Below, piece after piece: positions 1 to 64,000 of a DNA stretch of 64,000 bases (positions within the stretch are counted from its first letter, which is position 1; each line of letters starts with the position of its first letter). The notes below the pieces were generated by a model. That model saw only the letters and a list, made by a program, of their open reading frames with translations, made no database searches and had not been told where the DNA came from. The position numbers and the translations under genes were made by a program. Source of the stretch: Zoogloea sp. (lineage in GTDB: Bacteria; Pseudomonadota; Gammaproteobacteria; Burkholderiales; Rhodocyclaceae); assembly GCA_016703645.1 (NCBI GenBank), contig JADJBR010000009.1, positions 1,003,501 through 1,067,500 of the forward strand. The letters run 5' to 3'.

Positions 1-129
1 CAGAGGCACGAAGATCAGCATGTCCGACACCCCGAAGCTGCGCCCCCGAAAACGGAAATACGCCGCCACCGCACCGATGATGCTGATCAGCAGGAGGATG
101 ATTTCGATGACTTCGTGGAGGGCTTCCAT
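1..129 (-). CDS. Partial membrane protein, N-terminus only
   Basis: The reverse strand reads from an ATG at 129 into the window edge without a stop, giving 43 residues that begin MEALHEVIEIILLLISIIGA. One hydrophobic segment (about residues 8-25) is followed by a basic stretch (YFRFRGR) and a second hydrophobic start, so this is an inner-membrane protein with an acidic, possibly periplasmic N-terminus. The remainder lies outside the window and I do not recognise the family. GC is high, like the core genome, so it probably marks the left border of the accessory block. Confidence 0.5.
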   Translation of the reverse strand, partial: MEALHEVIEIILLLISIIGAVAAYFRFRGRSFGVSDMLIFVPL

Positions 130-540
130 GGGGGGCGGGGGATTGTTGGTGGGTTGGGTGAGTAGCGGGGGGATTGGGGTGGGGGTCGGTTGTTCGGCCT
201 AACCGGCCGTTGGCCAGTGATTTCGGGTCAGGCAGCAATCTGCCAGTTACCTGCCGTTCAATCGGGAAAGGCTACGAAAGGCTGCTTCCCTATCCGGCGA
301 ACTCACACTCTCGACCCTCAGCGGAACTTCGTCGCTTGTGGGCTGCGAAGACAGCTCACTGAGCGGAGCAGACGTTCATGGTACTTGCTGAACCTGAACT
401 ACTCGGCCAAACCCGACGCTGGATCATGAGAGCAACAAGTGCAGTAACGCATCGTATAACTGCCGCTCGCCATTCAGGGGGAAATTTAGGACTTGTGCAT
501 ACCCGTCGCCCGAAGCACCTCACGGAATATCCAAACAGTA
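130..540. other. Non-coding stretch downstream of the reverse transcriptase
   Basis: About 410 bases with no convincing gene; short open frames here lack ribosome sites and family features. It starts with a G/T-rich run, then contains several short inverted repeats (for example around 195-215 and 228-270) and a segment near 300-375 that looks like a worn intergenic repeat. Because it directly follows the stop of the reverse transcriptase gene on the same strand, it is a place to look for a structured RNA partner, but nothing here proves one. Confidence 0.35.
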
Positions 541-2145
541 TTACCCGGAAACATCACCAAGCAAATACTCCAAGTCAAAATCGTCGTCAGCGTCGCCATA
601 GTCCTGCCCGACGGCAGCCTTTACCGCTATAGGGAGCGTCGCGGTCTCGTCGTAAAACGACACGCCCGCCGCTTTCATCGGCCCGAAATGCTTGTTCGCC
701 GTCACAAAATCCTTTCCGCCCTTGTTGGGAAGCCAGCCTTTCACATTCGCCTCATAGGCAAGCAACCATTGCGCATCAGTCAGTTCTCCATCGTGCATCA
801 GCGCTTCAAGGGGACTGACATCCACCGGGCCAGTAACCAGTCCCTTGGCGATCAGATGCAAAGCACACAGCGCCACGCACGGGTCAGACGCCAGCAAAGA
901 CTTCTCGACCGCCTTTGCATCAAGCGTGCAGCCGAGGCAGATTGCGCCCCACAACGCCCAAACGACTTCGCTACCGTGATGCAGCGGCGCGTGATCCTCA
1001 ATCAACTGCTGCAAGGATTCGGTAATGCGGGCACGGTCAAGAGGCATGCGCAGGTGGTACTTGTACAACTCGCCAATCACCGCCGGCGCAGTACCGGGTT
1101 CAACGGAAAGGCATTGCAGGAGCAGGCTTTCGTAAAGACCCCAGTTCTTTTCGAAAATGGAGACCGAACGCATCCGCTGAACCGAATAGCGAAGAATGGC
1201 TTCTTCGCGCTGGTTTGCCGCCAGCTCGAAAGCCCGGCCGAAGTAACTCAACAGATCCCTCCGTTGTGCGCCGGACGTTGATGAACGAAACGCGAACAAA
1301 CGCAGATGTGGCACCCATGACGCCTCCAGTTCTGATGGCAACTCGACGATTCGCGTCTTCCGGGGATTTAGCTGAAGCTGAAGATCACCCACCAAGTGCT
1401 GCAACTGTCCCAGCGTTTCTTCAGCTTCGGCGACGGTTCGAAATCCGCAGGCGATGTCGTCGATGTAACGAAAGCCACGTTTCGTCATCGCCCCGGAAAG
1501 CTGAGCATCAACCGACGAAAGGATCGCTTCAGCGATAACGAGCGACGTATCCGGCCCGATGGGGATGCCGATCGTCTGCTTGTCCTGACCGTTCCGCATT
1601 GCCAAGTCGAGCACATTGCCAAGCAACGAGTAGTCATTCGGCTTCGACTTCGCAACTGCCTTGGTGTGCAGTGCCCACGGAATCGAATGGGTGTAGATGC
1701 TCGGATAGAACTGGCTGAGGTCAGTCGCCAGCAGGTAGCGTGATGCCGTGCGCGAGCGTGCCCGAGCAAGCGGAATGGCATCGAAGGGGCTGCGAGGGCT
1801 GATCGCACGAACGCCATGCTTCAGGTATCGCGGCGTTGTTAGCGAAATCGGCGATTGCTTACATACGGCCTTCAGCTCCGCCCAGCCCTCAGCAACCGCG
1901 CGCGCAACCTGATACTGATTGATCGGATTGGGGATCGTCAGCTTGCGCCGCAATGTCCCGGTGCGGGCCAGATTGTGGATGGCAGGCCGCGACACCAGAT
2001 TCCCCTTGCTCCCCTTCTTGGACGTATCCAAGTGAAAAGCCGCCGGGGCCGTTTCGGCGAAGATACCGAACAGATTGGTGTTGAACGGCGGCGGCAATTC
2101 CTTGGGAAAATACCCTCTCGCGAGAATTGTGGCTAGTGGCGACAT
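541..2145 (-). CDS. Reverse transcriptase of the UG/DRT/Abi-like defence group
   Basis: RNA-directed DNA polymerase of about 534 residues. Near the N-terminus is GYFPKELPPPF (about 11-21), a motif I associate with 'unknown group' and abortive-infection RTs. Motif A is ATDLSQFYPSI (catalytic Asp about 142), a GIPIGP segment sits near 193-198, and the catalytic box is YIDD (about 227-230), followed by LQLNPRKTRI. The C-terminal half (about 300-530) is helical and repeat-like, ending near GVSFYDE, which fits the alpha-repeat domain of class 1 UG RTs. There are no group II intron maturase features and no retron msr/msd was recognised. The gene is third in an operon, 31-40 bases after hsdM. An alternative TTG start lies at 2154. 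GC is lower than in the core genes, suggesting transfer. The exact UG/DRT type is undetermined. Confidence 0.85.
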   Translation of the reverse strand: MSPLATILARGYFPKELPPPFNTNLFGIFAETAPAAFHLDTSKKGSKGNLVSRPAIHNLARTGTLRRKLTIPNPINQYQVARAVAEGWAELKAVCKQSPISLTTPRYLKHGVRAISPRSPFDAIPLARARSRTASRYLLATDLSQFYPSIYTHSIPWALHTKAVAKSKPNDYSLLGNVLDLAMRNGQDKQTIGIPIGPDTSLVIAEAILSSVDAQLSGAMTKRGFRYIDDIACGFRTVAEAEETLGQLQHLVGDLQLQLNPRKTRIVELPSELEASWVPHLRLFAFRSSTSGAQRRDLLSYFGRAFELAANQREEAILRYSVQRMRSVSIFEKNWGLYESLLLQCLSVEPGTAPAVIGELYKYHLRMPLDRARITESLQQLIEDHAPLHHGSEVVWALWGAICLGCTLDAKAVEKSLLASDPCVALCALHLIAKGLVTGPVDVSPLEALMHDGELTDAQWLLAYEANVKGWLPNKGGKDFVTANKHFGPMKAAGVSFYDETATLPIAVKAAVGQDYGDADDDFDLEYLLGDVSG

Positions 2146-2185
2146 CTTGCTCAATTAGCCTGACTTCTATTCCAGTCAAAAAGCA

Positions 2186-4180
2186 TCACCCGACACTCCC
2201 ATTCGGCAGGAAGTCTTCAACGGTCGCCATGCCATCAACGGTCGCCATTAGGCTTTCGATATCGAGAGTAAGCTGGTCAGTAATTTTGCGAATGGCATAA
2301 TTTGCGGTCGCGGCGCGCAACGCCTTAGCTGCGAAAATCATCTCAGAGGCCGTAGTGCCAATGAAGTGCGATTCAACCACCTCGTCCTGCTTAGAACGAG
2401 AGGGTATCGGCACAAGGACGTCTCGGAGCTGATCGCTAGACATCGTTACGTTCGTCGCTCCGCACATTAGAGGCACGAGAAGCTCATTGCTCGTCGCGCT
2501 CAGAAATAGGTGCAAATACCTGGGATTTACAACTTTTTCATCATTCACGAACAACGCGCACATCGTGGTGGCAAGCGCAAATTTTCCCTCGTGAAAATGA
2601 AGCCGTTTGATATCAGCCTTGCCGTGCCCAGAGGACGAGACGAGAGGAATGCAAATTGCTCTTCCGTCGAAATCCCAGTGATCTGACGTTTTTTTCTCTT
2701 CTGCTGGAACAACAAGAGCAAAGTCTCCCGGTGGAGTAGCCATATTTGGTGACAAACCATCGCGAATCTCGCATATGTCCCCAATGCGCATTAACGGAAC
2801 ATCTGAGCGATGAATGACTCGGTTGGGCAAATCATGCCAACGGCCCAAGATGTGCGTGGCTCTGCCAAGCAAGAGGTCCGACTTCCTAATTGCGTAAGCT
2901 CGAACAGGGGCCCCGCCAGATTTCCATTCGCGTCGATCGACTACTGCCTGTCGAAACTGGGATATGAGGTCGGCCGCTTCCCCAATCTGTGACCCGGAAA
3001 CAGGTTCGCGGGTATCCGTCTGGGTGAAGCCATCATTTTCTATCTCAACAAACAGCACCGAATCTGCTTGGCGAGCCAGCTTACGGTCGACGATCAATAT
3101 ATGCGTTTTAACACTTGCATATGGCTTAAAAACACCGTGCGGAAGCGTGATGTCGGCCAACAAGAACCCATCTTCGAGTAACTTCCGCCTTAGTTGAACG
3201 TGTCCGCTTTGCTCAACAAAATGAATCCCCTCAGGGACGATAATTCCTGCTTTCCCGTTGGAACTAAGGTGATCCAAAAAGTAGTCAAGAAACAAGACCT
3301 CGCTTCGCTTTGACTGAACAGAAAAACGCTTATGTGGTGGCTTAACCCCGCCTTTCGGCGACATGAAGGGCGGGTTTGCAAGGATGACATCTGCGGTTTC
3401 ATTCCATCGCTCTTCGCTGGTCAAAGTGTCGTATTCGACAATGTGCGGGTCGGTGAAACCATGCAGATACATATTGACCAGCGACAGGCGCACCATGTCG
3501 GGCGAAATGTCATAGCCGCGAATGTTGGCAGCGAGGTTGGCACGCTCTTCCGGTGTAAGTTGGTCGCCTGGCCGCTCCTTGGTGTTCTGCTTGAGAATGT
3601 GCTTCCACGCCGAAATGAGAAAGCCCGCTGTGCCGCAGGCGGGGTCGAGCACGCTTTCGTTTTTCTTCGGGTCGATGACTTCGACCATGAAGTCGATGAT
3701 GTGGCGCGGCGTGCGGAACTGGCCGGCGTCACCCTGGCTGCCGAGCACCGAAAGCAGGTATTCGAAGGCATCGCCGAGGCGTTCGGAATGGTCGTAGGTG
3801 AAACTGTCGATTTCCTTGAGAAAGCTACGCAGGGTTTCCGGATCGCGATAAGGCAGATAGGCGTTCTTGAAGATGTCGCGGAACAGCGCCGGGATGCCGG
3901 GGTTCTCGTTCATCTTGCCGATGGCTTCGGAATACAGCGCTAGCACATCGAAGCCGCCCATGTTGGGCGCCATCAGTTTGGCCCAGCCGTATTTTGCATA
4001 GTTGCCGGCAAAGAAGCTGCGCGCGCCGCCCAGCTCTTCCGCTTCGGCGTCCATGTCGTCCATGAACTTGTAGATCAGTGCGATCGTAATCTGTTCGACC
4101 TGCGATTTTGGGTCGGGCACCTTGCCGACGAGGATGTCGCGGCAGGTGTCGATTCGGCGTTTGGTGTCAGCGTCGAGCAT
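2186..4180 (-). CDS. hsdM: Type I restriction-modification methylase with fused specificity-like domain (HsdM-S)
   Basis: Adenine-N6 methyltransferase of 664 residues. An N-terminal helical HsdM domain (about 1-160) precedes the SAM-binding motif I DPACGTAGF (179-187) and the catalytic NPPF (269-272). From about residue 450 the protein changes to a target-recognition-like domain (MRIGDICEIRDGLSP, ending in the DVLVPIPSRSKQDEVV type motif and a helix), as in HsdS half-subunits. HsdM alone is usually about 500 residues, so this is an M-S fusion with a single recognition domain, and no separate hsdS is present. It methylates the host sites that HsdR would otherwise attack. The start is ATG at 4180, 18 bases after the hsdR stop, so the three genes are probably co-transcribed. 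Confidence 0.88.
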   Translation of the reverse strand: MLDADTKRRIDTCRDILVGKVPDPKSQVEQITIALIYKFMDDMDAEAEELGGARSFFAGNYAKYGWAKLMAPNMGGFDVLALYSEAIGKMNENPGIPALFRDIFKNAYLPYRDPETLRSFLKEIDSFTYDHSERLGDAFEYLLSVLGSQGDAGQFRTPRHIIDFMVEVIDPKKNESVLDPACGTAGFLISAWKHILKQNTKERPGDQLTPEERANLAANIRGYDISPDMVRLSLVNMYLHGFTDPHIVEYDTLTSEERWNETADVILANPPFMSPKGGVKPPHKRFSVQSKRSEVLFLDYFLDHLSSNGKAGIIVPEGIHFVEQSGHVQLRRKLLEDGFLLADITLPHGVFKPYASVKTHILIVDRKLARQADSVLFVEIENDGFTQTDTREPVSGSQIGEAADLISQFRQAVVDRREWKSGGAPVRAYAIRKSDLLLGRATHILGRWHDLPNRVIHRSDVPLMRIGDICEIRDGLSPNMATPPGDFALVVPAEEKKTSDHWDFDGRAICIPLVSSSGHGKADIKRLHFHEGKFALATTMCALFVNDEKVVNPRYLHLFLSATSNELLVPLMCGATNVTMSSDQLRDVLVPIPSRSKQDEVVESHFIGTTASEMIFAAKALRAATANYAIRKITDQLTLDIESLMATVDGMATVEDFLPNGSVG

Positions 4181-4198
4181 TACTGGTGTTGCCTTCTA

Positions 4199-6748
4199 TT
4201 ACATGAATTGGTTGAGGGAGACGTAATCCTTCACGTACTCCGGGAGACGGTCGCGCCATTCCTTGGGTACGGCCTTGAAGTCGGCCATGCTGAAGGCGGG
4301 ATTGACGTTGAGTTCCGTGAGACGACGCTTTTCGATGATGTCGCGCAGGCTGCCATCGGTGGCGTAGGCCTTGAAGAAATACTTGAGGGCGACGATGGCG
4401 TCAGCGTGTTTAGCCAAGTCGTCTTCGGGCTGATCGAGCAGGAACTTTTGAAATTCGTCTTCGAGCAGTTCATCTTTCGATTTGAAGCCGGGAATCAGGC
4501 CGAAAACTTTTTCCAGAATCTCGCGCAGCGTCAGGCGGCGATCCACGCCGGCAGCGCGGCGCAGCTTGTCGAGGGTATAGAACTCGGCGGGCTTGTTGAG
4601 CAGATTAGCCGCAACATATTCAACCGCGTTGTCCCATTGCTCCTTATCAACGAAGGATTTCAAGGTGTCGTCGGCCTTCACGGTCTTCTCAAAGGTTTCG
4701 AAGAACATACGGTCGATCTTCATGCCCTGAGGGCCGACGGCTTCTTCCTTGACGTGTTGGATGTTGTCCGGACCACCGTGAATGTATTCGCCGGTTGGGC
4801 CGATGGTCGTACCGCCACCCTCTCCATTGCCGTCACCTGCGCTGGGCCGAGGCAGCTTCAGCACCTCGTCATAGTTGAATTTCTCTTCGAAGTATTCACA
4901 GTTGGCGAAGAAGTCGAAGAACTTGAATTGCGATTTCTCCTGCTTGCCGATCTGCTCCTTGAGCTGCTTGTCGAAAAGCTGTTCGAGGAAGCCGTGTTTA
5001 CGCGTCCCCCGCCCTTTGATCTGCACGAAGTCTGAGGGCGAGAACACCGGGCGCATCAGCGCGAGGTTGAGGATGTCCGGACAGTCGTAGCCGGTGGTCA
5101 TCATGCCGACGGTGACGCACACCCGCGCCTTGCTGGTCTTGTAGGCATCGAGGAAGTTGGCCGAGCCGAGCAGGTTGTTATTGGTGAAGTTGATGGTGTA
5201 TTGCTGCGCGTCGGAAATTTGCGAGGTGACCTGCACGGCAAAATCGGACTGATAGCGGCCCGGCCAGAGCGTGTCGGCCTGCTCGTTGAGAATCTGCGTC
5301 AGCTTGGCAGCGTGGTTCTGGCTGACGGCAAAGACGATGGCCTTGCCGTATTCGTGGCTGATCGGATCACGCAGGCCGTTGGCGAGGAAGATCTGGCAGA
5401 AGAGGCGGTTGGTGGCCTCGGAGAAGAACTTCTTCTCGAAATCTTTCTGGAAGAAGTTTTCATCCTCATTTCCCCCGTTTTCGTTGGAGCTTGCGACGGC
5501 ATAGCCCTTGTCCGATAGCAGTTGGGTGGTGATGCCGGTACGGGCATCGACCACCACGGGATTGATGAGGAATCCGTCGCGCACGCCATCGAGCAGCGAA
5601 TAGCGGAAAGTCGGTTGCCCGGATTCGCAGCCGAAGGTGCGGTAGGTGTCGAGCAGTAGCCGGCGCTCGGTTTCGCGCGGGTCTCGAGTACTAGGTTTAG
5701 TCGCGTCGTATTTCTTCAGGTAGTCGCGTGGCGTCGCGGTTAGGCCGAGCTTGTAGCCAACGAAATACTCGAACACGGCGCGGGCATTGCCGCCGATAGA
5801 GCGGTGTGCTTCGTCGGAAATCACCAGATCGAAATCGGTCGGCGAAAACAGGCGCTTGTACTTGTCGTTGAAAAGCAACGACTGCACGGTGGTCACGACA
5901 ATCTCGGCCTTGCGCCATTCGTCGCGGCGCTCCTTGTAAATCACCGAGGTGTAGTCGTTCTTGAGTTGCGCAATGAAGGCTTTGTTGGCCTGGTCTTCGA
6001 GTTCCAGCCGATCCACGAGGAAGAGCACGCGCCGGGCGTTACCGGTGCGCAGGAAGAGCTTGATGACGGCGGCCGCCGTCAGGGTCTTACCGGTGCCAGT
6101 CGCCATCTCGAATAGGAAACGGCTGCTACCTTCCGCCACGGCATCCTGGATCGCCTGCACGGCGCGCTTCTGATACCCGCGCAGGAAGCGCAGACGGTTC
6201 TTTTGGATGAAAGCGTCGCGTTCCGCTGGATTGTTCCAGCCAGCCTCGGCACTATAGGTCGGCATTTGCGTCAGCGCGATGTAGTCCTTGCCGACCGGCT
6301 CGGTAATCAGTCGCTGTGGGTTGGGCTGGAAGCGGTGATAGCCCTTGATGGAATCCGGCGTCGGAAAGCGCGTGATGATATGCGGGTTGCCCTGCTCGAG
6401 ATCCCAGAAGTAATTCAGGTTGCCGTTGGAGAGGACGACGAATCGGCAATTCTGCGATTTGGCGTACTTACGCGCCTGCTCCTTGCCGACCAGCGGGTTC
6501 TTGTCTTCCGACTTGGCTTCGAGCACAACCAGAGGGAACCCCGCCTCGTCCAGAAGTAGGAAGTCGATGAACCCGTTGCCGGTCTGTTCGAAATTTTCGC
6601 CGAGGGCGTCGATGGCTGCCTTGGTCAGCTTGACCTTGGGTTCGAGCACGATATTGGCTTTGCCACTGGCGTAGTCGAAGAAGCGCCAGCCGGACTCTTC
6701 GAGCAGCTTGTTGATCTTGATGCGGGCTTTTGCTTCTTTGGCAGCCAC
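4199..6748 (-). CDS. hsdR: Type I restriction endonuclease subunit R
   Basis: Motor and nuclease subunit of a type I restriction system, 849 residues. The N-terminal PD-(D/E)XK nuclease shows FIDFLLLDE and VLEAK (about 60-80). The SF2 translocase has Walker A MATGTGKT (about 215), DEAH in VISDEAHRS, GLTATPRD (motif III) and QIKGRGTRKHG (motif VI). The C-terminal about 150 residues form the helical coupling domain. The start is GTG at 6748 with a GGGAG ribosome site about 10 bases upstream (6757-6761 read on the minus strand). It is the first gene of the operon hsdR, hsdM-S, reverse transcriptase. GC is lower than in flanking genes. The reading frame is intact, so the enzyme is probably functional. 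Confidence 0.9.
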   Translation of the reverse strand: MAAKEAKARIKINKLLEESGWRFFDYASGKANIVLEPKVKLTKAAIDALGENFEQTGNGFIDFLLLDEAGFPLVVLEAKSEDKNPLVGKEQARKYAKSQNCRFVVLSNGNLNYFWDLEQGNPHIITRFPTPDSIKGYHRFQPNPQRLITEPVGKDYIALTQMPTYSAEAGWNNPAERDAFIQKNRLRFLRGYQKRAVQAIQDAVAEGSSRFLFEMATGTGKTLTAAAVIKLFLRTGNARRVLFLVDRLELEDQANKAFIAQLKNDYTSVIYKERRDEWRKAEIVVTTVQSLLFNDKYKRLFSPTDFDLVISDEAHRSIGGNARAVFEYFVGYKLGLTATPRDYLKKYDATKPSTRDPRETERRLLLDTYRTFGCESGQPTFRYSLLDGVRDGFLINPVVVDARTGITTQLLSDKGYAVASSNENGGNEDENFFQKDFEKKFFSEATNRLFCQIFLANGLRDPISHEYGKAIVFAVSQNHAAKLTQILNEQADTLWPGRYQSDFAVQVTSQISDAQQYTINFTNNNLLGSANFLDAYKTSKARVCVTVGMMTTGYDCPDILNLALMRPVFSPSDFVQIKGRGTRKHGFLEQLFDKQLKEQIGKQEKSQFKFFDFFANCEYFEEKFNYDEVLKLPRPSAGDGNGEGGGTTIGPTGEYIHGGPDNIQHVKEEAVGPQGMKIDRMFFETFEKTVKADDTLKSFVDKEQWDNAVEYVAANLLNKPAEFYTLDKLRRAAGVDRRLTLREILEKVFGLIPGFKSKDELLEDEFQKFLLDQPEDDLAKHADAIVALKYFFKAYATDGSLRDIIEKRRLTELNVNPAFSMADFKAVPKEWRDRLPEYVKDYVSLNQFM

Positions 6749-7085
6749 TGTGACACTCCCTGCAATGCAGCGGAATATTTTTATTGGGCGTGAGTTTAAA
6801 GCAACTCCTACTAGAAGCGATCATTTCAAATGGTTTCCCCATATCTGGCATAAACCCGAACAGAGAGTGGGCGGCAGGTTACTGTTGCATTGCGACCGAA
6901 TCGTGGGCAGAGAGACAAGGTCGGCTATGGCCGACAACTCGACATTCACACCGCCAACAATAAGCTCGACACCCCCCCGGCCGACCTTCCATTCCCCAGC
7001 CGAGTCACTGGCTCTGGCAGGTTTTCCCATCCCACAGTAGGCCCGACTCCCGCAGCGTGTGGTCGGCGGTCTTCTGCAACCGGAG
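6749..7085. other. Intergenic region upstream of hsdR, no gene seen
   Basis: This 340-base stretch must contain the promoter of the hsdR operon, and the AT-richest part is around 6770-6835. I cannot place a convincing -35/-10 pair. The open frames here are shadows or continuations of a decayed transposase and lack coding features. Confidence 0.4.
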
Positions 7086-7171
7086 TGCGCAATCTCGCGC
7101 TCCGAATCGCCCTGCCGCAAACGCATCAGAACCTGACGGTACGCGTAGATCTCGATACGCCTGCGGGCCAC
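7086..7171 (-). pseudogene. IstA stump, IS21-family transposase remnant
   Basis: From a GTG at 7171, preceded by a good AGGAGG ribosome site (7182-7187), the minus strand encodes MARRRIEIYAYRQVLMRLRQ followed by GDSEREIAHS. This is the typical N-terminus of IS21-family IstA proteins (YRQVL.RLR.GDS.R.IA). After about 28-30 codons the resemblance ends abruptly, while the frame wanders on to 6821 without recognisable domains. No istB and no second terminal repeat are seen, so this is the left-end fragment of a deleted element. It borders the restriction/RT operon and is a trace of the mobile history of this block. Confidence 0.7.
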
Positions 7172-7400
7172 CGGCTTCCTCCTGCTAAACCGGGGAAGGT
7201 AGCGGTGGACCGCTTAAGGTCGAGACTTCCGTCAGAGAGAAACGGGTGCCATTGCTGGTTAGCTGGCGGTAATAGCCGACAAAGCGCCGTAGAACGTGGT
7301 GACGGGATTCCGATGGGCGTCCGTGTATCGACGAGCGCAAAGATCTGGCTTGAGGCGGTCTGGTTTGCCATTGCGTTTGCCTCCGGCTACTGTGGGTCAA

Positions 7401-7436
7401 AGCTATGCAGACTATGACAAAGGAGACTGGAAATGA
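7401..7436 (+). pseudogene. Remnant of a HigB-type toxin C-terminus
   Basis: In frame up to a TGA at 7434-7436 the plus strand reads SYADYDKGDWK. HigB-family toxins commonly end in THxEYDKxxWK-like sequence, and the TGA overlaps the ATG of the HigA gene as ATGA, the usual toxin-antitoxin coupling. Upstream of about 7400 the same frame shows no toxin sequence. I infer that a higB gene stood here and was deleted apart from its last 10-12 codons. The match is short, so this is tentative. Confidence 0.4.
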
Positions 7437-7840
7437 GCATTGTCGACATCCTGGCTCCCTGGACTGCGGTGAACGACGCGCTGGGCTTGGCTACCCCGAT
7501 CCGCGACGCGGCGCACCATGCCGAGATGCTGGCCTTTGTGGATGAAGCCTTCGAGCGCTTTGGGGGTGACGATGCCCACCCGATCTTCGGGCTGGTATCG
7601 ATTGTGGCTGACCGTATCCGCGAGTATGAGGCGAGGGTGCATCCGTGGCCCGAGCTTCCGCCACATGAGTTGCTGCGCGCACTGATGGTGGAACACGACA
7701 TCAAGCAGAGTGAGTTGCCGGAGGTGGGGCCGCAGCCGGTGGTGTCGGAGGTGCTCGCTGGCAAGCGGGCGTTGAACCTTCGGCAGGTCGCCGCGCTGGC
7801 GGCACGCTTTCATGTGCCGATGGAGGTTTTCACCGTGTAA
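7433..7840 (+). CDS. higA: HigA-like antitoxin / HTH regulator
   Basis: 135-residue protein with an acidic N-terminal region and a C-terminal helix-turn-helix (about 85-132: LLRALMVEHDIKQSELPEVG, then VVSEVLAGKRALNLRQVAALAARF). The arrangement and length match the long E. coli-type HigA, which neutralises the HigB mRNA interferase and represses its own operon. The AAGGAGACTGG ribosome site lies just upstream (7420-7430). Only a C-terminal scrap of a toxin precedes it, so it may be an orphan antitoxin able to counter incoming HigB or simply a leftover repressor. Confidence 0.75.
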   Translation: MSIVDILAPWTAVNDALGLATPIRDAAHHAEMLAFVDEAFERFGGDDAHPIFGLVSIVADRIREYEARVHPWPELPPHELLRALMVEHDIKQSELPEVGPQPVVSEVLAGKRALNLRQVAALAARFHVPMEVFTV

Positions 7841-7953
7841 TGACCGCAGGGTGGGCGCAGACCACCTCAGCGCTCAAACCTGTCTGGACCTCCTTGGTGG
7901 GCTACCCCCGCAGCCCTTCGTCAGCACCCTGCAAGCCACCCAGGATGCGTCCG

Positions 7954-8226
7954 TTACCAGACGGGGCTGTCGGGAGAGCCTGGCGCCGATGCGCGTTCCG
8001 GGTCGGCGCCAGGTTTGCTCAGGACGAGCTCCACCCCGAGGATCCTGAGCAATTTCAGGAGCCGCCCGGTGCTGACCTTTTCGGCATTGCGTTCCAGCGC
8101 CGAGTAGGTCTGTTGCGTAACCCCCAGGCGCAGTGCCACTTCGCTTTGGGTCAGGCCGGCATTCTTGCGGAAGGCCTGGAGGAGCATGGGCAGTTGCGCC
8201 GCGGTGCGTACCGTAAAGTGTTCCAT
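7954..8226 (-). CDS. HipB-like XRE-family transcriptional regulator
   Basis: 90 residues with a compact XRE helix-turn-helix (about 15-70: LLQAFRKNAGLTQSEVALRL, then GVTQQTYSALERNAEKVS). The last 20 residues are Pro/Ser/Ala-rich and look disordered. Length and sequence resemble HipB, the antitoxin of HipA kinases, but no hipA follows; the 110 bases downstream (7841-7953) hold no kinase sequence that I can see. A short palindrome-like GTAT-N7-ATAC at 8241-8255 just upstream could be its own operator. Start ATG at 8226. Confidence 0.7.
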   Translation of the reverse strand: MEHFTVRTAAQLPMLLQAFRKNAGLTQSEVALRLGVTQQTYSALERNAEKVSTGRLLKLLRILGVELVLSKPGADPERASAPGSPDSPVW

Positions 8227-8292
8227 ACAGGCCCCAAGCTGTATTTTCTATATACGCATCGTAGGCTGTACTTCGGGGGGGCCGGGGTGCCC

Positions 8293-9813
8293 TCAGCCCA
8301 GGAACATCCGGTACGCCGGGTTGCCCGTCTCGTCCACATATTCATACCCCAGCCGCGCCAGGAAGCCCTGGAAGGCGTCCCGGTCCTGCGGGGGCACCTG
8401 CATGCCCACCAGCACCCGGCCGAAGTCGGCGCCGTGGTTGCGGTAGTGGAACAGGCTGATGTTCCAGTCGGAGCGCAGGGTGTCGAGGAAGTTGAGCAGG
8501 GCGCCCGGGCGCTCGGGGAAGACGAAGCGGTAGAGCACCTCGTTCTCCGCCTGGGGGGCGTGGCCGCCGACCATGTAGCGGATATGGCTCTTGGCCATCT
8601 CGTCGTCGGTGAGGTCCAGGCAGGGCAGGTCGTGGCGTTGCAGCAGCTCGGTGATGCGCACGCCCTCGGCCCGGTTGTGCACGCCCACGCCCACGAAGAT
8701 GTGGGCCTTGGCCGCATCGGCGTAGCGGTAGTTGAACTCGGTGATGTTGCGGTTGCCCAGCAGGTCGCAGAACTTCTTGAAGGAGCCGGGCTTTTCGGGG
8801 ATGGTCACGGCCAGCACGGCTTCGCGCTGTTCGCCCACCTCGGCGCGCTCGGCCACGAAGCGCAGGCGGTCGAAGTTCATGTTGGCGCCGGAGGCCACGG
8901 CCACCAGGGTCTTGTCCTTGAGGTTGTGGCGCTTGGCGTATTCCTTGGCGCCGGCCACGGCCAGGGCGCCGGCGGGCTCGAGGATGGAGCGGGTGTCTTC
9001 AAACACGTCCTTGATGGCGGCGCAGATGGCGTCGTTGTCCACCAGGATCATCTCGTCCACGTATTCCTGGCACAGGCGGAAGGTCTCCTCGCCCACCAGC
9101 TTCACCGCGGCGCCGTCGGCAAACAGGCCCACGGTGGGCAGTTCGATGCGCTTGCCGGCGGCCAGGGACTGGGTCATGGCGTCGGCGTCGATGGTTTCCA
9201 CGCCAATCACCTTGATCTCCGGGCGCACCCGCTTGATGTAGGCCGCCACGCCGGCCAGCAGGCCGCCGCCGCCCACGCAGCAGAACACCGCGTGGATGGG
9301 CTTGGGGTGCTGGCGCAGGATCTCCATGCCGATGGTGCCCTGGCCGGCGATCACCTCCACGTCGTCGTAGGGGTGGACGAAGGTGAGCTTCTCGGTCTTT
9401 TCCAGTTCCTTGGCGTGGCCGTAGGCGTCGGAATAGCTTTCGCCGGCCAGCACCACCTCGCCGCCATGGCGCTTCACCGCGTCGATCTTGATGGCCGGGG
9501 TGGTGGTGGGCATGACGATGACGGCGCGGGCGCCGAGCTTCTTGGCCGACAGGGCCACGCCCTGGGCGTGGTTGCCGGCGGAGGCGCAGATCACCCCGCG
9601 CTTGAGGGCCGCCGGGCTGAGGCTGGCCATCTTGTTGTAGGCGCCGCGCAGCTTGAAGCTGAACACCGGCTGCATGTCCTCGCGCTTGAAGTAAATCGTG
9701 TTGTGGATGCGCGCCGACAGGTTCGGAGCCAGGTCGAGGGGCGTTTCGATCGCCGCGTCATAGACCTGGGCAGTGAGGATCTTCTGGAGGTAGTCGGGGT
9801 GCTGCGCGCTCAT
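8293..9813 (-). CDS. ilvA: Threonine ammonia-lyase (biosynthetic threonine deaminase)
   Basis: PLP enzyme converting L-threonine to 2-oxobutanoate, the first step of isoleucine synthesis; 506 residues from the ATG at 9813. The catalytic domain shows the PLP-lysine segment FSFKLRGAYNKM (about 50-62), the Asn loop SAGNHAQG, and the glycine loop CCVGGGGLLAG. Two ACT-like regulatory repeats (about 325-410 and 420-506, each starting near VTIPEKPGSF and FVFPERPGALL) fit the long isoleucine-inhibited form. The frame extends upstream to 9960, but the family N-terminus and the divergent ridA gene favour 9813. The neighbour ridA deals with its reactive enamine product. Confidence 0.95.
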   Translation of the reverse strand: MSAQHPDYLQKILTAQVYDAAIETPLDLAPNLSARIHNTIYFKREDMQPVFSFKLRGAYNKMASLSPAALKRGVICASAGNHAQGVALSAKKLGARAVIVMPTTTPAIKIDAVKRHGGEVVLAGESYSDAYGHAKELEKTEKLTFVHPYDDVEVIAGQGTIGMEILRQHPKPIHAVFCCVGGGGLLAGVAAYIKRVRPEIKVIGVETIDADAMTQSLAAGKRIELPTVGLFADGAAVKLVGEETFRLCQEYVDEMILVDNDAICAAIKDVFEDTRSILEPAGALAVAGAKEYAKRHNLKDKTLVAVASGANMNFDRLRFVAERAEVGEQREAVLAVTIPEKPGSFKKFCDLLGNRNITEFNYRYADAAKAHIFVGVGVHNRAEGVRITELLQRHDLPCLDLTDDEMAKSHIRYMVGGHAPQAENEVLYRFVFPERPGALLNFLDTLRSDWNISLFHYRNHGADFGRVLVGMQVPPQDRDAFQGFLARLGYEYVDETGNPAYRMFLG

Positions 9814-9910
9814 GGCTGAACCTGTGCTTTTCGGCTGGGGAAGCGACAAAGGGTAGCAGCCGGAGCGCGGGCGCTGCAACATGATGCCCTTTTGCCCCAG
9901 GGAGATGACA

Positions 9911-10270
9911 ATGGCCGACATCCTGCGAGGCGGGACGACCCCGCGGTATTCCGATTTCACAGTTCATGGTGGCGTGGTGTATTGCGTCGAGGTGCCCCCT
10001 TCGCCGGCAGCTGACATTACCGCCCAGACAGCGGCGATGCTCGCCAGCCTTGAGGCGCTCCTCGGGCAGGCGGGGAGCGGCAAGGATCTTTTGCTGATGG
10101 TGACCCTTTATCTTGTGGATATGGCTGACTACGATGCAGTCAATGCGGTCTGGGATGCGTGGGTGCCGCCGGGTACCGCGCCGTCCAGGGCCTGTGTGCA
10201 GGTCAAGGCCCTGGCCCAGCCGGGCTGGCGGGTAGAGATTGCCGTGCAGGCAGCGGTCCGATCCAAATGA
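9911..10270 (+). CDS. ridA: RidA family enamine/imine deaminase
   Basis: 119-residue YjgF/YER057c/UK114-fold protein. Visible family features are GGTTPRYSDFTVHGGVVYCV at the N-terminus and SRACVQVKALAQPGWRVEI at the C-terminus, with the Arg that binds the substrate carboxylate. RidA hydrolyses 2-aminoacrylate and 2-aminocrotonate released by PLP enzymes such as IlvA, and here it is divergently transcribed from ilvA with 97 bases between starts, so the pairing makes functional sense. ATG at 9911 is preferred over 9905 or 9881 because GGAGA at 9900-9904 is then well spaced. The sequence is a divergent RidA subfamily member. Confidence 0.85.
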   Translation: MADILRGGTTPRYSDFTVHGGVVYCVEVPPSPAADITAQTAAMLASLEALLGQAGSGKDLLLMVTLYLVDMADYDAVNAVWDAWVPPGTAPSRACVQVKALAQPGWRVEIAVQAAVRSK

Positions 10271-10288
10271 AAACGGGAGGAGATGAGC

Positions 10289-11329
10289 ATGGGGATCAGG
10301 GAGCATGTCGGCCGCTGGGCCGCCGCCTTGTGTCTGGTAGCGGCCGCCCAAGGTGCTGTGGCCGGGCCGTATTCCAATCTGTATGTGTTCGGCGACAGCC
10401 TGTCGGACACCGGCAATGATCTGCTGGTGACCGGCGGTGCCGTGCCATCGCCGGCCTACTACACCGACGGGGCCACCGTGGGGCGCTTTACCAATGGCCG
10501 CAACTACGTGGATTTCCTGGCCGATGGGCTGGGCCTCAGCGTAAGCCCGTCCCAGCTGGGTGGAACCAACTACGCCTACGGTGGCGCCCGCGTGAATGGC
10601 CAGGCGGCGGGCCTGCCGCCCACCGCCCTCAGCTTCAATCAGCAGGTGGCCAGCTATATGGCCACCCACGCCGCGGGCACCGATCCGAACGCTCTCTATG
10701 TGGTCTGGATCGGTGCTAACGACGTATCCGACGCCATTGCAGCGGCGGTCCAGGCCGCGGCGATGGCGGTCAATCCGGCCGACGTGCCCGGGATCATCAA
10801 TGGTGTGTTGGGTGCGGCCATCGGCTCGGTGATGAGCAGCCTCGGTAATGCCCTCGGCGGTCTGGCCGCCCTGGGTGCCAGCCATTTCCTGGTGCCCAAC
10901 CTGCCGGACCTGTCCCTGACCCCCGAGGTCCGCGCTATCGGCAACCCATTCGTCAGTGGCGTTGCCAAGGCTGCCAGCGTCGGTTTCAATCAGGTGCTGA
11001 GCGGGTTCCTGGGCAGCTTTGCGGTGCTCGACATTGCGACCATCGACGTGTTCTCGGCCCAGACCCACATGACTCTAGACCCGGCAGCCTTTGGCCTGGT
11101 CAATGTCTCCGACGCCTGCTTCGACGGGGATCTGGCGGGCTCCGGCACGCCGACCGTTTGCGCCAATCCGGACGCTTTCCTGTACTGGGACTACGAGCAC
11201 CCCACGTCTGCCCTGCACGCCGAAATTGGACGACTGGCCCTGATGGCGGTGCCCGAGCCCGCTGGCTGGAGCCTGCTCCTCATCGGCCTGGGTGGTATCG
11301 GCCTGATGGGCCGTCGGCGCCGTCACTGA
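10289..11329 (+). CDS. Secreted SGNH/GDSL hydrolase with PEP-CTERM sorting signal
   Basis: Exported lipase/esterase-type enzyme of 346 residues. A signal peptide ending near AQGAVAG is followed by block I YVFGDSLSDTGN with the nucleophilic Ser, block III WIGANDV with its Asn, and block V DYEHPTSALH with the Asp-His pair. The last 25 residues are VPEPAGWSLLLIGLGGIGLM then a run of arginines, the classical PEP-CTERM tripartite signal for exosortase processing. Substrate unknown; the family includes esterases, lipases and carbohydrate acyl hydrolases. GGAGG at 10276-10280 fits the ATG at 10289 better than the one at 10283. It follows ridA by 18 bases, yet probably has its own role in the envelope or extracellular matrix. 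Confidence 0.9.
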   Translation: MGIREHVGRWAAALCLVAAAQGAVAGPYSNLYVFGDSLSDTGNDLLVTGGAVPSPAYYTDGATVGRFTNGRNYVDFLADGLGLSVSPSQLGGTNYAYGGARVNGQAAGLPPTALSFNQQVASYMATHAAGTDPNALYVVWIGANDVSDAIAAAVQAAAMAVNPADVPGIINGVLGAAIGSVMSSLGNALGGLAALGASHFLVPNLPDLSLTPEVRAIGNPFVSGVAKAASVGFNQVLSGFLGSFAVLDIATIDVFSAQTHMTLDPAAFGLVNVSDACFDGDLAGSGTPTVCANPDAFLYWDYEHPTSALHAEIGRLALMAVPEPAGWSLLLIGLGGIGLMGRRRRH

Positions 11330-11373
11330 CTTGCTCAAGCTGGCCTGCCTGGAAAGGGCCGGCCGGTTTCTGG

Positions 11374-11405
11374 TCGGGCCGGACGCTGTCCGGCCCGATT
11401 CGTTT
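11374..11405 (+). terminator. Rho-independent-like terminator after the SGNH hydrolase gene
   Basis: An 11-bp perfect stem TCGGGCCGGAC / GTCCGGCCCGA with a 3-base loop (11374-11398) is followed by TTCGTTT. It stands 45 bases past the stop codon, in the right place to end the ridA-hydrolase transcript. Confidence 0.65.
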
Positions 11406-11516
11406 CAGGGGCCCGATGCCGATCCTTGCTGCCGGAACCACCCCTATCCCCACGTGTCGAACAGCCCTGCCCGGCAGCCAGTGCCAGTGCCCCTGCTCGC
11501 CGTAAGGCTTTGTTTT

Positions 11517-11546
11517 TCGACAGAAGGCGGGGCGGTCCGCTAAAAT
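11517..11546 (+). promoter_or_regulatory. Putative sigma-70 promoter of the FAD/Fe-S oxidoreductase gene
   Basis: TCGACA (11517-11522) and TAAAAT (11541-11546) are separated by 18 bases, 36 bases before the ATG. Both hexamers are near consensus in a very GC-rich surrounding, which makes the -10 box stand out. Not tested. Confidence 0.4.
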
Positions 11547-11581
11547 GCTCCGTTCTCCGCTGCACAGACCCAGGTATCCCG

Positions 11582-14500
11582 ATGACCCAGCGCCTGCGTG
11601 AAATTCCCTACAACTACACCTCGTTCTCCGACCGGGAGATCGTGATCCGCCTGCTCGGCCACGAGGCGTGGGCGATCCTCGATGCCCTGCGTACCGAGCG
11701 TGTCACCGGCCGCTCCGCACGGATGCTCTACGAGGTGCTGGGGGATGTATGGGTGGTTCAGCGCAACCCCTATCTTCAGGATGACCTGCTGGGCAACAGG
11801 GATCGCCTCGGTGCCCTCATCGGTGCCCTGCGCCATCGCCTGCATGAAGTCGAGAAGCGCCGCGAGGAATCCAGCGCCGAAGACCCCGAGCGCAGCGCCA
11901 AGGTGGCCAGCCTGGTGGTGGCGGCCCACGGCGCCGTCGATCGCTTTGCCCAGCTCTTCGAAGACACCGCCGAGCTGCGCAAGCGCGTGCAGCGCGAGCT
12001 GGTGCGCCACACCCGCAAGGACAACATCTGTTTTGACGGGCACGCCCGGGTGTCCCACGTCACCGACGCCACCGACTGGCGCGTCGAGTACCCCTTCGTG
12101 GTCCTCTACCCCGACACCGAGGAAGAGATGGCCCCGCTGGTGAAGAGCTGCATCGAGCTCGGCCTGACCATCATCCCGCGGGGCGGTGGCACCGGCTACA
12201 CCGGCGGTGCCGTGCCGCTGGACGCCAAGTCCGTGGTCATCAACACCGAAAAGCTCATCAGCCTCGGCCCCGTCGAGGAAGTGGTGATGCCGGGCCTCAA
12301 CGGCCCCATGGGCACCGCCTACGCCACCATCCGCACCGGTGCCGGCGTGGTCACCGAGCGCGTGTCCGAAGCCGCCTCGGCCGCGGGCCGCGTGTTTGCC
12401 GTGGACCCGACCTCTGCCAGCGCCTCGTGCATCGGCGGCAACATCGCCATGAACGCCGGCGGCAAGAAGGCCGTGCTGTGGGGCACCGCGCTCGACAACC
12501 TGGCCTGGTGGAAGATGGTCACGCCGGACGGCAACTGGCTGGAGGTCGAGCGCCTCGACCACAACTTCGGCAAGATCCACGAGCAGGAAACCGTGCACTT
12601 CCGCCTCAAGCGCTTCGACGCCAGGGGCTACAAGTTCCTCTCCGAAGAGATCCTCTCCCTGCCCGGTGCCTCCTGCCGCAAGGACGGCCTCGGCAAGGAC
12701 GTGACCGACAAGTTCCTGGGCGGTGTGCCCGGCGTGCAGAAGGAAGGCACCGACGGCCTCATCGTGGCCTCGCGCTGGGTGCTGCACAAGATGCCGCCGG
12801 TCACTCGCACCGTGTGCCTGGAGTTCTTCGGCCAGGTGCGCGAAGCCGTGCCGGCCATCGTCGAGATCACCGACTACTTCAAGCCCGGCGGTGCCGGCAA
12901 CGCCGCCGGCGTGCTGCTGGCCGGCCTTGAGCACCTGGACGAGCGCTACGTGAAGGCGGTGGGCTACACCACCAAGGCCAAGCGCCACGGGCGGCCCAAG
13001 ATGGTGCTGATCGGCGACATCGTCGGCCACGACGAGAACGCCGTGATGACCGCCGCCTCCGAAGTCATCCGCATGACCAACACCCGCGGCGCCGAGGGCT
13101 TCATCGCCGTCAGCCCCGAGCAGCGCAAGAAGTTCTGGCTCGACCGCTCCCGCACCGCCGCCATCTCCCGTCACACCAACGCCTTCAAGGTGAACGAGGA
13201 CGTGGTGATCCCCCTGCCGCGCATGGGCGACTACTGCGACGGCATCGAGCGCATCAACATCGAGCTGTCCACCCAGAACAAGCTGGCCCTGTGCGACGCC
13301 CTTACCGAGTTCCTGCAGGGCGAACTGCCCCTGGACACCGGTGACGCCACCATCTCCCGCGACGAGCTGATCGGCGAACGCCGCAAGGACGCCCTGGCGT
13401 ACGTGGCCTTGGTGCGCCGCCGCTGGCAATGGCTGCTGGACAACCTGGACCTGCCCCTGGCCGAAGCCGAGCCGCACTTTGCCGAGTACGGCATCCAGGC
13501 GGCCGAGCTGTCCAACCGGGCGGCCAATCCCAAGCTCTTCCACCGCCTGCAGGATTACTCCGTGCGCACCGGCTGGAAGACCGAGCTCAAGCCCCGCCTC
13601 GACAAGATCTTCGATGGCCAGTTGTTTGCGCCGGTGAGCGAGGGCATCAAGAAGGTGCACAAGCAGGTGCTGCGCGGCCGCGTCTTCGTGGCCCTGCACA
13701 TGCACGCCGGCGACGGCAACGTGCACACCAACATCCCGGTAAACTCCGACAACTACGAGATGCTGCAGACGGCCAACAAGGCCGTGGACCGCATCATGGA
13801 GCTGGCCCGTTCGCTGGATGGCGTGATCTCCGGCGAGCACGGCATCGGCATCACCAAGATCGACTACCTCACCGACGCCGAGATGGCCAACTTCTGGGCC
13901 TACAAGAACAAGGTGGACCCGGAAGGCCGCTTCAATCGCGGCAAGCTGATGAAGGGCGGCAACCTCGACAACGCCTACACCCCCAGCTTCAACCTGATGG
14001 GGCATGAATCCCTGATCATGGAGCAGACCGCCATCGGCGAGATCTCCCACGACATCAAGGACTGCCTGCGCTGCGGCAAGTGCAAGCCCGTGTGCTCCAC
14101 CCACGTGCCCCGCGCCAACCTGCTCTACAGCCCGCGCAACAAGATCCTCAGCACCTCGCTGTTGATCGAGGCCTTCCTGTACGAGGAGCAGACCCGCCGC
14201 GGCGTGTCCCTGGCCCACTGGGCCGAGTTCGAGGACGTGGCCGACCACTGCACCGTGTGCCACAAGTGCGAGAAGCCCTGCCCGGTGGACATCGACTTCG
14301 GCGACGTGTCGATCAAGATGCGCAACCTGCTGCGCGAGCAGGGCAAGAAGTCCTTCAACCCCGGCAAGGCCGCGGCCATGGCCTTCCTCACCGCCAAGGA
14401 TCCGGCCACCATCAAGCTGATCCGTGCCGGCATGATCGGCTGGGGCTACAAGGCCCAGCGCCTGGGCCACCGCATCGGCAAGAGCCTCGGGCTGATCCAG

Positions 14501-15472
14501 GACCAGGTGCAGCACCCGCCCGCCACCCTGGGCAAGCCGGCCATCAAGGCCCAGATCATCCACTTCATCAACAAGCCCATGCCGGGCGGCCTGCCCAAGC
14601 GCACCTCCCGCGCGCTGCTGGACATCGAGGACGATGCCATCGTCCCGGTGATCCGCAACCCGCAGGTCAAGCGCGACGAGTCGGACGCGGTGTTCTACTT
14701 CCCGGGCTGCGGCTCCGAGCGCCTGTTCAGCCAGGTTGGCCTCGCCACCCAGGCCATGCTCTACCAGGTGGGGGCCACCACCGTGCTGCCGCCGGGCTAC
14801 CTGTGCTGCGGCTACCCGCAGACCGCCGCGGGCGAGGACGTCGCCGGCCAGAAGATCACCACCGACAACCGGGTGCTCTTCCACCGGGTCGCCAACACGC
14901 TCAACTATCTCGACATCAAGACGGTGATCGTGTCCTGCGGCACCTGCATGGATCAGCTGCAGAAGTACCAGTTCAGCAAGATCTTCCCCGGCTGCCGGCT
15001 GCTCGACATCCACGAGTACCTGATGGAAAAGGGCCTCAAGCTGGAGGGCATCACCGGCACCCGCTACATGTACCACGAGCCCTGCCACACCCCGATGAAG
15101 GTCCATTCCGGCATCAAGGTGGCCAACGAACTGATGGGCACGCGGGTGGATCTGTCCGACCGCTGCTGCGGCGAGTCCGGCACCCTGGCCGTGTCCCGCC
15201 CGGATATTTCGACCCAGGTGCGCTTCCGCAAGCAGGAGGAGATCGAGAAGGGGGCCGAGAAGCTCCGTGGCGCCGACGCCGCCACCCCGGTGAAGATCCT
15301 CACCTCCTGCCCGAGCTGTCTGCAGGGCCTGTCGCGCTATTCCGGCGACGCGGGCGGCGTGGATGCGGACTACATCGTGGTCGAGATGGCCAAACACATC
15401 CTGGGCGAAAAATGGATGTCCGACTACGTGGGCAAGGCCAACCAGGGCGGCATCGAGCGCGTGTTGCTGTAA
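11582..15472 (+). CDS. Giant FAD-linked oxidase with Fe-S and CCG domains (DUF3683, D-lactate dehydrogenase-like)
   Basis: 1296-residue multi-domain oxidoreductase. An N-terminal DUF3683-type domain (about 1-130) precedes a PCMH-type FAD-binding domain with [17 protein letters not shown] (about 195-212) and an FAD-oxidase C-terminal domain containing [14 protein letters not shown] and [14 protein letters not shown]. Two 4Fe-4S motifs follow ([11 protein letters not shown] and [12 protein letters not shown], about 825-905). Two cysteine-rich CCG domains end the protein (YFPGCGSE...YLCCGYPQ and HEPCHTP...DRCCGESG). This combines in one chain what GlcDEF or LldEFG-type complexes split into several. 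Likely a 2-hydroxyacid (D-lactate or similar) dehydrogenase feeding electrons to quinone; the substrate is not determinable here. The start is at [10 protein letters not shown], which matches the family N-terminus. Confidence 0.85.
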
Positions 15473-15491
15473 GCCTCCTTCCGTCGCCCGC

Positions 15492-15529
15492 AAAGTACAA
15501 GGCCCGCATGCGCGGGCCTTGTACTTTTT
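15492..15529. terminator. Bidirectional terminator between convergent genes
   Basis: A perfect 16-bp inverted repeat AAAGTACAAGGCCCGC / GCGGGCCTTGTACTTT with a 4-base ATGC loop (15492-15527) is followed by further T. On the minus strand it is likewise followed by a T run. It lies between the stops of the oxidoreductase and the carbonic anhydrase genes and can serve both. Confidence 0.85.
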
Positions 15530-15546
15530 GCAGGGTCAGATGGCGT

Positions 15547-16275
15547 TCAGTACCACATCACCTTGCCATTGCTGGTGTCGTAGAGGGCGCCAACGATGCG
15601 GATCTTGCCTTCGTCCTCCAGGGCCTTCAGCACCGGGCTCTCGTTGCGGATGCGCTGCACCACCTGCTTCACGTTCAGTTCGGTCACTTCACCCACGAAG
15701 GCGTGGTTGTGGGAATTGCGCTCGCCCGGGGTCGACGCCGCCGCGACGGCCGGCTTGATCTTGCCCAGCAGGCCGGTCAGGTTGCCCATCTTCACGTCGT
15801 CGCAGGCACCCTTCACGGCGCCGCAGCTGGTGTGGCCGAGCACCACCACCAGGCGCGAGCCGGCCACCTTGGAGGCGTATTCCAGGCTGCCCAGGATGTC
15901 TTCATTGACCGTGTTGCCGGCAACCCGTGCCACGAAGAGATCACCCACGCCCTGATCGAACACCAGTTCAGGTGCCGCCCGGGAGTCGATGCAGCCCACC
16001 ACGCTGGCAAACGGGAACTGGCCCAGCGCCGTTGTCTGGACCTGCGCCTTCAGGTTGCGCCGGAGGGGCTTGTTGGCCGCAAATCGCGTGTTTCCGGCCT
16101 TCAGGATCTCCAGGGCCTTGTCGGGGGTGATGCTGGCCTGGACCGACTTGGTCAGGGTGGCTCCCGCGGTGTAGGGCTTGGGTGTGACCGGGCCGCCGTG
16201 GTCGTCGCCGGCCAGGGCAGTCCCGCCGGTGGTGGCCAGGGCAATTGCAAATGCGATCAGGTGCTTTGTCTTCAT
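15547..16275 (-). CDS. Exported beta-class carbonic anhydrase
   Basis: Zinc enzyme interconverting CO2 and bicarbonate, 242 residues. A cleavable signal peptide (about 1-22, ending ALATTGGTALA) implies periplasmic location. Zinc and catalytic residues are in VVGCIDSRAAPE (Cys, Asp-Arg dyad) and VLGHTSCGAVKGA (His, Cys). The spacing between the two motifs is typical of the beta class. Many bacteria have a cytoplasmic copy, and exported beta forms are less common. The gene is alone, convergent with the preceding oxidoreductase and sharing its terminator. The start ATG at 16275 gives the best signal peptide. Confidence 0.92.
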   Translation of the reverse strand: MKTKHLIAFAIALATTGGTALAGDDHGGPVTPKPYTAGATLTKSVQASITPDKALEILKAGNTRFAANKPLRRNLKAQVQTTALGQFPFASVVGCIDSRAAPELVFDQGVGDLFVARVAGNTVNEDILGSLEYASKVAGSRLVVVLGHTSCGAVKGACDDVKMGNLTGLLGKIKPAVAAASTPGERNSHNHAFVGEVTELNVKQVVQRIRNESPVLKALEDEGKIRIVGALYDTSNGKVMWY

Positions 16276-16488
16276 GGTGTCTCCCGGATGTTGTTGTCGA
16301 GCAAGGGCGGATGGCCCGCGCCTGTCAGGATTTCGAGCGCGACGACGGGAACTTGAGCCCGAATCAAAAAAATACCCGAAACGCGCGGCGTCGGAGGTGG
16401 GTCGAGTCTCCCGGCCGCGGCCTGAAAAGGCTTCGTGCTATCCTGCGACCCCCGTTTTTCCGGTCGCGCAAGCGGCGGCCGATCGAGC

Positions 16489-18390
16489 ATGAGCGACGAA
16501 CTGAATCCCGCCCCGCTGGCCGACCTGACCGAGGCGGCCCCGCCCGCCACGCGCAAGGCGCCTACCCGCAGCCCGCGCAAGAAGAAGAGCGCCACTCCCC
16601 CGGCCGAAGCCCCGGCGGCGGCGTCCGATGCTGACGCGACCGACGCCAAGCCCAAGCCCCGTCGTGCGCCGCGCAAGCCCCGGGCCAGTAAGGCCGAGGC
16701 CCCGTCCGGCGAGGTCACGGCCGATCTGTTCGCGCTGACTGAGGGCTCGCTTGAGGCTGCATCGGAGGTCGTGGCGGAGGTGGCACCGGAACGGGCGCTC
16801 CCCACCACCGAGCCTGCCGTGCAAACCTTCGCCGAGCCCGCCCCCGCACCCCAGCGGGAGTCCGAGCCGCTTGCCGCCCTTGTGGTCGCGGGGAAGGCGT
16901 CCGGCCTCGCCGACGTGGAGTCTGACGATGCCCCCTCCGAAGGTGAAGGCCCGGCCGGCCCCCGGCGCAAGCGCAAGCGCCGTCGCGGCAAGGGTGGCGC
17001 CGACCGGGAGGCTGCCCACGGCGAGCAGATCGAGATGCCAGGCCTGGCCGACGGCGTGGCCGGGCAGCCCGAAGCCGTACCCGTCGCCGAGGCAAGGGGC
17101 GATGTCGTCGCGCCGCTCGACACCGACGCGCAGGCCGCCGTCGATACGACGCCCGAAGAGCCTGCCGCCACGCCCGAACCCCTGCCGCCCCTGACCGTGG
17201 TCAGCCTGGGCCTGGAGCTGCCGCCGGTGCTGTCCGCCGCGGCCCTTGAAACCCTGCGCGGGGCGCGGGTGATCCTCGGCACTGCCGACGCCCTCGACCG
17301 CCTTGCCGGTCTTGGCCTGGAGGCCCCCCAGCAGCTTTGCGCCGCCGATTCCGCCCACATGGATGTGCGTGCCGCCGGCCACGCCGGCAGCGTGCTGGTG
17401 GTGGTGGGCGACGGCGCGGGCGATGGCCCGGCCCTCGAACTGCTGGCCGACCTGGGCCCCGCTTATGTGCGCGTGCTGCCCGGTGTGGGGCGGGTGCAGG
17501 CCGCCTGCGCTGCGCTCGGCCTGTCGGCCGAGGTGGTCACGGTGGTGGATCTGCGCCGCGCGCCCCTGGCGGCCCTGCGCGGCCGGCTGCGCGCCCATTG
17601 CCTGTTCGCCCTGCCCCTGGCCGATGCCGCGGCCCCGGCGGCGGTGGCCCGCCTGCTGCTGGACAGCGGCTTTGCCGGCGCCCGCGTGTGGGTCTGCGAG
17701 TTTGCCGGTGGCCGGCTGCAGGCCCGCGCCTGGTTGGCCAGCGAGCTGGTGGACCTGCGCGAGGCCTTCGACACCCATGCGGTGCTGATCCTGGCCACCG
17801 GCCCGTCCTCCGGGGTGTTTGCCGAGCTACCCGGCCTGTCCGACGCCGCCTTTGGTGATGAAGCCGGCACCGCGCTGCCCCTGGCCGCCCGGGTGCTGGC
17901 CATGGCCTGGCTGCAGCCCGCGGCCTGGGAAAGCGGCTGGGCCATCAGCGAGGGCGAAGCCAGCCTGGCGCTGGAATGGGCCCGCGCCGTCCCCACCGCC
18001 CGGGTGCGCGCTGTGGGCGTCGAACCGACCCTGCTGGGCGTGAGCATGGCCCGCGCCGGGGTGGGCGACAACCTCTCGGCCATCCCCGCTGCCTCGCCCC
18101 AGCGCTGTCGCGAGTGGCCGATGCCCGAGGCGGTGTTCATCCGCGGGGCGGCGGGGCTGCCCGAGTGGCTCGCCGCTGCCTGGGAGCGCCTCGCCCCCGG
18201 TGGCCGTCTGGTGGCCACCGCCGAGGACGACCAGGCCCGCGCCGACCTCCTCGCCTTTGCCGGCCAGGTGCCGGCCGCGGCGTGGCAGGAGCTCAGCCTG
18301 TCCCGGGGCGAGACGGTGGTCGGGCGCCTGCGCTTTGCGCCGAGTGCGCCGGTTCGTCTGGCCCTGTGGTGCAAGCCGGCGCTATCCTGA
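16489..18390 (+). CDS. Divergent CobL/CbiET-like protein with long basic N-terminal extension
   Basis: 633 residues. Residues 1 to about 235 are low-complexity, Ala/Pro/Glu-rich with Lys/Arg clusters (TRSPRKKKS, PRRKRKRRRGKGG) and appear disordered. From LTVVSLGLELPPVLSAAALE (about 236) the sequence follows a CbiE-type tetrapyrrole methylase, but GDP is altered to GDG (VVVGDGAGDGP) and the following Pro-Gly segment is LPGVGRVQAACAALGL. From about 480 it resembles CbiT (GWAISEGEASLALEWARAVP, AVGVEPTLLGVSMARAGVGDN, GAAGLPEWLAAAWERLAPGG). CobL/CbiET performs precorrin-6Y C5,15-methylation with decarboxylation. It is 24 bases before cobA, in a cobalamin operon. It could be an active but diverged CobL or a non-catalytic derivative. 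Confidence 0.65.
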   Translation: MSDELNPAPLADLTEAAPPATRKAPTRSPRKKKSATPPAEAPAAASDADATDAKPKPRRAPRKPRASKAEAPSGEVTADLFALTEGSLEAASEVVAEVAPERALPTTEPAVQTFAEPAPAPQRESEPLAALVVAGKASGLADVESDDAPSEGEGPAGPRRKRKRRRGKGGADREAAHGEQIEMPGLADGVAGQPEAVPVAEARGDVVAPLDTDAQAAVDTTPEEPAATPEPLPPLTVVSLGLELPPVLSAAALETLRGARVILGTADALDRLAGLGLEAPQQLCAADSAHMDVRAAGHAGSVLVVVGDGAGDGPALELLADLGPAYVRVLPGVGRVQAACAALGLSAEVVTVVDLRRAPLAALRGRLRAHCLFALPLADAAAPAAVARLLLDSGFAGARVWVCEFAGGRLQARAWLASELVDLREAFDTHAVLILATGPSSGVFAELPGLSDAAFGDEAGTALPLAARVLAMAWLQPAAWESGWAISEGEASLALEWARAVPTARVRAVGVEPTLLGVSMARAGVGDNLSAIPAASPQRCREWPMPEAVFIRGAAGLPEWLAAAWERLAPGGRLVATAEDDQARADLLAFAGQVPAAAWQELSLSRGETVVGRLRFAPSAPVRLALWCKPALS

Positions 18391-18414
18391 AACATTCCGT
18401 GCTGGAGCGCTGAC

Positions 18415-19200
18415 GTGCCCGATTCCTCCTTCCCCCGCGAACGTTCCCCGGCCAGGCCGGGCTGGGTCTACCTGGTGGGCGCCGGCCCCGGCGACCCGGA
18501 GCTGCTCACCCTGCGCGCTGCGCGCCTGCTGCTGGAGGCGGATGTGCTGGTTTACGACAACCTGGTCAGCAAGGAGATTCTGGCCTGTCTGCCCGAAGCC
18601 ACCGAACGTATCTACGTGGGCAAGAAGGCCTCCAACCACTCCCTGCCCCAGGAGGGCATCAACGCCCTGCTGGTGAGGCTGGCCGGTGAAGGCCGCAAGG
18701 TGGTGCGCCTCAAGGGCGGCGACCCCTTCATTTTCGGGCGGGGTGGTGAGGAGGTGGAAGAGCTGGTCAAGGCCGGGGTGCCCTTCGAGGTCATCCCCGG
18801 CATCACCGCCGCGGCGGGCATCGGCGCCTACGCCGGCATCCCCCTGACCCACCGGGATTTCGCCCAGTCATGCATCTTCGTCACCGGCCACCTCAAGGAT
18901 GGCAGCGTGGATCTCGACTGGAACATGCTGGCCCGCCCGCGCCAGACCCTGGTGTTCTACATGGGCATCACCCAGCTCGCGGAGATCTGCGCCCAGCTCA
19001 CCGCCCACGGTCTGGCCGCGTCCACACCGGCGGCGGTGGTGCGGCGGGGCACTACCTGCGAGCAGCGGGTGGTCACCTCCGATCTCGCCGGCCTGCCTGC
19101 CGCGGTCAAGGCCGCCGGCATCACCCCCCCGGCCCTGACCATCGTCGGTGACGTAGTCAGTCTGCAGTCCCGTCTTGCCTGGTTCCACCCCGATGAATAG
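18415..19200 (+). CDS. cobA: Uroporphyrinogen-III C-methyltransferase
   Basis: SAM-dependent methylase making precorrin-2 from uroporphyrinogen III, the entry to cobalamin and sirohaem. 261 residues from a GTG start at 18415. Motifs: [64 protein letters not shown], and the C-terminal ALTIVGDVV. There is no CysG-type dehydrogenase/ferrochelatase fusion, so this is the stand-alone SUMT form. It overlaps the next gene by 8 bases (ATG of cobB at 19193), so the two are translationally coupled. Confidence 0.93.
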
Positions 19201-20497
19201 CCCCCTGCGCGACCCCGCCCTGTGCCCCGCCCTGTTTGTCGCCGCACCGGCTTCCGGCCAGGGCAAGACCACCGTGACGGCGGCCCTGGCCCGTCTGCAC
19301 ACCCGCCAGGGGCGCCGTGTGACCGTCTTCAAGTGCGGGCCGGACTTCCTCGACCCGCAGATCCACGCGGTGGCCAGCGGGGCGTCGGTCTACAACCTGG
19401 ACTTGGGCATGTGCGGCTCCGCCGACGCCGCCTGGCGCCTGCATGCGGCGGCGCTCAAGTCCGACCTGATCCTCATCGAGGGGGTGATGGGCCTGTTTGA
19501 CGGCAGCCCCTCCGGGGCCGACATCGCCCGCCTCTTCGACGTGCCCGTGATGGCCGTGATCGACGCCCGGGCCATGGCCCAGACCTTTGGCGCGCTGGTG
19601 CATGGCCTTGCCACCTGGCAGCCGGATCTGCCCTTCTCGGGTGTGCTCGCCAACCACGTGGGCAGCGAAGGCCATGCCCGCCTGCTGCAGGACAGCCTGC
19701 GCCCCGGCATCGCCTGGTATGGCGCCCTGCCGCGGGATGCCGACGCGGCGCTGCCCGAGCGCCATCTGGGCCTGCTGCAGGCCGCCGAGATTGCCGACCT
19801 GGACGCCCGCCTGGATCGCCTCGCCGACCACCTGGCGCGCACCGGCGCTGCCGACCGTCCGGTGGCGGTGGCCTTTCCCGACGCGCCGGCGCCCCATGTG
19901 CTGCCGCTGCTGCAGGGGCGGCGCATCGCCATCGCCCGGGACGCGGCTTTCGGCTTCATCTATCCCGCCAACCTGGACACGCTGCAGTCCTTGGGCGCCG
20001 AGCTGGTCTTCTTCTCGCCCCTGGCCGGCGAGGCGCTGCCCGACTGCGATGCCCTGTGGCTGCCCGGTGGCTACCCGGAGCTTCACGCGGCTGCGCTGGC
20101 CGCCAATGCCGGCTGGCAGGCCGGGCTGAAGGCCCACCAGGCCGCCGGCAAGCCCCTGCTGGCCGAGTGCGGTGGCATGATGAGCCTGTTCGAAACCCTC
20201 ACCGACCGGGAAGGCGCGACCCATCCGGGGGCGGCACTGCTGCCGGGTCACACCCGCATGCAGGCCCGTCTGGCGGCCCTGGGCACCCAGGTGGCCGAGC
20301 TGCCGGAAGGGCGCCTCACCGGCCACACCTTCCACTATTCGAAGAGCGAGACGCCCCTGGCGCCCCTGGCCCGCGCCACCACGCCGGCCGGTCGCGAGGG
20401 CGAGGCCATCTATCGCCTCGGCCGCCTCACCGCTTCCTACGTGCACTTCTACTTCCCGTCCAATCCGGCGGCGGTGGCGGCCCTGTTCGGCGCCTGA
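19193..20497 (+). CDS. cobB: Cobyrinate a,c-diamide synthase
   Basis: ATP-dependent amidotransferase that amidates the a and c side chains of (hydrogeno)cobyrinate using glutamine; 434 residues. The N-terminal dethiobiotin-synthetase-like domain has Walker [11 protein letters not shown] (about 21-30) and [11 protein letters not shown]. The C-terminal class I glutaminase-like domain has [10 protein letters not shown], the nucleophile in LAECGGMM, and the terminal His in [11 protein letters not shown]. Often called cbiA in anaerobic pathways. With cobA and the CobL-like gene it forms a compact cobalamin operon; other cob genes must lie elsewhere. The ATG at 19193 is favoured over upstream non-ATG options because of the overlap with cobA. 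Confidence 0.92.
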
Positions 20498-20619
20498 GAG
20501 GGCGTGAAGAAATCGTAGCGAGCGGTGAGTTCGCCTCGAGAAGCGCAGCCGTACAAGGGTACGGTGAGCATCGCAGGGGCGAAATCGGGTCGCGCAGCAG
20601 ATTTATTCACACCCTCTGA
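20495..20619 (+). repeat. Palindromic intergenic repeat, copy 1
   Basis: About 125 bases that fold into one long imperfect hairpin: ends TGAGAGGGCGTGAAGAAATC and GATTTATTCACACCCTCTGA pair, as do inner arms up to the GTACaaggGTAC centre. The left end includes the TGA stop of cobB. A 39-base core at 20538-20576 recurs with 35 identities, reverse-oriented, at 49391-49429. The right 45 bases recur with 44 identities at 45450-45494. It may act as a terminator or transcript-stabilising element at gene ends. Confidence 0.75.
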
Positions 20620-20648
20620 GCGCTTGTGTTCCGGGGCGTGAGGGGCCC

Positions 20649-21863
20649 TCAGCCCTTCACGCAGACCACCTGGCGCAGGGTGTGGACGATCTCCACCAGT
20701 TCGGACTGGGCGGCCATCACCGCGTCGATGTCCTTGTAGGCCATCGGGATCTCGTCGATCACTTCGGCGTCCTTGCGGCACTCGACGCCGGCGGTGGCGC
20801 GCACCTGGTCGGCCAGGCTGAACTGCTTCTTCGCCTGGGTGCGGCTCATGCGCCGGCCCGCGCCGTGGCTGCATGAGCAGAAGGAGTCCTCATGGCCGAG
20901 CCCGCGGACGATGAAGCTCTTTGCGCCCATGGAGCCGGGGATGATGCCCAGCTGGCCCCGCCGGGCCGACACCGCACCCTTGCGCGTCACCAGCACTTCG
21001 CGGCCGAAGTGGGTCTCCCGCTGCACATAGTTGTGGTGGCAGTTCACCGCCTCCAGGTCGGCCCTGAAGGGCTTGGGGATCTCCCGGCGGGCGGCGGCCA
21101 CCACCGCCTCCATCATCAGCGCCCGGTTGCGTCGGGCGTAGTCCTGGGCCCAGCCGACCGCTTCCACGTAGTCGTCGAAATGGCGGCTGCCCTCGGTGAA
21201 GTAGGCCAGGTCGCGGTCGGGCAGATTGGCCAGGTGCTGGCGCATGTCGGCCTGGGCCAGTTCGATGAACAGGCTGCCGATGGCGTTGCCCACCCCGCGG
21301 GAGCCCGAGTGGAGCATGAACCACACCCCGTCGGCCTCGTCCACGCACACCTCGATGAAGTGGTTGCCGGTGCCCAGGGTGCCCAGATGCAGGCGGTTGT
21401 TGCTGCGCGCCAGCTTCGGGTGCTTGTCGGTGATGCGCCGGAAGCCGGGCGCCAGGGCCTGCCACATGGCATCCACGGCCGCCGGGGCCTCGCTCCAGGC
21501 ACCGCTGTCGCGCTTGCCGAAGGTCTTGCCGTGGGGCACGGCGGCCTCGATGGCGCTGCGCAGGCGGTGCAGGGAGTCCGGCAGGTCGGCGGCCACCAGG
21601 GAGGTGCGTGCGGCGATCATGCCGCAGCCGATATCCACCCCCACCGCCGCCGGGATGATGGCGCCGATGGTGGGGATGACGCTGCCGATGGTCGAGCCCT
21701 TGCCCAGGTGCACGTCCGGCATCACCGCCAGATGTTTGTAGATGAAGGGCAGGCGGGCGGTGTTCATGAGTTGCTGGCGGGCGGAATCCTCCACCGGCAC
21801 GCCACGGGTCCACAGCTTGATCGGCGCGCCGCCGGGAACGGGAAGGGTGTCGTGGTGGGGCAT
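20649..21863 (-). CDS. rtcB: RtcB-type 3'-phosphate RNA ligase
   Basis: GTP- and Mn-dependent ligase joining 2',3'-cyclic or 3'-phosphate RNA ends to 5'-OH ends, in RNA repair; 404 residues, the size of E. coli RtcB. Conserved metal and guanylation residues are visible in GVDIGCGMIA, LGTLGTGNHFIEV, MLHSGSRGVGN, NCHHNYVQRETHF and SCSHGAGRRMSR (His that becomes guanylylated). Start ATG at 21863 (MPHHDTL). No rtcA or RtcR-like activator is adjacent. Divergent from the GGDEF gene across a 139-base gap. Confidence 0.93.
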   Translation of the reverse strand: MPHHDTLPVPGGAPIKLWTRGVPVEDSARQQLMNTARLPFIYKHLAVMPDVHLGKGSTIGSVIPTIGAIIPAAVGVDIGCGMIAARTSLVAADLPDSLHRLRSAIEAAVPHGKTFGKRDSGAWSEAPAAVDAMWQALAPGFRRITDKHPKLARSNNRLHLGTLGTGNHFIEVCVDEADGVWFMLHSGSRGVGNAIGSLFIELAQADMRQHLANLPDRDLAYFTEGSRHFDDYVEAVGWAQDYARRNRALMMEAVVAAARREIPKPFRADLEAVNCHHNYVQRETHFGREVLVTRKGAVSARRGQLGIIPGSMGAKSFIVRGLGHEDSFCSCSHGAGRRMSRTQAKKQFSLADQVRATAGVECRKDAEVIDEIPMAYKDIDAVMAAQSELVEIVHTLRQVVCVKG

Positions 21864-22002
21864 GGCATGTCTCGCGGGGCAATTGCCGCAGTTTCGCCGG
21901 AAACGCCCCTGCAGGGTTGACCCCTTGGGGCGAGGGGGTATTGGCGCTACCATCCGGCCTGGCCTGCCGCCCGGTACAGGTCCGAGCCGCTCCGACAGGC
22001 CC

Positions 22003-23649
22003 ATGAACCTGAAACCCTTCGGCAACAGCCTCCTCGTCCGTCTTGTCCTTTTCGGCCTGCTGCTGGTCATTCTCGGCGGTGGCACACGCTATTACTTCCA
22101 GGCGCGCTTCCTGCGCGAGGATCTGACCGAGCTGGTGTCGTCCCAGCAGACCGCCATGGCGGAGGCGGTGGCCCAGGACATCGATGCCCGGATCCAGGAC
22201 CGTCTGCGGCTCCTTGAGCGCCTTGCCCGGACCCTGCCCCCGGCCCTGCTGGATCAGCCCGACGCCCTGCAGGCCTGGCTGGGCGAGCGCTACCAGCTGA
22301 ATCCGGTGTTCTCCCTCGGCGTGCTGGTGGTGGACACCCACGGGCGTGTCCTGGCGGACTATCCCAAGGTGGCGGGCCGCGCCGGCTCATCCATCGCCAA
22401 CAGCCCCGATTTCATGCGCGTCGCCCAGGGTGAAGGCGGGTTGGGCAGACCCCGGCTGGGGGCGTTCACGCGGCAGTCGATCCTGCCCATGGGCATGCCG
22501 CTGAAGACTCCCGATGGCCGTGTGCGCGCGGTGCTGCTTGGCATCACAGCCCTGGGCGCGCCGGGTTTCCTTGACCGCATCACCCACGGCCGCATCGGCG
22601 AGACCGGCGGCTTTCTGCTGATCTCGCCGGCCGACAAGCTTTTCATTGCGGCGAGCGATCCGGACCTGGTGCTCAAGCCCACCCCCGCCCCGGGCATCAA
22701 TCTGCTCCATGACCGGGCCATGGCGGGTTTCCGGGGCAGTGGCATCACCCGCAACGCGAAGGGTGTGGAGGAGCTGTCGAGCATTGTCAGCGTGCCCGGC
22801 ACCGAGTGGTTCGTGGTGGCGCGTATGCCCACCGCCGAGGCCTTTTCCCCCGCCCGGCGTGCCCAGGACGTGGTGATCCGCCACAGCTTCACGGCCATGC
22901 TGCTGGTGTTCCTGGTGGTCGGCTTCATGGCCCGCATGATGCTCGGGCCTCTCAAGCATGCGGCCACCCTGGCCGACCGGATGACCCACGGCGAGATTCC
23001 CCTGCGCCCCCTGCCGGTGGTCCGCGACGACGAGGTGGGGCGCCTGACCACCGCCTTCAACCAGCTGCTCGACAAGCTCACCCGCAGCAAGGTGAAGCTC
23101 GAGCGCATGGCCCACCATGACGAACTCACCGGCCTGCCCAACCGCGCCTTGCTGGCCGACCGGATGCGCCAGGGGCTGGCCCGGGCGCACCGCAGCGGCC
23201 TGCGCATCGCTGTCTTGTACCTGGACCTGGACGGCTTCAAGCCCATCAACGACAGCCTCGGGCATGGCGCGGGTGACCAGGCCCTGGTGGAAGTGGCCCG
23301 CCGCCTGTCCGGCGTGCTGCGCCAGAGCGACACCCTGGCCCGGGTAGGGGGTGATGAGTTCGTGCTGCTGGTCACCGACCTGACCCGGGACGAGGAGGGG
23401 AACATCGCGGCCCTGGCCAGTCGCTGCATCGACACCCTCACGCCACCGCTGGTGCTGCAGGGCGTCTCCTGCTCCCTGGGTGTGTCCATCGGCATTGCCC
23501 TGAACGAGGCGGACGACGAACCGGAAGCGGTGCTGCTGGCCGCTGACCGGGCCATGTATGAGGCCAAGGAGGCCGGGCGCGGGCGCTACGTCACCGCGCC
23601 CGGGCCACGCATGCCCCAGGCGCCCGTCCGGCCCTTCATACGGGCTTGA
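22003..23649 (+). CDS. Membrane diguanylate cyclase: dCache-like sensor, HAMP, GGDEF
   Basis: 548 residues. A transmembrane helix (about 8-28) precedes a periplasmic double-Cache-like sensor domain (about 30-300). A second transmembrane helix (TAMLLVFLVVGFMARMML) leads into a HAMP segment with DDEVGRLTTAFNQLLDKL. The C-terminal GGDEF domain (about 380-540) has the active loop RVGGDEFVLL, and an RQSD product-inhibition I-site lies exactly five residues before GGDEF. It should synthesise cyclic di-GMP in response to a small extracytoplasmic ligand. The ligand cannot be predicted. The 3' end overlaps the convergent DUF2269 gene by 14 bases. Confidence 0.92.
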   Translation: MNLKPFGNSLLVRLVLFGLLLVILGGGTRYYFQARFLREDLTELVSSQQTAMAEAVAQDIDARIQDRLRLLERLARTLPPALLDQPDALQAWLGERYQLNPVFSLGVLVVDTHGRVLADYPKVAGRAGSSIANSPDFMRVAQGEGGLGRPRLGAFTRQSILPMGMPLKTPDGRVRAVLLGITALGAPGFLDRITHGRIGETGGFLLISPADKLFIAASDPDLVLKPTPAPGINLLHDRAMAGFRGSGITRNAKGVEELSSIVSVPGTEWFVVARMPTAEAFSPARRAQDVVIRHSFTAMLLVFLVVGFMARMMLGPLKHAATLADRMTHGEIPLRPLPVVRDDEVGRLTTAFNQLLDKLTRSKVKLERMAHHDELTGLPNRALLADRMRQGLARAHRSGLRIAVLYLDLDGFKPINDSLGHGAGDQALVEVARRLSGVLRQSDTLARVGGDEFVLLVTDLTRDEEGNIAALASRCIDTLTPPLVLQGVSCSLGVSIGIALNEADDEPEAVLLAADRAMYEAKEAGRGRYVTAPGPRMPQAPVRPFIRA

Positions 23650-24100
23650 ACACCATCAGGAAGTACACCACCACCATCGCCGAGAAGGCCGGGTAGCCCA
23701 GCCGCTCCCAGCGGCGGGCGTAGATCCAGTACCGGGCCGGCAGCGGCCGCCCTTCGGCGTGGGCGGCCACCGCCATCTTCCCCATGCGGATCTGGTACCA
23801 GACCACCGGCAGCCAGCACAGCCCGGCCAGGGCATACAGCCCGAGGGAGGTGAGGATCCACAGGGAATCCAGGGGATAGCCGGCCTGATGGATCAGCCAG
23901 GCGCCGGAGAGGGGCTGGATGATCACCGCCGGGGTGGTGAACCACCAGTCGGCCTTCACCACCAGCCGCGAGACCACGGCGATCGCCTCCACCGAGCCCG
24001 AGCGGTTGGCGAAGAACAGGTAGAAGGCGGTGCCGAAGCCGGTGCCCACCATCAGCACCGACGACAGGATGTGCAGGGTCTTGATGCTCAGGTAGTCCAT
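23636..24100 (-). CDS. DUF2269 family integral membrane protein
   Basis: 154 residues with four predicted transmembrane helices (starting TLHILSSVLMVGTGFGTAFY, then FTTPAVIIQPLSGAWLI, LYALAGLCWLPVVWYQI and FSAMVVVYFLMVF). Conserved early His and the RYWIYARRWERLGYP segment match the DUF2269 family, whose function is not known. The ATG at 24100 overlaps the end of the upstream SDR gene by 13 bases, so the pair is an operon, and SDR-DoxX/DUF2269 pairs are common in proteobacteria. Confidence 0.82.
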   Translation of the reverse strand: MDYLSIKTLHILSSVLMVGTGFGTAFYLFFANRSGSVEAIAVVSRLVVKADWWFTTPAVIIQPLSGAWLIHQAGYPLDSLWILTSLGLYALAGLCWLPVVWYQIRMGKMAVAAHAEGRPLPARYWIYARRWERLGYPAFSAMVVVYFLMVFKPV

Positions 24101-25395
24101 GGTTGCGGCTCCGACATGAGGATGAGAAGGATGGCGAGGATGGGCAGGTTCTTGAGTACCGGGCCGAAGGGGTGGGACAGGAAGGCCGGCAGGGCGACGG
24201 CGATGATGGCCGTGTAGCCCAGCACCAGTGCGGCCTGCAGGCACCACAGGCGGCGGCTCGGGCGGAACAGGCAGGCCAGGCCCATGGCCAGGTCGAGGAC
24301 GACAGCGGCGTGCAAGGCGGCGACCGCGCCGGCGCCCTCCAGGCCCACCCCGGCGAGCAAGGCCAGGCTGGCGTCGCGGGGATGCACGGCGAGGCTCACC
24401 CAGGCGGTCGCCAGCCACACGAAGGCAAGGGTGTAGCGCAGCAGCGGTGTGCGCCAGGCCGCCAGGGCGCGCCCGCGCAGGGTCTCGGCATGGGCAGGGG
24501 GGATGAAACCCGCGATGCCCCGGGGCGGCCGCCCGAGCAGGCGGGTCAGGGCGGTCGGGTCGCCGGTGTTGCCGGCCTGCAGCATGCGCCAGGTGTCCGG
24601 GTTAAGCGGCACGCCGGGTATGGCGCCACCCAGGCGGGCGGCCAGGGCCATCACCGGCGCGGGCACGGGTAGCGGGCGGGTGGGGGCCAGGCCCATGCCG
24701 TGCCGGTAGTGCGCAAGCATGCGGCCGAAGCTGACCCGGGTTGCGCCGACCACATCAATCTGCTGGCCGGCGGGTCGGTGCGGGTCCATGGCCCGGAGCA
24801 CGGCCTCGGCCACATCGTCCACCTGCACGGGCTGGAAGCGGGCCGATCCGAGGGCCGGCACGGGCAGCAGGGGCAGGCTGGCGAGCTGGCGCAGCAGGGT
24901 GGCGGAGGCGCCGTCGCTGCCATGGACCAGGGACGGGCGCAGGATCTGCCAGGCGATGGGCAGGCGCATCAGGGCCTGGTCGGCGGCGTGCTTGCTGCGG
25001 AAGTAGGCGGAGGTCCCGGTGTCGGCGCCCAGGGCCGAGATCTGGATGATCCGCGCCACACCGGCCTCGACGCAGGCCGCGAACAGGGCCGCAGGGCCAC
25101 GATGGTGGAGGGCGTCGAAGGGGCTGTCGCGGGTTTCGGCGATGATGCCGACGGCGTTCACCACCACCTGGATGCCGTCCAGGCGCCCGCGCCAGTGATC
25201 CACGGTGGTGTCGGTGCGGAAGTCGATGGCCATGTCGTCCGGGCGGCGGGCCTGGCGCACGCCCCGGATCACCTGGTGTCCGGCCCGGCTCAGACGGGTG
25301 CAGATGGCCCGGCCAAGAAATCCCGAGGCGCCGCAGACCAGGACCTTCAGCGGCGTCACCGGGCGGGAGGGCGGAGGGCGTTGTGCTTCGCGCAT
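24088..25395 (-). CDS. SDR-type NAD(P)-binding protein fused to a DoxX-like membrane domain
   Basis: 435 residues. The N-terminal half is an extended/atypical SDR with the nucleotide-binding glycine motif LVCGASGFLGRAIC, then VVNAVGII and the active-site-like YFRSKHAAD (Tyr-x3-Lys spacing changed: YFRSK). The C-terminal about 130 residues contain four hydrophobic helices resembling DoxX/DUF4166-type membrane domains (FVWLATAWVSLA, ALHAAVVLDLAMGLACLF). Substrate unknown. The ATG at 25395 has AAAGGA about 7 bases upstream, and an in-frame TTG lies at 25401. A palindrome at 25417-25435 sits just upstream and matches one before the GbsR-like regulator. Confidence 0.82.
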   Translation of the reverse strand: MREAQRPPPSRPVTPLKVLVCGASGFLGRAICTRLSRAGHQVIRGVRQARRPDDMAIDFRTDTTVDHWRGRLDGIQVVVNAVGIIAETRDSPFDALHHRGPAALFAACVEAGVARIIQISALGADTGTSAYFRSKHAADQALMRLPIAWQILRPSLVHGSDGASATLLRQLASLPLLPVPALGSARFQPVQVDDVAEAVLRAMDPHRPAGQQIDVVGATRVSFGRMLAHYRHGMGLAPTRPLPVPAPVMALAARLGGAIPGVPLNPDTWRMLQAGNTGDPTALTRLLGRPPRGIAGFIPPAHAETLRGRALAAWRTPLLRYTLAFVWLATAWVSLAVHPRDASLALLAGVGLEGAGAVAALHAAVVLDLAMGLACLFRPSRRLWCLQAALVLGYTAIIAVALPAFLSHPFGPVLKNLPILAILLILMSEPQPWTT

Positions 25396-25416
25396 TTTCA
25401 ATCCTTTGCGACAGAC

Positions 25417-25435
25417 TTTTCTGTAAAAACAGAAA
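25417..25435. promoter_or_regulatory. Putative operator before the SDR-DUF2269 operon
   Basis: TTTTCTGTAAAAACAGAAA (25417-25435) is a near-perfect palindrome (TTTCTGT-AAAA-ACAGAAA), 22 bases upstream of the SDR start. The same half-site with the same 4-base spacing, TTTCTGT-CAAT-ACAGACA, lies before the GbsR/MarR gene (27355-27372). I infer a common binding site for that regulator. Confidence 0.6.
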
Positions 25436-25450
25436 TAAAAGGGCTAAAAA

Positions 25451-26760
25451 GGTTCATCGCGCTTTTCCGGGGAAGGCGGCCTTGATCTTCAGGAAGAAAT
25501 AGGCTGAGTCGCGGAAGCCGTAGGCCATGCGCTTGATGACCTTGATCCGGTTATTGACGCCCTCCAGGACGCTGGTGTTGAGCGGGAAGATTGCGGAGGC
25601 AAGGATTCCGCGCAGGTATTTGCGCAGTCGTTTGGCAAAGGCAATCGCCGGCGCGATACCACTGTCGATCGTCAGTCGGTACCAGTCCTTCCATCTTCGC
25701 GCCCCTTCTCGCACGTTCGGGGCGAACCAGATTTCTTGATCGCCGTTTTCAGGAGATAGACGGTCGCCAGCGGCGCGTTGGCGGCCAGCAACTCTTCGAG
25801 CTTGACCGCCTGCTCGTCGCCGAGGTTGTCGCGGTTACGTAGCAGCAGCCAGCGCGAGCGCTTGATCACCTGCCGTTGGGCCGGCTCGCTGCGCAAGGCG
25901 TTGGCCTGATCGACCCGCACCCGGTCGACGACTTCCCGACCAAAGCGCGCGACGACGTGAAACAGATCAGGACCACCTCTGCGTTCGGGCAGTGGGCTCG
26001 CACCTCCAGATCGAAGGCGGTGTTCATGTCCATCGCAACGGCCTCGATGTGCTGACAGCCCTCTTTGCCCAGCAATTCGAAGAACGGCCGGATCGCCTCG
26101 CGACTGTTGCCCTCGCCAACCCACAGCACGCGCATGCACTGGGCATCCATGATCACGGTTGCATAGCGGTGTCCCTTGTGCAGCGCGAACTCATCCATCA
26201 CCAGCCGACGCACACCCCGTGCTTCGAACGCGCCGTATTGGGTCTGCAGACGCCGATGATCGATGCGCTTGATGGTGTGCCAGTGCAAGCCCGTGAGTTC
26301 GGCAACATGGGCAATCGGCAGGATCTGCACGAGCGCTTCGACCCAGGCGCGCAATCGGTGCGTGATGCGCTCGCCCGCGTCGAGCCAACTCAGCCGCTCA
26401 GCCGCACGGGCGCCGCACTGATAGCAGTCGAGCCGCCGGATCGGCACATCGAGCCAGACGCGTCGATCGAACCAATCTCGATCGCGCACGCGGCGCCGCC
26501 GCCGTTCATGCACCAGCACGCAGTCACTGCCGCAGCGCCCGCATCGGGGACGGTGCGAAGGGTCTTCGGAAAGGGAGAGAAGCAGCGTACCGTCGGCTTG
26601 CTCCTCGGATGAATTCACGACATGGCCTTCCCAGAAGACCATGCCCAACATAGCATCTCGCATGACGGGGAAGAGGATGGGGATCGGTTTGTTTGGCGAC
26701 TGCCAATCTACCAACCTCCGACCCGTCAACCACTACTTTCCCCAAATCGCGCGAAGAACC
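25451..26760 (-). mobile_element. ISL3-family insertion sequence, about 1310 bp
   Basis: Terminal inverted repeats: GGTTCATCGCGC at 25451 and, on the other strand, GGTTCTTCGCGC from 26760 (15 of 20 positions agree over the first 20 bases). The element holds one broken transposase gene. Flanks are A-rich (25443-25450 and 26761-26768) without a clean 8-bp target duplication. Its right end abuts the T-run of the regulator's terminator, and its left end is 16 bases from the SDR operator. Confidence 0.8.
25454..26663 (-). pseudogene. ISL3-family transposase, two frameshifts
   Basis: The reading starts MRDAMLGMVFWEGHVVNSSE (ATG 26663, with an upstream TTG possible at 26729) and carries the N-terminal zinc finger CGRCGSDC...CYQCGA and the DDE regions VMDEFALHKGHRYATVIMD and AVAMDMNTAFDLEV. 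Near 25970 it must change frame to continue DLFHVVARFGREVVDRVRVD. Near 25735 it changes again to continue VREGARRWKDWYRLTID and the last part LNTSVLEGVNNRIKVIKRM. Each change needs one missing base. Apart from these two sites the protein is complete, so either the IS is recently dead or the sequence has two indel errors. Confidence 0.85.
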
Positions 26761-26761
26761 T

Positions 26762-26785
26762 AAAAAAACGGGCGGCGAAGCCCGT
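26762..26785 (-). terminator. Rho-independent terminator of the GbsR/MarR gene
   Basis: Read on the minus strand: stem ACGGGC, loop TTCGCC, stem GCCCGT, then seven T. It begins 17 bases past the stop of the regulator gene. The ISL3 element ends within the base after the T-run. Confidence 0.75.
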
Positions 26786-26801
26786 CCTGCCCGTTGGGGG
26801 C

Positions 26802-27329
26802 CTATTCCTTCCGGCGAATGGCCTGACTGATGCGGGCGCTGACGCCCAGGGTCTTCATCAGGGTCTCGGGTTTGTAGCGGAGCATCTCGTCGGCCAGGCT
26901 GCTCATGATCTCGATGAACTTGAGGGTGTCCTCGATGCGCTGGCAGGTGCCTTCCTCTTCATCGGCGATGGCCGGGTTGGCCAGGCACTCCCGCAGGGCC
27001 GTGGCGGTCGGATCGATCTCCCGCTGGCGCCGGCCGGCGACGATCAGCTTGAACAGCTCCCACACGTCGGCCGAGGTCTCGAAGTGGTCGCGGCGTTCGC
27101 CCTTGAGGTGCACCACCCGCGCCAGGTTCCAGGACTGCAGCTCCTTGAGGCTGGTGCTGACATTGGAGCGTGCCACGCCGAGGGTTTCGGTGATCTCCTC
27201 GGCGTCCATGGGGCGGCCTGCCAGGTAGAGCAGGGCATGGACCTGGGCCACGGTGCGGTTGACGCCCCAGCGTGACCCCATCTCGCCCCAGTGGAGCACA
27301 AAGCGTTCGGCTATCGGTTTCAGTTCCAT
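26802..27329 (-). CDS. GbsR/MarR-type transcriptional regulator
   Basis: 175 residues from the ATG at 27329 (an in-frame ATG also lies at 27338). The winged helix-turn-helix spans about 20-85 (VNRTVAQVHALLYLAGRPMD, then ITETLGVARSNVSTSLKEL and the wing VHLKGERRDHFETSADVW). A helical C-terminal part follows (about 90-170). The GbsR-type length and C-terminal helix differ from short MarR proteins. A 38-base palindrome immediately upstream (27345-27382) is a likely autoregulatory operator, and a related site lies before the SDR gene. The ligand is unknown. Confidence 0.85.
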   Translation of the reverse strand: MELKPIAERFVLHWGEMGSRWGVNRTVAQVHALLYLAGRPMDAEEITETLGVARSNVSTSLKELQSWNLARVVHLKGERRDHFETSADVWELFKLIVAGRRQREIDPTATALRECLANPAIADEEEGTCQRIEDTLKFIEIMSSLADEMLRYKPETLMKTLGVSARISQAIRRKE

Positions 27330-27344
27330 GGGGCGCATGGTACG

Positions 27345-27382
27345 CCGTCAGTTGTTTCTGTCAATACAGACATAACTGACGG
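27345..27382. promoter_or_regulatory. Palindromic operator upstream of the GbsR/MarR regulator
   Basis: Arms CCGTCAGTTGTTTCTGT (27345-27361) and ACAGACATAACTGACGG (27366-27382) are inverted repeats with 15 of 17 pairs matching around a CAAT centre. There is no T-run on either side, so an operator is more likely than a terminator. Inner TTTCTGT-N4-ACAGA matches the site at 25417-25435. Confidence 0.6.
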
Positions 27383-27398
27383 CAATCAGACCGGCGGG

Positions 27399-28673
27399 CT
27401 AGAAGAAGTAACGCAGGCTCAGTTGCCAGCTCCTCGTCTCGGGCAGGGCGCCGAAGACGCTCAGGGGCGCCCCCCGGTGCTGCAGCCACTGGGCGGCGTA
27501 TTCGAGGCGGTCCACGTGGTAGCGGGCCTCCAGCCAGCTGCGGCGGCTCCAGTCGATGAGGTCCACGTGGTGCATGGCGCTCAGGTCGAGGCGGGGAAGC
27601 AGCGCGTCCTGCCACACGCCGTACAGGAACAGGGCTCGCCGGGTGGGCATCTCCTGGGTGCTCCCGGCCCACTGGCGGTACAGTCCGTAGAGGGGCAGGG
27701 GCCCCTGGCGCAGGCGTCGCCAGTCGGCTTCATCGAGGCCGCCGCCGTTGTGGTGGTATTCGGCCGTCAGGGAAAGTTTGTCGGCGGTAGTGTGGGTGAG
27801 CCCGGCGGACAGGTGGTTCTGCCAGTCGCTGCAGCGGCAGGGGGAGAAAGCCGGTGCGGCCTGGCTCAGTTGCGCGGGGCTGCGTCCGGCAGAACTCTCC
27901 ACGTAGGCCACGGTGGCATCGGTGACGAGGCCGGTGAGGTTGAAGCCGAACTGGGTGGGGCGGCCTTCCTCCTGGTACACCAGCAGTTGGGGTGTGAAGC
28001 CGGCCACCTTCTGGCTCAGGGTCAGCAGGCCACGGTGCTGCCGGTTGGTGGCGCCCAGGTCGGGGTTGAGGCCTTCCGGCTCGGGTTGGCGCGCCAGGCC
28101 TGGCGAGAGCAGCATGCTCAGGGAGCCGCCCTCCCACAGGTGCTGGCCCCGCAGCATCACGCTGCCCTGGCGGTTCTCCTTGAGGCTGGCGGGGCTGACG
28201 GACACGGCGGCGCGCACGGCACCGGCACGGAAATAGTCGGTGGGGTTGTAGCCCAGGGCCACGCCGTTGCGCACATTGATGCGCCCCAGGTCGATCAGGG
28301 TGTCGGGCTGCAGGCGCCCGCTCAGGTAGGCTTCCTTGAGGGTGTTGATGGCCTCCTCGCTGCCCCGCAGGGCGGGCTGGCTGAGGTCCAGGCGGTTGGC
28401 TACCAGGACGCGCCAGTCGCGGTTCAGGGCGTGGTCGTACTGGATGTCCAGGGACAGGCGGCGGTTGCTCCGGGTGTCGCCGCCGCCGCGGGGCTGGCTG
28501 CCCCCCAGGCCCAGTTCCACAAAGCGTCGCCAGTCGCTGGGGGCGTGTACTTCATCGGGTGCGGCGTCGGCGAGGCGCAGGGCGTCCAGGTCGGCATCCT
28601 GGGCGGCCAGCGGCCCGTTGCCCAACAGCAGGGCCATGGCCAGGCCGGCAAGGCAGGCCGGCGGACGCCTCAT
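27399..28673 (-). CDS. Outer-membrane beta-barrel protein of unknown function
   Basis: 424 residues with a signal peptide (MRRPPACLAGLAMALLLGNG, cleaved after PLAA). Alternating polar/aromatic strands run throughout (for example RRLSLDIQYDHALNRDWRVLV and LTAEYHHNGG), and the protein ends in Phe (SLRYFF), the usual C-terminal signature for Bam-assembled barrels. It overlaps the upstream LolA-like gene by 4 bases (ATGA), last of a four-gene transcript with an ABC ATPase and permease. No specific family recognised; possibly a DUF1302-like or porin-type protein. Confidence 0.65.
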   Translation of the reverse strand: MRRPPACLAGLAMALLLGNGPLAAQDADLDALRLADAAPDEVHAPSDWRRFVELGLGGSQPRGGGDTRSNRRLSLDIQYDHALNRDWRVLVANRLDLSQPALRGSEEAINTLKEAYLSGRLQPDTLIDLGRINVRNGVALGYNPTDYFRAGAVRAAVSVSPASLKENRQGSVMLRGQHLWEGGSLSMLLSPGLARQPEPEGLNPDLGATNRQHRGLLTLSQKVAGFTPQLLVYQEEGRPTQFGFNLTGLVTDATVAYVESSAGRSPAQLSQAAPAFSPCRCSDWQNHLSAGLTHTTADKLSLTAEYHHNGGGLDEADWRRLRQGPLPLYGLYRQWAGSTQEMPTRRALFLYGVWQDALLPRLDLSAMHHVDLIDWSRRSWLEARYHVDRLEYAAQWLQHRGAPLSVFGALPETRSWQLSLRYFF

Positions 28674-29449
28674 TCGGGCTTGAAGCGGGGCAGGTAGTCC
28701 CGCTGCAGCCAGGTCTCGGGCACCTCGCGCTTCACCCAGTCGCTGTAGCGCATCACCGTGACCCAGTCGGGTTCCAGGCCGTCGATGATCACCGTCTCGG
28801 TGGGGCGCTGGATGCCGAACACGGTCTGGTAGCGCCGGTAGTAGGCGGTCTTCAGGAGTTTGCCGCTTTCCGAATAGAAGCGTGCCTTGAGGGGGCGGGC
28901 GCTGGCCGCGTCCACCCACATGTCAATGCGGGCGTAAGTGGCGTCCGGGGTGCTGGCCGACAGGCTGAGGCGGTGGCTGCGGCGGGTCTGGCGGTCGCCG
29001 TCCTGGGTGTCTTCCTCGACGGCGCTGGTGGCCTGGTAGTCCCGCGCCAGGTTCACCGTCACCACGTCGCCGTTGGAGGCCTGGCCGAGCAGGCGCTGCT
29101 GGGGCGACAGGCGGATGCTGGCCTTGCTGGCAGGGTCGTAAAACCACAGGTCCTTGCCGTTGAAGAGGATCAGCTTGTTGGCATCCCGGGCCGGTGCGGT
29201 ATAGCGCACCAGGCTGCGGAACTGGCCGCCATTGGGGTCGGCCTTGGAATAGATGGCCAGGGTGCTGCTGTCGGTCTGCTTGCCCTGGCGGTACTCGATG
29301 AGGCTGTTGGTGAGGCCGAAGGGAAAGTCCGGGTTGCGCACCGCGTCGCTGGCGATGAGGATCTCCTGGGGGCTGGGCGCCGCCCCGGCGGGCAGGGCGA
29401 GGGTGGCGAGGGCAAGGAGGGGGGGCAGGAGGCGGAGCCGTATCTTCAT
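28670..29449 (-). CDS. LolA-like outer-membrane lipoprotein-sorting protein
   Basis: 259 residues with a signal peptide (LLPPLLALATLALPAGA). The body resembles the LolA/LolB half-barrel family annotated as 'outer membrane lipoprotein-sorting protein': SLIEYRQGKQTDSSTLAIYS, LILFNGKDLWFYDP, SQQ-type RLSPQQRLLGQASNGDV and the late ARFYSESGKLLKTAYYRRYQ. Such proteins, encoded next to FtsX-type ABC transporters, are thought to carry lipid or lipoprotein cargo across the periplasm. Start ATG at 29449, 3 bases after the permease stop. Confidence 0.8.
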   Translation of the reverse strand: MKIRLRLLPPLLALATLALPAGAAPSPQEILIASDAVRNPDFPFGLTNSLIEYRQGKQTDSSTLAIYSKADPNGGQFRSLVRYTAPARDANKLILFNGKDLWFYDPASKASIRLSPQQRLLGQASNGDVVTVNLARDYQATSAVEEDTQDGDRQTRRSHRLSLSASTPDATYARIDMWVDAASARPLKARFYSESGKLLKTAYYRRYQTVFGIQRPTETVIIDGLEPDWVTVMRYSDWVKREVPETWLQRDYLPRFKPE

Positions 29450-29452
29450 GAT

Positions 29453-30837
29453 TCAGGCGTGGCGCAGGGCATCGACGATCACCAGTTTCGCCGCCCGCCG
29501 TGCGGGCCACCAGGCCGACAGGAGGGTGACGCCGAGCATGCCGAGAACACTGCCGACAAGCAGCGGCAGATCCTGACCGACGCGTACCAGGATCAGATAG
29601 GCATAGGAGTAGCCGGGGGGCGTCCATGACCAGCCGCTGTGGTTGATGGCGTAGGCGATGATCAGGGCGCAGAGCACGCCGAGTGCCGAGCCGGCGAGGC
29701 CCAGCAGCAGGGCCTCGCACACGAACAGGCGGCGGATGCCGGCGCGGCGCAGGCCCATGGCCCGCAGGGTGCCGATCTCGGCGGTGCGCTCGACCACGGC
29801 GGTGCTCATGGTGTTGCCGATGGTGAACAACACAATGACGCCGATCAGGAGGGCAATGAAACTGAACATGGAGCCCATGAACTCGTTGGTCTGGCGGTAC
29901 ATGGGGTTGAGGGTTTCGAAGTCCAGGATCTCCAGGTCTGCCTCCTTGAAGTGCTCGGCCAGCAGCGCGTTGAGGCGCGCACGGGCGGCCGGGATCTGCC
30001 AGGTGTGATGGAGCTGCACGAGGATGGCGGTGACCTGGGGCGTAGCGGTGCCGAAGATCAGGCGTTGGGCCTGGGCCAGATGCATGACCATATACACGTC
30101 GTCGAGGGCCTTGATGCCCATGTTGTTGGCTTTGATCACATTGAGGCTGGCCACATTGGGGGCGCCCCGCGCGGTGGCAGCGAGCATCTCGATGCGGTTC
30201 TCGCCCGCCGGCTGCGGGCTGGCCTTCTCCACGGCGGTGAGGGCCGCGATGTCGTCGGGCAGCGCGGCACCGTCGCTGGCGGTGTGCGCCCTTCCCGGGC
30301 GACAGTCGGGGGCGTCGAGCAGGGCGCAGAGATTCAGTCTGCGCGCTACGCCGGTACCGACGATCACCGTGTCCTCGGCGGCCCCGGCCAGGGGCAGCGG
30401 CTTGGCGTAGCTCACCACGCCCAGGTCGTTCCACTGATACATGCGGTTGCGATCCTCGGGGATCAGGCCGATTGCCATCACTGAGCGGGACACTCCCGCG
30501 GCAAAGTTGCCGGCAATGCCGCCCAGTTGCAGCGTGGGCGTGACAACGGCCAGCATCGGCGCCAGCTCCGGATCCTGGCGGATCCGTTCGATGAGCTGGG
30601 GGTAGTTCGCAATGCCGTAGGCGGTGGGGTTGTCACCGCCGTCCAGGAAGTAGCCTCTGCGCTGGACCTGCAGGTGGCCCGTCTGCTGCACGAAGCCGGT
30701 CTGTGTTCCGTAGATGATGTTGGAGCGATAGCCTCCGAACAGCAGGATGGCCACCAGGCCCACCATCATGGCCAGCAGGGTGGTGAGGGAGCGGCGGCGG
30801 TTGCGCAGCAGGTTGCGCAGGGCCAGGGATACCGTAT

Positions 30838-30841
<4 letters not shown>
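29453..30841 (-). CDS. FtsX/LolE-type ABC transporter permease
   Basis: 462 residues. Topology is the MacB/LolCE type: an N-terminal membrane anchor (RSLTTLLAMMVGLVAILLFGG), a large periplasmic domain (about 45-310), then three C-terminal helices (MFSFIALLIGVIVLFTIGN, RLFVCEALLLGLAGSALGVL, GSVLGMLGVTLLSAWWPA). The conserved ERTAEIGTLRAMGLRRAGIR coupling segment that contacts the ATPase is present. The start overlaps the ATPase stop by 4 bases. It probably extracts lipid-linked cargo from the inner membrane or drives a tripartite export route. Confidence 0.9.
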
Positions 30842-31527
<686 letters not shown>

Positions 31528-31656
31528 CGCGTTTCCTGAAAGAATCAACTCTGATTGAGCGGAGCGCATGCTAAGGGGGCGGCGCCCGACGGGTATTGTA
31601 CGTTTCCGACATGCCGGCTGGCTGTCGTGACCCGCCTTACTCCCTATACTGCGGCC

Positions 31657-32586
31657 ATGTTCAGAATCGACCCGACGCCTTCCGGCGAGCTGGCGGCGTC
31701 CCTCTCTGCGGCCCGTTCCACCCTGTGGCTGCCCCGTGCGGCCCTGTCGTCGTGCGTGCGTGCCGTGATCAGCCGAGACACCCGCGGGGTGAATCTGGAC
31801 GAAGCCGCGCGCTACAACCACTTTCCGGCCGCCCCGGTGTGCTCCCTGGTCTGGTACTTCCACGGCGAGGCGGAGATCCTCGACCCCCACCGGCCCGCCG
31901 CCCCCGACACGCCCGGCCGACCCCTGCCCGACCGCATCACCTTCTGCGGCCCCTTCAACCGGCCGGTGATCAGCCGCAACCCGGGGCCCATGCACGCGAT
32001 GATGCTGATGCTCATGCCCGACGCCCTGGGTCAGCTCACCGGACTGGATCCGGGCGCCTTCCTCAACCGCGTCGTGCCCGCCAGCGAGGTGCTGGATGCG
32101 TCGTGGATGGCCCTGTGCCGCGCCGTGGATGAGGCCCCCGACGACGAGGCCCGTGTGGCCCTCATGGATGAATTCCTGACGCCCCGCTGGCGGCAGGTGC
32201 GCCCCGATGCGGCCTCGCCGGTCCGGGTGTATGCCGACTGGTCCCGCAATCTCGCCCTGCGCGCCTCGGTGTCGGGCTGGGGGCGCAGCCTGCGGCAGGT
32301 GGAGCGGCGCATCAAGCAATGGACCGGCCAGCCCCTGCGCGAGCTGCGTGGCATGGGCCGCTCCGAGCAGGCCTTCTTTGAGGCCGTGGTGGCGGGGCGC
32401 TCGGGTGAGGTGAGCTGGAGCGACGTGGCCAGCAGCAGCGGCTACGCCGACCAATCCCACCTGTGCCGCCAGAGCCGCCGTGTCACCGGCTTCCCGCCGG
32501 CCGAACTGCGCCGCCGCATCTTTGCCGACGAGAGCTTCTGGGCCTACCGCCTGTGGGGCTTCAGCGAAAGCGAGCTACCCGATTGA
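31657..32586 (+). CDS. AraC-family transcriptional regulator
   Basis: 309 residues. The N-terminal half (about 1-190) is an unassigned sensor region of DUF6597 kind: PVCSLVWYFHGEAEIL and ITFCGPFNRPVISRNPG. The C-terminal half is the AraC DNA-binding domain with two helix-turn-helices: ASVSGWGRSLRQVERRIKQW and WSDVASSSGYADQSHLCRQS followed by RRVTGFPPAELRRR. It is divergent from the ABC operon across 129 bases and may control it, although divergence is the only evidence. Confidence 0.85.
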   Translation: MFRIDPTPSGELAASLSAARSTLWLPRAALSSCVRAVISRDTRGVNLDEAARYNHFPAAPVCSLVWYFHGEAEILDPHRPAAPDTPGRPLPDRITFCGPFNRPVISRNPGPMHAMMLMLMPDALGQLTGLDPGAFLNRVVPASEVLDASWMALCRAVDEAPDDEARVALMDEFLTPRWRQVRPDAASPVRVYADWSRNLALRASVSGWGRSLRQVERRIKQWTGQPLRELRGMGRSEQAFFEAVVAGRSGEVSWSDVASSSGYADQSHLCRQSRRVTGFPPAELRRRIFADESFWAYRLWGFSESELPD

Positions 32587-32737
32587 GCGGGTGTGACTGA
32601 AACCCCTGCACGGCCCGAATTCGCCACACCTGCGGCGTGCGCGCAGGGGCCTGGATCGGCTCGTGCGGGTCCGATGGGTTCGACCCCTCCGGGATATGTG
32701 TTAAAACCCGTGGCTTCCGAGCGTCACCCTTGCCCCG

Positions 32738-35083
32738 ATGTCTTTGTTCCTCCGTCTGCGGCAGGCCCTTGCCGGTCTGCTGCTTGCCCTGCATAGCCGG
32801 CTAGCGCCCTGGCTGTCCCGCCTGCGCCGCCCCAGCCGCCGCGAGCTGCTGCTCGGCCTTGCCGCCCTGCCGGCCCTGCTGCTGGTTTACAGCCTTATCC
32901 TCATCCCCTTCACCCCGGGCATCCGTGACATCCGCAAGGCCAAGCTGGAGCAGCCGGCGCGGGTGCTGTCGGCGGACGGCAAGGAACTGGCCGTCTTCAA
33001 GTGGGCCAACCGGGAGTGGGTGGGGCTGGAGCGCATGTCGCCCCAGGTGAAGGCGGCCCTGATCGCCACCGAGGATCACCGCTTTTACGAACACCACGGC
33101 ATCGACTTCTACCGCCTGGCCGGAGCGGCCCTGCGCACCTTCAGCGGTGACAAGCAGGGTGGCTCGACCCTCACCCAGCAGCTCGCCCGCAACCTCTACC
33201 CCGACGAGATCGGCCGCGCCCCCACGCTGACCCGCAAGCTTAAGGAAGCGATCACCGCGTTCAAGATCGAGGCCCTGTACTCCAAGGACGAGATCCTCGA
33301 GACCTACCTCAACACCGTGCCCTTTCTTTACAACGCCTGGGGCATCGAGATGGCGGCGCGCACGTACTTCGACAAGCCGGCGCGCAGCCTTGACGTGCTG
33401 GAGGCGGCCACCCTGGTGGGGATGCTCAAGGGCAACAGCTACTACAACCCGGTGCTCAACCCCGAGCGGGCGCTGGCCCGGCGCAATACGGTGCTGGCCC
33501 AGATGGTGAAGCGCGGCAAGCTCGACGAGGCCCGCCTGGCCGGCCTGCAGAAGAAGCCCCTGCGCATCGACTTCGAGCGCCAGCTCGAAGCCCCCGGGCC
33601 GGCGCCCCACTTTGCCCAGCAGATCCGCAAGCTGCTCATCGCCTGGGCCGACAGCCACGGCTACAACATCTACGCCGACGGGCTGGTGGTGCGCACCACC
33701 CTGGACAGCCGCCTGCAAGCCCAGGCCACCCAGGCGGTGCAACGTCGGGGCCGTCAGCTCCAGGCCCTGGCGGACCAGGCCTGGGCCGGGCGCAAGGGCT
33801 GGGCGGGCAGCCCTGAGCTGGTGGAGGCCTTCGTCCGGGAGTCGAAGGCCTATCGCGCGGCGCTGGCCCGGGGCCAGACGGCCGAGGAGACGCTGGCCCG
33901 CCTGCTCGCCGACAAACCCTTCCTCGACGCCCTGCGCCAGGAGCAGACCCGGGTCCAGGTGGGTTTCCTGGCCCTCGACCCGCGGGACGGTCAGGTGCGC
34001 GCCTGGGTAGGCAGCCGGGATTTCCAGACCGACCCCTTCGACCACGTGGCCCAGGCCCGCCGCCAGCCCGGCTCCACCTTCAAGCCCTTTGTCTACGGCG
34101 CGGCCTTCGACAAGGGCATGCAGCCCGGCGATACCCTGATCGACCGGGAGGTGGAGATTCCCCTGCCCGATGACGAGGTGTGGCGCCCCACCGATGAATC
34201 CCCGCCCAGCGGCAAGCCGGTGAGCCTGCGCGACGGCCTGGTGTACTCCCGCAACCGCATCACCGCACAACTGATGGACGAGGTTGGCCCGGCCCGGGTG
34301 GCCCGGCTGGCGAAGAAGATGGGCGTGCGCCAGAGCCCCCTGGAGGAGGTGCCCTCCCTGGCCCTGGGCACCAGCCCGGTGACCCTCAAGGAGATGGTGG
34401 CGGCCTACGGCACCCTGGCCAATGGCGGTGGCTACATCGAGCCGGTGCTGATCACCCGCATCGAGGACCGCAGCGGCCAGGTGCTGGAGGAGTTTGCTCC
34501 CGTGGCGCCGGAGGCGGCCCTCGACCCGGGCGTGGCCTACACCCTGCTCGACGTGATGCGCGGCGTGGTGGACCGGGGCACCGGCGTGGCCATCCGCAAC
34601 CAGTTCGGCCTGCGCGCCGACCTGGCCGGCAAGACCGGCACGACCCAGGACAACACCGACGGCTGGTTCATCCTGATGCACCCGCAACTGGTGGGTGGCG
34701 CCTGGGTCGGCTTCAACGACAACCGCATCACCCTGCGCAGCGACTACTGGGGGCAGGGCGCCCGCAGTGCCCTGCCCATCGTCGGCGACACCTTCCATTA
34801 CGCCCTCGCCAACCGCCTGATCGACCCGCGCCAGCGCTTCGTGTCGCGGGAGGAGCCCGGCCTGCTGCAGCGGGGATGGCGCTGGGTGAGCCGCCTGTGG
34901 GCGCCCCCCGAGCCCGAGCCGGAACCCCGCCCCGCCCCCCGGCGTCCCCGACCCCAGCTACCCTCACAGCCGGCGCCGCCTCCGCCCGTGCCGGCGGAGC
35001 CTGTGCCGGCGCCGTCACCCCCGCTCCCCACCCCCGGCGGCGAGACGCGACCCGAAACCGCTATCATCCCGGCGGAGCGTTGA
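32738..35083 (+). CDS. Class A penicillin-binding protein (transglycosylase/transpeptidase)
   Basis: 781-residue bifunctional peptidoglycan synthase. One membrane anchor lies near 30-55 (LLLGLAALPALLLVYSLILI). The GT51 transglycosylase has the catalytic Glu in ATEDHRFYEHHGID, and GGSTLTQQLARN. The transpeptidase has the acylated Ser in PGSTFKPFVYGA, YSRNRITAQLM (SxN box) and AGKTGTTQDNTDGWF (KTG box). The tail after about residue 700 is a Pro-rich disordered stretch. It resembles PBP1A/PBP1C-like enzymes but lacks the OB insert of E. coli PBP1A, so I give no symbol. ATG at 32738. Confidence 0.9.
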   Translation: MSLFLRLRQALAGLLLALHSRLAPWLSRLRRPSRRELLLGLAALPALLLVYSLILIPFTPGIRDIRKAKLEQPARVLSADGKELAVFKWANREWVGLERMSPQVKAALIATEDHRFYEHHGIDFYRLAGAALRTFSGDKQGGSTLTQQLARNLYPDEIGRAPTLTRKLKEAITAFKIEALYSKDEILETYLNTVPFLYNAWGIEMAARTYFDKPARSLDVLEAATLVGMLKGNSYYNPVLNPERALARRNTVLAQMVKRGKLDEARLAGLQKKPLRIDFERQLEAPGPAPHFAQQIRKLLIAWADSHGYNIYADGLVVRTTLDSRLQAQATQAVQRRGRQLQALADQAWAGRKGWAGSPELVEAFVRESKAYRAALARGQTAEETLARLLADKPFLDALRQEQTRVQVGFLALDPRDGQVRAWVGSRDFQTDPFDHVAQARRQPGSTFKPFVYGAAFDKGMQPGDTLIDREVEIPLPDDEVWRPTDESPPSGKPVSLRDGLVYSRNRITAQLMDEVGPARVARLAKKMGVRQSPLEEVPSLALGTSPVTLKEMVAAYGTLANGGGYIEPVLITRIEDRSGQVLEEFAPVAPEAALDPGVAYTLLDVMRGVVDRGTGVAIRNQFGLRADLAGKTGTTQDNTDGWFILMHPQLVGGAWVGFNDNRITLRSDYWGQGARSALPIVGDTFHYALANRLIDPRQRFVSREEPGLLQRGWRWVSRLWAPPEPEPEPRPAPRRPRPQLPSQPAPPPPVPAEPVPAPSPPLPTPGGETRPETAIIPAER

Positions 35084-35107
35084 GTCCGGGAACAAGGAGA
35101 CAGTCTG

Positions 35108-35770
35108 GTGGAAGACAGGGACCGACAGGAAGCACGGCGCTTCACCTTGCCCGACGATGAGAAGGAGCGCCGCCTGCAGGATGTGCGGGCACGTCTGCAC
35201 GTGGACGGGCAGACCGCGCCGGCCGAACGCAGCGGCGGTGGCTGGCTGCTGCCGGCCCTGTTCTGGACGGCGCTGATCGGCCTGGGCACCCTGGGCGCCA
35301 GCTACTGGCTGTCACACAGCAAGGGCGACACCACCCTTCAGGTGGTGGCCGACGGCAGCCTGGAGCTGCGCATGGGGCGGGGTGGCCACTACGAGGTGAG
35401 CGGTGCGGTGGGCGCCGTGCCCATCCAGTTCCTGGTGGACACGGGGGCCAGCGTCACTGCCATTCCCCGCCACCTGGGCGAGCGCATCGGCATCCGCGAA
35501 TGCGCCGCCATCGGCTTCGACCTGAGCGCCGCCAACGAACCCGGCTGCTGCCGCAAGGAGACCTTCCGCACGGCCAATGGCACGGCCGAAGCCTGCGTCG
35601 GTCGCGTGCCGTCCCTGCGCTTCGGCCCCTTCGAGGTGCGTAACGCCAGTGTTGCGGTGATGCCCGGCATGGGCGAGCAGGCCCTGCTGGGCATGAACGT
35701 GCTGAAGCACTTCAGCCTGGTGCAGGAGAGGCGGCGCCTGACCGTCTCGTCGGCGGTGCTGGCGCGCTGA
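35108..35770 (+). CDS. Membrane-anchored retropepsin-like aspartic protease
   Basis: 220 residues from a GTG start at 35108 with a strong AAGGAG site (35094-35099). One transmembrane helix (LLPALFWTALIGLGTLGASY, about 47-68) anchors a periplasmic domain of the clan AA/TIGR02281 kind: active loop FLVDTGASVTAI and a late ALLGMNVLKHFSL segment. The loop between the two carries an unusual cluster, NEPGCCRKETF, plus further Cys residues. Bacterial members are single-chain retropepsin homologues believed to act as homodimers. It lies between the penicillin-binding protein and panE, whose start overlaps its stop (TGATG). Confidence 0.85.
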   Translation: MEDRDRQEARRFTLPDDEKERRLQDVRARLHVDGQTAPAERSGGGWLLPALFWTALIGLGTLGASYWLSHSKGDTTLQVVADGSLELRMGRGGHYEVSGAVGAVPIQFLVDTGASVTAIPRHLGERIGIRECAAIGFDLSAANEPGCCRKETFRTANGTAEACVGRVPSLRFGPFEVRNASVAVMPGMGEQALLGMNVLKHFSLVQERRRLTVSSAVLAR

Positions 35771-36651
35771 TGGTCACGCCGGGCCGCTATCCCCTGGCCA
35801 TCGTCGGGGCCGGTGCCCTGGGCCTGCACTTTGCCGCCGGTCTGGCCGCCGCCGGCCCGGTGGCGCTGGTGGCACGCAATGCCGCACGGGCAGACGCGCT
35901 GCGCGCCGGGGTGCAGGTGGGGTCGCGGCGCCTCGTGCCCGAAGTCTTCGCGCCGGAGGCACTGCCCGAAGCCGACTGGGTGATCCTGCTGGTGAAGACC
36001 GGCGACACCGCCGAGGCCGCCCGCACGGCCCTGGCCCTGCAGCCGCGGGGCGTGCTGTCCTTGCAGAACGGGCTGGTGGAGGCGACCCTGCGGGCCGCGT
36101 GCGGCACCACCGCGTCAGTGGCGGTGGGCCAGGGCATCACCACCGAAGGGGCCTTCCGGGAGGGGGCGCGGGTGCAGCCCGCCGGGGCCGGCGAGACCCT
36201 GCTGCCGCCGGGCTTCGAGGCGGTGGCCGAACGCTTGTCGGCGGCGGGCTTCCGTGCCCGGATCGAGCCCGCTATTGCCGCCGCGCGCCTGGCCAAGCTG
36301 CTGGTGAATGTGGCCATCAACCCGCTGGCGGCCCTGTTCCGGGTGCCCAACGGAGCCTTGCTGGCGCCCCCCCACCGGGTGCTGCTGGAGGCCCTGGTGC
36401 GCGAAGCGTGGCCGGTGCTGCGCCAAGCCGGGCTGGATCTGGACGAGGACGCGGCACTGGCCCGCGTGGTGGCGGTGGCGACGGCTACGGCGGGCAACCG
36501 GGCCAGCATGTTGCAGGATGTGCTGGCCGGCCGGCGCACCGAGATCGACGCCATCACCGGCACCCTGCTGACCATGGCCGAGGCCGGTGGTGTCGAGCTG
36601 CCTACTCACCGGGCGGTGTTCACCCTGGTCCGGCGCCTTGCCCCGGGTTGA
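35770..36651 (+). CDS. panE: 2-dehydropantoate 2-reductase
   Basis: 293-residue NADPH-dependent ketopantoate reductase for pantothenate synthesis. Rossmann motif IVGAGALGLHFAAGLA (about 10-25), LLVKTGDT, SLQNGLVE and the catalytic Lys region ARLAKLLVNVAINPLAALF are visible; the C-terminal helical domain has RTEIDAITG. The family is broad, and some members reduce other 2-keto acids, so panE is likely but not certain. Its start overlaps the protease stop by one base. Confidence 0.8.
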   Translation: MVTPGRYPLAIVGAGALGLHFAAGLAAAGPVALVARNAARADALRAGVQVGSRRLVPEVFAPEALPEADWVILLVKTGDTAEAARTALALQPRGVLSLQNGLVEATLRAACGTTASVAVGQGITTEGAFREGARVQPAGAGETLLPPGFEAVAERLSAAGFRARIEPAIAAARLAKLLVNVAINPLAALFRVPNGALLAPPHRVLLEALVREAWPVLRQAGLDLDEDAALARVVAVATATAGNRASMLQDVLAGRRTEIDAITGTLLTMAEAGGVELPTHRAVFTLVRRLAPG

Positions 36652-37361
36652 GTGCATGCCGGCGCGAACAGGGGCGTTTCCTGGGTTGGGCTTTTACGGG
36701 CGGGCGTTCCGGTATTTGGCGTGAGGTTGGCCGGGATTTTCCCACGGCCGGGTTTGCACACCCGGCCGGCTACGGCGGCGCGGAGCATGCTCCGCGAAGC
36801 CCCACCTTCGCCCCTGGCGGGCGACTGACTTTCTTGCGTCGCCAAGAAAGTCAGCAAAGAAGGCGACCTGGCCACCCCGGTCATTCGCCGCGCGAATGAC
36901 TGCCCCGCCTGCCGGTGCGCTGCTCGGCGGGGTCGGAACGGGCTTTTCCGATGCATCGAGCCTCTCCGGACGGAACTGTTGGCACGGACCGTTGGTAACC
37001 TGCATTTCCTTTCCCCTCTGGCGCGCCGACTGGAGGGTTCGGCAGGCGGAACAAGGGCTGCGCATGTTTGAGCCCGTAGGGCGAGTTTGCGCAGACCCCG
37101 CCTGACGGACCCGGAAAGAGGGTACCCCCGAAGGGGGCGCGACAGCGGGGTACGTTTCTTTGCCGACTTTCTTGTCGTACAACAAGAAAGTCGGTCGGCC
37201 GCCGGGCCGAGACCCGGTCAATGTGACGCCAAAACCAGGAAAACCGTCCAGTAAGGCGCTCGCCGGTTCGCGGTGGATGAATTCGACCCCAAGGACTCTC
37301 CCGTCAGCGTCGCAGCCGCTGGAAAGTCCCTTCCGCTTCTCCACGAGCGCTGAACAGCACT
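36652..37361. repeat. Hairpin-bounded non-coding block between panE and a membrane-protein gene
   Basis: About 710 bases without a credible gene. Two strong hairpins bound its core: TGACTTTCTTG / CAAGAAAGTCA at 36826-36853 (11 bp stem, 6-base loop) and CCGACTTTCTTGT / ACAAGAAAGTCGG at 37163-37194 (13 bp stem). Both carry the same ACTTTCTT / AAGAAAGT half-site. A GCGGAGCATGCTCCGC palindrome lies just before the first. I recall similar AAGAAAGT-bounded intergenic blocks in other proteobacterial genomes, but cannot verify this here. Function unknown. Confidence 0.6.
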
Positions 37362-37712
37362 TCAGGACGGGTTGTCGTAATCCCGCAGGTGGGTGCGGAT
37401 CAGGAAGCTGCCGCCCATCACCAGCACGCCGCCCACGAAGGCCACCAGCCCGAAGGCCATGCCCATGAACATGTTCCAGTTGGCCTCCGCGTTGAGGCCG
37501 TCCGCCTGCTCCACGCCACCCGAGAAGGCGGCGAAGAGGCTTTCCAGGGCGGGCACGGCCGTATAGCTGAGGGCGGTCAGGCCCAGGGCGATGAAAAGGA
37601 TGCCGATGAACAGAAAGGGGCTGGGCCGCAGCAGCTTGGTCATGAAGCTGGCGGGGGGGCGCGGGGTATCGGGCACGGAGGTGTCCTCGGGGCTGGGGGG
37701 CAGGGACGACAT
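37362..37712 (-). CDS. Small membrane protein of unknown function downstream of murB
   Basis: 116 residues. After a Pro/Ser-rich cytoplasmic N-terminus come two transmembrane segments (PFLFIGILFIALGLTALSY, and FMGMAFGLVAFVGGVLVMGG) and a short polar tail. No family recognised. The ATG at 37712 overlaps the murB stop, so it is the last gene of the five-gene operon that begins with the DUF2242 lipoprotein. Confidence 0.7.
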   Translation of the reverse strand: MSSLPPSPEDTSVPDTPRPPASFMTKLLRPSPFLFIGILFIALGLTALSYTAVPALESLFAAFSGGVEQADGLNAEANWNMFMGMAFGLVAFVGGVLVMGGSFLIRTHLRDYDNPS

Positions 37713-38770
37713 CAGACGGCGGGGCCGGCAAACACCGGCTCGGGTTCCAGTTCGACGCCGAAGCGGGCGCGCACATCGGCGCGTACGGCGGCACTGGTGG
37801 CGATCACGTCGGCGCCGGTGGCACCCCCGTGGTTCACCAGCACCAGGGCCTGCTTCTCGTAGCAGCCCACCGGGCCCAGGCGCCGGCCCTTCCAGCCGGC
37901 CTGCTCGATCAGCCAGCCGGCGGCCAGTTTGACCCGGCCGTCGGGCTGCGGATAGCTGGGCAGGCCCGGGTGCAGGGCGATGAGGCGTGCGTGCTCGGCG
38001 GCGCTCACCACCGGGTTCTTGAAGAAGCTGCCGGCATTGCCGATCTCGGCCGGGTCGGGCAGCTTGCGGCGGCGGATGGCGATGACCGCGTCGGAGACTT
38101 GCAGTGCAGTGGGCTGGTTGATGCCTCGGGCCTCCAGCTCCCGGGCCACGTCGGCATAGCCGGTGTTGGCCTTCCAGGCCTTGGGCAGGCGGAAGGTGAC
38201 GGCGGCGATCAGGTAACGGCCCCTGTCGGCCTGCTTGAAGAAACTGTCCCGGTAGCCGAAGGCACAGTCGCGCTTGTCGAAACCCACTGTCTTGCCGGTC
38301 TCCAGGTCGTAGGCGCGCAGGCTGTAGAAATGCTCGGCCATCTCGATGCCGTAGGCGCCGATGTTCTGCACCGGGGCGGCGCCGACGGTGCCGGGGATCA
38401 GGGACAGGTTTTCCAGGCCGGGCCAGCCCATCTCCAGGGTCCAGCGCACGAAGTCGTGCCAGTTCTCGCCGCCACCGGCGCGGATGAAGAAGGCCTCGGC
38501 GTCTTCCTGCACCCGGCTGCGGCCATGGAAGGCCACGTGCAGCACCAGGCCGGGAAAGTCGCCGGTGAGCACCAGGTTGGAGCCGCCGCCGATCACCAGC
38601 CGGGGCAGGCCGGCCACCCGGGGGTCGTCGAGCACGGCGCGCAGGCCGTCCACGTCGTCCACCGCGGCGAACCACGCGGCCCGGGCGGGCAGGCGCAGGG
38701 TGTTGAGGCTGTCGAGGGCCACGTCCTGGCGCAGCAGGCTGTCGGCGGAGACGGTGGGATGGCGGCTCAT
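37712..38770 (-). CDS. murB: UDP-N-acetylenolpyruvoylglucosamine reductase
   Basis: FAD/NADPH enzyme making UDP-N-acetylmuramate in cytosolic peptidoglycan synthesis; 352 residues, the long type I form as in E. coli. Motifs: [37 protein letters not shown], the catalytic Ser in [12 protein letters not shown], and [12 protein letters not shown]. Overlaps queF by 4 bases. Confidence 0.95.
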
Positions 38771-39606
38771 TGTCTAACCTCGGCGATGGGGGCCGGGGCA
38801 GATAGACCTGCAGTACGTCGGCAGGGGTTGATGTCCAGCCCGCCGCGGCGGGTGTAGCGGGCCCACACGCACAGCTCGCTGGGCCGGCACTGGCGCAGCA
38901 GGTCGGTGAAGATGCGCTCCACGCACTGCTCGTGGAATTCGTTGTGGCGGCGGAAGGAGATGATGTAGCGCAACAGCCCTTCCCGGTCGATGGGCGTGCC
39001 CCGGTAGCGGATCACCACCATGCCCCAGTCCGGTTGGCCGGTGACCAGGCAGTTGGACTTGAGCAGGTGGGAATACAGGGTCTCCTCCCCCTCCGGCTGG
39101 CTGGCGTCGGCGCGCAGCAGGCCGGGGTCGGGGGTGTAGCGGTCTACCGCGATGTCCAGGGTGTCCAGCAGCACGCCCTCGGGATAACCGATGGCCCGCT
39201 GGGGCCGGCGCGACAGGGGCTCCACCTGCACCGTCACGGGCGCGCCGGCTGCGGCCGACAGATCCCGCGCCAGAGTCGCCTCCAGCTCGGCCACGCTGGC
39301 CACGCGGGTCTGGTTGAAGGCGTTCAGGTAGAGCTTGAAGGACTTGGATTCGACGATGTTGGGCGAATCCGCCGGCACCCGGAAGTGGGCCAGGGCCACC
39401 TCGGGCTTGCCCCGGGGGCCGAGCCACGACAGCTCGAAGGCCGTCCACAGGTCTTCGCCGATGAAGGGCAGGGCGCCGGGCGCAATTCCGATCTCGTCCC
39501 GCTTGCCTTGGCGGGCGATGGGAAAGAGCAATTCGGGGGCGTAGTGCTCGGCGTAGGCAACGGCCTTGCCGAGGGGGGAGGCGTCGGGGTGGTTGGGGGT
39601 GCTCAT
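38767..39606 (-). CDS. queF: NADPH-dependent 7-cyano-7-deazaguanine reductase
   Basis: Reduces preQ0 to preQ1 in queuosine tRNA modification; 279 residues, the two-domain bimodular form as in E. coli. Visible: [15 protein letters not shown] (substrate/NADPH motif), the catalytic Cys in [14 protein letters not shown], and FHEQCVERI. The ATG at 39606 overlaps the stop of the lytic transglycosylase gene (TGATG). Other queuosine genes are not in the window. Confidence 0.94.
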
Positions 39607-40853
39607 CAACGGCTTTCCTTGAGCGCCTTCAGCAGCTTCTGCCCCGCCCGTCCATCCACGTTATGCCCCAGGCGCTGCTGTTCGACCCGGATCGCCGCGC
39701 GGCTGGCGTCGCCGAGCATGCCGTCGATGGCGCCGATGGCGTGGCCGCGGGCGGCGAGCAGGGTCTGCACTTCGCGCCGTTCGACCCGGGACAGGCCGGC
39801 GTCGTCGGTGGGCCAGGGGGTGGCGAAGGGGCCGGCGCCGCGCAGGCGGTCGGAGAGGTGGGCGATGGCCAGGGCGTAGCTTTCGGCGGCGTTGTAGCCA
39901 TAGATGGCGTCGAAGTTGCGGAACACCAGGAAGGCCGGGCCCTTGGGGCCGGCGGGCAAGAGCAGGCCGGCACTGCCGTCGCCGGCGAGGGGGCTGCCGT
40001 CGATGCGTTTGACGCCCCGGGCGGCCCAGGCGGACAGGGCCTGCTTGTTGCGTCGGCCGGCGCCGCTGGCGTCGAAGCCGGCGGGCAGGCGTACTTCGTA
40101 GCCCCATACCTCGTCTTCGCGCCAGCCGGCCTTCTTGAGGAAGTTGGCGGTGGAGGCGAGGGCGTCGGGGACGCTGCCCACCAGGTCGCGGCGGCCGTCG
40201 CCGTCAAAGTCCACGGCCAGGCGCAGGAAGGTGGAGGGCATGAACTGGGTGTGGCCGAAGGCGCCGGCCCAGGAGCCGACCAGCTGCTCGGCCTTCACGT
40301 CGCCGGCATCCACGATCTTCAGGGCGTCGTAGAACTCGCCGCGGAAGTAGGCCTGGCGGCGCCCGTAGCAGGACAGGGTGGACAAGGAGGTGAGCAGGGG
40401 GCGGCTGCCGAAGTTGCGGCCGAAGTTGCTCTCCACGCCCCACACGGCGACCACGGTGGCCGGGTCCACCTTGTAGCGGGCGGCCACGGCCTTGAGGGTG
40501 TCGCCCCATTGCTTGAGCATGGCCTGGCCGTCGGCCACGCGCTCTTCATCCACCAGGCCGGAGAGGTAGTCCCAGATGGGGGTGCGGAACTCGGGCTGGT
40601 AGTCGAGGAAGTCCAGCACCTTCAGGTCGGGCTGTAGGCTGGCGGTGAGGCGCTCGTAGCCGGCACCGGATACACCCCGGGCCAGGGCGCCGGATTTGAG
40701 CTCGGCCACGCAGGGGGCGAAGCGGGCGGGGTCGGGGGTGTCGGCGGCGTGGGCGGCCGAGGCGAGGAACAGGGCCAGGGCCAGGCCCCTGCAAGTCGCC
40801 GCCGCAGGGAGGGTGATGCCCGTACGGGAAGTGGGAAAGCTGGGCTTTTTCAT
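39606..40853 (-). CDS. Lytic murein transglycosylase, MltB type, with peptidoglycan-binding domain
   Basis: 415 residues. Signal peptide ([13 protein letters not shown]) without an obvious lipobox, so periplasmic. The SLT/MltB domain has the catalytic Glu in [13 protein letters not shown], plus [18 protein letters not shown] and [20 protein letters not shown]. The C-terminal peptidoglycan-binding repeat has [20 protein letters not shown]. It cleaves glycan strands to 1,6-anhydro products. In an operon with murB, a fitting partner. Confidence 0.92.
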
Positions 40854-41374
40854 CGGATGAAGGATTGCATGAGGGCGAAGAAGCGCCCGTAGAACTCGGC
40901 GTCGGTGACGGTTTCCTCGCCGACCTTGACCAGGGATTCGTTGTTGCCGCCGAAGGGCAGGGACAGGGAGCCGATGCCGGTGACGCTGAGACCGGTGCTG
41001 GCGGAGCCGGCCTTGAGCTCTTCGCGTACCTGGCGCACGTTGGCGTAAACGGCGGCACCCTTGGTCTCACCCTGATCCTCGGCCAGGCAGAACAGGCTGA
41101 AGGTGAGCTGGACCTGGGTGCTGCGGTCGGGCTGGAAATACTTGCGGGCGCGTACCGAGTCCACCTTGCTCTCGTCGATCAGGTAGCCCTGGCTGAGCAG
41201 CGCGCGGCGGCCCGCTTCGCAGGCCGCCGCCGGGCTGATCTCAAAGGACTGCTCATAGGGCGAGTCGGGGGCGAAGTTCTCGAGCTTGTAGCTGTCGTCC
41301 TTGGGTTTGGGCGACAGGCTGCTGCAGGCGGCAAGGGCGAAGCTCAGCAGGAAGACGGTAAAGCGGTGGTGCAT
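40850..41374 (-). CDS. DUF2242 family lipoprotein
   Basis: 174 residues with a lipoprotein signal (FLLSFALAACSS, lipobox Cys about 17). The mature part matches the DUF2242 pattern: NFAPDSPYEQSFEISPAAAC, CEAGRRALLSQGYLI and the end EFYGRFFALM. Function unknown. First gene of the overlapping operon that continues with the transglycosylase, queF, murB and a small membrane protein. Confidence 0.82.
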   Translation of the reverse strand: MHHRFTVFLLSFALAACSSLSPKPKDDSYKLENFAPDSPYEQSFEISPAAACEAGRRALLSQGYLIDESKVDSVRARKYFQPDRSTQVQLTFSLFCLAEDQGETKGAAVYANVRQVREELKAGSASTGLSVTGIGSLSLPFGGNNESLVKVGEETVTDAEFYGRFFALMQSFIR

Positions 41375-41404
41375 GGGTGCGTGGGATTCCGGTCCGGTTT
41401 GGGC

Positions 41405-44134
41405 TCAATGGGCTTCATCCCAGTTGGCGCCGACGCCCACTTCGGCAACCAGGGGCACGGAAAGTTGCGCCACGCCGGCCATCAGCCGGGGCAGTTGCTC
41501 GCGGATCAGCGCCACTTCGTCGTCCGGCACTTCCAGCACCAGCTCATCGTGCACCTGCAGGATCAGCTTTGACTTGACGCCGCTGGCCTTGAGCCAGGCG
41601 GAGGTGGCGATCATGGCCTTCTTGATCAGGTCGGCGGCGGTGCCCTGCATGGGTGCGTTGATGGCGGCCCGCTCGGCGCCCTGGCGGCGGCCCACCTGCT
41701 GGGCGCGGATGTCCGGCAGGTGCAGGCGACGCCCGAACACCGTCTCCACGTAGCCCTTGGTCTTGGCCTCCAGGCGGGTGCGCTCCATGTAGGCGGCCAC
41801 GCCGGGGTAACGGGCGAAGTAGCGCTCGATGTAGTTGGCGGCGGCCACCCGGTCGATGCCCAGGTTCTTGGCCAGGCCGTGGGCGCTCATGCCGTAGATC
41901 AGGCCGAAGTTGATCACCTTGGCGTAGCGGCGCTGCTCGCTGCTCACCTCCAGCGGGGTGACGCCGAAGATCTCGCCGGCGGTGGCCCGGTGCACGTCTT
42001 CACCTTCGGCGAAGGCCTTCAGCAGGCCCTTGTCGGCGGACAGGTGGGCCATGATGCGCAGCTCGATCTGCGAGTAGTCGGCCGACACGATCTTGTGGCC
42101 GGCCGGGGCGATGAAGGCGGCGCGGATGCGGCGCCCTTCGGGGGTGCGGATGGGGATGTTCTGCAGGTTGGGCTCGGTGCTGGCCAGGCGCCCGGTGACG
42201 GCCACCGCCTGGCTGAAGCTGGTGTGCACGCGGCCGGTCTTGCGGTTGACCATCAGCGGCAGCTTGTCGGTGTAGGTGTTCTTGAGCTTGGCCAGGCTGC
42301 GGTGCTCCAGCAGCAGCTTGGGCAGGGGGTAGTCGTCGGCTAGCTGGGAGAGCACGTCTTCATCGGTGGACGGCTGGCCGGTGGCGGTCTTCTTGACCAC
42401 CGGCAGGCCCAGCTTGGTGAACAGGATCTCGCCGAGTTGCTTGGGGGAGCCCAGGTTGAAGGGCTGGCCGGCCAGTTCATGGGCCTGCAGTTCCAGTTCG
42501 TGCAGGCGGCGGCCCAGCTCTTCGGAGTGCTGGGCGAGCAGGAAGTCGTCGATGAGCACGCCGTTGCGCTCCATCTCGAAGAGCACCCGGGCGGTGGGCA
42601 GCTCCACGTCCCGGTAGAGGGCGAGGAGGGCCGGCTCGGGGGCCAGTTGGGCCGACAGGTTGTGGTGCAGGCGCAGGGTGATGTCTGCGTCCTCGGCGGC
42701 GTACTCGGTGGCCCGGGCCAGGTCCACCTCGCCAAAGCCGATCTGCTTGGCGCCCTTGCCGCAGACCTCGGCGTAGGTGAGGGTCTTGATGCCCAGGTGA
42801 CGGCTGGCCAGGGAGTCCATGTCGTGGGACTTGTCGCTCTCGAGGATGTAGGACTCGAGCAGGGTGTCATCAAAGATGCCGGCCAGGGCGATGCCGTGGT
42901 TGGCGAGCACGTGGGCGTCGTACTTGAGGTTCTGGCCGAGCTTGTGGTGGGCGTCGGATTCGAGCCAGGGGCGCAGCTTGTCGAGCACTTCGGCCAGGGG
43001 CAACTGGGCTGGGGCGTCGGCGTAGTGGTGGGCCAGCGGCAGGTAGGCCGCCTCGCCCTCGACGGTGGCGAAGGACATGCCCACCAGGGTGGCCACCATG
43101 GGGTCGAGGCCGGTGGTTTCGGTGTCGAAGGCGGTGAGGTCGGCGGCGGAGATCTTCGCCAGCCAGGCGTCGAAGGCGGCCCAGTCGAGCAGGGTCTCGT
43201 AGCCGCTGCGGTGGGCGCCGGGTTCGCCCTGGGCCTCGATGGCCAGGGCCTCGCCTGCCGCTGCCGTCGCCGGGGCGGGGCGGTGCACGCCTTCTTCCAG
43301 TTCCTTCAGCCAGCCCTTGAACTCCATGCGCCGGTAGAGGGCCGCCAGGGCTTCCTTGTCGTCTTCCCGGGCGAGCAGGTCGGCGGGCTTCACCGGCAGG
43401 GGCAGGTCGGTGACCACGGTGACCAGCCGGCGGCCCAGGGGCAGGAAGTCCAGGTGCTTGCGCAGGTTCTCGCCCACCTTGCCGCCCACTTTGTCGGCGC
43501 TGGCCACCAGCTTGTCCAGGTTGCCGTATTCGGTGAGCCATTTGACGGCGGTCTTGGGGCCGCACTTTTCCACGCCGGGCACGTTGTCCACGGTGTCGCC
43601 GATGAGGGTGAGGTAGTCGACGATGAGATTCGGCGGCACGCCGAACTTGGCGGTGACGCCGGCCTCGTCCAGCACTTCCTCGCTCATGGTGTTCACCCAG
43701 CGCACGCCGGGCTGCACGAGCTGGGTCAGATCCTTGTCGCCGGTGGAGATCACCACCTCCCAGCCGGCCTCCACAGCCTGGCGGGTGAGGGTGCCGATCA
43801 CGTCGTCGGCCTCCACGCCCTCTTCCATCAGCAGGGGCCAGCCCTCGGCCTTCACGGCCTCGTGCAGGGGTTCGATCTGGGCGCGCAGGTCGTCGGGCAT
43901 GGGCGGGCGCTGGGCCTTGTAGTCGGGAAACCAGTCGTCCCGGAAGGTCTTGCCCTTGGCATCGAAGACGCAGGCCCGATACTCTGCCTTGTAGTCGGAT
44001 TCGAGGCGACGTAGCATGGAAAGCACGCCGCGCACGGCCCCGGTCGGCTCGCCCGCCGAGTTGCGCAGATCGGGCAGGGCATGGAAGGCGCGGTACAGGT
44101 AACTGGAACCGTCGACGAGCAGTAGGGTCGGCAT
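41405..44134 (-). CDS. polA: DNA polymerase I
   Basis: 909 residues. 5'-nuclease domain (1 to about 300: LLLVDGSSYLYRAFHALP, DDVIGTLTRQA, TVDNVPGVEKCGPKTA). A 3'-5' exonuclease domain follows (FDTETTGLDPM with its acidic residues, so proofreading is probably active). The polymerase domain has SADYSQIELRIMAHLS, the O-helix RRYAKVINFGLIYGMS and the catalytic QVHDELVLEVP. Start at MPTLLLVDGS. Divergent from the LOG gene with 58 bases between starts. Confidence 0.96.
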   Translation of the reverse strand: MPTLLLVDGSSYLYRAFHALPDLRNSAGEPTGAVRGVLSMLRRLESDYKAEYRACVFDAKGKTFRDDWFPDYKAQRPPMPDDLRAQIEPLHEAVKAEGWPLLMEEGVEADDVIGTLTRQAVEAGWEVVISTGDKDLTQLVQPGVRWVNTMSEEVLDEAGVTAKFGVPPNLIVDYLTLIGDTVDNVPGVEKCGPKTAVKWLTEYGNLDKLVASADKVGGKVGENLRKHLDFLPLGRRLVTVVTDLPLPVKPADLLAREDDKEALAALYRRMEFKGWLKELEEGVHRPAPATAAAGEALAIEAQGEPGAHRSGYETLLDWAAFDAWLAKISAADLTAFDTETTGLDPMVATLVGMSFATVEGEAAYLPLAHHYADAPAQLPLAEVLDKLRPWLESDAHHKLGQNLKYDAHVLANHGIALAGIFDDTLLESYILESDKSHDMDSLASRHLGIKTLTYAEVCGKGAKQIGFGEVDLARATEYAAEDADITLRLHHNLSAQLAPEPALLALYRDVELPTARVLFEMERNGVLIDDFLLAQHSEELGRRLHELELQAHELAGQPFNLGSPKQLGEILFTKLGLPVVKKTATGQPSTDEDVLSQLADDYPLPKLLLEHRSLAKLKNTYTDKLPLMVNRKTGRVHTSFSQAVAVTGRLASTEPNLQNIPIRTPEGRRIRAAFIAPAGHKIVSADYSQIELRIMAHLSADKGLLKAFAEGEDVHRATAGEIFGVTPLEVSSEQRRYAKVINFGLIYGMSAHGLAKNLGIDRVAAANYIERYFARYPGVAAYMERTRLEAKTKGYVETVFGRRLHLPDIRAQQVGRRQGAERAAINAPMQGTAADLIKKAMIATSAWLKASGVKSKLILQVHDELVLEVPDDEVALIREQLPRLMAGVAQLSVPLVAEVGVGANWDEAH

Positions 44135-44192
44135 GGGCAATCGGGGAGGGCCGGGCACGCCGGGCCTCCCGCACTCCTCAATCAGAAAAATA

Positions 44193-44918
44193 ATGACTGC
44201 AAAAGACAAACTTCCCCGGATGGCGCCGAGCACGGCGGCCCAGAATTTCACGGCCAGGGAGTCGTGGCGGATTTTCGGGATTATGGCAGAGTTCGTGGAG
44301 GCGACTGAGCGGCTCAAGCCCATCCGCCCGGCGGTGTCCATCTTCGGCAGCGCCCGCACCCGCATCGACCATCCCTACTACGCCAAGACCGAGCGCATCG
44401 CCCGTCTGCTCTCCGATGCGGGCTTTGCGGTGATCTCCGGCGGCGGCCCGGGCATCATGGAGGCGGCCAACAAGGGCGCCTATTTCGGCAAGTCGCCCAG
44501 CGTGGGGCTCAACATCCAGCTGCCCATGGAGCAGCAGGCCAACCCCTACCAGGACATCTCCCAGACCTTCCAGCACTTCTTCGCGCGCAAGTTCATGTTC
44601 GTCAAGTTCGCCACGGCCTACGTGGTGATGCCCGGCGGCTTCGGTACCCTGGACGAGCTGCTGGAGGCCATGACCCTGATCCAGACCGGCAAGAGCCGCA
44701 AGATCCCGGTGATCCTGGTGCACGAACCTTTCTGGCGCGGGCTGATCGACTGGTTCAAGGACAGGTTGGTGGAAGAAGGGATGATCAACCCGGATGACCT
44801 CGATCTGGTGCAGGTGATCGACGAGCCGGAGAAGGTGGTGGATGCGATCTTCGACCACTACCAGAGCCGCGGCTTCCTGCCCCTGCCCGAGGAGCACGAG
44901 CTCATGCTCAACCTGTAG
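44193..44918 (+). CDS. LOG-family protein (TIGR00730, nucleoside 5'-monophosphate phosphoribohydrolase type)
   Basis: 241 residues with the LOG signatures ISGGGPGIMEAANKGA and VMPGGFGTLDELLEAMTLIQ. The family cleaves nucleotide 5'-monophosphates at the N-glycosidic bond (cytokinin activation or AMP/purine turnover). The long N- and C-terminal extensions match the proteobacterial type II LOG group. ATG at 44193. Function in this organism is inferred only. Confidence 0.88.
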   Translation: MTAKDKLPRMAPSTAAQNFTARESWRIFGIMAEFVEATERLKPIRPAVSIFGSARTRIDHPYYAKTERIARLLSDAGFAVISGGGPGIMEAANKGAYFGKSPSVGLNIQLPMEQQANPYQDISQTFQHFFARKFMFVKFATAYVVMPGGFGTLDELLEAMTLIQTGKSRKIPVILVHEPFWRGLIDWFKDRLVEEGMINPDDLDLVQVIDEPEKVVDAIFDHYQSRGFLPLPEEHELMLNL

Positions 44919-44963
44919 CCGGACGGCGAAGGGTTACAATCGCGGCATAGCCAGGAGATCAAA

Positions 44964-45302
44964 ATGCCCCGTGCACCTTACATGTCAGCCCTGCTGTTCG
45001 CCCTCGCCATCCCGGCCTGGGCGCAGCAGCCCCCCAAGCTCGAACCCCTGCCCGAACCGCCGCCTCCACCGCCGGGCATGGAGCTCGACCAGGCTACCGA
45101 GCCCCAGGTCACGATCACCAGGAAGGGCGAGGACACGGTGGAGGAATACCGGGTCAATGGGCAGCTCTACATGGTCAAGGTCACCCCGCCCGGCGGCGTG
45201 CCCTACTACCTCTACGACGACGTTGGCAACGGCGATTTCACCCGCCGGGATGCCCAGGACAGCGGCGTGCGTGTGCCCAAGTGGGTGATCAAGCGCTGGT
45301 GA
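44964..45302 (+). CDS. DUF2782 periplasmic protein
   Basis: 112 residues with a signal peptide (LLFALAIPAWAQ) and a Pro-rich linker, then the DUF2782 core TRKGEDTVEEYRVNGQLYMV, KVTPPGGVPYYLYDD and PKWVIKRW. Function unknown. It usually lies next to polA or homoserine kinase in betaproteobacteria, as here with polA two genes away. Confidence 0.85.
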   Translation: MPRAPYMSALLFALAIPAWAQQPPKLEPLPEPPPPPPGMELDQATEPQVTITRKGEDTVEEYRVNGQLYMVKVTPPGGVPYYLYDDVGNGDFTRRDAQDSGVRVPKWVIKRW

Positions 45303-45449
45303 GGGGTCTGGAAGGCTTTATCTTTAGGGAAAAAGCTTTCCACGTTTTATGTGAAGGTCGTTAGGTTATTCCCGTCGACCTTGAACCGGTGAGCCCTTAC
45401 GGACGGCTTTCCACTGTTTTGCGTATCTTTGGCCGGGTCTCGCCCCGGC

Positions 45450-45494
45450 GGGGCGAAATCGGGTCGCGCAGCAGATTGATTCACACCCTCTGAG
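45450..45494 (+). repeat. Palindromic intergenic repeat, copy 2 (right part only)
   Basis: These 45 bases match the right end of copy 1 (20576-20620) with a single difference (ATTGATTC versus ATTTATTC). The left arm is missing. It ends four bases before the sppA stop codon, so again the element marks a gene end. Confidence 0.75.
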
Positions 45495-45497
45495 TTG

Positions 45498-47330
45498 TCA
45501 GGGTGCCTCGCACAGGCAGTGCAGATACATGTGCCCCGGGTCGTTCCACAGGGCCAGGCCTTCCAGTTCGCTGCGGATTTTCGCCAGCGTGCTGTCCACC
45601 AGTGACACCCGTGCCCGGGCGCCCTCGGTGTCCTCGCCGTTGTCGAGCAGCTTGGAGAGCAGTTGGTCCCGTGGGGAGAGGGGCTTTTCCACGTAGCTGA
45701 CTTCGTAATCCTTGAGGTTGGCGCGGCTGGCGGCGGCCTTGATGGCTTCGTCGAGACCGCCAAGTTTGTCCACCAGCCCCTTCTCCTTGGCCTGGCTGCC
45801 CAGCCAGACGCGGCCCTGGGCCACCTGGTCGACGGCGGCGGGGTCCATCTTGCGGCTCTTGCCCACCAGTTCGATGAAGCGCTTGTAGCCGAACTCGATA
45901 CCTTGCTGAAGCACGCTGGCCACCTGGGGGTCGAGGGGCCGGCGGGGGTCGAGGCCACCGGACAGGGGGGTGGTGCCCACGCCGTCCACGGTCAGGCCAA
46001 GCTTGTTCATGGGGCCTGACAGGTCGGGGAGCATGGCAAAGATGCCGATGGATCCGGTGATGGTGCTGCGCCCGGCCCATACCTCGTCGGCGGACATGCT
46101 GATCCAGTAGCCGCCGGAAGCTGCCACCGACCCCATCGACACAATCACCGGCTTGCCCGCCTTGCGGGTCAGTTCCAGCTCGCGCCGGATCACCTCGGAG
46201 GCGGTTGCGCTGCCGCCCGGGCTGTCCACCCGCAGCACAACAGCCTTGATGGAATTGTCCTCGCGGGCCTGGCGGATCAGCCCCGCCACCGTGTCGCCCC
46301 CTGCGACGCCGGGGGGGTGGTCGCCGTCCACGATGGCCCCCTGGGCCACCACCACGCCGACCTTGTCGTCGGGCGGGCTCCGTTCCTCGCGCACCCGGGC
46401 GATGTAGGTGCCCATGTCCACGTGCTTGTAGCCCTTGCCCTCGTCACCGGCGCCCAGGGTGGTCTTGAGGTAGTCGCGCCATTCGTCCGCCGTCTTCAGG
46501 CCATCCACCAGCCCGGCGGTGAGGGCCATGCGGGCAGCGTCGCCACCGGATTCAGCCAGCAGGGCCGGGGTGTCGCCCACATAGCGGGCGAGATGCGGGG
46601 CAGCCTTGGGGCGTGCGGCGAGGATGTCGGCCTGATAGGCCTTCCATGCGGCGTCCAGGTAGTCCCGGGTGGACTCCCGGTCTTCCGGCGACATGTCGCT
46701 GCGGGTATAGGGTTCCACGAAGGACTTGTAGGTGCCCACGCGGAAGATCTGCATCTTCACCCCGACCTGATCGAAGAGGCCCTTGAAGTAGGTGGGAAAG
46801 CGCCCGAAGCCCGAAAGAAAGACGTAGCCGTCCGGGCTCACGAAGACTTCATCCCCCTGGGCGGCCAGGTGGTACTGGACCTGGTTGAAGTTCTTGCCGT
46901 GGGTATAGACCTTCTTCCCCGACTTGCGGAAGTCGGCCACGGCGGCGCCGATTTCCTGAAGCTTGGGCAGGCCGGTGCCTGCCAGACCGTCGGTCTCCAC
47001 CACGAGGGCTGTGATGCGCGGGTCGGTGGCGGCGGCGCGGATCGCGTCCACCACGTCGCGTAGCAGGATCTGGCGAATCCCGTCGCCGCCCTGCAGCACG
47101 CTCATGGCACTGCGCACCGTCCGCTGTTCGACTAGCTGCCCGTTGGGCGCGATCAGCAGCGCGGCATTGGTGGGCAGGGGGGTCGGCCGGGCGGCGAGCC
47201 AGCCGGCCACGAGAAACACCAGCACCGCAATGAACAACAGGTTGAGGCTGATCTGCCGGAAGCGGTCGATCGCCCGCCACAACCCACCCACAACAGTTCT
47301 CACGACACCCGGCCGTGCATTCCGATCCAT
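45498..47330 (-). CDS. sppA: Signal peptide peptidase SppA, 67K type
   Basis: Membrane-bound serine protease degrading cleaved signal peptides; 610 residues in tandem S49 repeats. An N-terminal transmembrane helix (about 28-46) precedes the first repeat, which has the catalytic Lys in VGTYKSFVEPYTRSD. The second has VDSPGGSATASEV and the catalytic Ser in MGSVAASGGYWIS. This Lys/Ser dyad split over two repeats is typical of the long form. The ATG at 47330 has GGAGA 8 bases upstream, better than the longer frame to 47498. Confidence 0.93.
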   Translation of the reverse strand: MDRNARPGVVRTVVGGLWRAIDRFRQISLNLLFIAVLVFLVAGWLAARPTPLPTNAALLIAPNGQLVEQRTVRSAMSVLQGGDGIRQILLRDVVDAIRAAATDPRITALVVETDGLAGTGLPKLQEIGAAVADFRKSGKKVYTHGKNFNQVQYHLAAQGDEVFVSPDGYVFLSGFGRFPTYFKGLFDQVGVKMQIFRVGTYKSFVEPYTRSDMSPEDRESTRDYLDAAWKAYQADILAARPKAAPHLARYVGDTPALLAESGGDAARMALTAGLVDGLKTADEWRDYLKTTLGAGDEGKGYKHVDMGTYIARVREERSPPDDKVGVVVAQGAIVDGDHPPGVAGGDTVAGLIRQAREDNSIKAVVLRVDSPGGSATASEVIRRELELTRKAGKPVIVSMGSVAASGGYWISMSADEVWAGRSTITGSIGIFAMLPDLSGPMNKLGLTVDGVGTTPLSGGLDPRRPLDPQVASVLQQGIEFGYKRFIELVGKSRKMDPAAVDQVAQGRVWLGSQAKEKGLVDKLGGLDEAIKAAASRANLKDYEVSYVEKPLSPRDQLLSKLLDNGEDTEGARARVSLVDSTLAKIRSELEGLALWNDPGHMYLHCLCEAP

Positions 47331-47419
47331 CACATTCTCCAGAATGGGTCTTGCGACCCCAGGCGGTCCACTGCCGCCTACAAGGTTTGCGGGCACCGCC
47401 AATCCGGTAGAATCCCGCC

Positions 47420-47833
47420 ATGTTTGCCAATCCCTCTCCCGACCAGATCCGCAGCCTGCTGCAGGAGGCCAAGACCATTGCCGTCGTCGGCCTGTCACCG
47501 CGCCCGGATCGCCCCAGCTACCGGGTGTCCCGCGCGATGCAGGGCTTCGGGTATCGCATCGTACCGGTTCGCCCGGCAGTTGCCGAAGTTCTCGGTGAAA
47601 AAGCCTGGGCGCGCCTCTCCGAGATTCCCTTCGCGGTGGATATGGTGGATGTATTTCGTGCCGGTGACCAGATCGACCCCATTGTGGACGAATGCATCGC
47701 CCTCGGTGTGAAGCGTCTGTGGCTGCAGGATGGCGTGATCAACGAAGCTGCTGCCCAACGCGCCCGGGCCGCCGGCATCACCGTGGTGATGGACCGCTGC
47801 GTCTGGCGCGATTACATGGAACTGGTCCTATGA
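47420..47833 (+). CDS. YccU-type CoA-binding protein
   Basis: 137-residue Rossmann-fold protein: [20 protein letters not shown] (nucleotide-binding loop), [13 protein letters not shown] and [20 protein letters not shown], and the end [11 protein letters not shown]. The family binds CoA, but its role is unknown. It overlaps dapF by 4 bases (ATGA), so it is translationally coupled to it. Confidence 0.88.
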
Positions 47834-48669
47834 GCTCAACACTCGCCTTCACCAAGATGCACGGCCTTGGCAATGATTTCGTCATGATCGACGCCGTGCG
47901 TCAGGACATCCAGCTCACGGAGGCTCAGGTGCGCTATCTGGCCGACCGCAACTTCGGGGTGGGCTGCGACCAGTTGCTGGTGGTGGAGCCCGCCCAGACC
48001 CCGGGCGTGGATTTCCGCTACCGCATCTTCAACGCCGATGGCGGCGAGGTGGAGCAGTGCGGCAACGGCGCCCGCTGCTTCGCCCGTTTCGTCTTCGACC
48101 AGGGCCTCACCGACAAGCGCGAGATCCGTGTCGAGACGAAGAAGGGCATCATCACACCGCGTCTGGAGGCCGACGGCACCGTGACCGTGGACATGGGCGT
48201 GCCGGTGCTGAACCCGGCCGATGTCCCCTTCGTCAGTGATTCCGAGGCCTGGGTGCAGCCCCTCGACGTGGGCGGCACGGTTGTGGCGATCACCGCCGTG
48301 AGCATGGGCAACCCCCATGCCGTGCAGGTCGTGGCCGATGTGGATGCCGCCCCGGTGGCCGTGCAGGGCCCGCTGATTGAGCATCACACGCGCTTCCCGG
48401 CCCGGGTCAATGCCGGTTTCCTGCAGGTTGTCGATGAGCACCGTGTGCGCCTGCGCGTCTTCGAGCGCGGGGCCGGTGAAACCCTGGCCTGCGGCACCGG
48501 TGCCTGTGCGGCCGTGGTGGCCGGCATCCTGCGCGAGCTGGTGGTGTCGCCGGTTACCGTCGAAACCCGCGGGGGTGAGCTCACCATCGCCTGGGACGGC
48601 ATCGGGACCCCGGTGATGATGACCGGCCCGGCCGTCACCGTGTTCAGCGGCACCCTGACCCTTCCCTGA
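47830..48669 (+). CDS. dapF: Diaminopimelate epimerase
   Basis: Converts LL- to meso-diaminopimelate for lysine and peptidoglycan; 279 residues. Active-site cysteines are in [15 protein letters not shown] and [15 protein letters not shown], and [13 protein letters not shown] starts the protein. Meso-DAP is then used for the peptidoglycan made by the MurB and penicillin-binding enzymes also encoded nearby. ATG at 47830. Confidence 0.95.
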
Positions 48670-48702
48670 TCTTCTCCCGCCTCACCCTCCTTCGGCCCCG
48701 CC

Positions 48703-49353
48703 ATGAATCCTTCCGACGTCATCCAGTTCCTGCAGGAAAACCCCGATTTCTTCGACCGGAACTCGGCCCTGTTGACCGACCTGACGGTGACCCATCCGAA
48801 CAACGGACAGGCAATCTCCCTTACCGAGCGGCAGCTGATTGCCCTGCGCGACCGCATTGCCCAGTTGGAAGACAAGTTCGCCGAGCTGCTGTCCTTCGGC
48901 GAGGAGAATGACGCCATCAGCGAGAAAGTGCATCGCCTGAGCCTGTCCCTGCTTGAAGCGGAGGATTTCGAATCCATCCGCACCGCGGTGTATGTGCACC
49001 TCAAGGAGGACTTCGCCGTGCCCCATGTGGCCTTCCGGGTGTGGAACAGCGTGCTGTCGCGCAGCGGCCCCGAGTTCCTGCCGGTGGGCGAGGAGGTGCG
49101 CTTCTTTACCGGCGATCTGGTCCAGCCCTACTGTGGCGCACCGGCCATCAAGGAGATCACCAACTGGTTCGGGCCGGATGGCCGGCAGATCCGTTCGGTG
49201 GCCCTGGTGCCCCTGCGCCGGGACGAGCAGGCCTTCGGCCTGCTGGCCATGGGCAGCGAAGACCCGGAGCGCTTCTATCCCGAGATGGGTACGCTCTACG
49301 TGACGCGCATCGGCGATATGGTCTCTCACATTCTTCGCCGCCAACTCGGTTGA
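48703..49353 (+). CDS. DUF484 family protein
   Basis: 216 residues: N-terminal VIQFLQENPDFFDRN and LTVTHPNNGQAISLTERQL, then a coiled-coil (about 50-80) and a GAF-like C-terminal half (SVALVPLRRDEQAFGLLAMG, SEDPERFYPEMGT). It follows dapF as in E. coli, where xerC comes next. Here the next gene is rlmI after a repeat, and xerC is absent. Confidence 0.88.
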   Translation: MNPSDVIQFLQENPDFFDRNSALLTDLTVTHPNNGQAISLTERQLIALRDRIAQLEDKFAELLSFGEENDAISEKVHRLSLSLLEAEDFESIRTAVYVHLKEDFAVPHVAFRVWNSVLSRSGPEFLPVGEEVRFFTGDLVQPYCGAPAIKEITNWFGPDGRQIRSVALVPLRRDEQAFGLLAMGSEDPERFYPEMGTLYVTRIGDMVSHILRRQLG

Positions 49354-49472
49354 TGGGCCGATAGCGCTACTGCGCGGCCCGATCTCGTGGCTGCGATGCT
49401 CGCCGTACTCCAGTACGGCTGCGCTTCTCCCCACGACCTCGGGCCGCTCGCTACGCGCTCTCGACCCATCAA
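49350..49472 (-). repeat. Palindromic intergenic repeat, copy 3
   Basis: Inverse orientation to copies 1 and 2. Outer arms TTGATGGGCCGATAGCGC and GCGCTCTCGACCCATCAA pair, and the core 49391-49429 matches copy 1 (35 of 39). The left end contains the TGA stop of the DUF484 gene. As in copy 1 the end arms differ from those of the other copies but pair locally, showing compensatory change that preserves the hairpin. Confidence 0.75.
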
Positions 49473-49508
49473 GGCATGGGCGCACTTTTTATCTGAAGGT
49501 TTTTCCCC

Positions 49509-50693
49509 ATGGCTGATCTGATTCTCAAACCTGGCAGTGACCGTACCGTGGTGCGGCGGCATCCGTGGATCTTTGCGGGTTCGGTGGATCGGCTTGAGGG
49601 CCGGGCGCGGCCCGGGGATACGGTGCTGGTGATGGACTCCCGCGGCAAGCCGCTGGCGCGGGCGGCGTGGTCGCCGGAGTCGCAGATCCGGGCGCGGGTG
49701 TGGACTTTCGACCCCGAGCAGTCCATCGACCATGCCTTCATCAAACGTGCGGTGGCGGCGTCGGTGGCCCGTCGGGCGGCGCATCCGTGGCTGGCCGGGC
49801 AGGATGGGGTGCGCCTGATCCACGGGGAGTCGGACGGTCTGCCCGGGGTCATCGCCGACCGCTTCGGGCCGGTGGTGGTGGTCCAGCTAACCAGCGCGGG
49901 GGCCGACAAGTGGCGCGATGCCATCGTCGCCGGGCTGGTCCAGGCCACCGGCTGCAGCACGGTGTATGAGCGCTCCGATTCGGATGTGCGCAAGCTCGAA
50001 GGGCTCGGCCCCGTCACCGGCCTGGCCCACGGCGAGTTGCCCGAGCTGCTCTGCATCGTCGAGAACGGGGTGCGCATGGAGGTGGATGTGGTCAGAGGCC
50101 ACAAGACCGGCTTCTATCTGGACCAGCGCGACAACCGCTTGCTCACGGGCCAGCTCGCCGCCGGCCGGGATGTGCTCAACTGCTTTTGCTATACCGGGGG
50201 CTTCTCCCTGCAGGCCCTGGCCGGTGGGGCAAAGAGCGTGATCTCCATCGATTCGTCCGGCCCGGCGCTGGTCACGGCGGCGCGCAACCTGGCCCACAAC
50301 CCCCAGCTCGACGCGAGCCGCGCCGAGTGGCGCGAGGATGACGTGTTCCAGGCCCTGCGTGGCTTCAAGACCGAAGGGCGCAAGTTCGACCTGATCATCC
50401 TCGATCCGCCCAAGTTCGCACCGTCGGCGGCTCACGCCGAGCGGGCCGCCCGCGCCTACAAGGACATCAACCTGCTGGGCTTCCGCCTGCTCAACCCGGG
50501 CGGCATCCTGATGACCTACTCCTGCTCGGGTGGTATCGGGCACGAGCTGTTCCAGAAGATCGTTGCCAGTGCGGCGGCCGACGTGGGTGTGGAGGCCCGT
50601 ATCCTCCACCGTCTCTCTGCCGCACCGGATCACCCCATTGGTCTGGCCGTGCCCGAAGGAGAGTATCTGAAGGGGCTGGCCTGCCAAGTGTGA
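49509..50693 (+). CDS. rlmI: 23S rRNA m5C1962-type methyltransferase (RlmI family)
   Basis: 394-residue SAM-dependent RNA methylase. An N-terminal PUA-like domain (KPGSDRTVVRRHPWIFAGSV), an EEHEC-like middle domain (YERSDSDVRKLEGL) and a Rossmann domain with GHKTGFYLDQRDNR, LNCFCYTGGFSLQAL and the motif IV LDPPKFAPS. E. coli RlmI methylates C1962. No sequence feature proves the same base here, but the architecture is that of RlmI. Confidence 0.9.
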   Translation: MADLILKPGSDRTVVRRHPWIFAGSVDRLEGRARPGDTVLVMDSRGKPLARAAWSPESQIRARVWTFDPEQSIDHAFIKRAVAASVARRAAHPWLAGQDGVRLIHGESDGLPGVIADRFGPVVVVQLTSAGADKWRDAIVAGLVQATGCSTVYERSDSDVRKLEGLGPVTGLAHGELPELLCIVENGVRMEVDVVRGHKTGFYLDQRDNRLLTGQLAAGRDVLNCFCYTGGFSLQALAGGAKSVISIDSSGPALVTAARNLAHNPQLDASRAEWREDDVFQALRGFKTEGRKFDLIILDPPKFAPSAAHAERAARAYKDINLLGFRLLNPGGILMTYSCSGGIGHELFQKIVASAAADVGVEARILHRLSAAPDHPIGLAVPEGEYLKGLACQV

Positions 50694-50818
50694 GCAAGTG
50701 CTCAAAGCGGGTAGTCATCCAGGCGTAAAAATTGGCGTAGATGTGTATCCTCTGGGGGAATTACGAACAGTTAAAAGTTGTGACTTTGATCTGTTCCTGT
50801 CCTTCCACGGAGATACAG

Positions 50819-51340
50819 ATGAACACCCCGCAGCCCCACGATTCGGCCACGATGGCCGACGACGACCCCGGGGTCCAGGCACGACGCCAGCAGCGCATCG
50901 CCGCCCTGCTGCTCTCCCGCTACAACCTGCGCTACATGGTTCGCCTCTATGCGGCCTTCGAGGGGGATCTGCTGCTTCCCATCGTGCTCGGTGAGGTGGG
51001 TCTCTACAATGTCAGCGGCCTCGGGCTGGACGACCAGTCCCTGGCGGCGATCCGCTGCAGCGACGATGGCTTCGGCAAGCTGCCCCTGCGCCCCTGCAAC
51101 GCCTTCTCCATCAGTTCATCCACCGGCATCCCCCGTGAAACCGTGCGTCGCAAGGTCAGTCACCTGATCCAGCTGGGCTGGATTGCCCGGGACATGAAGG
51201 GCGGCCTGACCATCACGGCCAAGGCCGCCAACCTGTGCCTGGAACCCTTCGACCAGGACAATCTGGCCGACTTCCTCAGCACCGCAGATAGGGTCCGCCT
51301 GATCTCCGGCACCTCGCAAGACCCGTCCACCGTCCGGTAG
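50819..51340 (+). CDS. Winged-helix-like protein of unknown function
   Basis: 173 residues. Central region PLRPCNAFSISSSTGIPRET followed by VRRKVSHLIQLGWIARD and an ITAKA wing looks like a winged helix-turn-helix DNA-binding domain. The N-terminal half has RYNLRYMVRLYAAFEGDLLL. I do not recognise the family. GGAG at 50809-50812 fits the ATG at 50819. Upstream (50765-50796) GAACAG...CTGTTC is an inverted repeat that might be an operator. Confidence 0.65.
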   Translation: MNTPQPHDSATMADDDPGVQARRQQRIAALLLSRYNLRYMVRLYAAFEGDLLLPIVLGEVGLYNVSGLGLDDQSLAAIRCSDDGFGKLPLRPCNAFSISSSTGIPRETVRRKVSHLIQLGWIARDMKGGLTITAKAANLCLEPFDQDNLADFLSTADRVRLISGTSQDPSTVR

Positions 51341-51415
51341 GCATCCCGGCGGGGCGAGGAGATGCCGGTGACCCAAGGGTCACGACGCTCCCGCGGGTCG
51401 GATTCATCCCGCCTG

Positions 51416-52485
<1,070 letters not shown>

Positions 52486-52489
<4 letters not shown>

Positions 52490-53580
52490 GCGTTGCGCTC
52501 CATGGCGTCTTCGCGCGCGTCGCTCAGGGCTTCGCCAGCGGCATCGACGGCTGGCCGGCTGGCGGTCCAGCTGACGAACAGGGCCTGGCCCAGGGCCAGG
52601 AAGGTGGGGCCGAGGAAGATGCCGATGAAACCGAAGGCCAGCACCCCGCCGAAGGCCCCGAGGGCGATCAGCAGGATGGGCAGGCTGGCCGTGCGGCTGA
52701 TCAGGAAGGGCTTGAGGAAGTTGTCCACCGAGCTGATGGCCAGCACGCCCCACAGCACCATGAAGAGGGCCCAGCCGTTTTCGCCCTGCTGGTACAGCCA
52801 GAAGGCCGCCCCGCCCCAGATCAGCGGCGGGCCCACCGGCACCAGGGACAGGAAGAACACCCCGGCAGCCATCAGCAGGGCGCCGGGCACGCCGGCAATC
52901 AGGAAGCCCACCAGGGCCACCAGGGCCTGGGCGGCGGCGGTGCCGACAATGCCGATCATCACCGCCTTGACGGTGTTGCCTGCCAGCTCCAGCAGCTCGC
53001 CCCACAATTCACCGCCCAGGCGCGCCGCGCCGTTTTCCAGCTGGGCCTGGATGCGTGCGCCATCGCGGTACAGGAAGAAGACGATGAACAGCACCAGTGA
53101 GATCTGCAGCAGGCCCTGGCCGACCACTCCGCCCAGGCCCAGGGCGAACTTGCGTGCCGGCTCCACGGCCTGGAGGGCCAGCTTGCGCATCTCTACCTGG
53201 CTGTGGGTGAGCTTGCGGATGTAGGCGTCCAGGTCCGGCCCCACCACCGGGATATCCTTCAGCCAGGCCGGCGGGCGGCCGTCGGATTGCTCGATCTGGG
53301 TACGGATGTAGTCCACCAGATCCACCGCCGAGTCGGTCAGGGAGGCCGTCAGCCCGATCATCGGCACCAGCAGCACCGCCGTCAGCAGCAGGGTCATGGT
53401 GATCGCCGCCAGTCCCTCCCGCCCGCCCAGGCGCAGCAGCAGGGACTGGTAAAGGGGCCAGGTGGTGACGCACACCGTGCCCGCGAACAGGATGGCCGCA
53501 AAGAAGGGGCTGAGCACGAAGGCGCAACCAAGGAGCAGCACGGCCGTGATGGCTAGCTGGGCAGTGCGTCGGGGCGTCAT
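52486..53580 (-). CDS. AI-2E family transporter (TqsA/PerM-like)
   Basis: 364 residues with about eight transmembrane helices ([60 protein letters not shown], then helices to [20 protein letters not shown]). Family members export signalling molecules or ions, but assignment to AI-2 is historical. Overlaps ruvB by 4 bases (ATGA). ATG at 53580. Confidence 0.88.
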
Positions 53581-53761
53581 GGGGGAATGCCTCGTGTTGG
53601 GGTGGCAGGATTATCCCCGATCTACGGAGCAAGCAACGGAGAATGAAAGCCGGCCGGCAACGAACCGTGGACGCATCGGTGACAACATCCGCGACAGGCC
53701 ATTGGCATTTTCGGCCAGCTCCGTTTGCCCGATCCATCCCAAACACCTTCACCGATCCAGC

Positions 53762-54541
53762 ATGGTCCCAATCACACAAACGCAGCAGTTCTTTACGGGC
53801 TGGCAGGCCGCCCAGCCCTTTGAATCGGAAAATGACGCCCATGTTGCACGCATGGAGGCCTTCTTCGATGCGTGGAAGCGCAGCGTTCCTGCCGGCGCAA
53901 GCAGCAACCCGGCAGAAGCCTTCCACTGCCAGCAATTTGCAGAGTTTTCGGCAGCATTCAGCCCCGCTTGTCAGGATTATCGGCGCACGGGAGTGCGCGC
54001 CAACGCATGGCGCGCAGCGGGTGTCGGCAAGGACGAAATGCGCAACAGTGCCGTACTTCGATGGCTCCTTGATGGTTTTGAAGATCATGGGCAGGGGGCG
54101 GCAATTCTGGTCGCCATACTCCGGCAACTCAAACGGACGGACCTGGCCGAGCTTGCCTCCGTTCACCCCTATTGGACCCGCGTCGAAGCCTGCCCCTTCG
54201 GTGAGCAAGAAAGCCGGATCGATATCGAAATCGAAAGTCCGCGTTTCCTGATCTTCATTGAAGTCAAGGTACGGGCCACCGAGACCGGCAACCAGCTTGA
54301 GCGCTATCTGGATCTCGCCGCGGCCAAGGCGGCGGCGGAGCAAAAGCCCTCGGCACTCATTTTCCTGACCCCGACAGGCCGGCACGCCGTGTCAGAGAAG
54401 CTGCGCGAAAAGATCATCCCGTTTTCCTGGAAGCAACTGGCCCGCATTCTTGATGAACATGTCAGAAAGGAAGGGCTCAGCAACACGACGGCCGGCACTT
54501 TGCTCCTGCAATACGCCGAACATGTACGGACTTTGCGCTGA
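53762..54541 (+). CDS. PD-(D/E)XK nuclease family protein
   Basis: 259 residues. The central motif SRIDIEIESPRFLIFIEVKV, then RATETGNQLERY, is a PD-(D/E)XK core (Asp in RIDIE, E-x-K in IEVKV) followed by the Gln-x2-Arg-Tyr helix, as in PDDEXK_4-type nucleases. The N-terminal third has no recognised domain. No ribosome site is evident before the ATG at 53762. It opens a small plus-strand island and is 32 bases upstream of the next gene. It may act in phage defence with that partner. No known system is recognised. Confidence 0.7.
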   Translation: MVPITQTQQFFTGWQAAQPFESENDAHVARMEAFFDAWKRSVPAGASSNPAEAFHCQQFAEFSAAFSPACQDYRRTGVRANAWRAAGVGKDEMRNSAVLRWLLDGFEDHGQGAAILVAILRQLKRTDLAELASVHPYWTRVEACPFGEQESRIDIEIESPRFLIFIEVKVRATETGNQLERYLDLAAAKAAAEQKPSALIFLTPTGRHAVSEKLREKIIPFSWKQLARILDEHVRKEGLSNTTAGTLLLQYAEHVRTLR

Positions 54542-54573
54542 CCATGTAACACCCAAACGAAGGAGAAACAGCA

Positions 54574-55234
54574 GTGAATGAATTGCACGAAGCCCATCGG
54601 CTGATCATCCGCAACATGCGCGTGCTGGAGGAGGCCCCCGCGGTAGTCGAAGAAGTGACTAAAGCGGTATTCAAACGTATCAACGAGAAGATCGAGCGGT
54701 GGGTTGAAACCCGGGACGGCTGGGAAGGGACTTTCTCATTGACCGGATGTGACGATGGCGGAGAAACGGCCTTTCAGGCCGTAACGTGGGGGCAAACAGA
54801 CGATGGCACGTATGTCGCGTGCCTTCAATTCACCTATCACGGTGTCCTTTCATCGCATTGGCTGTCACGTTTGATCGGTGCCACCAAAGATGAGTCCGGC
54901 TTCCTCTTCAACGTGTTGCCAGTCGGGATCACCGGCAATACCGGACGAAGGGGAGCCCGTCCCGGCAAGGCGTGGGCAAAGTACCTGGCCGACCATCTCC
55001 CGGACTTTCCTGCAGTGCGCCAATGTGGTTTTCGCCTTGAAGGTGAGAGCCTGTTCGTCTTGACGCAGAGGAACTCGCCAAGGCCTATCCCGCTTCCCTC
55101 GACGACGCGTTGCCGCCAATCGACGACGCGCTAAAGAAAATCACGGAAATCCTGCCTGAACTCGACCGGCTTATTGAGTCGGCCAAGGCACATTTTGGCT
55201 CGGAGGTGAGCGAGGCCAGCGCAAGTCCGGCCTG
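54574..55234 (+). pseudogene. Hypothetical protein with one frameshift, partner of the PD-(D/E)XK nuclease
   Basis: With GGAGA (54560) as ribosome site, the frame starts MNELHEAHRLIIRNMRVLEE and runs to about 55056 (RLEGESLF). Then the frame that continues sensibly is the one shifted by one base: RLDAEELAKAYPASLDDALP followed by a helical acidic tail ending at the TGA at 55234. One base appears missing near 55056; uncorrected, the reading ends at 55134. The corrected protein is about 220 residues, with an N-terminal helix and a mixed alpha/beta middle (ETAFQAVTWGQTDDGTYVACLQ). I do not recognise it. It lies in an accessory island between ruvB and ruvA. Confidence 0.65.
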
Positions 55235-55276
55235 ATGGTCCTGAAACAGCCTACGGCACCTCCGCCATTTGCCAAC

Positions 55277-55282
55277 TATAAT
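55277..55282 (+). promoter_or_regulatory. Probable -10 box of the Xre/RES module
   Basis: A perfect TATAAT at 55277-55282, 37 bases before the ATG of the antitoxin gene, stands out in GC-rich sequence. No good -35 hexamer is seen 17 bases upstream (CGGCAC). Antitoxins of this kind usually bind such promoters. Confidence 0.45.
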
Positions 55283-55318
55283 TGGGCACATGGCGGAATG
55301 TTCCGCTGGGAGACAGGC

Positions 55319-55786
55319 ATGACCCAGGGCGCTATCGCATGCAATCCCCTCCGTTCGATCCGGCGCGACGAGGCCGGACTTTGGGAGGACACAAGCCGCA
55401 TCTTCTCGATCAGTCCACCGGTAACGGACGATCTGTCTGCGGCGCAGACGATCAGGGGCGGGGTATCACCCGAACTCGCCCGGCATCTTGAAGCCGTGCT
55501 TGGTGTTGAGTACCGGCGTGCATTGATTCCGGATCGAACCCTGTTACGCCGGCTTAGTACAGGGGCTGCGTTGACGGCCGAAGAGGGCGAGAGAGTGCTG
55601 GAGGCGGCCCATCTACTGGCACTGGCCCTGCGGGTATTCGGCAGTGAGGAAAAAGCCAGGAAGTGGCTGAGTACCCCGAAAACCCGCTTTAACGGCGCTT
55701 CTCCCCTCGTATTGGCGACCTCGGCCCCCGGGGTGCGCGCCATCGAGCAATTGCTGGGGGAGATTGAAGAAGGTTATTTCGCGTGA
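55319..55786 (+). CDS. Xre/MbcA/ParS-type antitoxin of a RES toxin
   Basis: 155 residues. An N-terminal helix-turn-helix-like region (about 30-90) and the C-terminal DUF2384-type toxin-binding part: LLRRLSTGAALTAEEGERVL, EAAHLLALALRVFGSEEKAR, KWLSTPKTRFNGASPL and GVRAIEQLLGEIEEG. This is the usual XRE antitoxin paired with RES. Its stop overlaps the GTG start of the toxin. ATG at 55319 is preferred to 55298 because of distance from TATAAT. Confidence 0.88.
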   Translation: MTQGAIACNPLRSIRRDEAGLWEDTSRIFSISPPVTDDLSAAQTIRGGVSPELARHLEAVLGVEYRRALIPDRTLLRRLSTGAALTAEEGERVLEAAHLLALALRVFGSEEKARKWLSTPKTRFNGASPLVLATSAPGVRAIEQLLGEIEEGYFA

Positions 55787-56229
55787 TCCTGTGGCGAATC
55801 AGTAATTTCGCCAACCTTGAAGGTTTGGGCGGATATCGCCTGGCAGGTCGATGGCACAACCCGGGGGCGCCGATCGTATACCTTGCTGAACATCCAGCCC
55901 TGGCCTTGATCGAAGTGCTGGTTCACTTCGACATCAGCACGATGGACGACTTGCCGGACCTGTTTCAGTTGATCGAAGTCGAAGTCGATGATCCGGTCAC
56001 GATCGAATCCGCAGCCCCGCCAGCCGACTGGAGAGAAAACGTCCGCAGCACTCGAAAGCTTGGGGACGTCTGGCTTCGCGAGCAGAGGTCTGTCCTCCTG
56101 AGCGTGCCCAGTGCAGTCATACCGGTTTGCCGTAATTACCTGCTCAACCCTCTTCACACCGATACCGCGAAGGTACGGATCAAATCCCTCCTGAAGCTGC
56201 CTTTCGACCCCCGGCTGTTCAGGCCTTAG
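55783..56229 (+). CDS. RES-domain toxin (NAD+ phosphorylase type)
   Basis: 148 residues from a GTG start at 55783 that overlaps the antitoxin stop. RES signatures: GLGGYRLAGRWHNPGAPIVY (Arg residues that bind NAD+), LAEHPALALIEVLVH with the catalytic Glu, and SVLLSVPSAVIP with the Ser. RES toxins deplete NAD+ when freed from their antitoxin. Size and motif order are complete, so the module is probably functional. Its 3' end overlaps the convergent DUF4442 gene by 11 bases. Confidence 0.9.
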   Translation: MILWRISNFANLEGLGGYRLAGRWHNPGAPIVYLAEHPALALIEVLVHFDISTMDDLPDLFQLIEVEVDDPVTIESAAPPADWRENVRSTRKLGDVWLREQRSVLLSVPSAVIPVCRNYLLNPLHTDTAKVRIKSLLKLPFDPRLFRP

Positions 56230-56719
56230 CGGACACCGGCTTCAGCCGCACGTAGATGGTCTTGTCCACCGTCGCGACCACCTCGCCCTGGTGATTGAGC
56301 ACATCCACCGAGAAGGTCGGTTCGTACTTGTCGCCACCGGCGGTGGCGCGGCGGATGGTGTCGATCTGCTCGGGCGTGATGCGGAAGGTGGCGCGCACCG
56401 TGCCCCGGCCGGGAAGCTTGTAGTCGATGGCCGAGGCCCTGTCCCACACCACGTAGCGGCGCCCCAGCTGGTGCATGATCAGCAGGGCGAAGAAGGGGTC
56501 GGTCATGGCGTACAGGGAGCCGCCGAAGTGGGTGCCCATGTAGTTGCGGTTGAGCAGGCCCAAGCGCATGCGCACCCGGGCTTCGGTGTAGTCCGGGGCG
56601 ATGCGTTCCACGTGGATGCCGGCGCCGATGAAGGGCGGCCACAGGTTCATCAACAGGCGCAGGATGCCGCTGCCCAACTTGACGTTGCGCATGAAGCCCT
56701 GCTTGAGTTTCTGGCTCAT
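56219..56719 (-). CDS. DUF4442 hotdog-fold thioesterase-like protein
   Basis: 166 residues with a hotdog-fold pattern: RLGLLNRNYMGTHFGGSLYA then MTDPFFALLIMHQLG, and ELT-like FSVDVLNHQGEVVATVDKTI. DUF4442 proteins are probable acyl-CoA thioesterases. Last gene of the minus operon that includes ruvA, a GST and the HAD gene. Confidence 0.85.
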   Translation of the reverse strand: MSQKLKQGFMRNVKLGSGILRLLMNLWPPFIGAGIHVERIAPDYTEARVRMRLGLLNRNYMGTHFGGSLYAMTDPFFALLIMHQLGRRYVVWDRASAIDYKLPGRGTVRATFRITPEQIDTIRRATAGGDKYEPTFSVDVLNHQGEVVATVDKTIYVRLKPVSAKA

Positions 56720-56742
56720 GGGTGGTGGGGCAGCTGGCGTGC

Positions 56743-57333
56743 TCAGGCCTTGGACAGGCCCTTGAGGGCCTGGCGGATGCCGTCCGATACGCCCACGCCG
56801 TCGGGCAGCTGCTTGACGGCGCCGAGGGCTTCCTTCTCGTTGTAGCCGAGGGCCAGCAGGGCGTTGATGATGTCGGCCCGGTCGCCGCCGGGGAGGCTGG
56901 TGGCGACGCTGCCGGCGACGGCAGGCAGGGCCTTGGCGAGCTTGTCACGCAGCTCCAGCAGCAGGCGCTCGGCGGTCTTCTTGCCGATGCCGGGGATCTT
57001 CACCAGGCGGCCGCTCTCCTGCAGGGCGATGGCCTGGGCCAGATCGGCCACCGACAGGCCGGAGAGCACCGCCAACGCGGTCCGGGCGCCGATGCCGGCG
57101 ACCTTGAGGAGCTGGCGGAAGGCGGCCCGTTCGTCTTCGGTGGCGAAGCCATAAAGGAAGTGGCCGTCCTCACGCACCGCCAGGTGGGTGGACAAGGTCA
57201 CCGCCTGGCCGGTGGCGGGCAGGCCGTAGAAGGTGCTCATGGGCACTTCCAGTTCGTAGCCGACGCCATTCACGTCCACCAGGATCTGCGGGGGGTTCTT
57301 CTCGGCCAGGCGGCCGGTGATGCGTCCGATCAT
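56743..57333 (-). CDS. ruvA: Holliday junction DNA-binding protein RuvA
   Basis: 196 residues: OB-fold N-terminus [20 protein letters not shown], helix-hairpin-helix motifs ([36 protein letters not shown]), and a C-terminal domain III ([20 protein letters not shown]) that contacts RuvB. Separated from ruvB by a plus-strand island and the AI-2E gene, which is unusual because the two are normally adjacent. Confidence 0.95.
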
Positions 57334-57346
57334 GGGTGCCTTCAGC

Positions 57347-57957
57347 TTATGAATAGTCGGCGGCCGCGAAGGCCGGCAGGGCCTCGGCATTGGCCGCCAG
57401 GGCGGCGATGCCCGGGTGGTCGCTGTCGGCGACCAGGCCGGGGGCCGAGTAATGGGTGAAGCGCCAGGCCACCGCCACGGTGATGTCGGCCTGGGTGGGG
57501 CGGTCGCCGCACAACCAGTCGCTGTCGCCCACGTGCTGCTCCAGTACGGCGTAGGTGTCGGCGATCTGCCCTCGACCCGGCGCAGCCAGCCCGGGTCGCG
57601 GAGGGTCTTGTCGCGCACCTTGGTTTCGTACGCCCGATGCACGCTCTTCTCGGCGGCGGCCAGGCCCAGGCTGGTGAGCTGCAGGCAGCGCCGGTAGAGG
57701 GTCGGGTCGGTGGGCCACAGGCTGTGGCCGGGGGCTGCCATGTGCTCCAGCCAGGCAATGATCTGGGAGCTGTCCACCATCACCTCGCCGTCATCGAACA
57801 CCAGGGTCGGTGCCTTTACCAGGGGGTTGATGGCGTGAAAAGCGTCGAAGTTGCGAAACACCGACAGGGACTGGTGCTCGAAGGGAATGCCCAGCATCCG
57901 GGCGCTGATGAAGGCGCGGCGGACGAAGGGGGAATCCAGCATACCGATGAGTTTCAT
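57347..57957 (-). pseudogene. Glutathione S-transferase, one frameshift
   Basis: From the ATG at 57957: [20 protein letters not shown], the N-terminal thioredoxin-like domain with [20 protein letters not shown], then the helical domain to WLRRVEG. At about 57569 the frame is lost and resumes one base off as [20 protein letters not shown] to AFAAADYS at 57347. One base (G on the minus strand) is missing in a C run at 57569-57571. Corrected length is about 203 residues, a normal GST. It could be a sequence error rather than decay. Confidence 0.85.
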
Positions 57958-58268
57958 GGGGAACCTCCGGAGACGGGTTGAGCGCAAAGGGTGGCACTGC
58001 GGCGCAGGCGGGCGAGGACGGCGTCGGCCTCCTCGCGGTCTTTCACGGGGATGCGGGCCTCGTGGCCGCTGCCCAGGTTGCCGCCGCCGTAGTAGATACG
58101 GACATCGTCGGCCCGGACGTCCACGTACTGGACGATGCCCAGGTTGATCCAGCGTTGCACCCCGCCATCGGCGGGCACCGGAAACAGGCAGAAGGCGGTG
58201 GAGCCCGCGTTCTGGGCCAGGGCTGGCAGAGCCTGAACCAGGAGGATGAGGAGCAGGGTGGTACGCAT
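57954..58268 (-). CDS. Small secreted protein of unknown function
   Basis: 104 residues from the ATG at 58268 (an in-frame ATG at 58277 would add three). The signal peptide [19 protein letters not shown] is followed by [20 protein letters not shown] and a short alpha/beta region with [21 protein letters not shown]. It overlaps the GST start by 4 bases and the HAD stop by one base. No family recognised. Confidence 0.65.
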
Positions 58269-58948
58269 CAGGCGCATCTTGTGGCCAGGAAGCCGGCAAT
58301 GTCGTGGAGGCTGGCTGCCACCGGTACTTGGGCGGCGCGCAGGTCGTCGGCGGGTTGCAGCAGGTCGGGCACCATCACCACCCGGGTGCCGGCCGCCAGG
58401 GCGCCGCGCACGCCGGCGTTGGAGTCTTCCAGCACCAGGCAGTTCTCCACCGCCACGCCGAGCTTTGCCGCGGCGGCCAGGAAGATATCGGGGGCCGGCT
58501 TGCCGCGGCTTACTTCGTCACCGCAGACCATGCCGTGCACCCGCGCCAGCAGGCCCACGGCGGCGAGCTTGGGTTCAGCCCGGGAGCGGCGGGTCGAGGT
58601 GGCCACGACGCGGCCCAGGCCCAGCGCGTCAAGCACGTCGAACAGGGCCATGACGCCGCCCTTCAGGGGGATGCGCCCTTCGGCGATGGCCACCTCGTAG
58701 AGCCGGCCGAAGGTGTCGTACAGCTCGGCCGTGGGGTAGTCCTCCCCCAGGTGCTTGCGGATCACCGCCGGGCCGTCCTTCGAGTTGAGGCCGACCAGGG
58801 CAAGGCCCACCTCGTGGCGCCATTCGACGCCCAGTTCGGCGGCGGCTTCGGCGACGGTGGCCAGCGCCACCCGCTCGCTGTCGAGGAGCAGGCCGTCCAT
58901 GTCGAAGATGACGGCGTGGATGTCTTGCGGGGTGAAGGGCAGATTCAT
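58268..58948 (-). CDS. HAD-superfamily phosphatase (PGMB-like, subfamily IA)
   Basis: 226 residues with motif [14 protein letters not shown], the Thr motif [12 protein letters not shown] and motif [15 protein letters not shown], with GKPAPDIF as the conserved Lys segment. A phosphomonoesterase or beta-phosphoglucomutase-type enzyme; substrate unpredictable. Starts inside the 3' end of the prenyltransferase gene (4-base overlap). Confidence 0.9.
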
Positions 58949-59919
58949 GATGCGTTGCCGGGCCAGCGTCCGAAGGCCAGGGCTGCCGCCAGCAGCAGAC
59001 CATGGAGGTGGGCAGCGAGGATGGTGAGTTTGAGGGCCGGGGCCAGTTCGGAAGGCGCGTGGGCGTGGGCCATCAGGGTACGGGCTGCCCGGAAGGAGAA
59101 CACCAGGGTCATGGCAGCGGCAGCGGCACTCTGGGGCAGGCGGTCACGTCCGACCATCAGCACCAGCCAGGCGTAGGCCACCAGCACCAGGCCGAGCAGG
59201 ACCCACTTGGCGTTGTCGGGGCCGAGGCGGACCACCAGGGTGCGTTTGCCGGTGGCCTCATCGCCACGTCGGTCGGGGAATTCGTTGATGAACAGGATGG
59301 CGGCCACCAGCAGGGCATAGGACAGGCCGGCGACCAGGGGGGTGGCCGAGAAGGTGCCGCGCTGCACGAAGTCGGCCCCCGCCACCACGATCAGCCAGCC
59401 CGCCGCCACCGCGGCCTCGCCCAGGCCCCGGCTCACCAGAGCCAGGGGCGGTGCCGTGTAGGCCCAGCCCAGGAATAGCCCGGCCAGCCCGATCAGCAGC
59501 AGCCCCGGCGCGGAGTGCAGACTGAGCCACAGGCCGGCCGGCACCACCAGGGCCAGCAGGGCATAACCCAGCCGCCCGGTCTCCGCTTCGCTGAGCACGC
59601 CGTTCTGGATGAAGCGGCTGCCGCCGGTGAAGGGGAAGAGGCGCTCGGTGTTGGCGGCGTCGGCGCCACTGCGGGCGTCGTAGTAATCGTTGAGCACGTT
59701 GATGCCGGCATGGGCGACCAGGGCAAAGAGCACGGTCAGCACCGCCTTGGGCAGGTCCACGGGGACGCCGCTGCCATGGGCCGTGGCCAGGCCGATCAGA
59801 CAGGCAAACAGCGTGACCCCGAGAAAGGCCGGGCGCGTCGCCAGCAGGATGGCGAGCAGCGGCCTGGCGCGCAGGCCGGGGACGGGTTCGGCAGGGGAGA
59901 CGGACGGAGGCATCGGCAT
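58945..59919 (-). CDS. UbiA/MenA-type prenyltransferase
   Basis: 324 residues with about nine transmembrane helices. The first Asp-rich motif is NVLNDYYDARSGAD and the second is FINEFPDRRGDEATGKRTLV, so both Mg-prenyl diphosphate sites are present. The NDYYD pattern is closer to MenA (1,4-dihydroxy-2-naphthoate) than to UbiA, but the acceptor cannot be proved. ATG at 59919; an in-frame ATG lies at 59913. Confidence 0.85.
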   Translation of the reverse strand: MPMPPSVSPAEPVPGLRARPLLAILLATRPAFLGVTLFACLIGLATAHGSGVPVDLPKAVLTVLFALVAHAGINVLNDYYDARSGADAANTERLFPFTGGSRFIQNGVLSEAETGRLGYALLALVVPAGLWLSLHSAPGLLLIGLAGLFLGWAYTAPPLALVSRGLGEAAVAAGWLIVVAGADFVQRGTFSATPLVAGLSYALLVAAILFINEFPDRRGDEATGKRTLVVRLGPDNAKWVLLGLVLVAYAWLVLMVGRDRLPQSAAAAAMTLVFSFRAARTLMAHAHAPSELAPALKLTILAAHLHGLLLAAALAFGRWPGNAS

Positions 59920-60073
59920 GGCCGGCGATGGTGACACGCAATGCTGCGGCGAGGTGGCCCCCGGGTCAAGTTGCCGTGGCGGGAGGCGGACGCGGCAGTG
60001 ATCGGACGGCCCGCGACAAGGGTCGCCGCAATCGGTTAGCATCGGCCCCTGTCACCCCTTCCACGCCCACATC

Positions 60074-62499
60074 TTGGCTTCTGCTGCTCACTCCAACGCC
60101 GGCAGGCTGCATCCGGCCATCGGCCCGCGCCTTTATGGAAGCCTGGTGGCCCTGCTGGCCATCGCCGGCCTGGTGGGGTGGTTCCTGCTCTACCCCCTCG
60201 ATCGCTGGCTTGCTGCCGCCCTGCTGGCAACTTACGCGGCACTTGTGGTGTTCCGGCCGGCAAGCTGTCTGCTGATCCTGCCGATGCTCTGGCCGCTGGT
60301 GGATCTGGCGCCCTGGAGCGGGCACATCTACCTGAACGAGAGCGATGCACTGGTGCTGGCGACCCTGTTTGGCCTTGGCCTGCGGGAAGGCCTGGCTCCA
60401 CCGCCGGTGACGCTGACGGGGCGGGCGCCGGCCAAGCTCAACCTGGCGGCGCTGGGTGTGTTCGGCCTGCTTGCCGTGAGCGTGGCGGTGTCGGGTGCCC
60501 GCGGGCTCAGCCCCTTGCCTGCGCTGGATGCGGCGGCGCTGGTGGGCTATGGCTCCACCCTCAACGCCCTGCGGGTCGGCAAGGGCTTCGTGCTGGCCTT
60601 TGCGCTGATTCCCTTCATTCATCTGGCCATCCGGCGGGACGGCGAGATTGCCCTCGGGCGCATCGTGACCGGCTTTACCTTTGGCTTCGCCACCTGCGCC
60701 GTGGCCGCCCTGTGGGAGCGCATGAGCTTCCCCGGTCTGACCAACTTTGCTTCCGACTATCGCAGTACGGCCCTGTTCTGGGAGATGCACGTGGGCGGCG
60801 CGGCCCTGGATGCGTGGCTGTGCCTGAGCTTTCCCTTCTGCCTCCTGTATCTGCGCATGGCCCGCAGTACGCCGGCGAGGGTGGCCGCGCTGGTGGTGAT
60901 TGCCCTTGGCAGTTACGCCTTGTTTACGACCTTCTCGCGCATTGTCTATGCCGCGGTGTTCGCCTCTGCTGCGGTGATGGGCTTGATGGCCTTGCTACGG
61001 CCGGGCGGCGTGCGGTCTGCCAGCGGAGGTCGGGGGAGTCTCGTGGTGCTCGCCCTGCTCGCCGGCGGTGCCCTGGCTGCTTGCCTGTTGAGTTTCCAGT
61101 CGGGGGGCTACCGGGGTATGGGCGCCTTTGCCGGGCTGGTGGTGCTCGCCTATCTTGGCGGGGGCAGCCTGCATGGCGCCCGGGCCGGGCAACTGATCAT
61201 CGGCGGACTGGCCGGGCTGGCCTTGGCCGGGCCGAGTCTGCTGGCGGCCTGGTGGATTCCCAAGGGGCCGTACCTGATCTATGGTCTGTCCGCGGGGGTG
61301 GCGCTGTGGCTGCTGGTCAATGGCCTGCGCCGCCAAACGCCGCCTGCGCCGGCCCTGGTGACTGCCCTGCTGGTGTGGACCGCGCTCAATGCAGTGCTGG
61401 TGTGCGTCCACTGGGGCGAGGGCGCCAGGGTGCCGGAGGCCCTGCTGGCCGCGGGCATGGTGCTGGCCGTGCTGGTCACCCAGTCGGCCAGCCCTCGCCC
61501 CTGTGGGTGCCGCAACTCCACCGTCTGCATGTGGTGGGTGGGGTGCTGGTGGTGGGTGGTATGGTCATCAGCACGCTCGGCAGCTACTACATGGGCAGTC
61601 GTCTGGCTGCGACCGGCGATGATCTGCACAGCCGGACCACCCACTTCGCCCACGGGCTGGGGATGGTCCGGGGGGCTGACGCCGTGCTCTTCGGGCTTGG
61701 GCTGGGCCGCTATCCGGACAGTTATTTCTGGAAGGTGCCCGACCCGGGCGTGCCCGGTTTTCTGGCGCTGCAGGGCGGGGCGGGCGAGCGCTACATGCGG
61801 ATTGGTGGTGAGCGTCACGCGACCGGCAGCGGTGAAGTCCTGCGCCTGACCCAGCGCATCGCCAGCGACGCGGCGATGCCCTTTCACTTCCGCGTGCGTG
61901 CCCGGGCCGACAAGGACGTGCGGCTCTACCTGCGTCCGTGTCGCAAGCACCTGCTCTACGCGGAGGACTGCGTCACCGCCGCAGTCGACCTCAAGGGCGG
62001 TAGCGGCTGGCAGGATCTCGAACTGAAACAATGGACGGGCGGCGAGGGCTTTGCCCGCCCGGGCTGGCCGCCCCGGCCCGCCAGCCTGTCCATCCACGTG
62101 GATGGGCGCGGGCAGGTGGATGTGGACGATGTGCAGGCGTTTGACGGTCAGCTGCGCCCCCTGTTGCGCAACGGGGATTTCGAGCGCGGGGTGGACTACT
62201 GGTTCTTCTCCTCCGACCGGGATCACCTGCCCTGGCACGCCAAGAACATCTTCGTACACAGCTACGTGGAACAAGGCCTGTTCGGTTTGGCGACGCTGGT
62301 GCTGGCCTTGCTGGCCGCCGCAGCGCATCTGCTGCGGGCGCCCACCCGGCTGCATCCGCTGGCGCCCGTGCTGCTTGCCTCCCTGGCCGGCATCACGACG
62401 GTGGGCCTGGTGGATAGTCTGCTGGACATGCCGCGCATCACCCTGATGATCATGCTCGTCCTGTGGCTGAGCCTGAGTCTGCGTCAACCGTCGCAATGA
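60074..62499 (+). pseudogene. O-antigen-ligase-like polymerase with a periplasmic beta-sandwich insert, one frameshift
   Basis: About 808 residues after correction. Some 12 transmembrane helices (from LVALLAIAGLVGWFLLYPLD) run to about residue 480. At about 61487-61502 one base is missing in GCCAGCCCTCGCCCCTG, and the frame must change to continue LWVPQLHRLHVVGGVLVVGG. A soluble part (61640-62220) then has a beta-sandwich/carbohydrate-binding-like stretch (FHFRVRARADKDVRLYLRPC), and the Wzy/WaaL motif FVHSYVEQGLFGLATLVLAL is followed by the last helices. Such proteins ligate or polymerise exported glycans. The start (TTG at 60074) is uncertain. The next gene overlaps its stop by 4 bases. Confidence 0.75.
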
Positions 62500-63740
62500 G
62501 GTGCGGGCCGGCAAGGTGGTGCCGTGCTGGCCTGTATGGTCTGGCCCTGCTGGCCTGTCCGCTGCAGGCTGCGGTAATCACCGTCGGGCCGCAGGAAAGT
62601 GTGCGCCGCATCGCCGATGCGGCACGTCTGGCCAAGGATGGCGATACCGTTTTGATCCAGCCCGGCACCTACGCCGGCGACGTGGCGGTGTGGCGTCAGA
62701 AATCCCTGGAGATTCGCGGCATTGGTTCCCGTCCGGTACTGGATGCGCGTGGCACCGTGGCCGAGGGCAAGGCCATCTGGGTGTTTTCCGACGGAGACTT
62801 CAAGGTCAGCAACATTGCCTTCCGCGGTGCCCGTGCCGCCGATTACAACGGTGCCGGCATCCGCTTCGAGCGGGGGCGCCTGGAGGTGCGCGACTGCCTG
62901 TTCGAGGACAACGAAATGGGCCTCCTGACCGCCAATTTCGAGGATGCGGCCTTGCGTGTCCTGGATAGCGAATTCCGCGATGCGCCCCGGGATACGCGAT
63001 CCCTGCATCACCTCCTTTACGTTGGCCGGATTGCGCACCTCTCCGTGGAGGGCAGCCGTTTCCATGGCGGCTACCAAGGACACCTGTTGAAAAGTCGGGC
63101 CCGCCGCAGTGAGATCCGCTACAACCTGCTGATCGACGGCAAAGACGGGCGGGCGTCCTACGAGCTGGAGTTTCCCGAGGGCGGTGTGGCGGTGGTGGTG
63201 GGGAACGTGATCGGGCAGGGGGCGGACAGTGCCAACCCCACCGTGCTGGCCTATGGTGCCGAAGGCAGCCATTGGCCGGAGAACCGACTGCTCCTGACCC
63301 ACAACACCCTGATCAGCGAGGGCTGGCGGCCAGCCCTGTTCGCCCGGACATGGGGCGACAGGCTGCCCGCCGATACCCGCTTCGTGGTGCGCAACAACCT
63401 CACGGTGGGCCTGGGGCTGTTCACCCTCGGCCTGCCCGGGTGGCACCAGGGCAATCATGCGCTGCCCCCCGGTGCGCTCGATCCGGCGCAGGGGGATCTC
63501 ACCCTGGCGGAAGACAGCCTGCTGCGCGGTCGGGTCAGCCCCCCGCCGGAGGCCGGGCTGCGGCCGACAGCGGAATTCCGTTTTCCCGTGGGCACCGTGC
63601 CCCTGGTGGTGCCCACGCGCTGGGTGCCCGGGGCCTTTCAGCGCCCGGCGACGATGCTCCCCGGACGACCCGCCGCGCCAGGGGCGACGGGATGGCGCGC
63701 GGGCTTGCCCGTGGCGCTTACTGGCGTCGCCTCGCCCTGA
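62496..63740 (+). CDS. Exported right-handed beta-helix protein
   Basis: 414 residues with a signal peptide (AGLYGLALLACPLQA). The repeated short strands (IADAARLAKDGDTVLIQPGT, FKVSNIAFRGARA, LEVRDCLFEDNEMGLLTANF, LSVEGSRFHGG) fit a pectate-lyase-like parallel beta-helix of the NosD/DUF1565 type. Probably acts on, or binds, an extracellular polysaccharide. ATG at 62496 overlaps the stop of the ligase-like gene (ATGA), so the pair are co-expressed; the upstream GTG at 62463 would disrupt this. Confidence 0.8.
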   Translation: MRCGPARWCRAGLYGLALLACPLQAAVITVGPQESVRRIADAARLAKDGDTVLIQPGTYAGDVAVWRQKSLEIRGIGSRPVLDARGTVAEGKAIWVFSDGDFKVSNIAFRGARAADYNGAGIRFERGRLEVRDCLFEDNEMGLLTANFEDAALRVLDSEFRDAPRDTRSLHHLLYVGRIAHLSVEGSRFHGGYQGHLLKSRARRSEIRYNLLIDGKDGRASYELEFPEGGVAVVVGNVIGQGADSANPTVLAYGAEGSHWPENRLLLTHNTLISEGWRPALFARTWGDRLPADTRFVVRNNLTVGLGLFTLGLPGWHQGNHALPPGALDPAQGDLTLAEDSLLRGRVSPPPEAGLRPTAEFRFPVGTVPLVVPTRWVPGAFQRPATMLPGRPAAPGATGWRAGLPVALTGVASP

Positions 63741-63750
63741 GGGGCGGTGC

Positions 63751-64000
63751 TCATTCCGCCGGTCTGGGTACTGCCTTCTCTCCGTCGGGAATGACTGTGA
63801 CGCGGACTTCCGGCACCTGGGCCAGACCGCCGAGGATCACGCCCCGCAAGGGCGACACGTCCTGGAAGTCGCGGCCCCAGCCCAGGGTGACGTGACGCAC
63901 GTCGGGCTGGATGCCGTTGGTGGGGTCGTACTCGACCCAGCCGTTTTCCGGGCACCATACCGCGACCCAGGCGTGGGAGGCGTCCGCACCGATCAGGCGG
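63751..64000 (-). CDS. Transglutaminase-like protein, C-terminal part
   Basis: The minus strand reads from the window edge to the TGA at 63751: RLIGADASHAWVAVWCPENG then WVEYDPTNGIQPDVRHVTLG and WGRDFQDVSPLRGVILGG. The His in SHAWV and the Asp in YDPTNG are two of the three catalytic residues of bacterial transglutaminase-like peptidases, and the Cys lies beyond the edge. The 5' end is outside the window. Convergent with the beta-helix gene. Confidence 0.9.
   Translation of the reverse strand, partial: RLIGADASHAWVAVWCPENGWVEYDPTNGIQPDVRHVTLGWGRDFQDVSPLRGVILGGLAQVPEVRVTVIPDGEKAVPRPAE

Follow-up and report, generated by a model that had tools for sequence, protein, structure and literature searches.

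A DRT6-type reverse transcriptase gene at the 3' end of a type I restriction-modification operon of Zoogloea: a probable two-layer anti-phage locus

Background

Why should the gene for a reverse transcriptase (RT) stand at the end of a type I restriction-modification (RM) operon? The question is raised by a 64,000-nucleotide stretch of a Zoogloea sp. assembly (contig JADJBR010000009.1), the whole of which is called the window below. There, a first-pass annotation had described hsdR, an HsdM-S fusion and a UG/DRT-type RT with a YIDD motif as one operon whose two parts may be transferred and expressed together, either as one combined defence system or as a stacked pair, and had known of no established type with this arrangement. 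Abortive-infection genes inside or beside RM operons have precedents: PrrC in EcoPrrI; AbiA, a HEPN-domain RT listed as sharing an operon with RM; and AbiK, which by its neighbourhood is apparently part of an RM system. Unlike these, the window RT is of the DRT6 family and has relatives that survive without the RM enzyme. Passages of PMC13213688 describe DRT6 (UG12) and DRT4 (UG15) as single-gene systems, whereas the window RT is encoded last in an RM operon. Among literature titles we found none on DRT4 or DRT6 in type I operons, and an earlier description may exist; term searches of PMC12632851, PMC13275509 and PMC13174585 returned no passage on RM neighbours.

Results and discussion

Organization of the operon

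Three intact open reading frames on the minus strand occupy the places assigned to them by the first-pass annotation. The first, hsdR (4199..6748, GTG start), encodes a restriction subunit of 849 residues in which the nuclease domain HSDR_N and the motor domain ResIII both score above the Pfam cut-offs and the GTGKT and DEAH motifs are present; the PADLOC REase_I model and its relatives concur. The second, hsdMS (2186..4180, minus strand), encodes 664 residues recognised by Pfam as an N6-adenine methyltransferase fused to a specificity subunit, in which N6_Mtase and a single Methylase_S region exceed their cut-offs and the HsdM motifs DPACGTAGF and NPPF occur. By domains and motifs the HsdR, HsdM and HsdS functions are all encoded and intact, as in type I systems with EcoAI/FtnUII-like hsdR, from which the window differs in its HsdM-HsdS fusion, in the single target domain recognised and in its third gene; its HsdR misses the NCBIfam EcoAI equivalog cut-off (225 against 550 bits).

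The genes are closely spaced, with 18 bases between hsdR and hsdMS, and 40 or 31 between hsdMS and the RT gene, depending on whether the latter starts at its ATG or at a TTG; this second spacing agrees with the count of the first-pass annotation. Their shared low GC content is likewise confirmed (RT 0.576, hsdR 0.574, M part 0.548 and S part 0.519, the window as a whole having 0.665). Just beyond the window edge lies a DarTG-like pair.

The third gene encodes a DRT6-type reverse transcriptase

The RT gene (541..2145, minus strand) is an intact frame (537 residues), and its ATG at 2145 is likelier to be the start than the alternative TTG at 2154 because the relatives begin at the equivalent position (MTSPL versus MSPL). 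RVT_1 scores above its Pfam cut-off, and the best RT model in PADLOC is Drt6, which aligns residues 7-509 with model positions 4-485 of 511 (E = 2.2e-168, 559 bits). Of the PADLOC Drt4 models, PDLC02177 is a close second at 545 bits and PDLC03752 reaches 242 bits; the NCBIfam Drt4 equivalog cut-off is missed (228 against 450 bits). Similarity to solved structures is near full-length, including, in the case of chain 9wy8_A, the C-terminal half in which the first-pass annotation had seen helical repeats, and one set of such chains is labelled UG15. Both polymerase motifs, DLSQFY and YIDD (residues 227-230; 1456..1467, minus strand), are intact, and D142-Y147 and Y227-D230 are invariant in an alignment of the window RT with five relatives. 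An AlphaFold model built from six sequences was too poor for use (mean pLDDT 38.6, with residues 334-445 mostly above 50). These comparisons place the protein among defence RTs of DRT6 type, with DRT4 nearby, which bears out the UG/DRT assignment of the first-pass annotation and shows that the RT itself, at least, is of a known type.

Close relatives retain, or appear to have lost, the restriction genes

Besides the window, the order hsdR-hsdMS-RT was seen only in a Dechloromonas metagenome-assembled genome (L001), where an additional HEPN-like gene precedes the RT, and in L002, a damaged locus frameshifted throughout. The unit common to the window and Dechloromonas begins some 188 bases ahead of hsdR, with a leader (6749..6935, minus strand) 80% identical between the two, and ends about 27 bases after the RT stop (514..540, minus strand). 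Synonymous divergence between these loci is similar across the unit (dS of 0.85 for hsdR, 0.88 for hsdM and 0.75 for the RT), and the RT has a dN/dS of about 0.07; dN is higher in hsdM (0.135) than in hsdR (0.058) or the RT (0.055), and the S halves are only 21% identical.

The 240-residue HEPN-like protein carries in both L001 and L002 the sequence RNRIAH, which we take to be the HEPN R-x4-H motif. Pfam HEPN models each hit two of its four members below cut-off (best E = 0.0048), and the one match to a PDB profile was at chance level (E = 0.64), so that HEPN membership is weakly indicated. A single-sequence AlphaFold model (pLDDT 40.2) was too poor for use.

Two RTs that at first sight stand alone, L004 and L006, are informative in this regard. 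In each, the opening codons of hsdR run directly into the closing codons of the HEPN-like gene, and this remnant overlaps the start of an intact RT frame by ATGA, with hsdMS and nearly all of hsdR absent. The junctions have different end points, that of L006 rests on few codons, and in the RT tree L004 sits in the other subclade. We read both as deletion scars, and on that reading linkage to hsd genes seems ancestral to the window RT clade and the RT appears to outlive the restriction genes; the two would be inherited together, with the RT keepable after hsd loss. Elsewhere, the RT of L007, and probably that of L003, lies behind a type IIG operon, and at L005 a tblastn search with the window Hsd proteins found no match in the 8.2 kb of the locus. 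Across the complete RT tree, the type I label showed no clustering beyond that of shuffled labels (80 of the 500 shuffles gave a value as low). This tree left out L007 (321 residues) and the damaged L041 as too short, and also L037 and L056, which duplicate L006 and the window, respectively; G259, a 3.6-kb contig, was left out of the comparison.

A variable 3' slot and the wider distribution of the RTs

In the hsdR-hsdMS family to which the window operon belongs, the 3' slot is variably filled by a DRT6 gene, a HEPN-like gene (L069), a UG5 RT-nitrilase (L067) or TrlF/Ppl (L065, L068). RT-associated helicase and nitrilase models are already included in PADLOC. The E. coli conjugative plasmid NZ_CP034592 (L065) has hsdR and hsdMS in the same order as the window and 74% and 58% identical to it, respectively (41% in the S half), but its third gene is annotated as a TrlF ATPase where the window has an RT. 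The window hsdR type occurs in 9 of 399 genomes of the order, three of the nine loci being cut or fragmentary, and an RT follows in only two, the window and L067, the latter with another RT type.

In a wider sample, a DRT4-type or AbiP2 RT lies between hsdM and hsdR at 6 of 19 loci, as against none of 19 control loci with CBASS cyclases. In four plasmid records examined, a DRT6-type RT is annotated behind the Gabija genes GajA-GajB, which models recover in one record (GajA alone in a second), the others resting on annotation. Searches for relatives in phage records (E of 1e-30) and viral contigs, and of plasmids with the DRT4-type RT of L051 (E of 1e-40), found none.

Could the RT be a guardian of the type I enzyme, silenced by it or sensing it and firing when a phage inhibits restriction, the whole forming one obligate system? 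A passage of PMC12707154 offers a model in PrrC, which is encoded within a type IC locus and becomes active once EcoPrrI is blocked, and the recurrence of RTs of this family within type I operons fits. We nevertheless regard it as quite unlikely, given the intact RT frames of L004 and L006, the empty search at L005, and the RTs behind type IIG and Gabija operons, which a type I-specific sensor would leave unexplained. Of the two arrangements envisaged by the first-pass annotation, the RTs kept without hsd genes and those behind type IIG and Gabija operons therefore favour the stacked, detachable pair, and the single combined system is the less favoured.

Chance neighbourhood, in which the RT merely landed beside an hsd operon within a defence island, is very unlikely in our estimate. 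Such clustering is real: hsdM and hsdR lie nearby on one strand at one of 19 control SMODS loci, the DarTG-like pair is close at hand, and at 13 of the 19 widely sampled RT loci no type I operon was seen around the RT (one of them, L037, being the L006 locus with its scar). Had the hsd order been confined to the window, the first-pass annotation would have taken chance as the explanation; it recurs in Dechloromonas, in damaged form in L002, and as apparent remnants in L004 and L006. The Dechloromonas order, the similar dS, the boundaries of the common unit and the two scars, whose end points differ, all link this clade of RTs with hsdR, and for these reasons the linkage does not look like chance; with the low GC, they also support the proposal that RT and hsd genes travel together. 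What the sequences establish directly is that the genes are intact and close together, that the window and Dechloromonas have one common unit of similar dS, that the 3' slot is variably filled by defence genes, and that relatives of the RT persist after hsd loss.

Flanking DNA and a probable mechanism

The first-pass annotation had proposed a check for a structured RNA at 130-540, for which we found no candidate: Rfam gave no match up to E = 1 across positions 1-7500, and 3' of the RT the window and L001 have only about 27 bases in common (the L001 sequence extends only 230 bases past the RT). Upstream of the leader blastn found no further match between the two, and flank conservation revealed no companion non-coding RNA, the longer stretches common among close relatives being neighbouring coding genes. 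Promoter and terminator scans, at or below shuffled expectation, were uninformative.

The locus is probably a two-layer anti-phage operon, with the type I RM enzyme (HsdR and the fused HsdM-HsdS) as the first layer and an autonomous Class 1 RT of DRT6 type as a detachable 3' module forming the second, probably abortive and DNA-making. That relatives seem to have kept the RT after hsd loss gives it the look of a second line that can be detached from the first. The three genes would be co-transcribed from the hsdR leader. In passages of PMC13213688, DRT4 is reported to make untemplated, probably protein-primed single-stranded DNA, the phage DNA-binding protein ORF55 is its trigger and is reported to activate DRT6 too, and the product chemistry of DRT6 is called less resolved. 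By family resemblance to DRT4, the window RT may make such DNA, which a phage product would allow to build up, stopping the infected cell; it would act once a phage has passed restriction, and would not need to associate physically with the RM enzyme. The least credible alternative, that the RT instead performs templated cDNA synthesis from operon RNA or repair or priming at restriction breaks, could draw on that less resolved chemistry, but is opposed by similarity to DRT6/DRT4 models and solved chains over nearly the full length and by the want of any RNA candidate in Rfam or the conserved flanks.

Conclusion

A bolder proposition, which we consider unlikely, is that a recurrent backup slot of DNA-cutting defence operons (type I RM, type IIG RM and Gabija) swaps Class 1 RTs and other abortive effectors, and that at the window the RT is coupled in function to restriction, for instance if its DNA product is protected, or the RT itself is switched on, by fragments from restriction or by a phage protein that inhibits the cutting enzyme. 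The findings as a whole turn a single observation into a testable rule, namely that DNA-making RTs are repeatedly placed with DNA-cutting enzymes. The putative deletion scars may be regarded as natural experiments in which the RT seems worth retaining once the RM enzyme is gone, and the variable 3' slot of the hsdR-hsdMS family may serve as a practical hunting ground for new abortive effectors.

An operon with a reverse transcriptase as its third gene

The window operon comprises three intact genes on the minus strand, namely hsdR (6748-4199; HSDR_N and ResIII), a fused HsdM-HsdS gene, hsdMS (4180-2186; N6_Mtase and Methylase_S), and a reverse transcriptase (RT) gene (ATG at 2145, end at 541; RVT_1), all with these Pfam domains above cut-off and with their main motifs preserved. 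This bears out the first-pass annotation, which had described an RT as the third gene of a type I restriction-modification (RM) operon. The intergenic gaps measure 18 bases (hsdR-hsdMS) and 40 bases (hsdMS-RT), the latter counted from ATG 2145, which matches the first residue of related RTs; GC content is 0.52-0.58 over the operon versus 0.665 for the window. The top PADLOC model for the RT is Drt6 (559 bits, E 2.2e-168). Two Drt4 models reach 545 and 529 bits and three more 206-242 bits, and there is an NCBIfam Drt4 match below that model's cut-off. Built from the window RT together with five related sequences, a profile matched solved chain 9wy8_A (E 9e-88; positions 4-504 of 535) and, less strongly, solved chains labelled UG15. 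We take DRT6 to be the same as UG12. The same contig carries, to the left of the window start and some 1.15 kb past the RT (L056:4645-6392), a pair of genes for what are presumably a DarT-like protein (215 aa) and a DarG-like macrodomain protein (371 aa), which suggests that the operon is part of a small defence island.

Close relatives of the RT

A scan of genome contigs recovered eight loci with RTs at least 81% identical to that of the window. Two of these, L007 and L008, come from contig ends of a single metagenome-assembled genome (MAG) and look like two halves of one RT broken near residue 315; a short inverted repeat is common to the end of L007 and the start of L008, as expected after the insertion of an element. 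Merging them leaves seven loci besides the window. The gene order that the first-pass annotation had singled out is kept in the Dechloromonas MAG locus L001, with a 240-aa gene, weakly assigned as HEPN-like, added between hsdMS (828 aa) and the RT, and likewise in a second Dechloromonas locus, L002, where frameshifts run throughout, the RT included.

Between the window and L001, dS is 0.85 for hsdR, 0.88 for the M part (398 aligned codons) and 0.75 for the RT, with third-position identities of 0.64, 0.62 and 0.66, respectively. The corresponding dN values are 0.058, 0.135 and 0.055, so that the M part is the faster-changing in protein; dN/dS of the RT is ~0.07. The 188 bases upstream of hsdR are 80% identical by blastn, which found no window-L001 match beyond them. 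On the 3' side similarity stops ~27 bases past the RT stop, and L001 extends only 230 bases beyond the RT. The start of a DUF3800-like frame, recognized by eye, lies there 32 bases past the stop (L001:11629-11827), where the contig ends; in L040, a locus of the wider RT family, a DUF3800 protein is likewise encoded between hsdS and RT. Because the S half of the window HsdMS is closer to its counterpart on an E. coli plasmid (41% identity) than to the one in L001 (21%), the S half, and the HEPN-like gene with it, was probably swapped.

The remaining members of the clade have other neighbours. In L007, genes for a PLD/SNF2 helicase, REase_MTase_IIG, a DprA-like protein and a Schlafen-AlbA protein precede the RT. 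L003, near a contig end, has the same DprA-like gene (84%) directly before its RT and, ahead of it, a frame resembling the end of the L007 type IIG protein (27%, E 1e-10). A PII-like gene, judged by eye, precedes the RT in L005, and tblastn found no match to the window hsd proteins within the 8.2 kb around it. The profile search found no hsd genes in L004 and L006, which come from two different MAGs (Nitrosomonadales and Sulfuricella). Both carry, 3' of the solo RT, a common convergent pair of genes for a 196-aa protein, PIN-like by eye, and a 374-aa XRE-like protein (L004:11774-13485; L006:11608-13319), and a unit larger than the RT alone may travel together there.

Probable deletion scars in front of solo RTs

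The frame before the L004 RT, which overlaps it by ATGA, joins hsdR residues 1 to ~37 to the 14 C-terminal residues of the HEPN-like protein; blastn backs this joint from both sides in the DNA, 110 bases corresponding to the L001 hsdR start and then 76 to the HEPN-RT junction. In L006 a 20-codon frame holds the first six hsdR residues and an end like that of the HEPN-like protein, again with an ATGA overlap, although this joint, supported by six codons plus a short end piece, is less sure than that of L004. The same ATGA overlap joins the HEPN-like gene and the RT in L001 and L002. As the scar end points differ, each of the two loci looks like an hsdR-hsdMS-HEPN-RT operon that underwent an internal deletion of its own. 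In a tree of 24 RTs, L004 clusters with L003 and L005 (93/93), apart from the window, L001, L002 and L006; hence, on these sequence grounds, hsd linkage would most simply be ancestral to the clade.

A variable third slot after hsdMS

Counting the window's own genome, nine of the order's 399 genomes yielded the window hsdR type, and 56 plasmid records a related hsdR; we read the other eight genomes and one of the plasmids. In the latter, an E. coli conjugative plasmid (L065), a gene annotated TrlF follows hsdMS, and the operon (L065:6992-14540) lies between finO and repA. Among the genomes, L068 has a gene of this TrlF type in the third slot (PADLOC Ppl, E 4e-138), followed by a HEC-05 gene; the slot holds a UG5 RT-nitrilase (E 7e-284) in L067 and the HEPN-like gene in L069, where an internal stop interrupts hsdR. 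L066 and L070 have no co-directional gene of at least 90 aa close after hsdMS; L071 stops at a contig edge, and L072 and L073 are fragments. L066 has a candidate PDC-M05 defence pair (nucleotidyltransferase and partner) between hsdR and hsdMS (6647-7661), so that operons of this type have a second site of insertion. Thus, an RT follows hsdMS in two of the nine genomes, and the two are of different types.

The wider RT family

PADLOC Drt6 matches occur in 14/399 genomes of the order (E to 1e-40), and in 4/369 of the class and 4/398 of the phylum (E to 1e-80), each count taking in the window's own genome. This gave 20 loci besides the window, or 19 after one on a 3.6-kb contig (G259) was dropped; they include one damaged RT (L041) and the L006 locus itself (L037). 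In six of the 19 (L040, L043, L046, L048, L051, L054) the RT is flanked by hsdM and hsdR, all on one strand; six is a minimum since L042 and L047 have little upstream DNA. Pfam confirmed an HsdS gene in all five of the type I loci scanned (L040, L043, L046, L048, L051). Classification covered ten of the 19 RTs. Seven belong to the DRT4 type, five of these within type I operons; that of L054 is AbiP2; and those of L038 and L045, which stand alone, score highest with a Drt4 model and second with Drt6. Two of the operons also contain TIR-domain genes, placed between the DRT4-type RT and the hsdR that follows it (L046:12942-14012; L048:13307-14116).

As a control, 19 CBASS cyclase (SMODS) gene regions of the order were used, some cut by contig ends; none lies inside an hsdM-hsdR pair and one lies near such a pair. 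One-sided Fisher tests gave p 0.0098 for inside (6/19 vs 0/19), 0.045 for near (6/19 vs 1/19), and 0.049 for the order alone (3/12 vs 0/19; 0.020 with the window added), values to be read with a single control family, which is few, and hsd profiles that, trained on RT loci, may favour them. On the RT tree the type I label shows no clustering beyond shuffling (80/500 shuffles as low), which fits repeated gain and loss, short of proof.

RTs ~28% identical to that of the window occur in seven plasmid records. In the four read (Rhizobium lentis, Agrobacterium tumefaciens, Sinorhizobium meliloti and Agrobacterium fabrum), an AAA or TOPRIM gene and an ATP-dependent helicase gene are followed 15 bases later by the RT; in R. 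lentis the first gene is split by an IS4 transposase, and its TOPRIM part matches GajA. Since the A. tumefaciens genes match GajA (E 1e-183), GajB (E 1e-175) and Drt6 (E 2e-155), DRT6 is a third gene behind another defence system, Gabija, as well.

Relation to known systems and a possible mode of action

RM-linked abortive genes are already known: PrrC and PARIS are described as guardians (PMC12707154), AbiA is tabulated in an operon with RM (PMC3710099), and AbiK apparently accompanies RM genes (PMC8934634). Neither the placement of DRT4/6 within type I operons nor such a deletion history turned up in our literature search, which did not extend to the main UG/Abi survey; both may have been described earlier. 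ORF55, a phage DNA-binding protein, is reported to activate DRT6 as well as DRT4, and the DRT6 product is described as less resolved (PMC13213688).

The best reading of the window operon has two stages, restriction and then a probably abortive response driven by the RT: restriction would attack unmodified incoming DNA, and a phage escaping it would meet the RT. The trigger of the RT is probably the phage itself rather than the RM enzyme, because RT loci outlast the loss of hsd genes and recur with unrelated partners.
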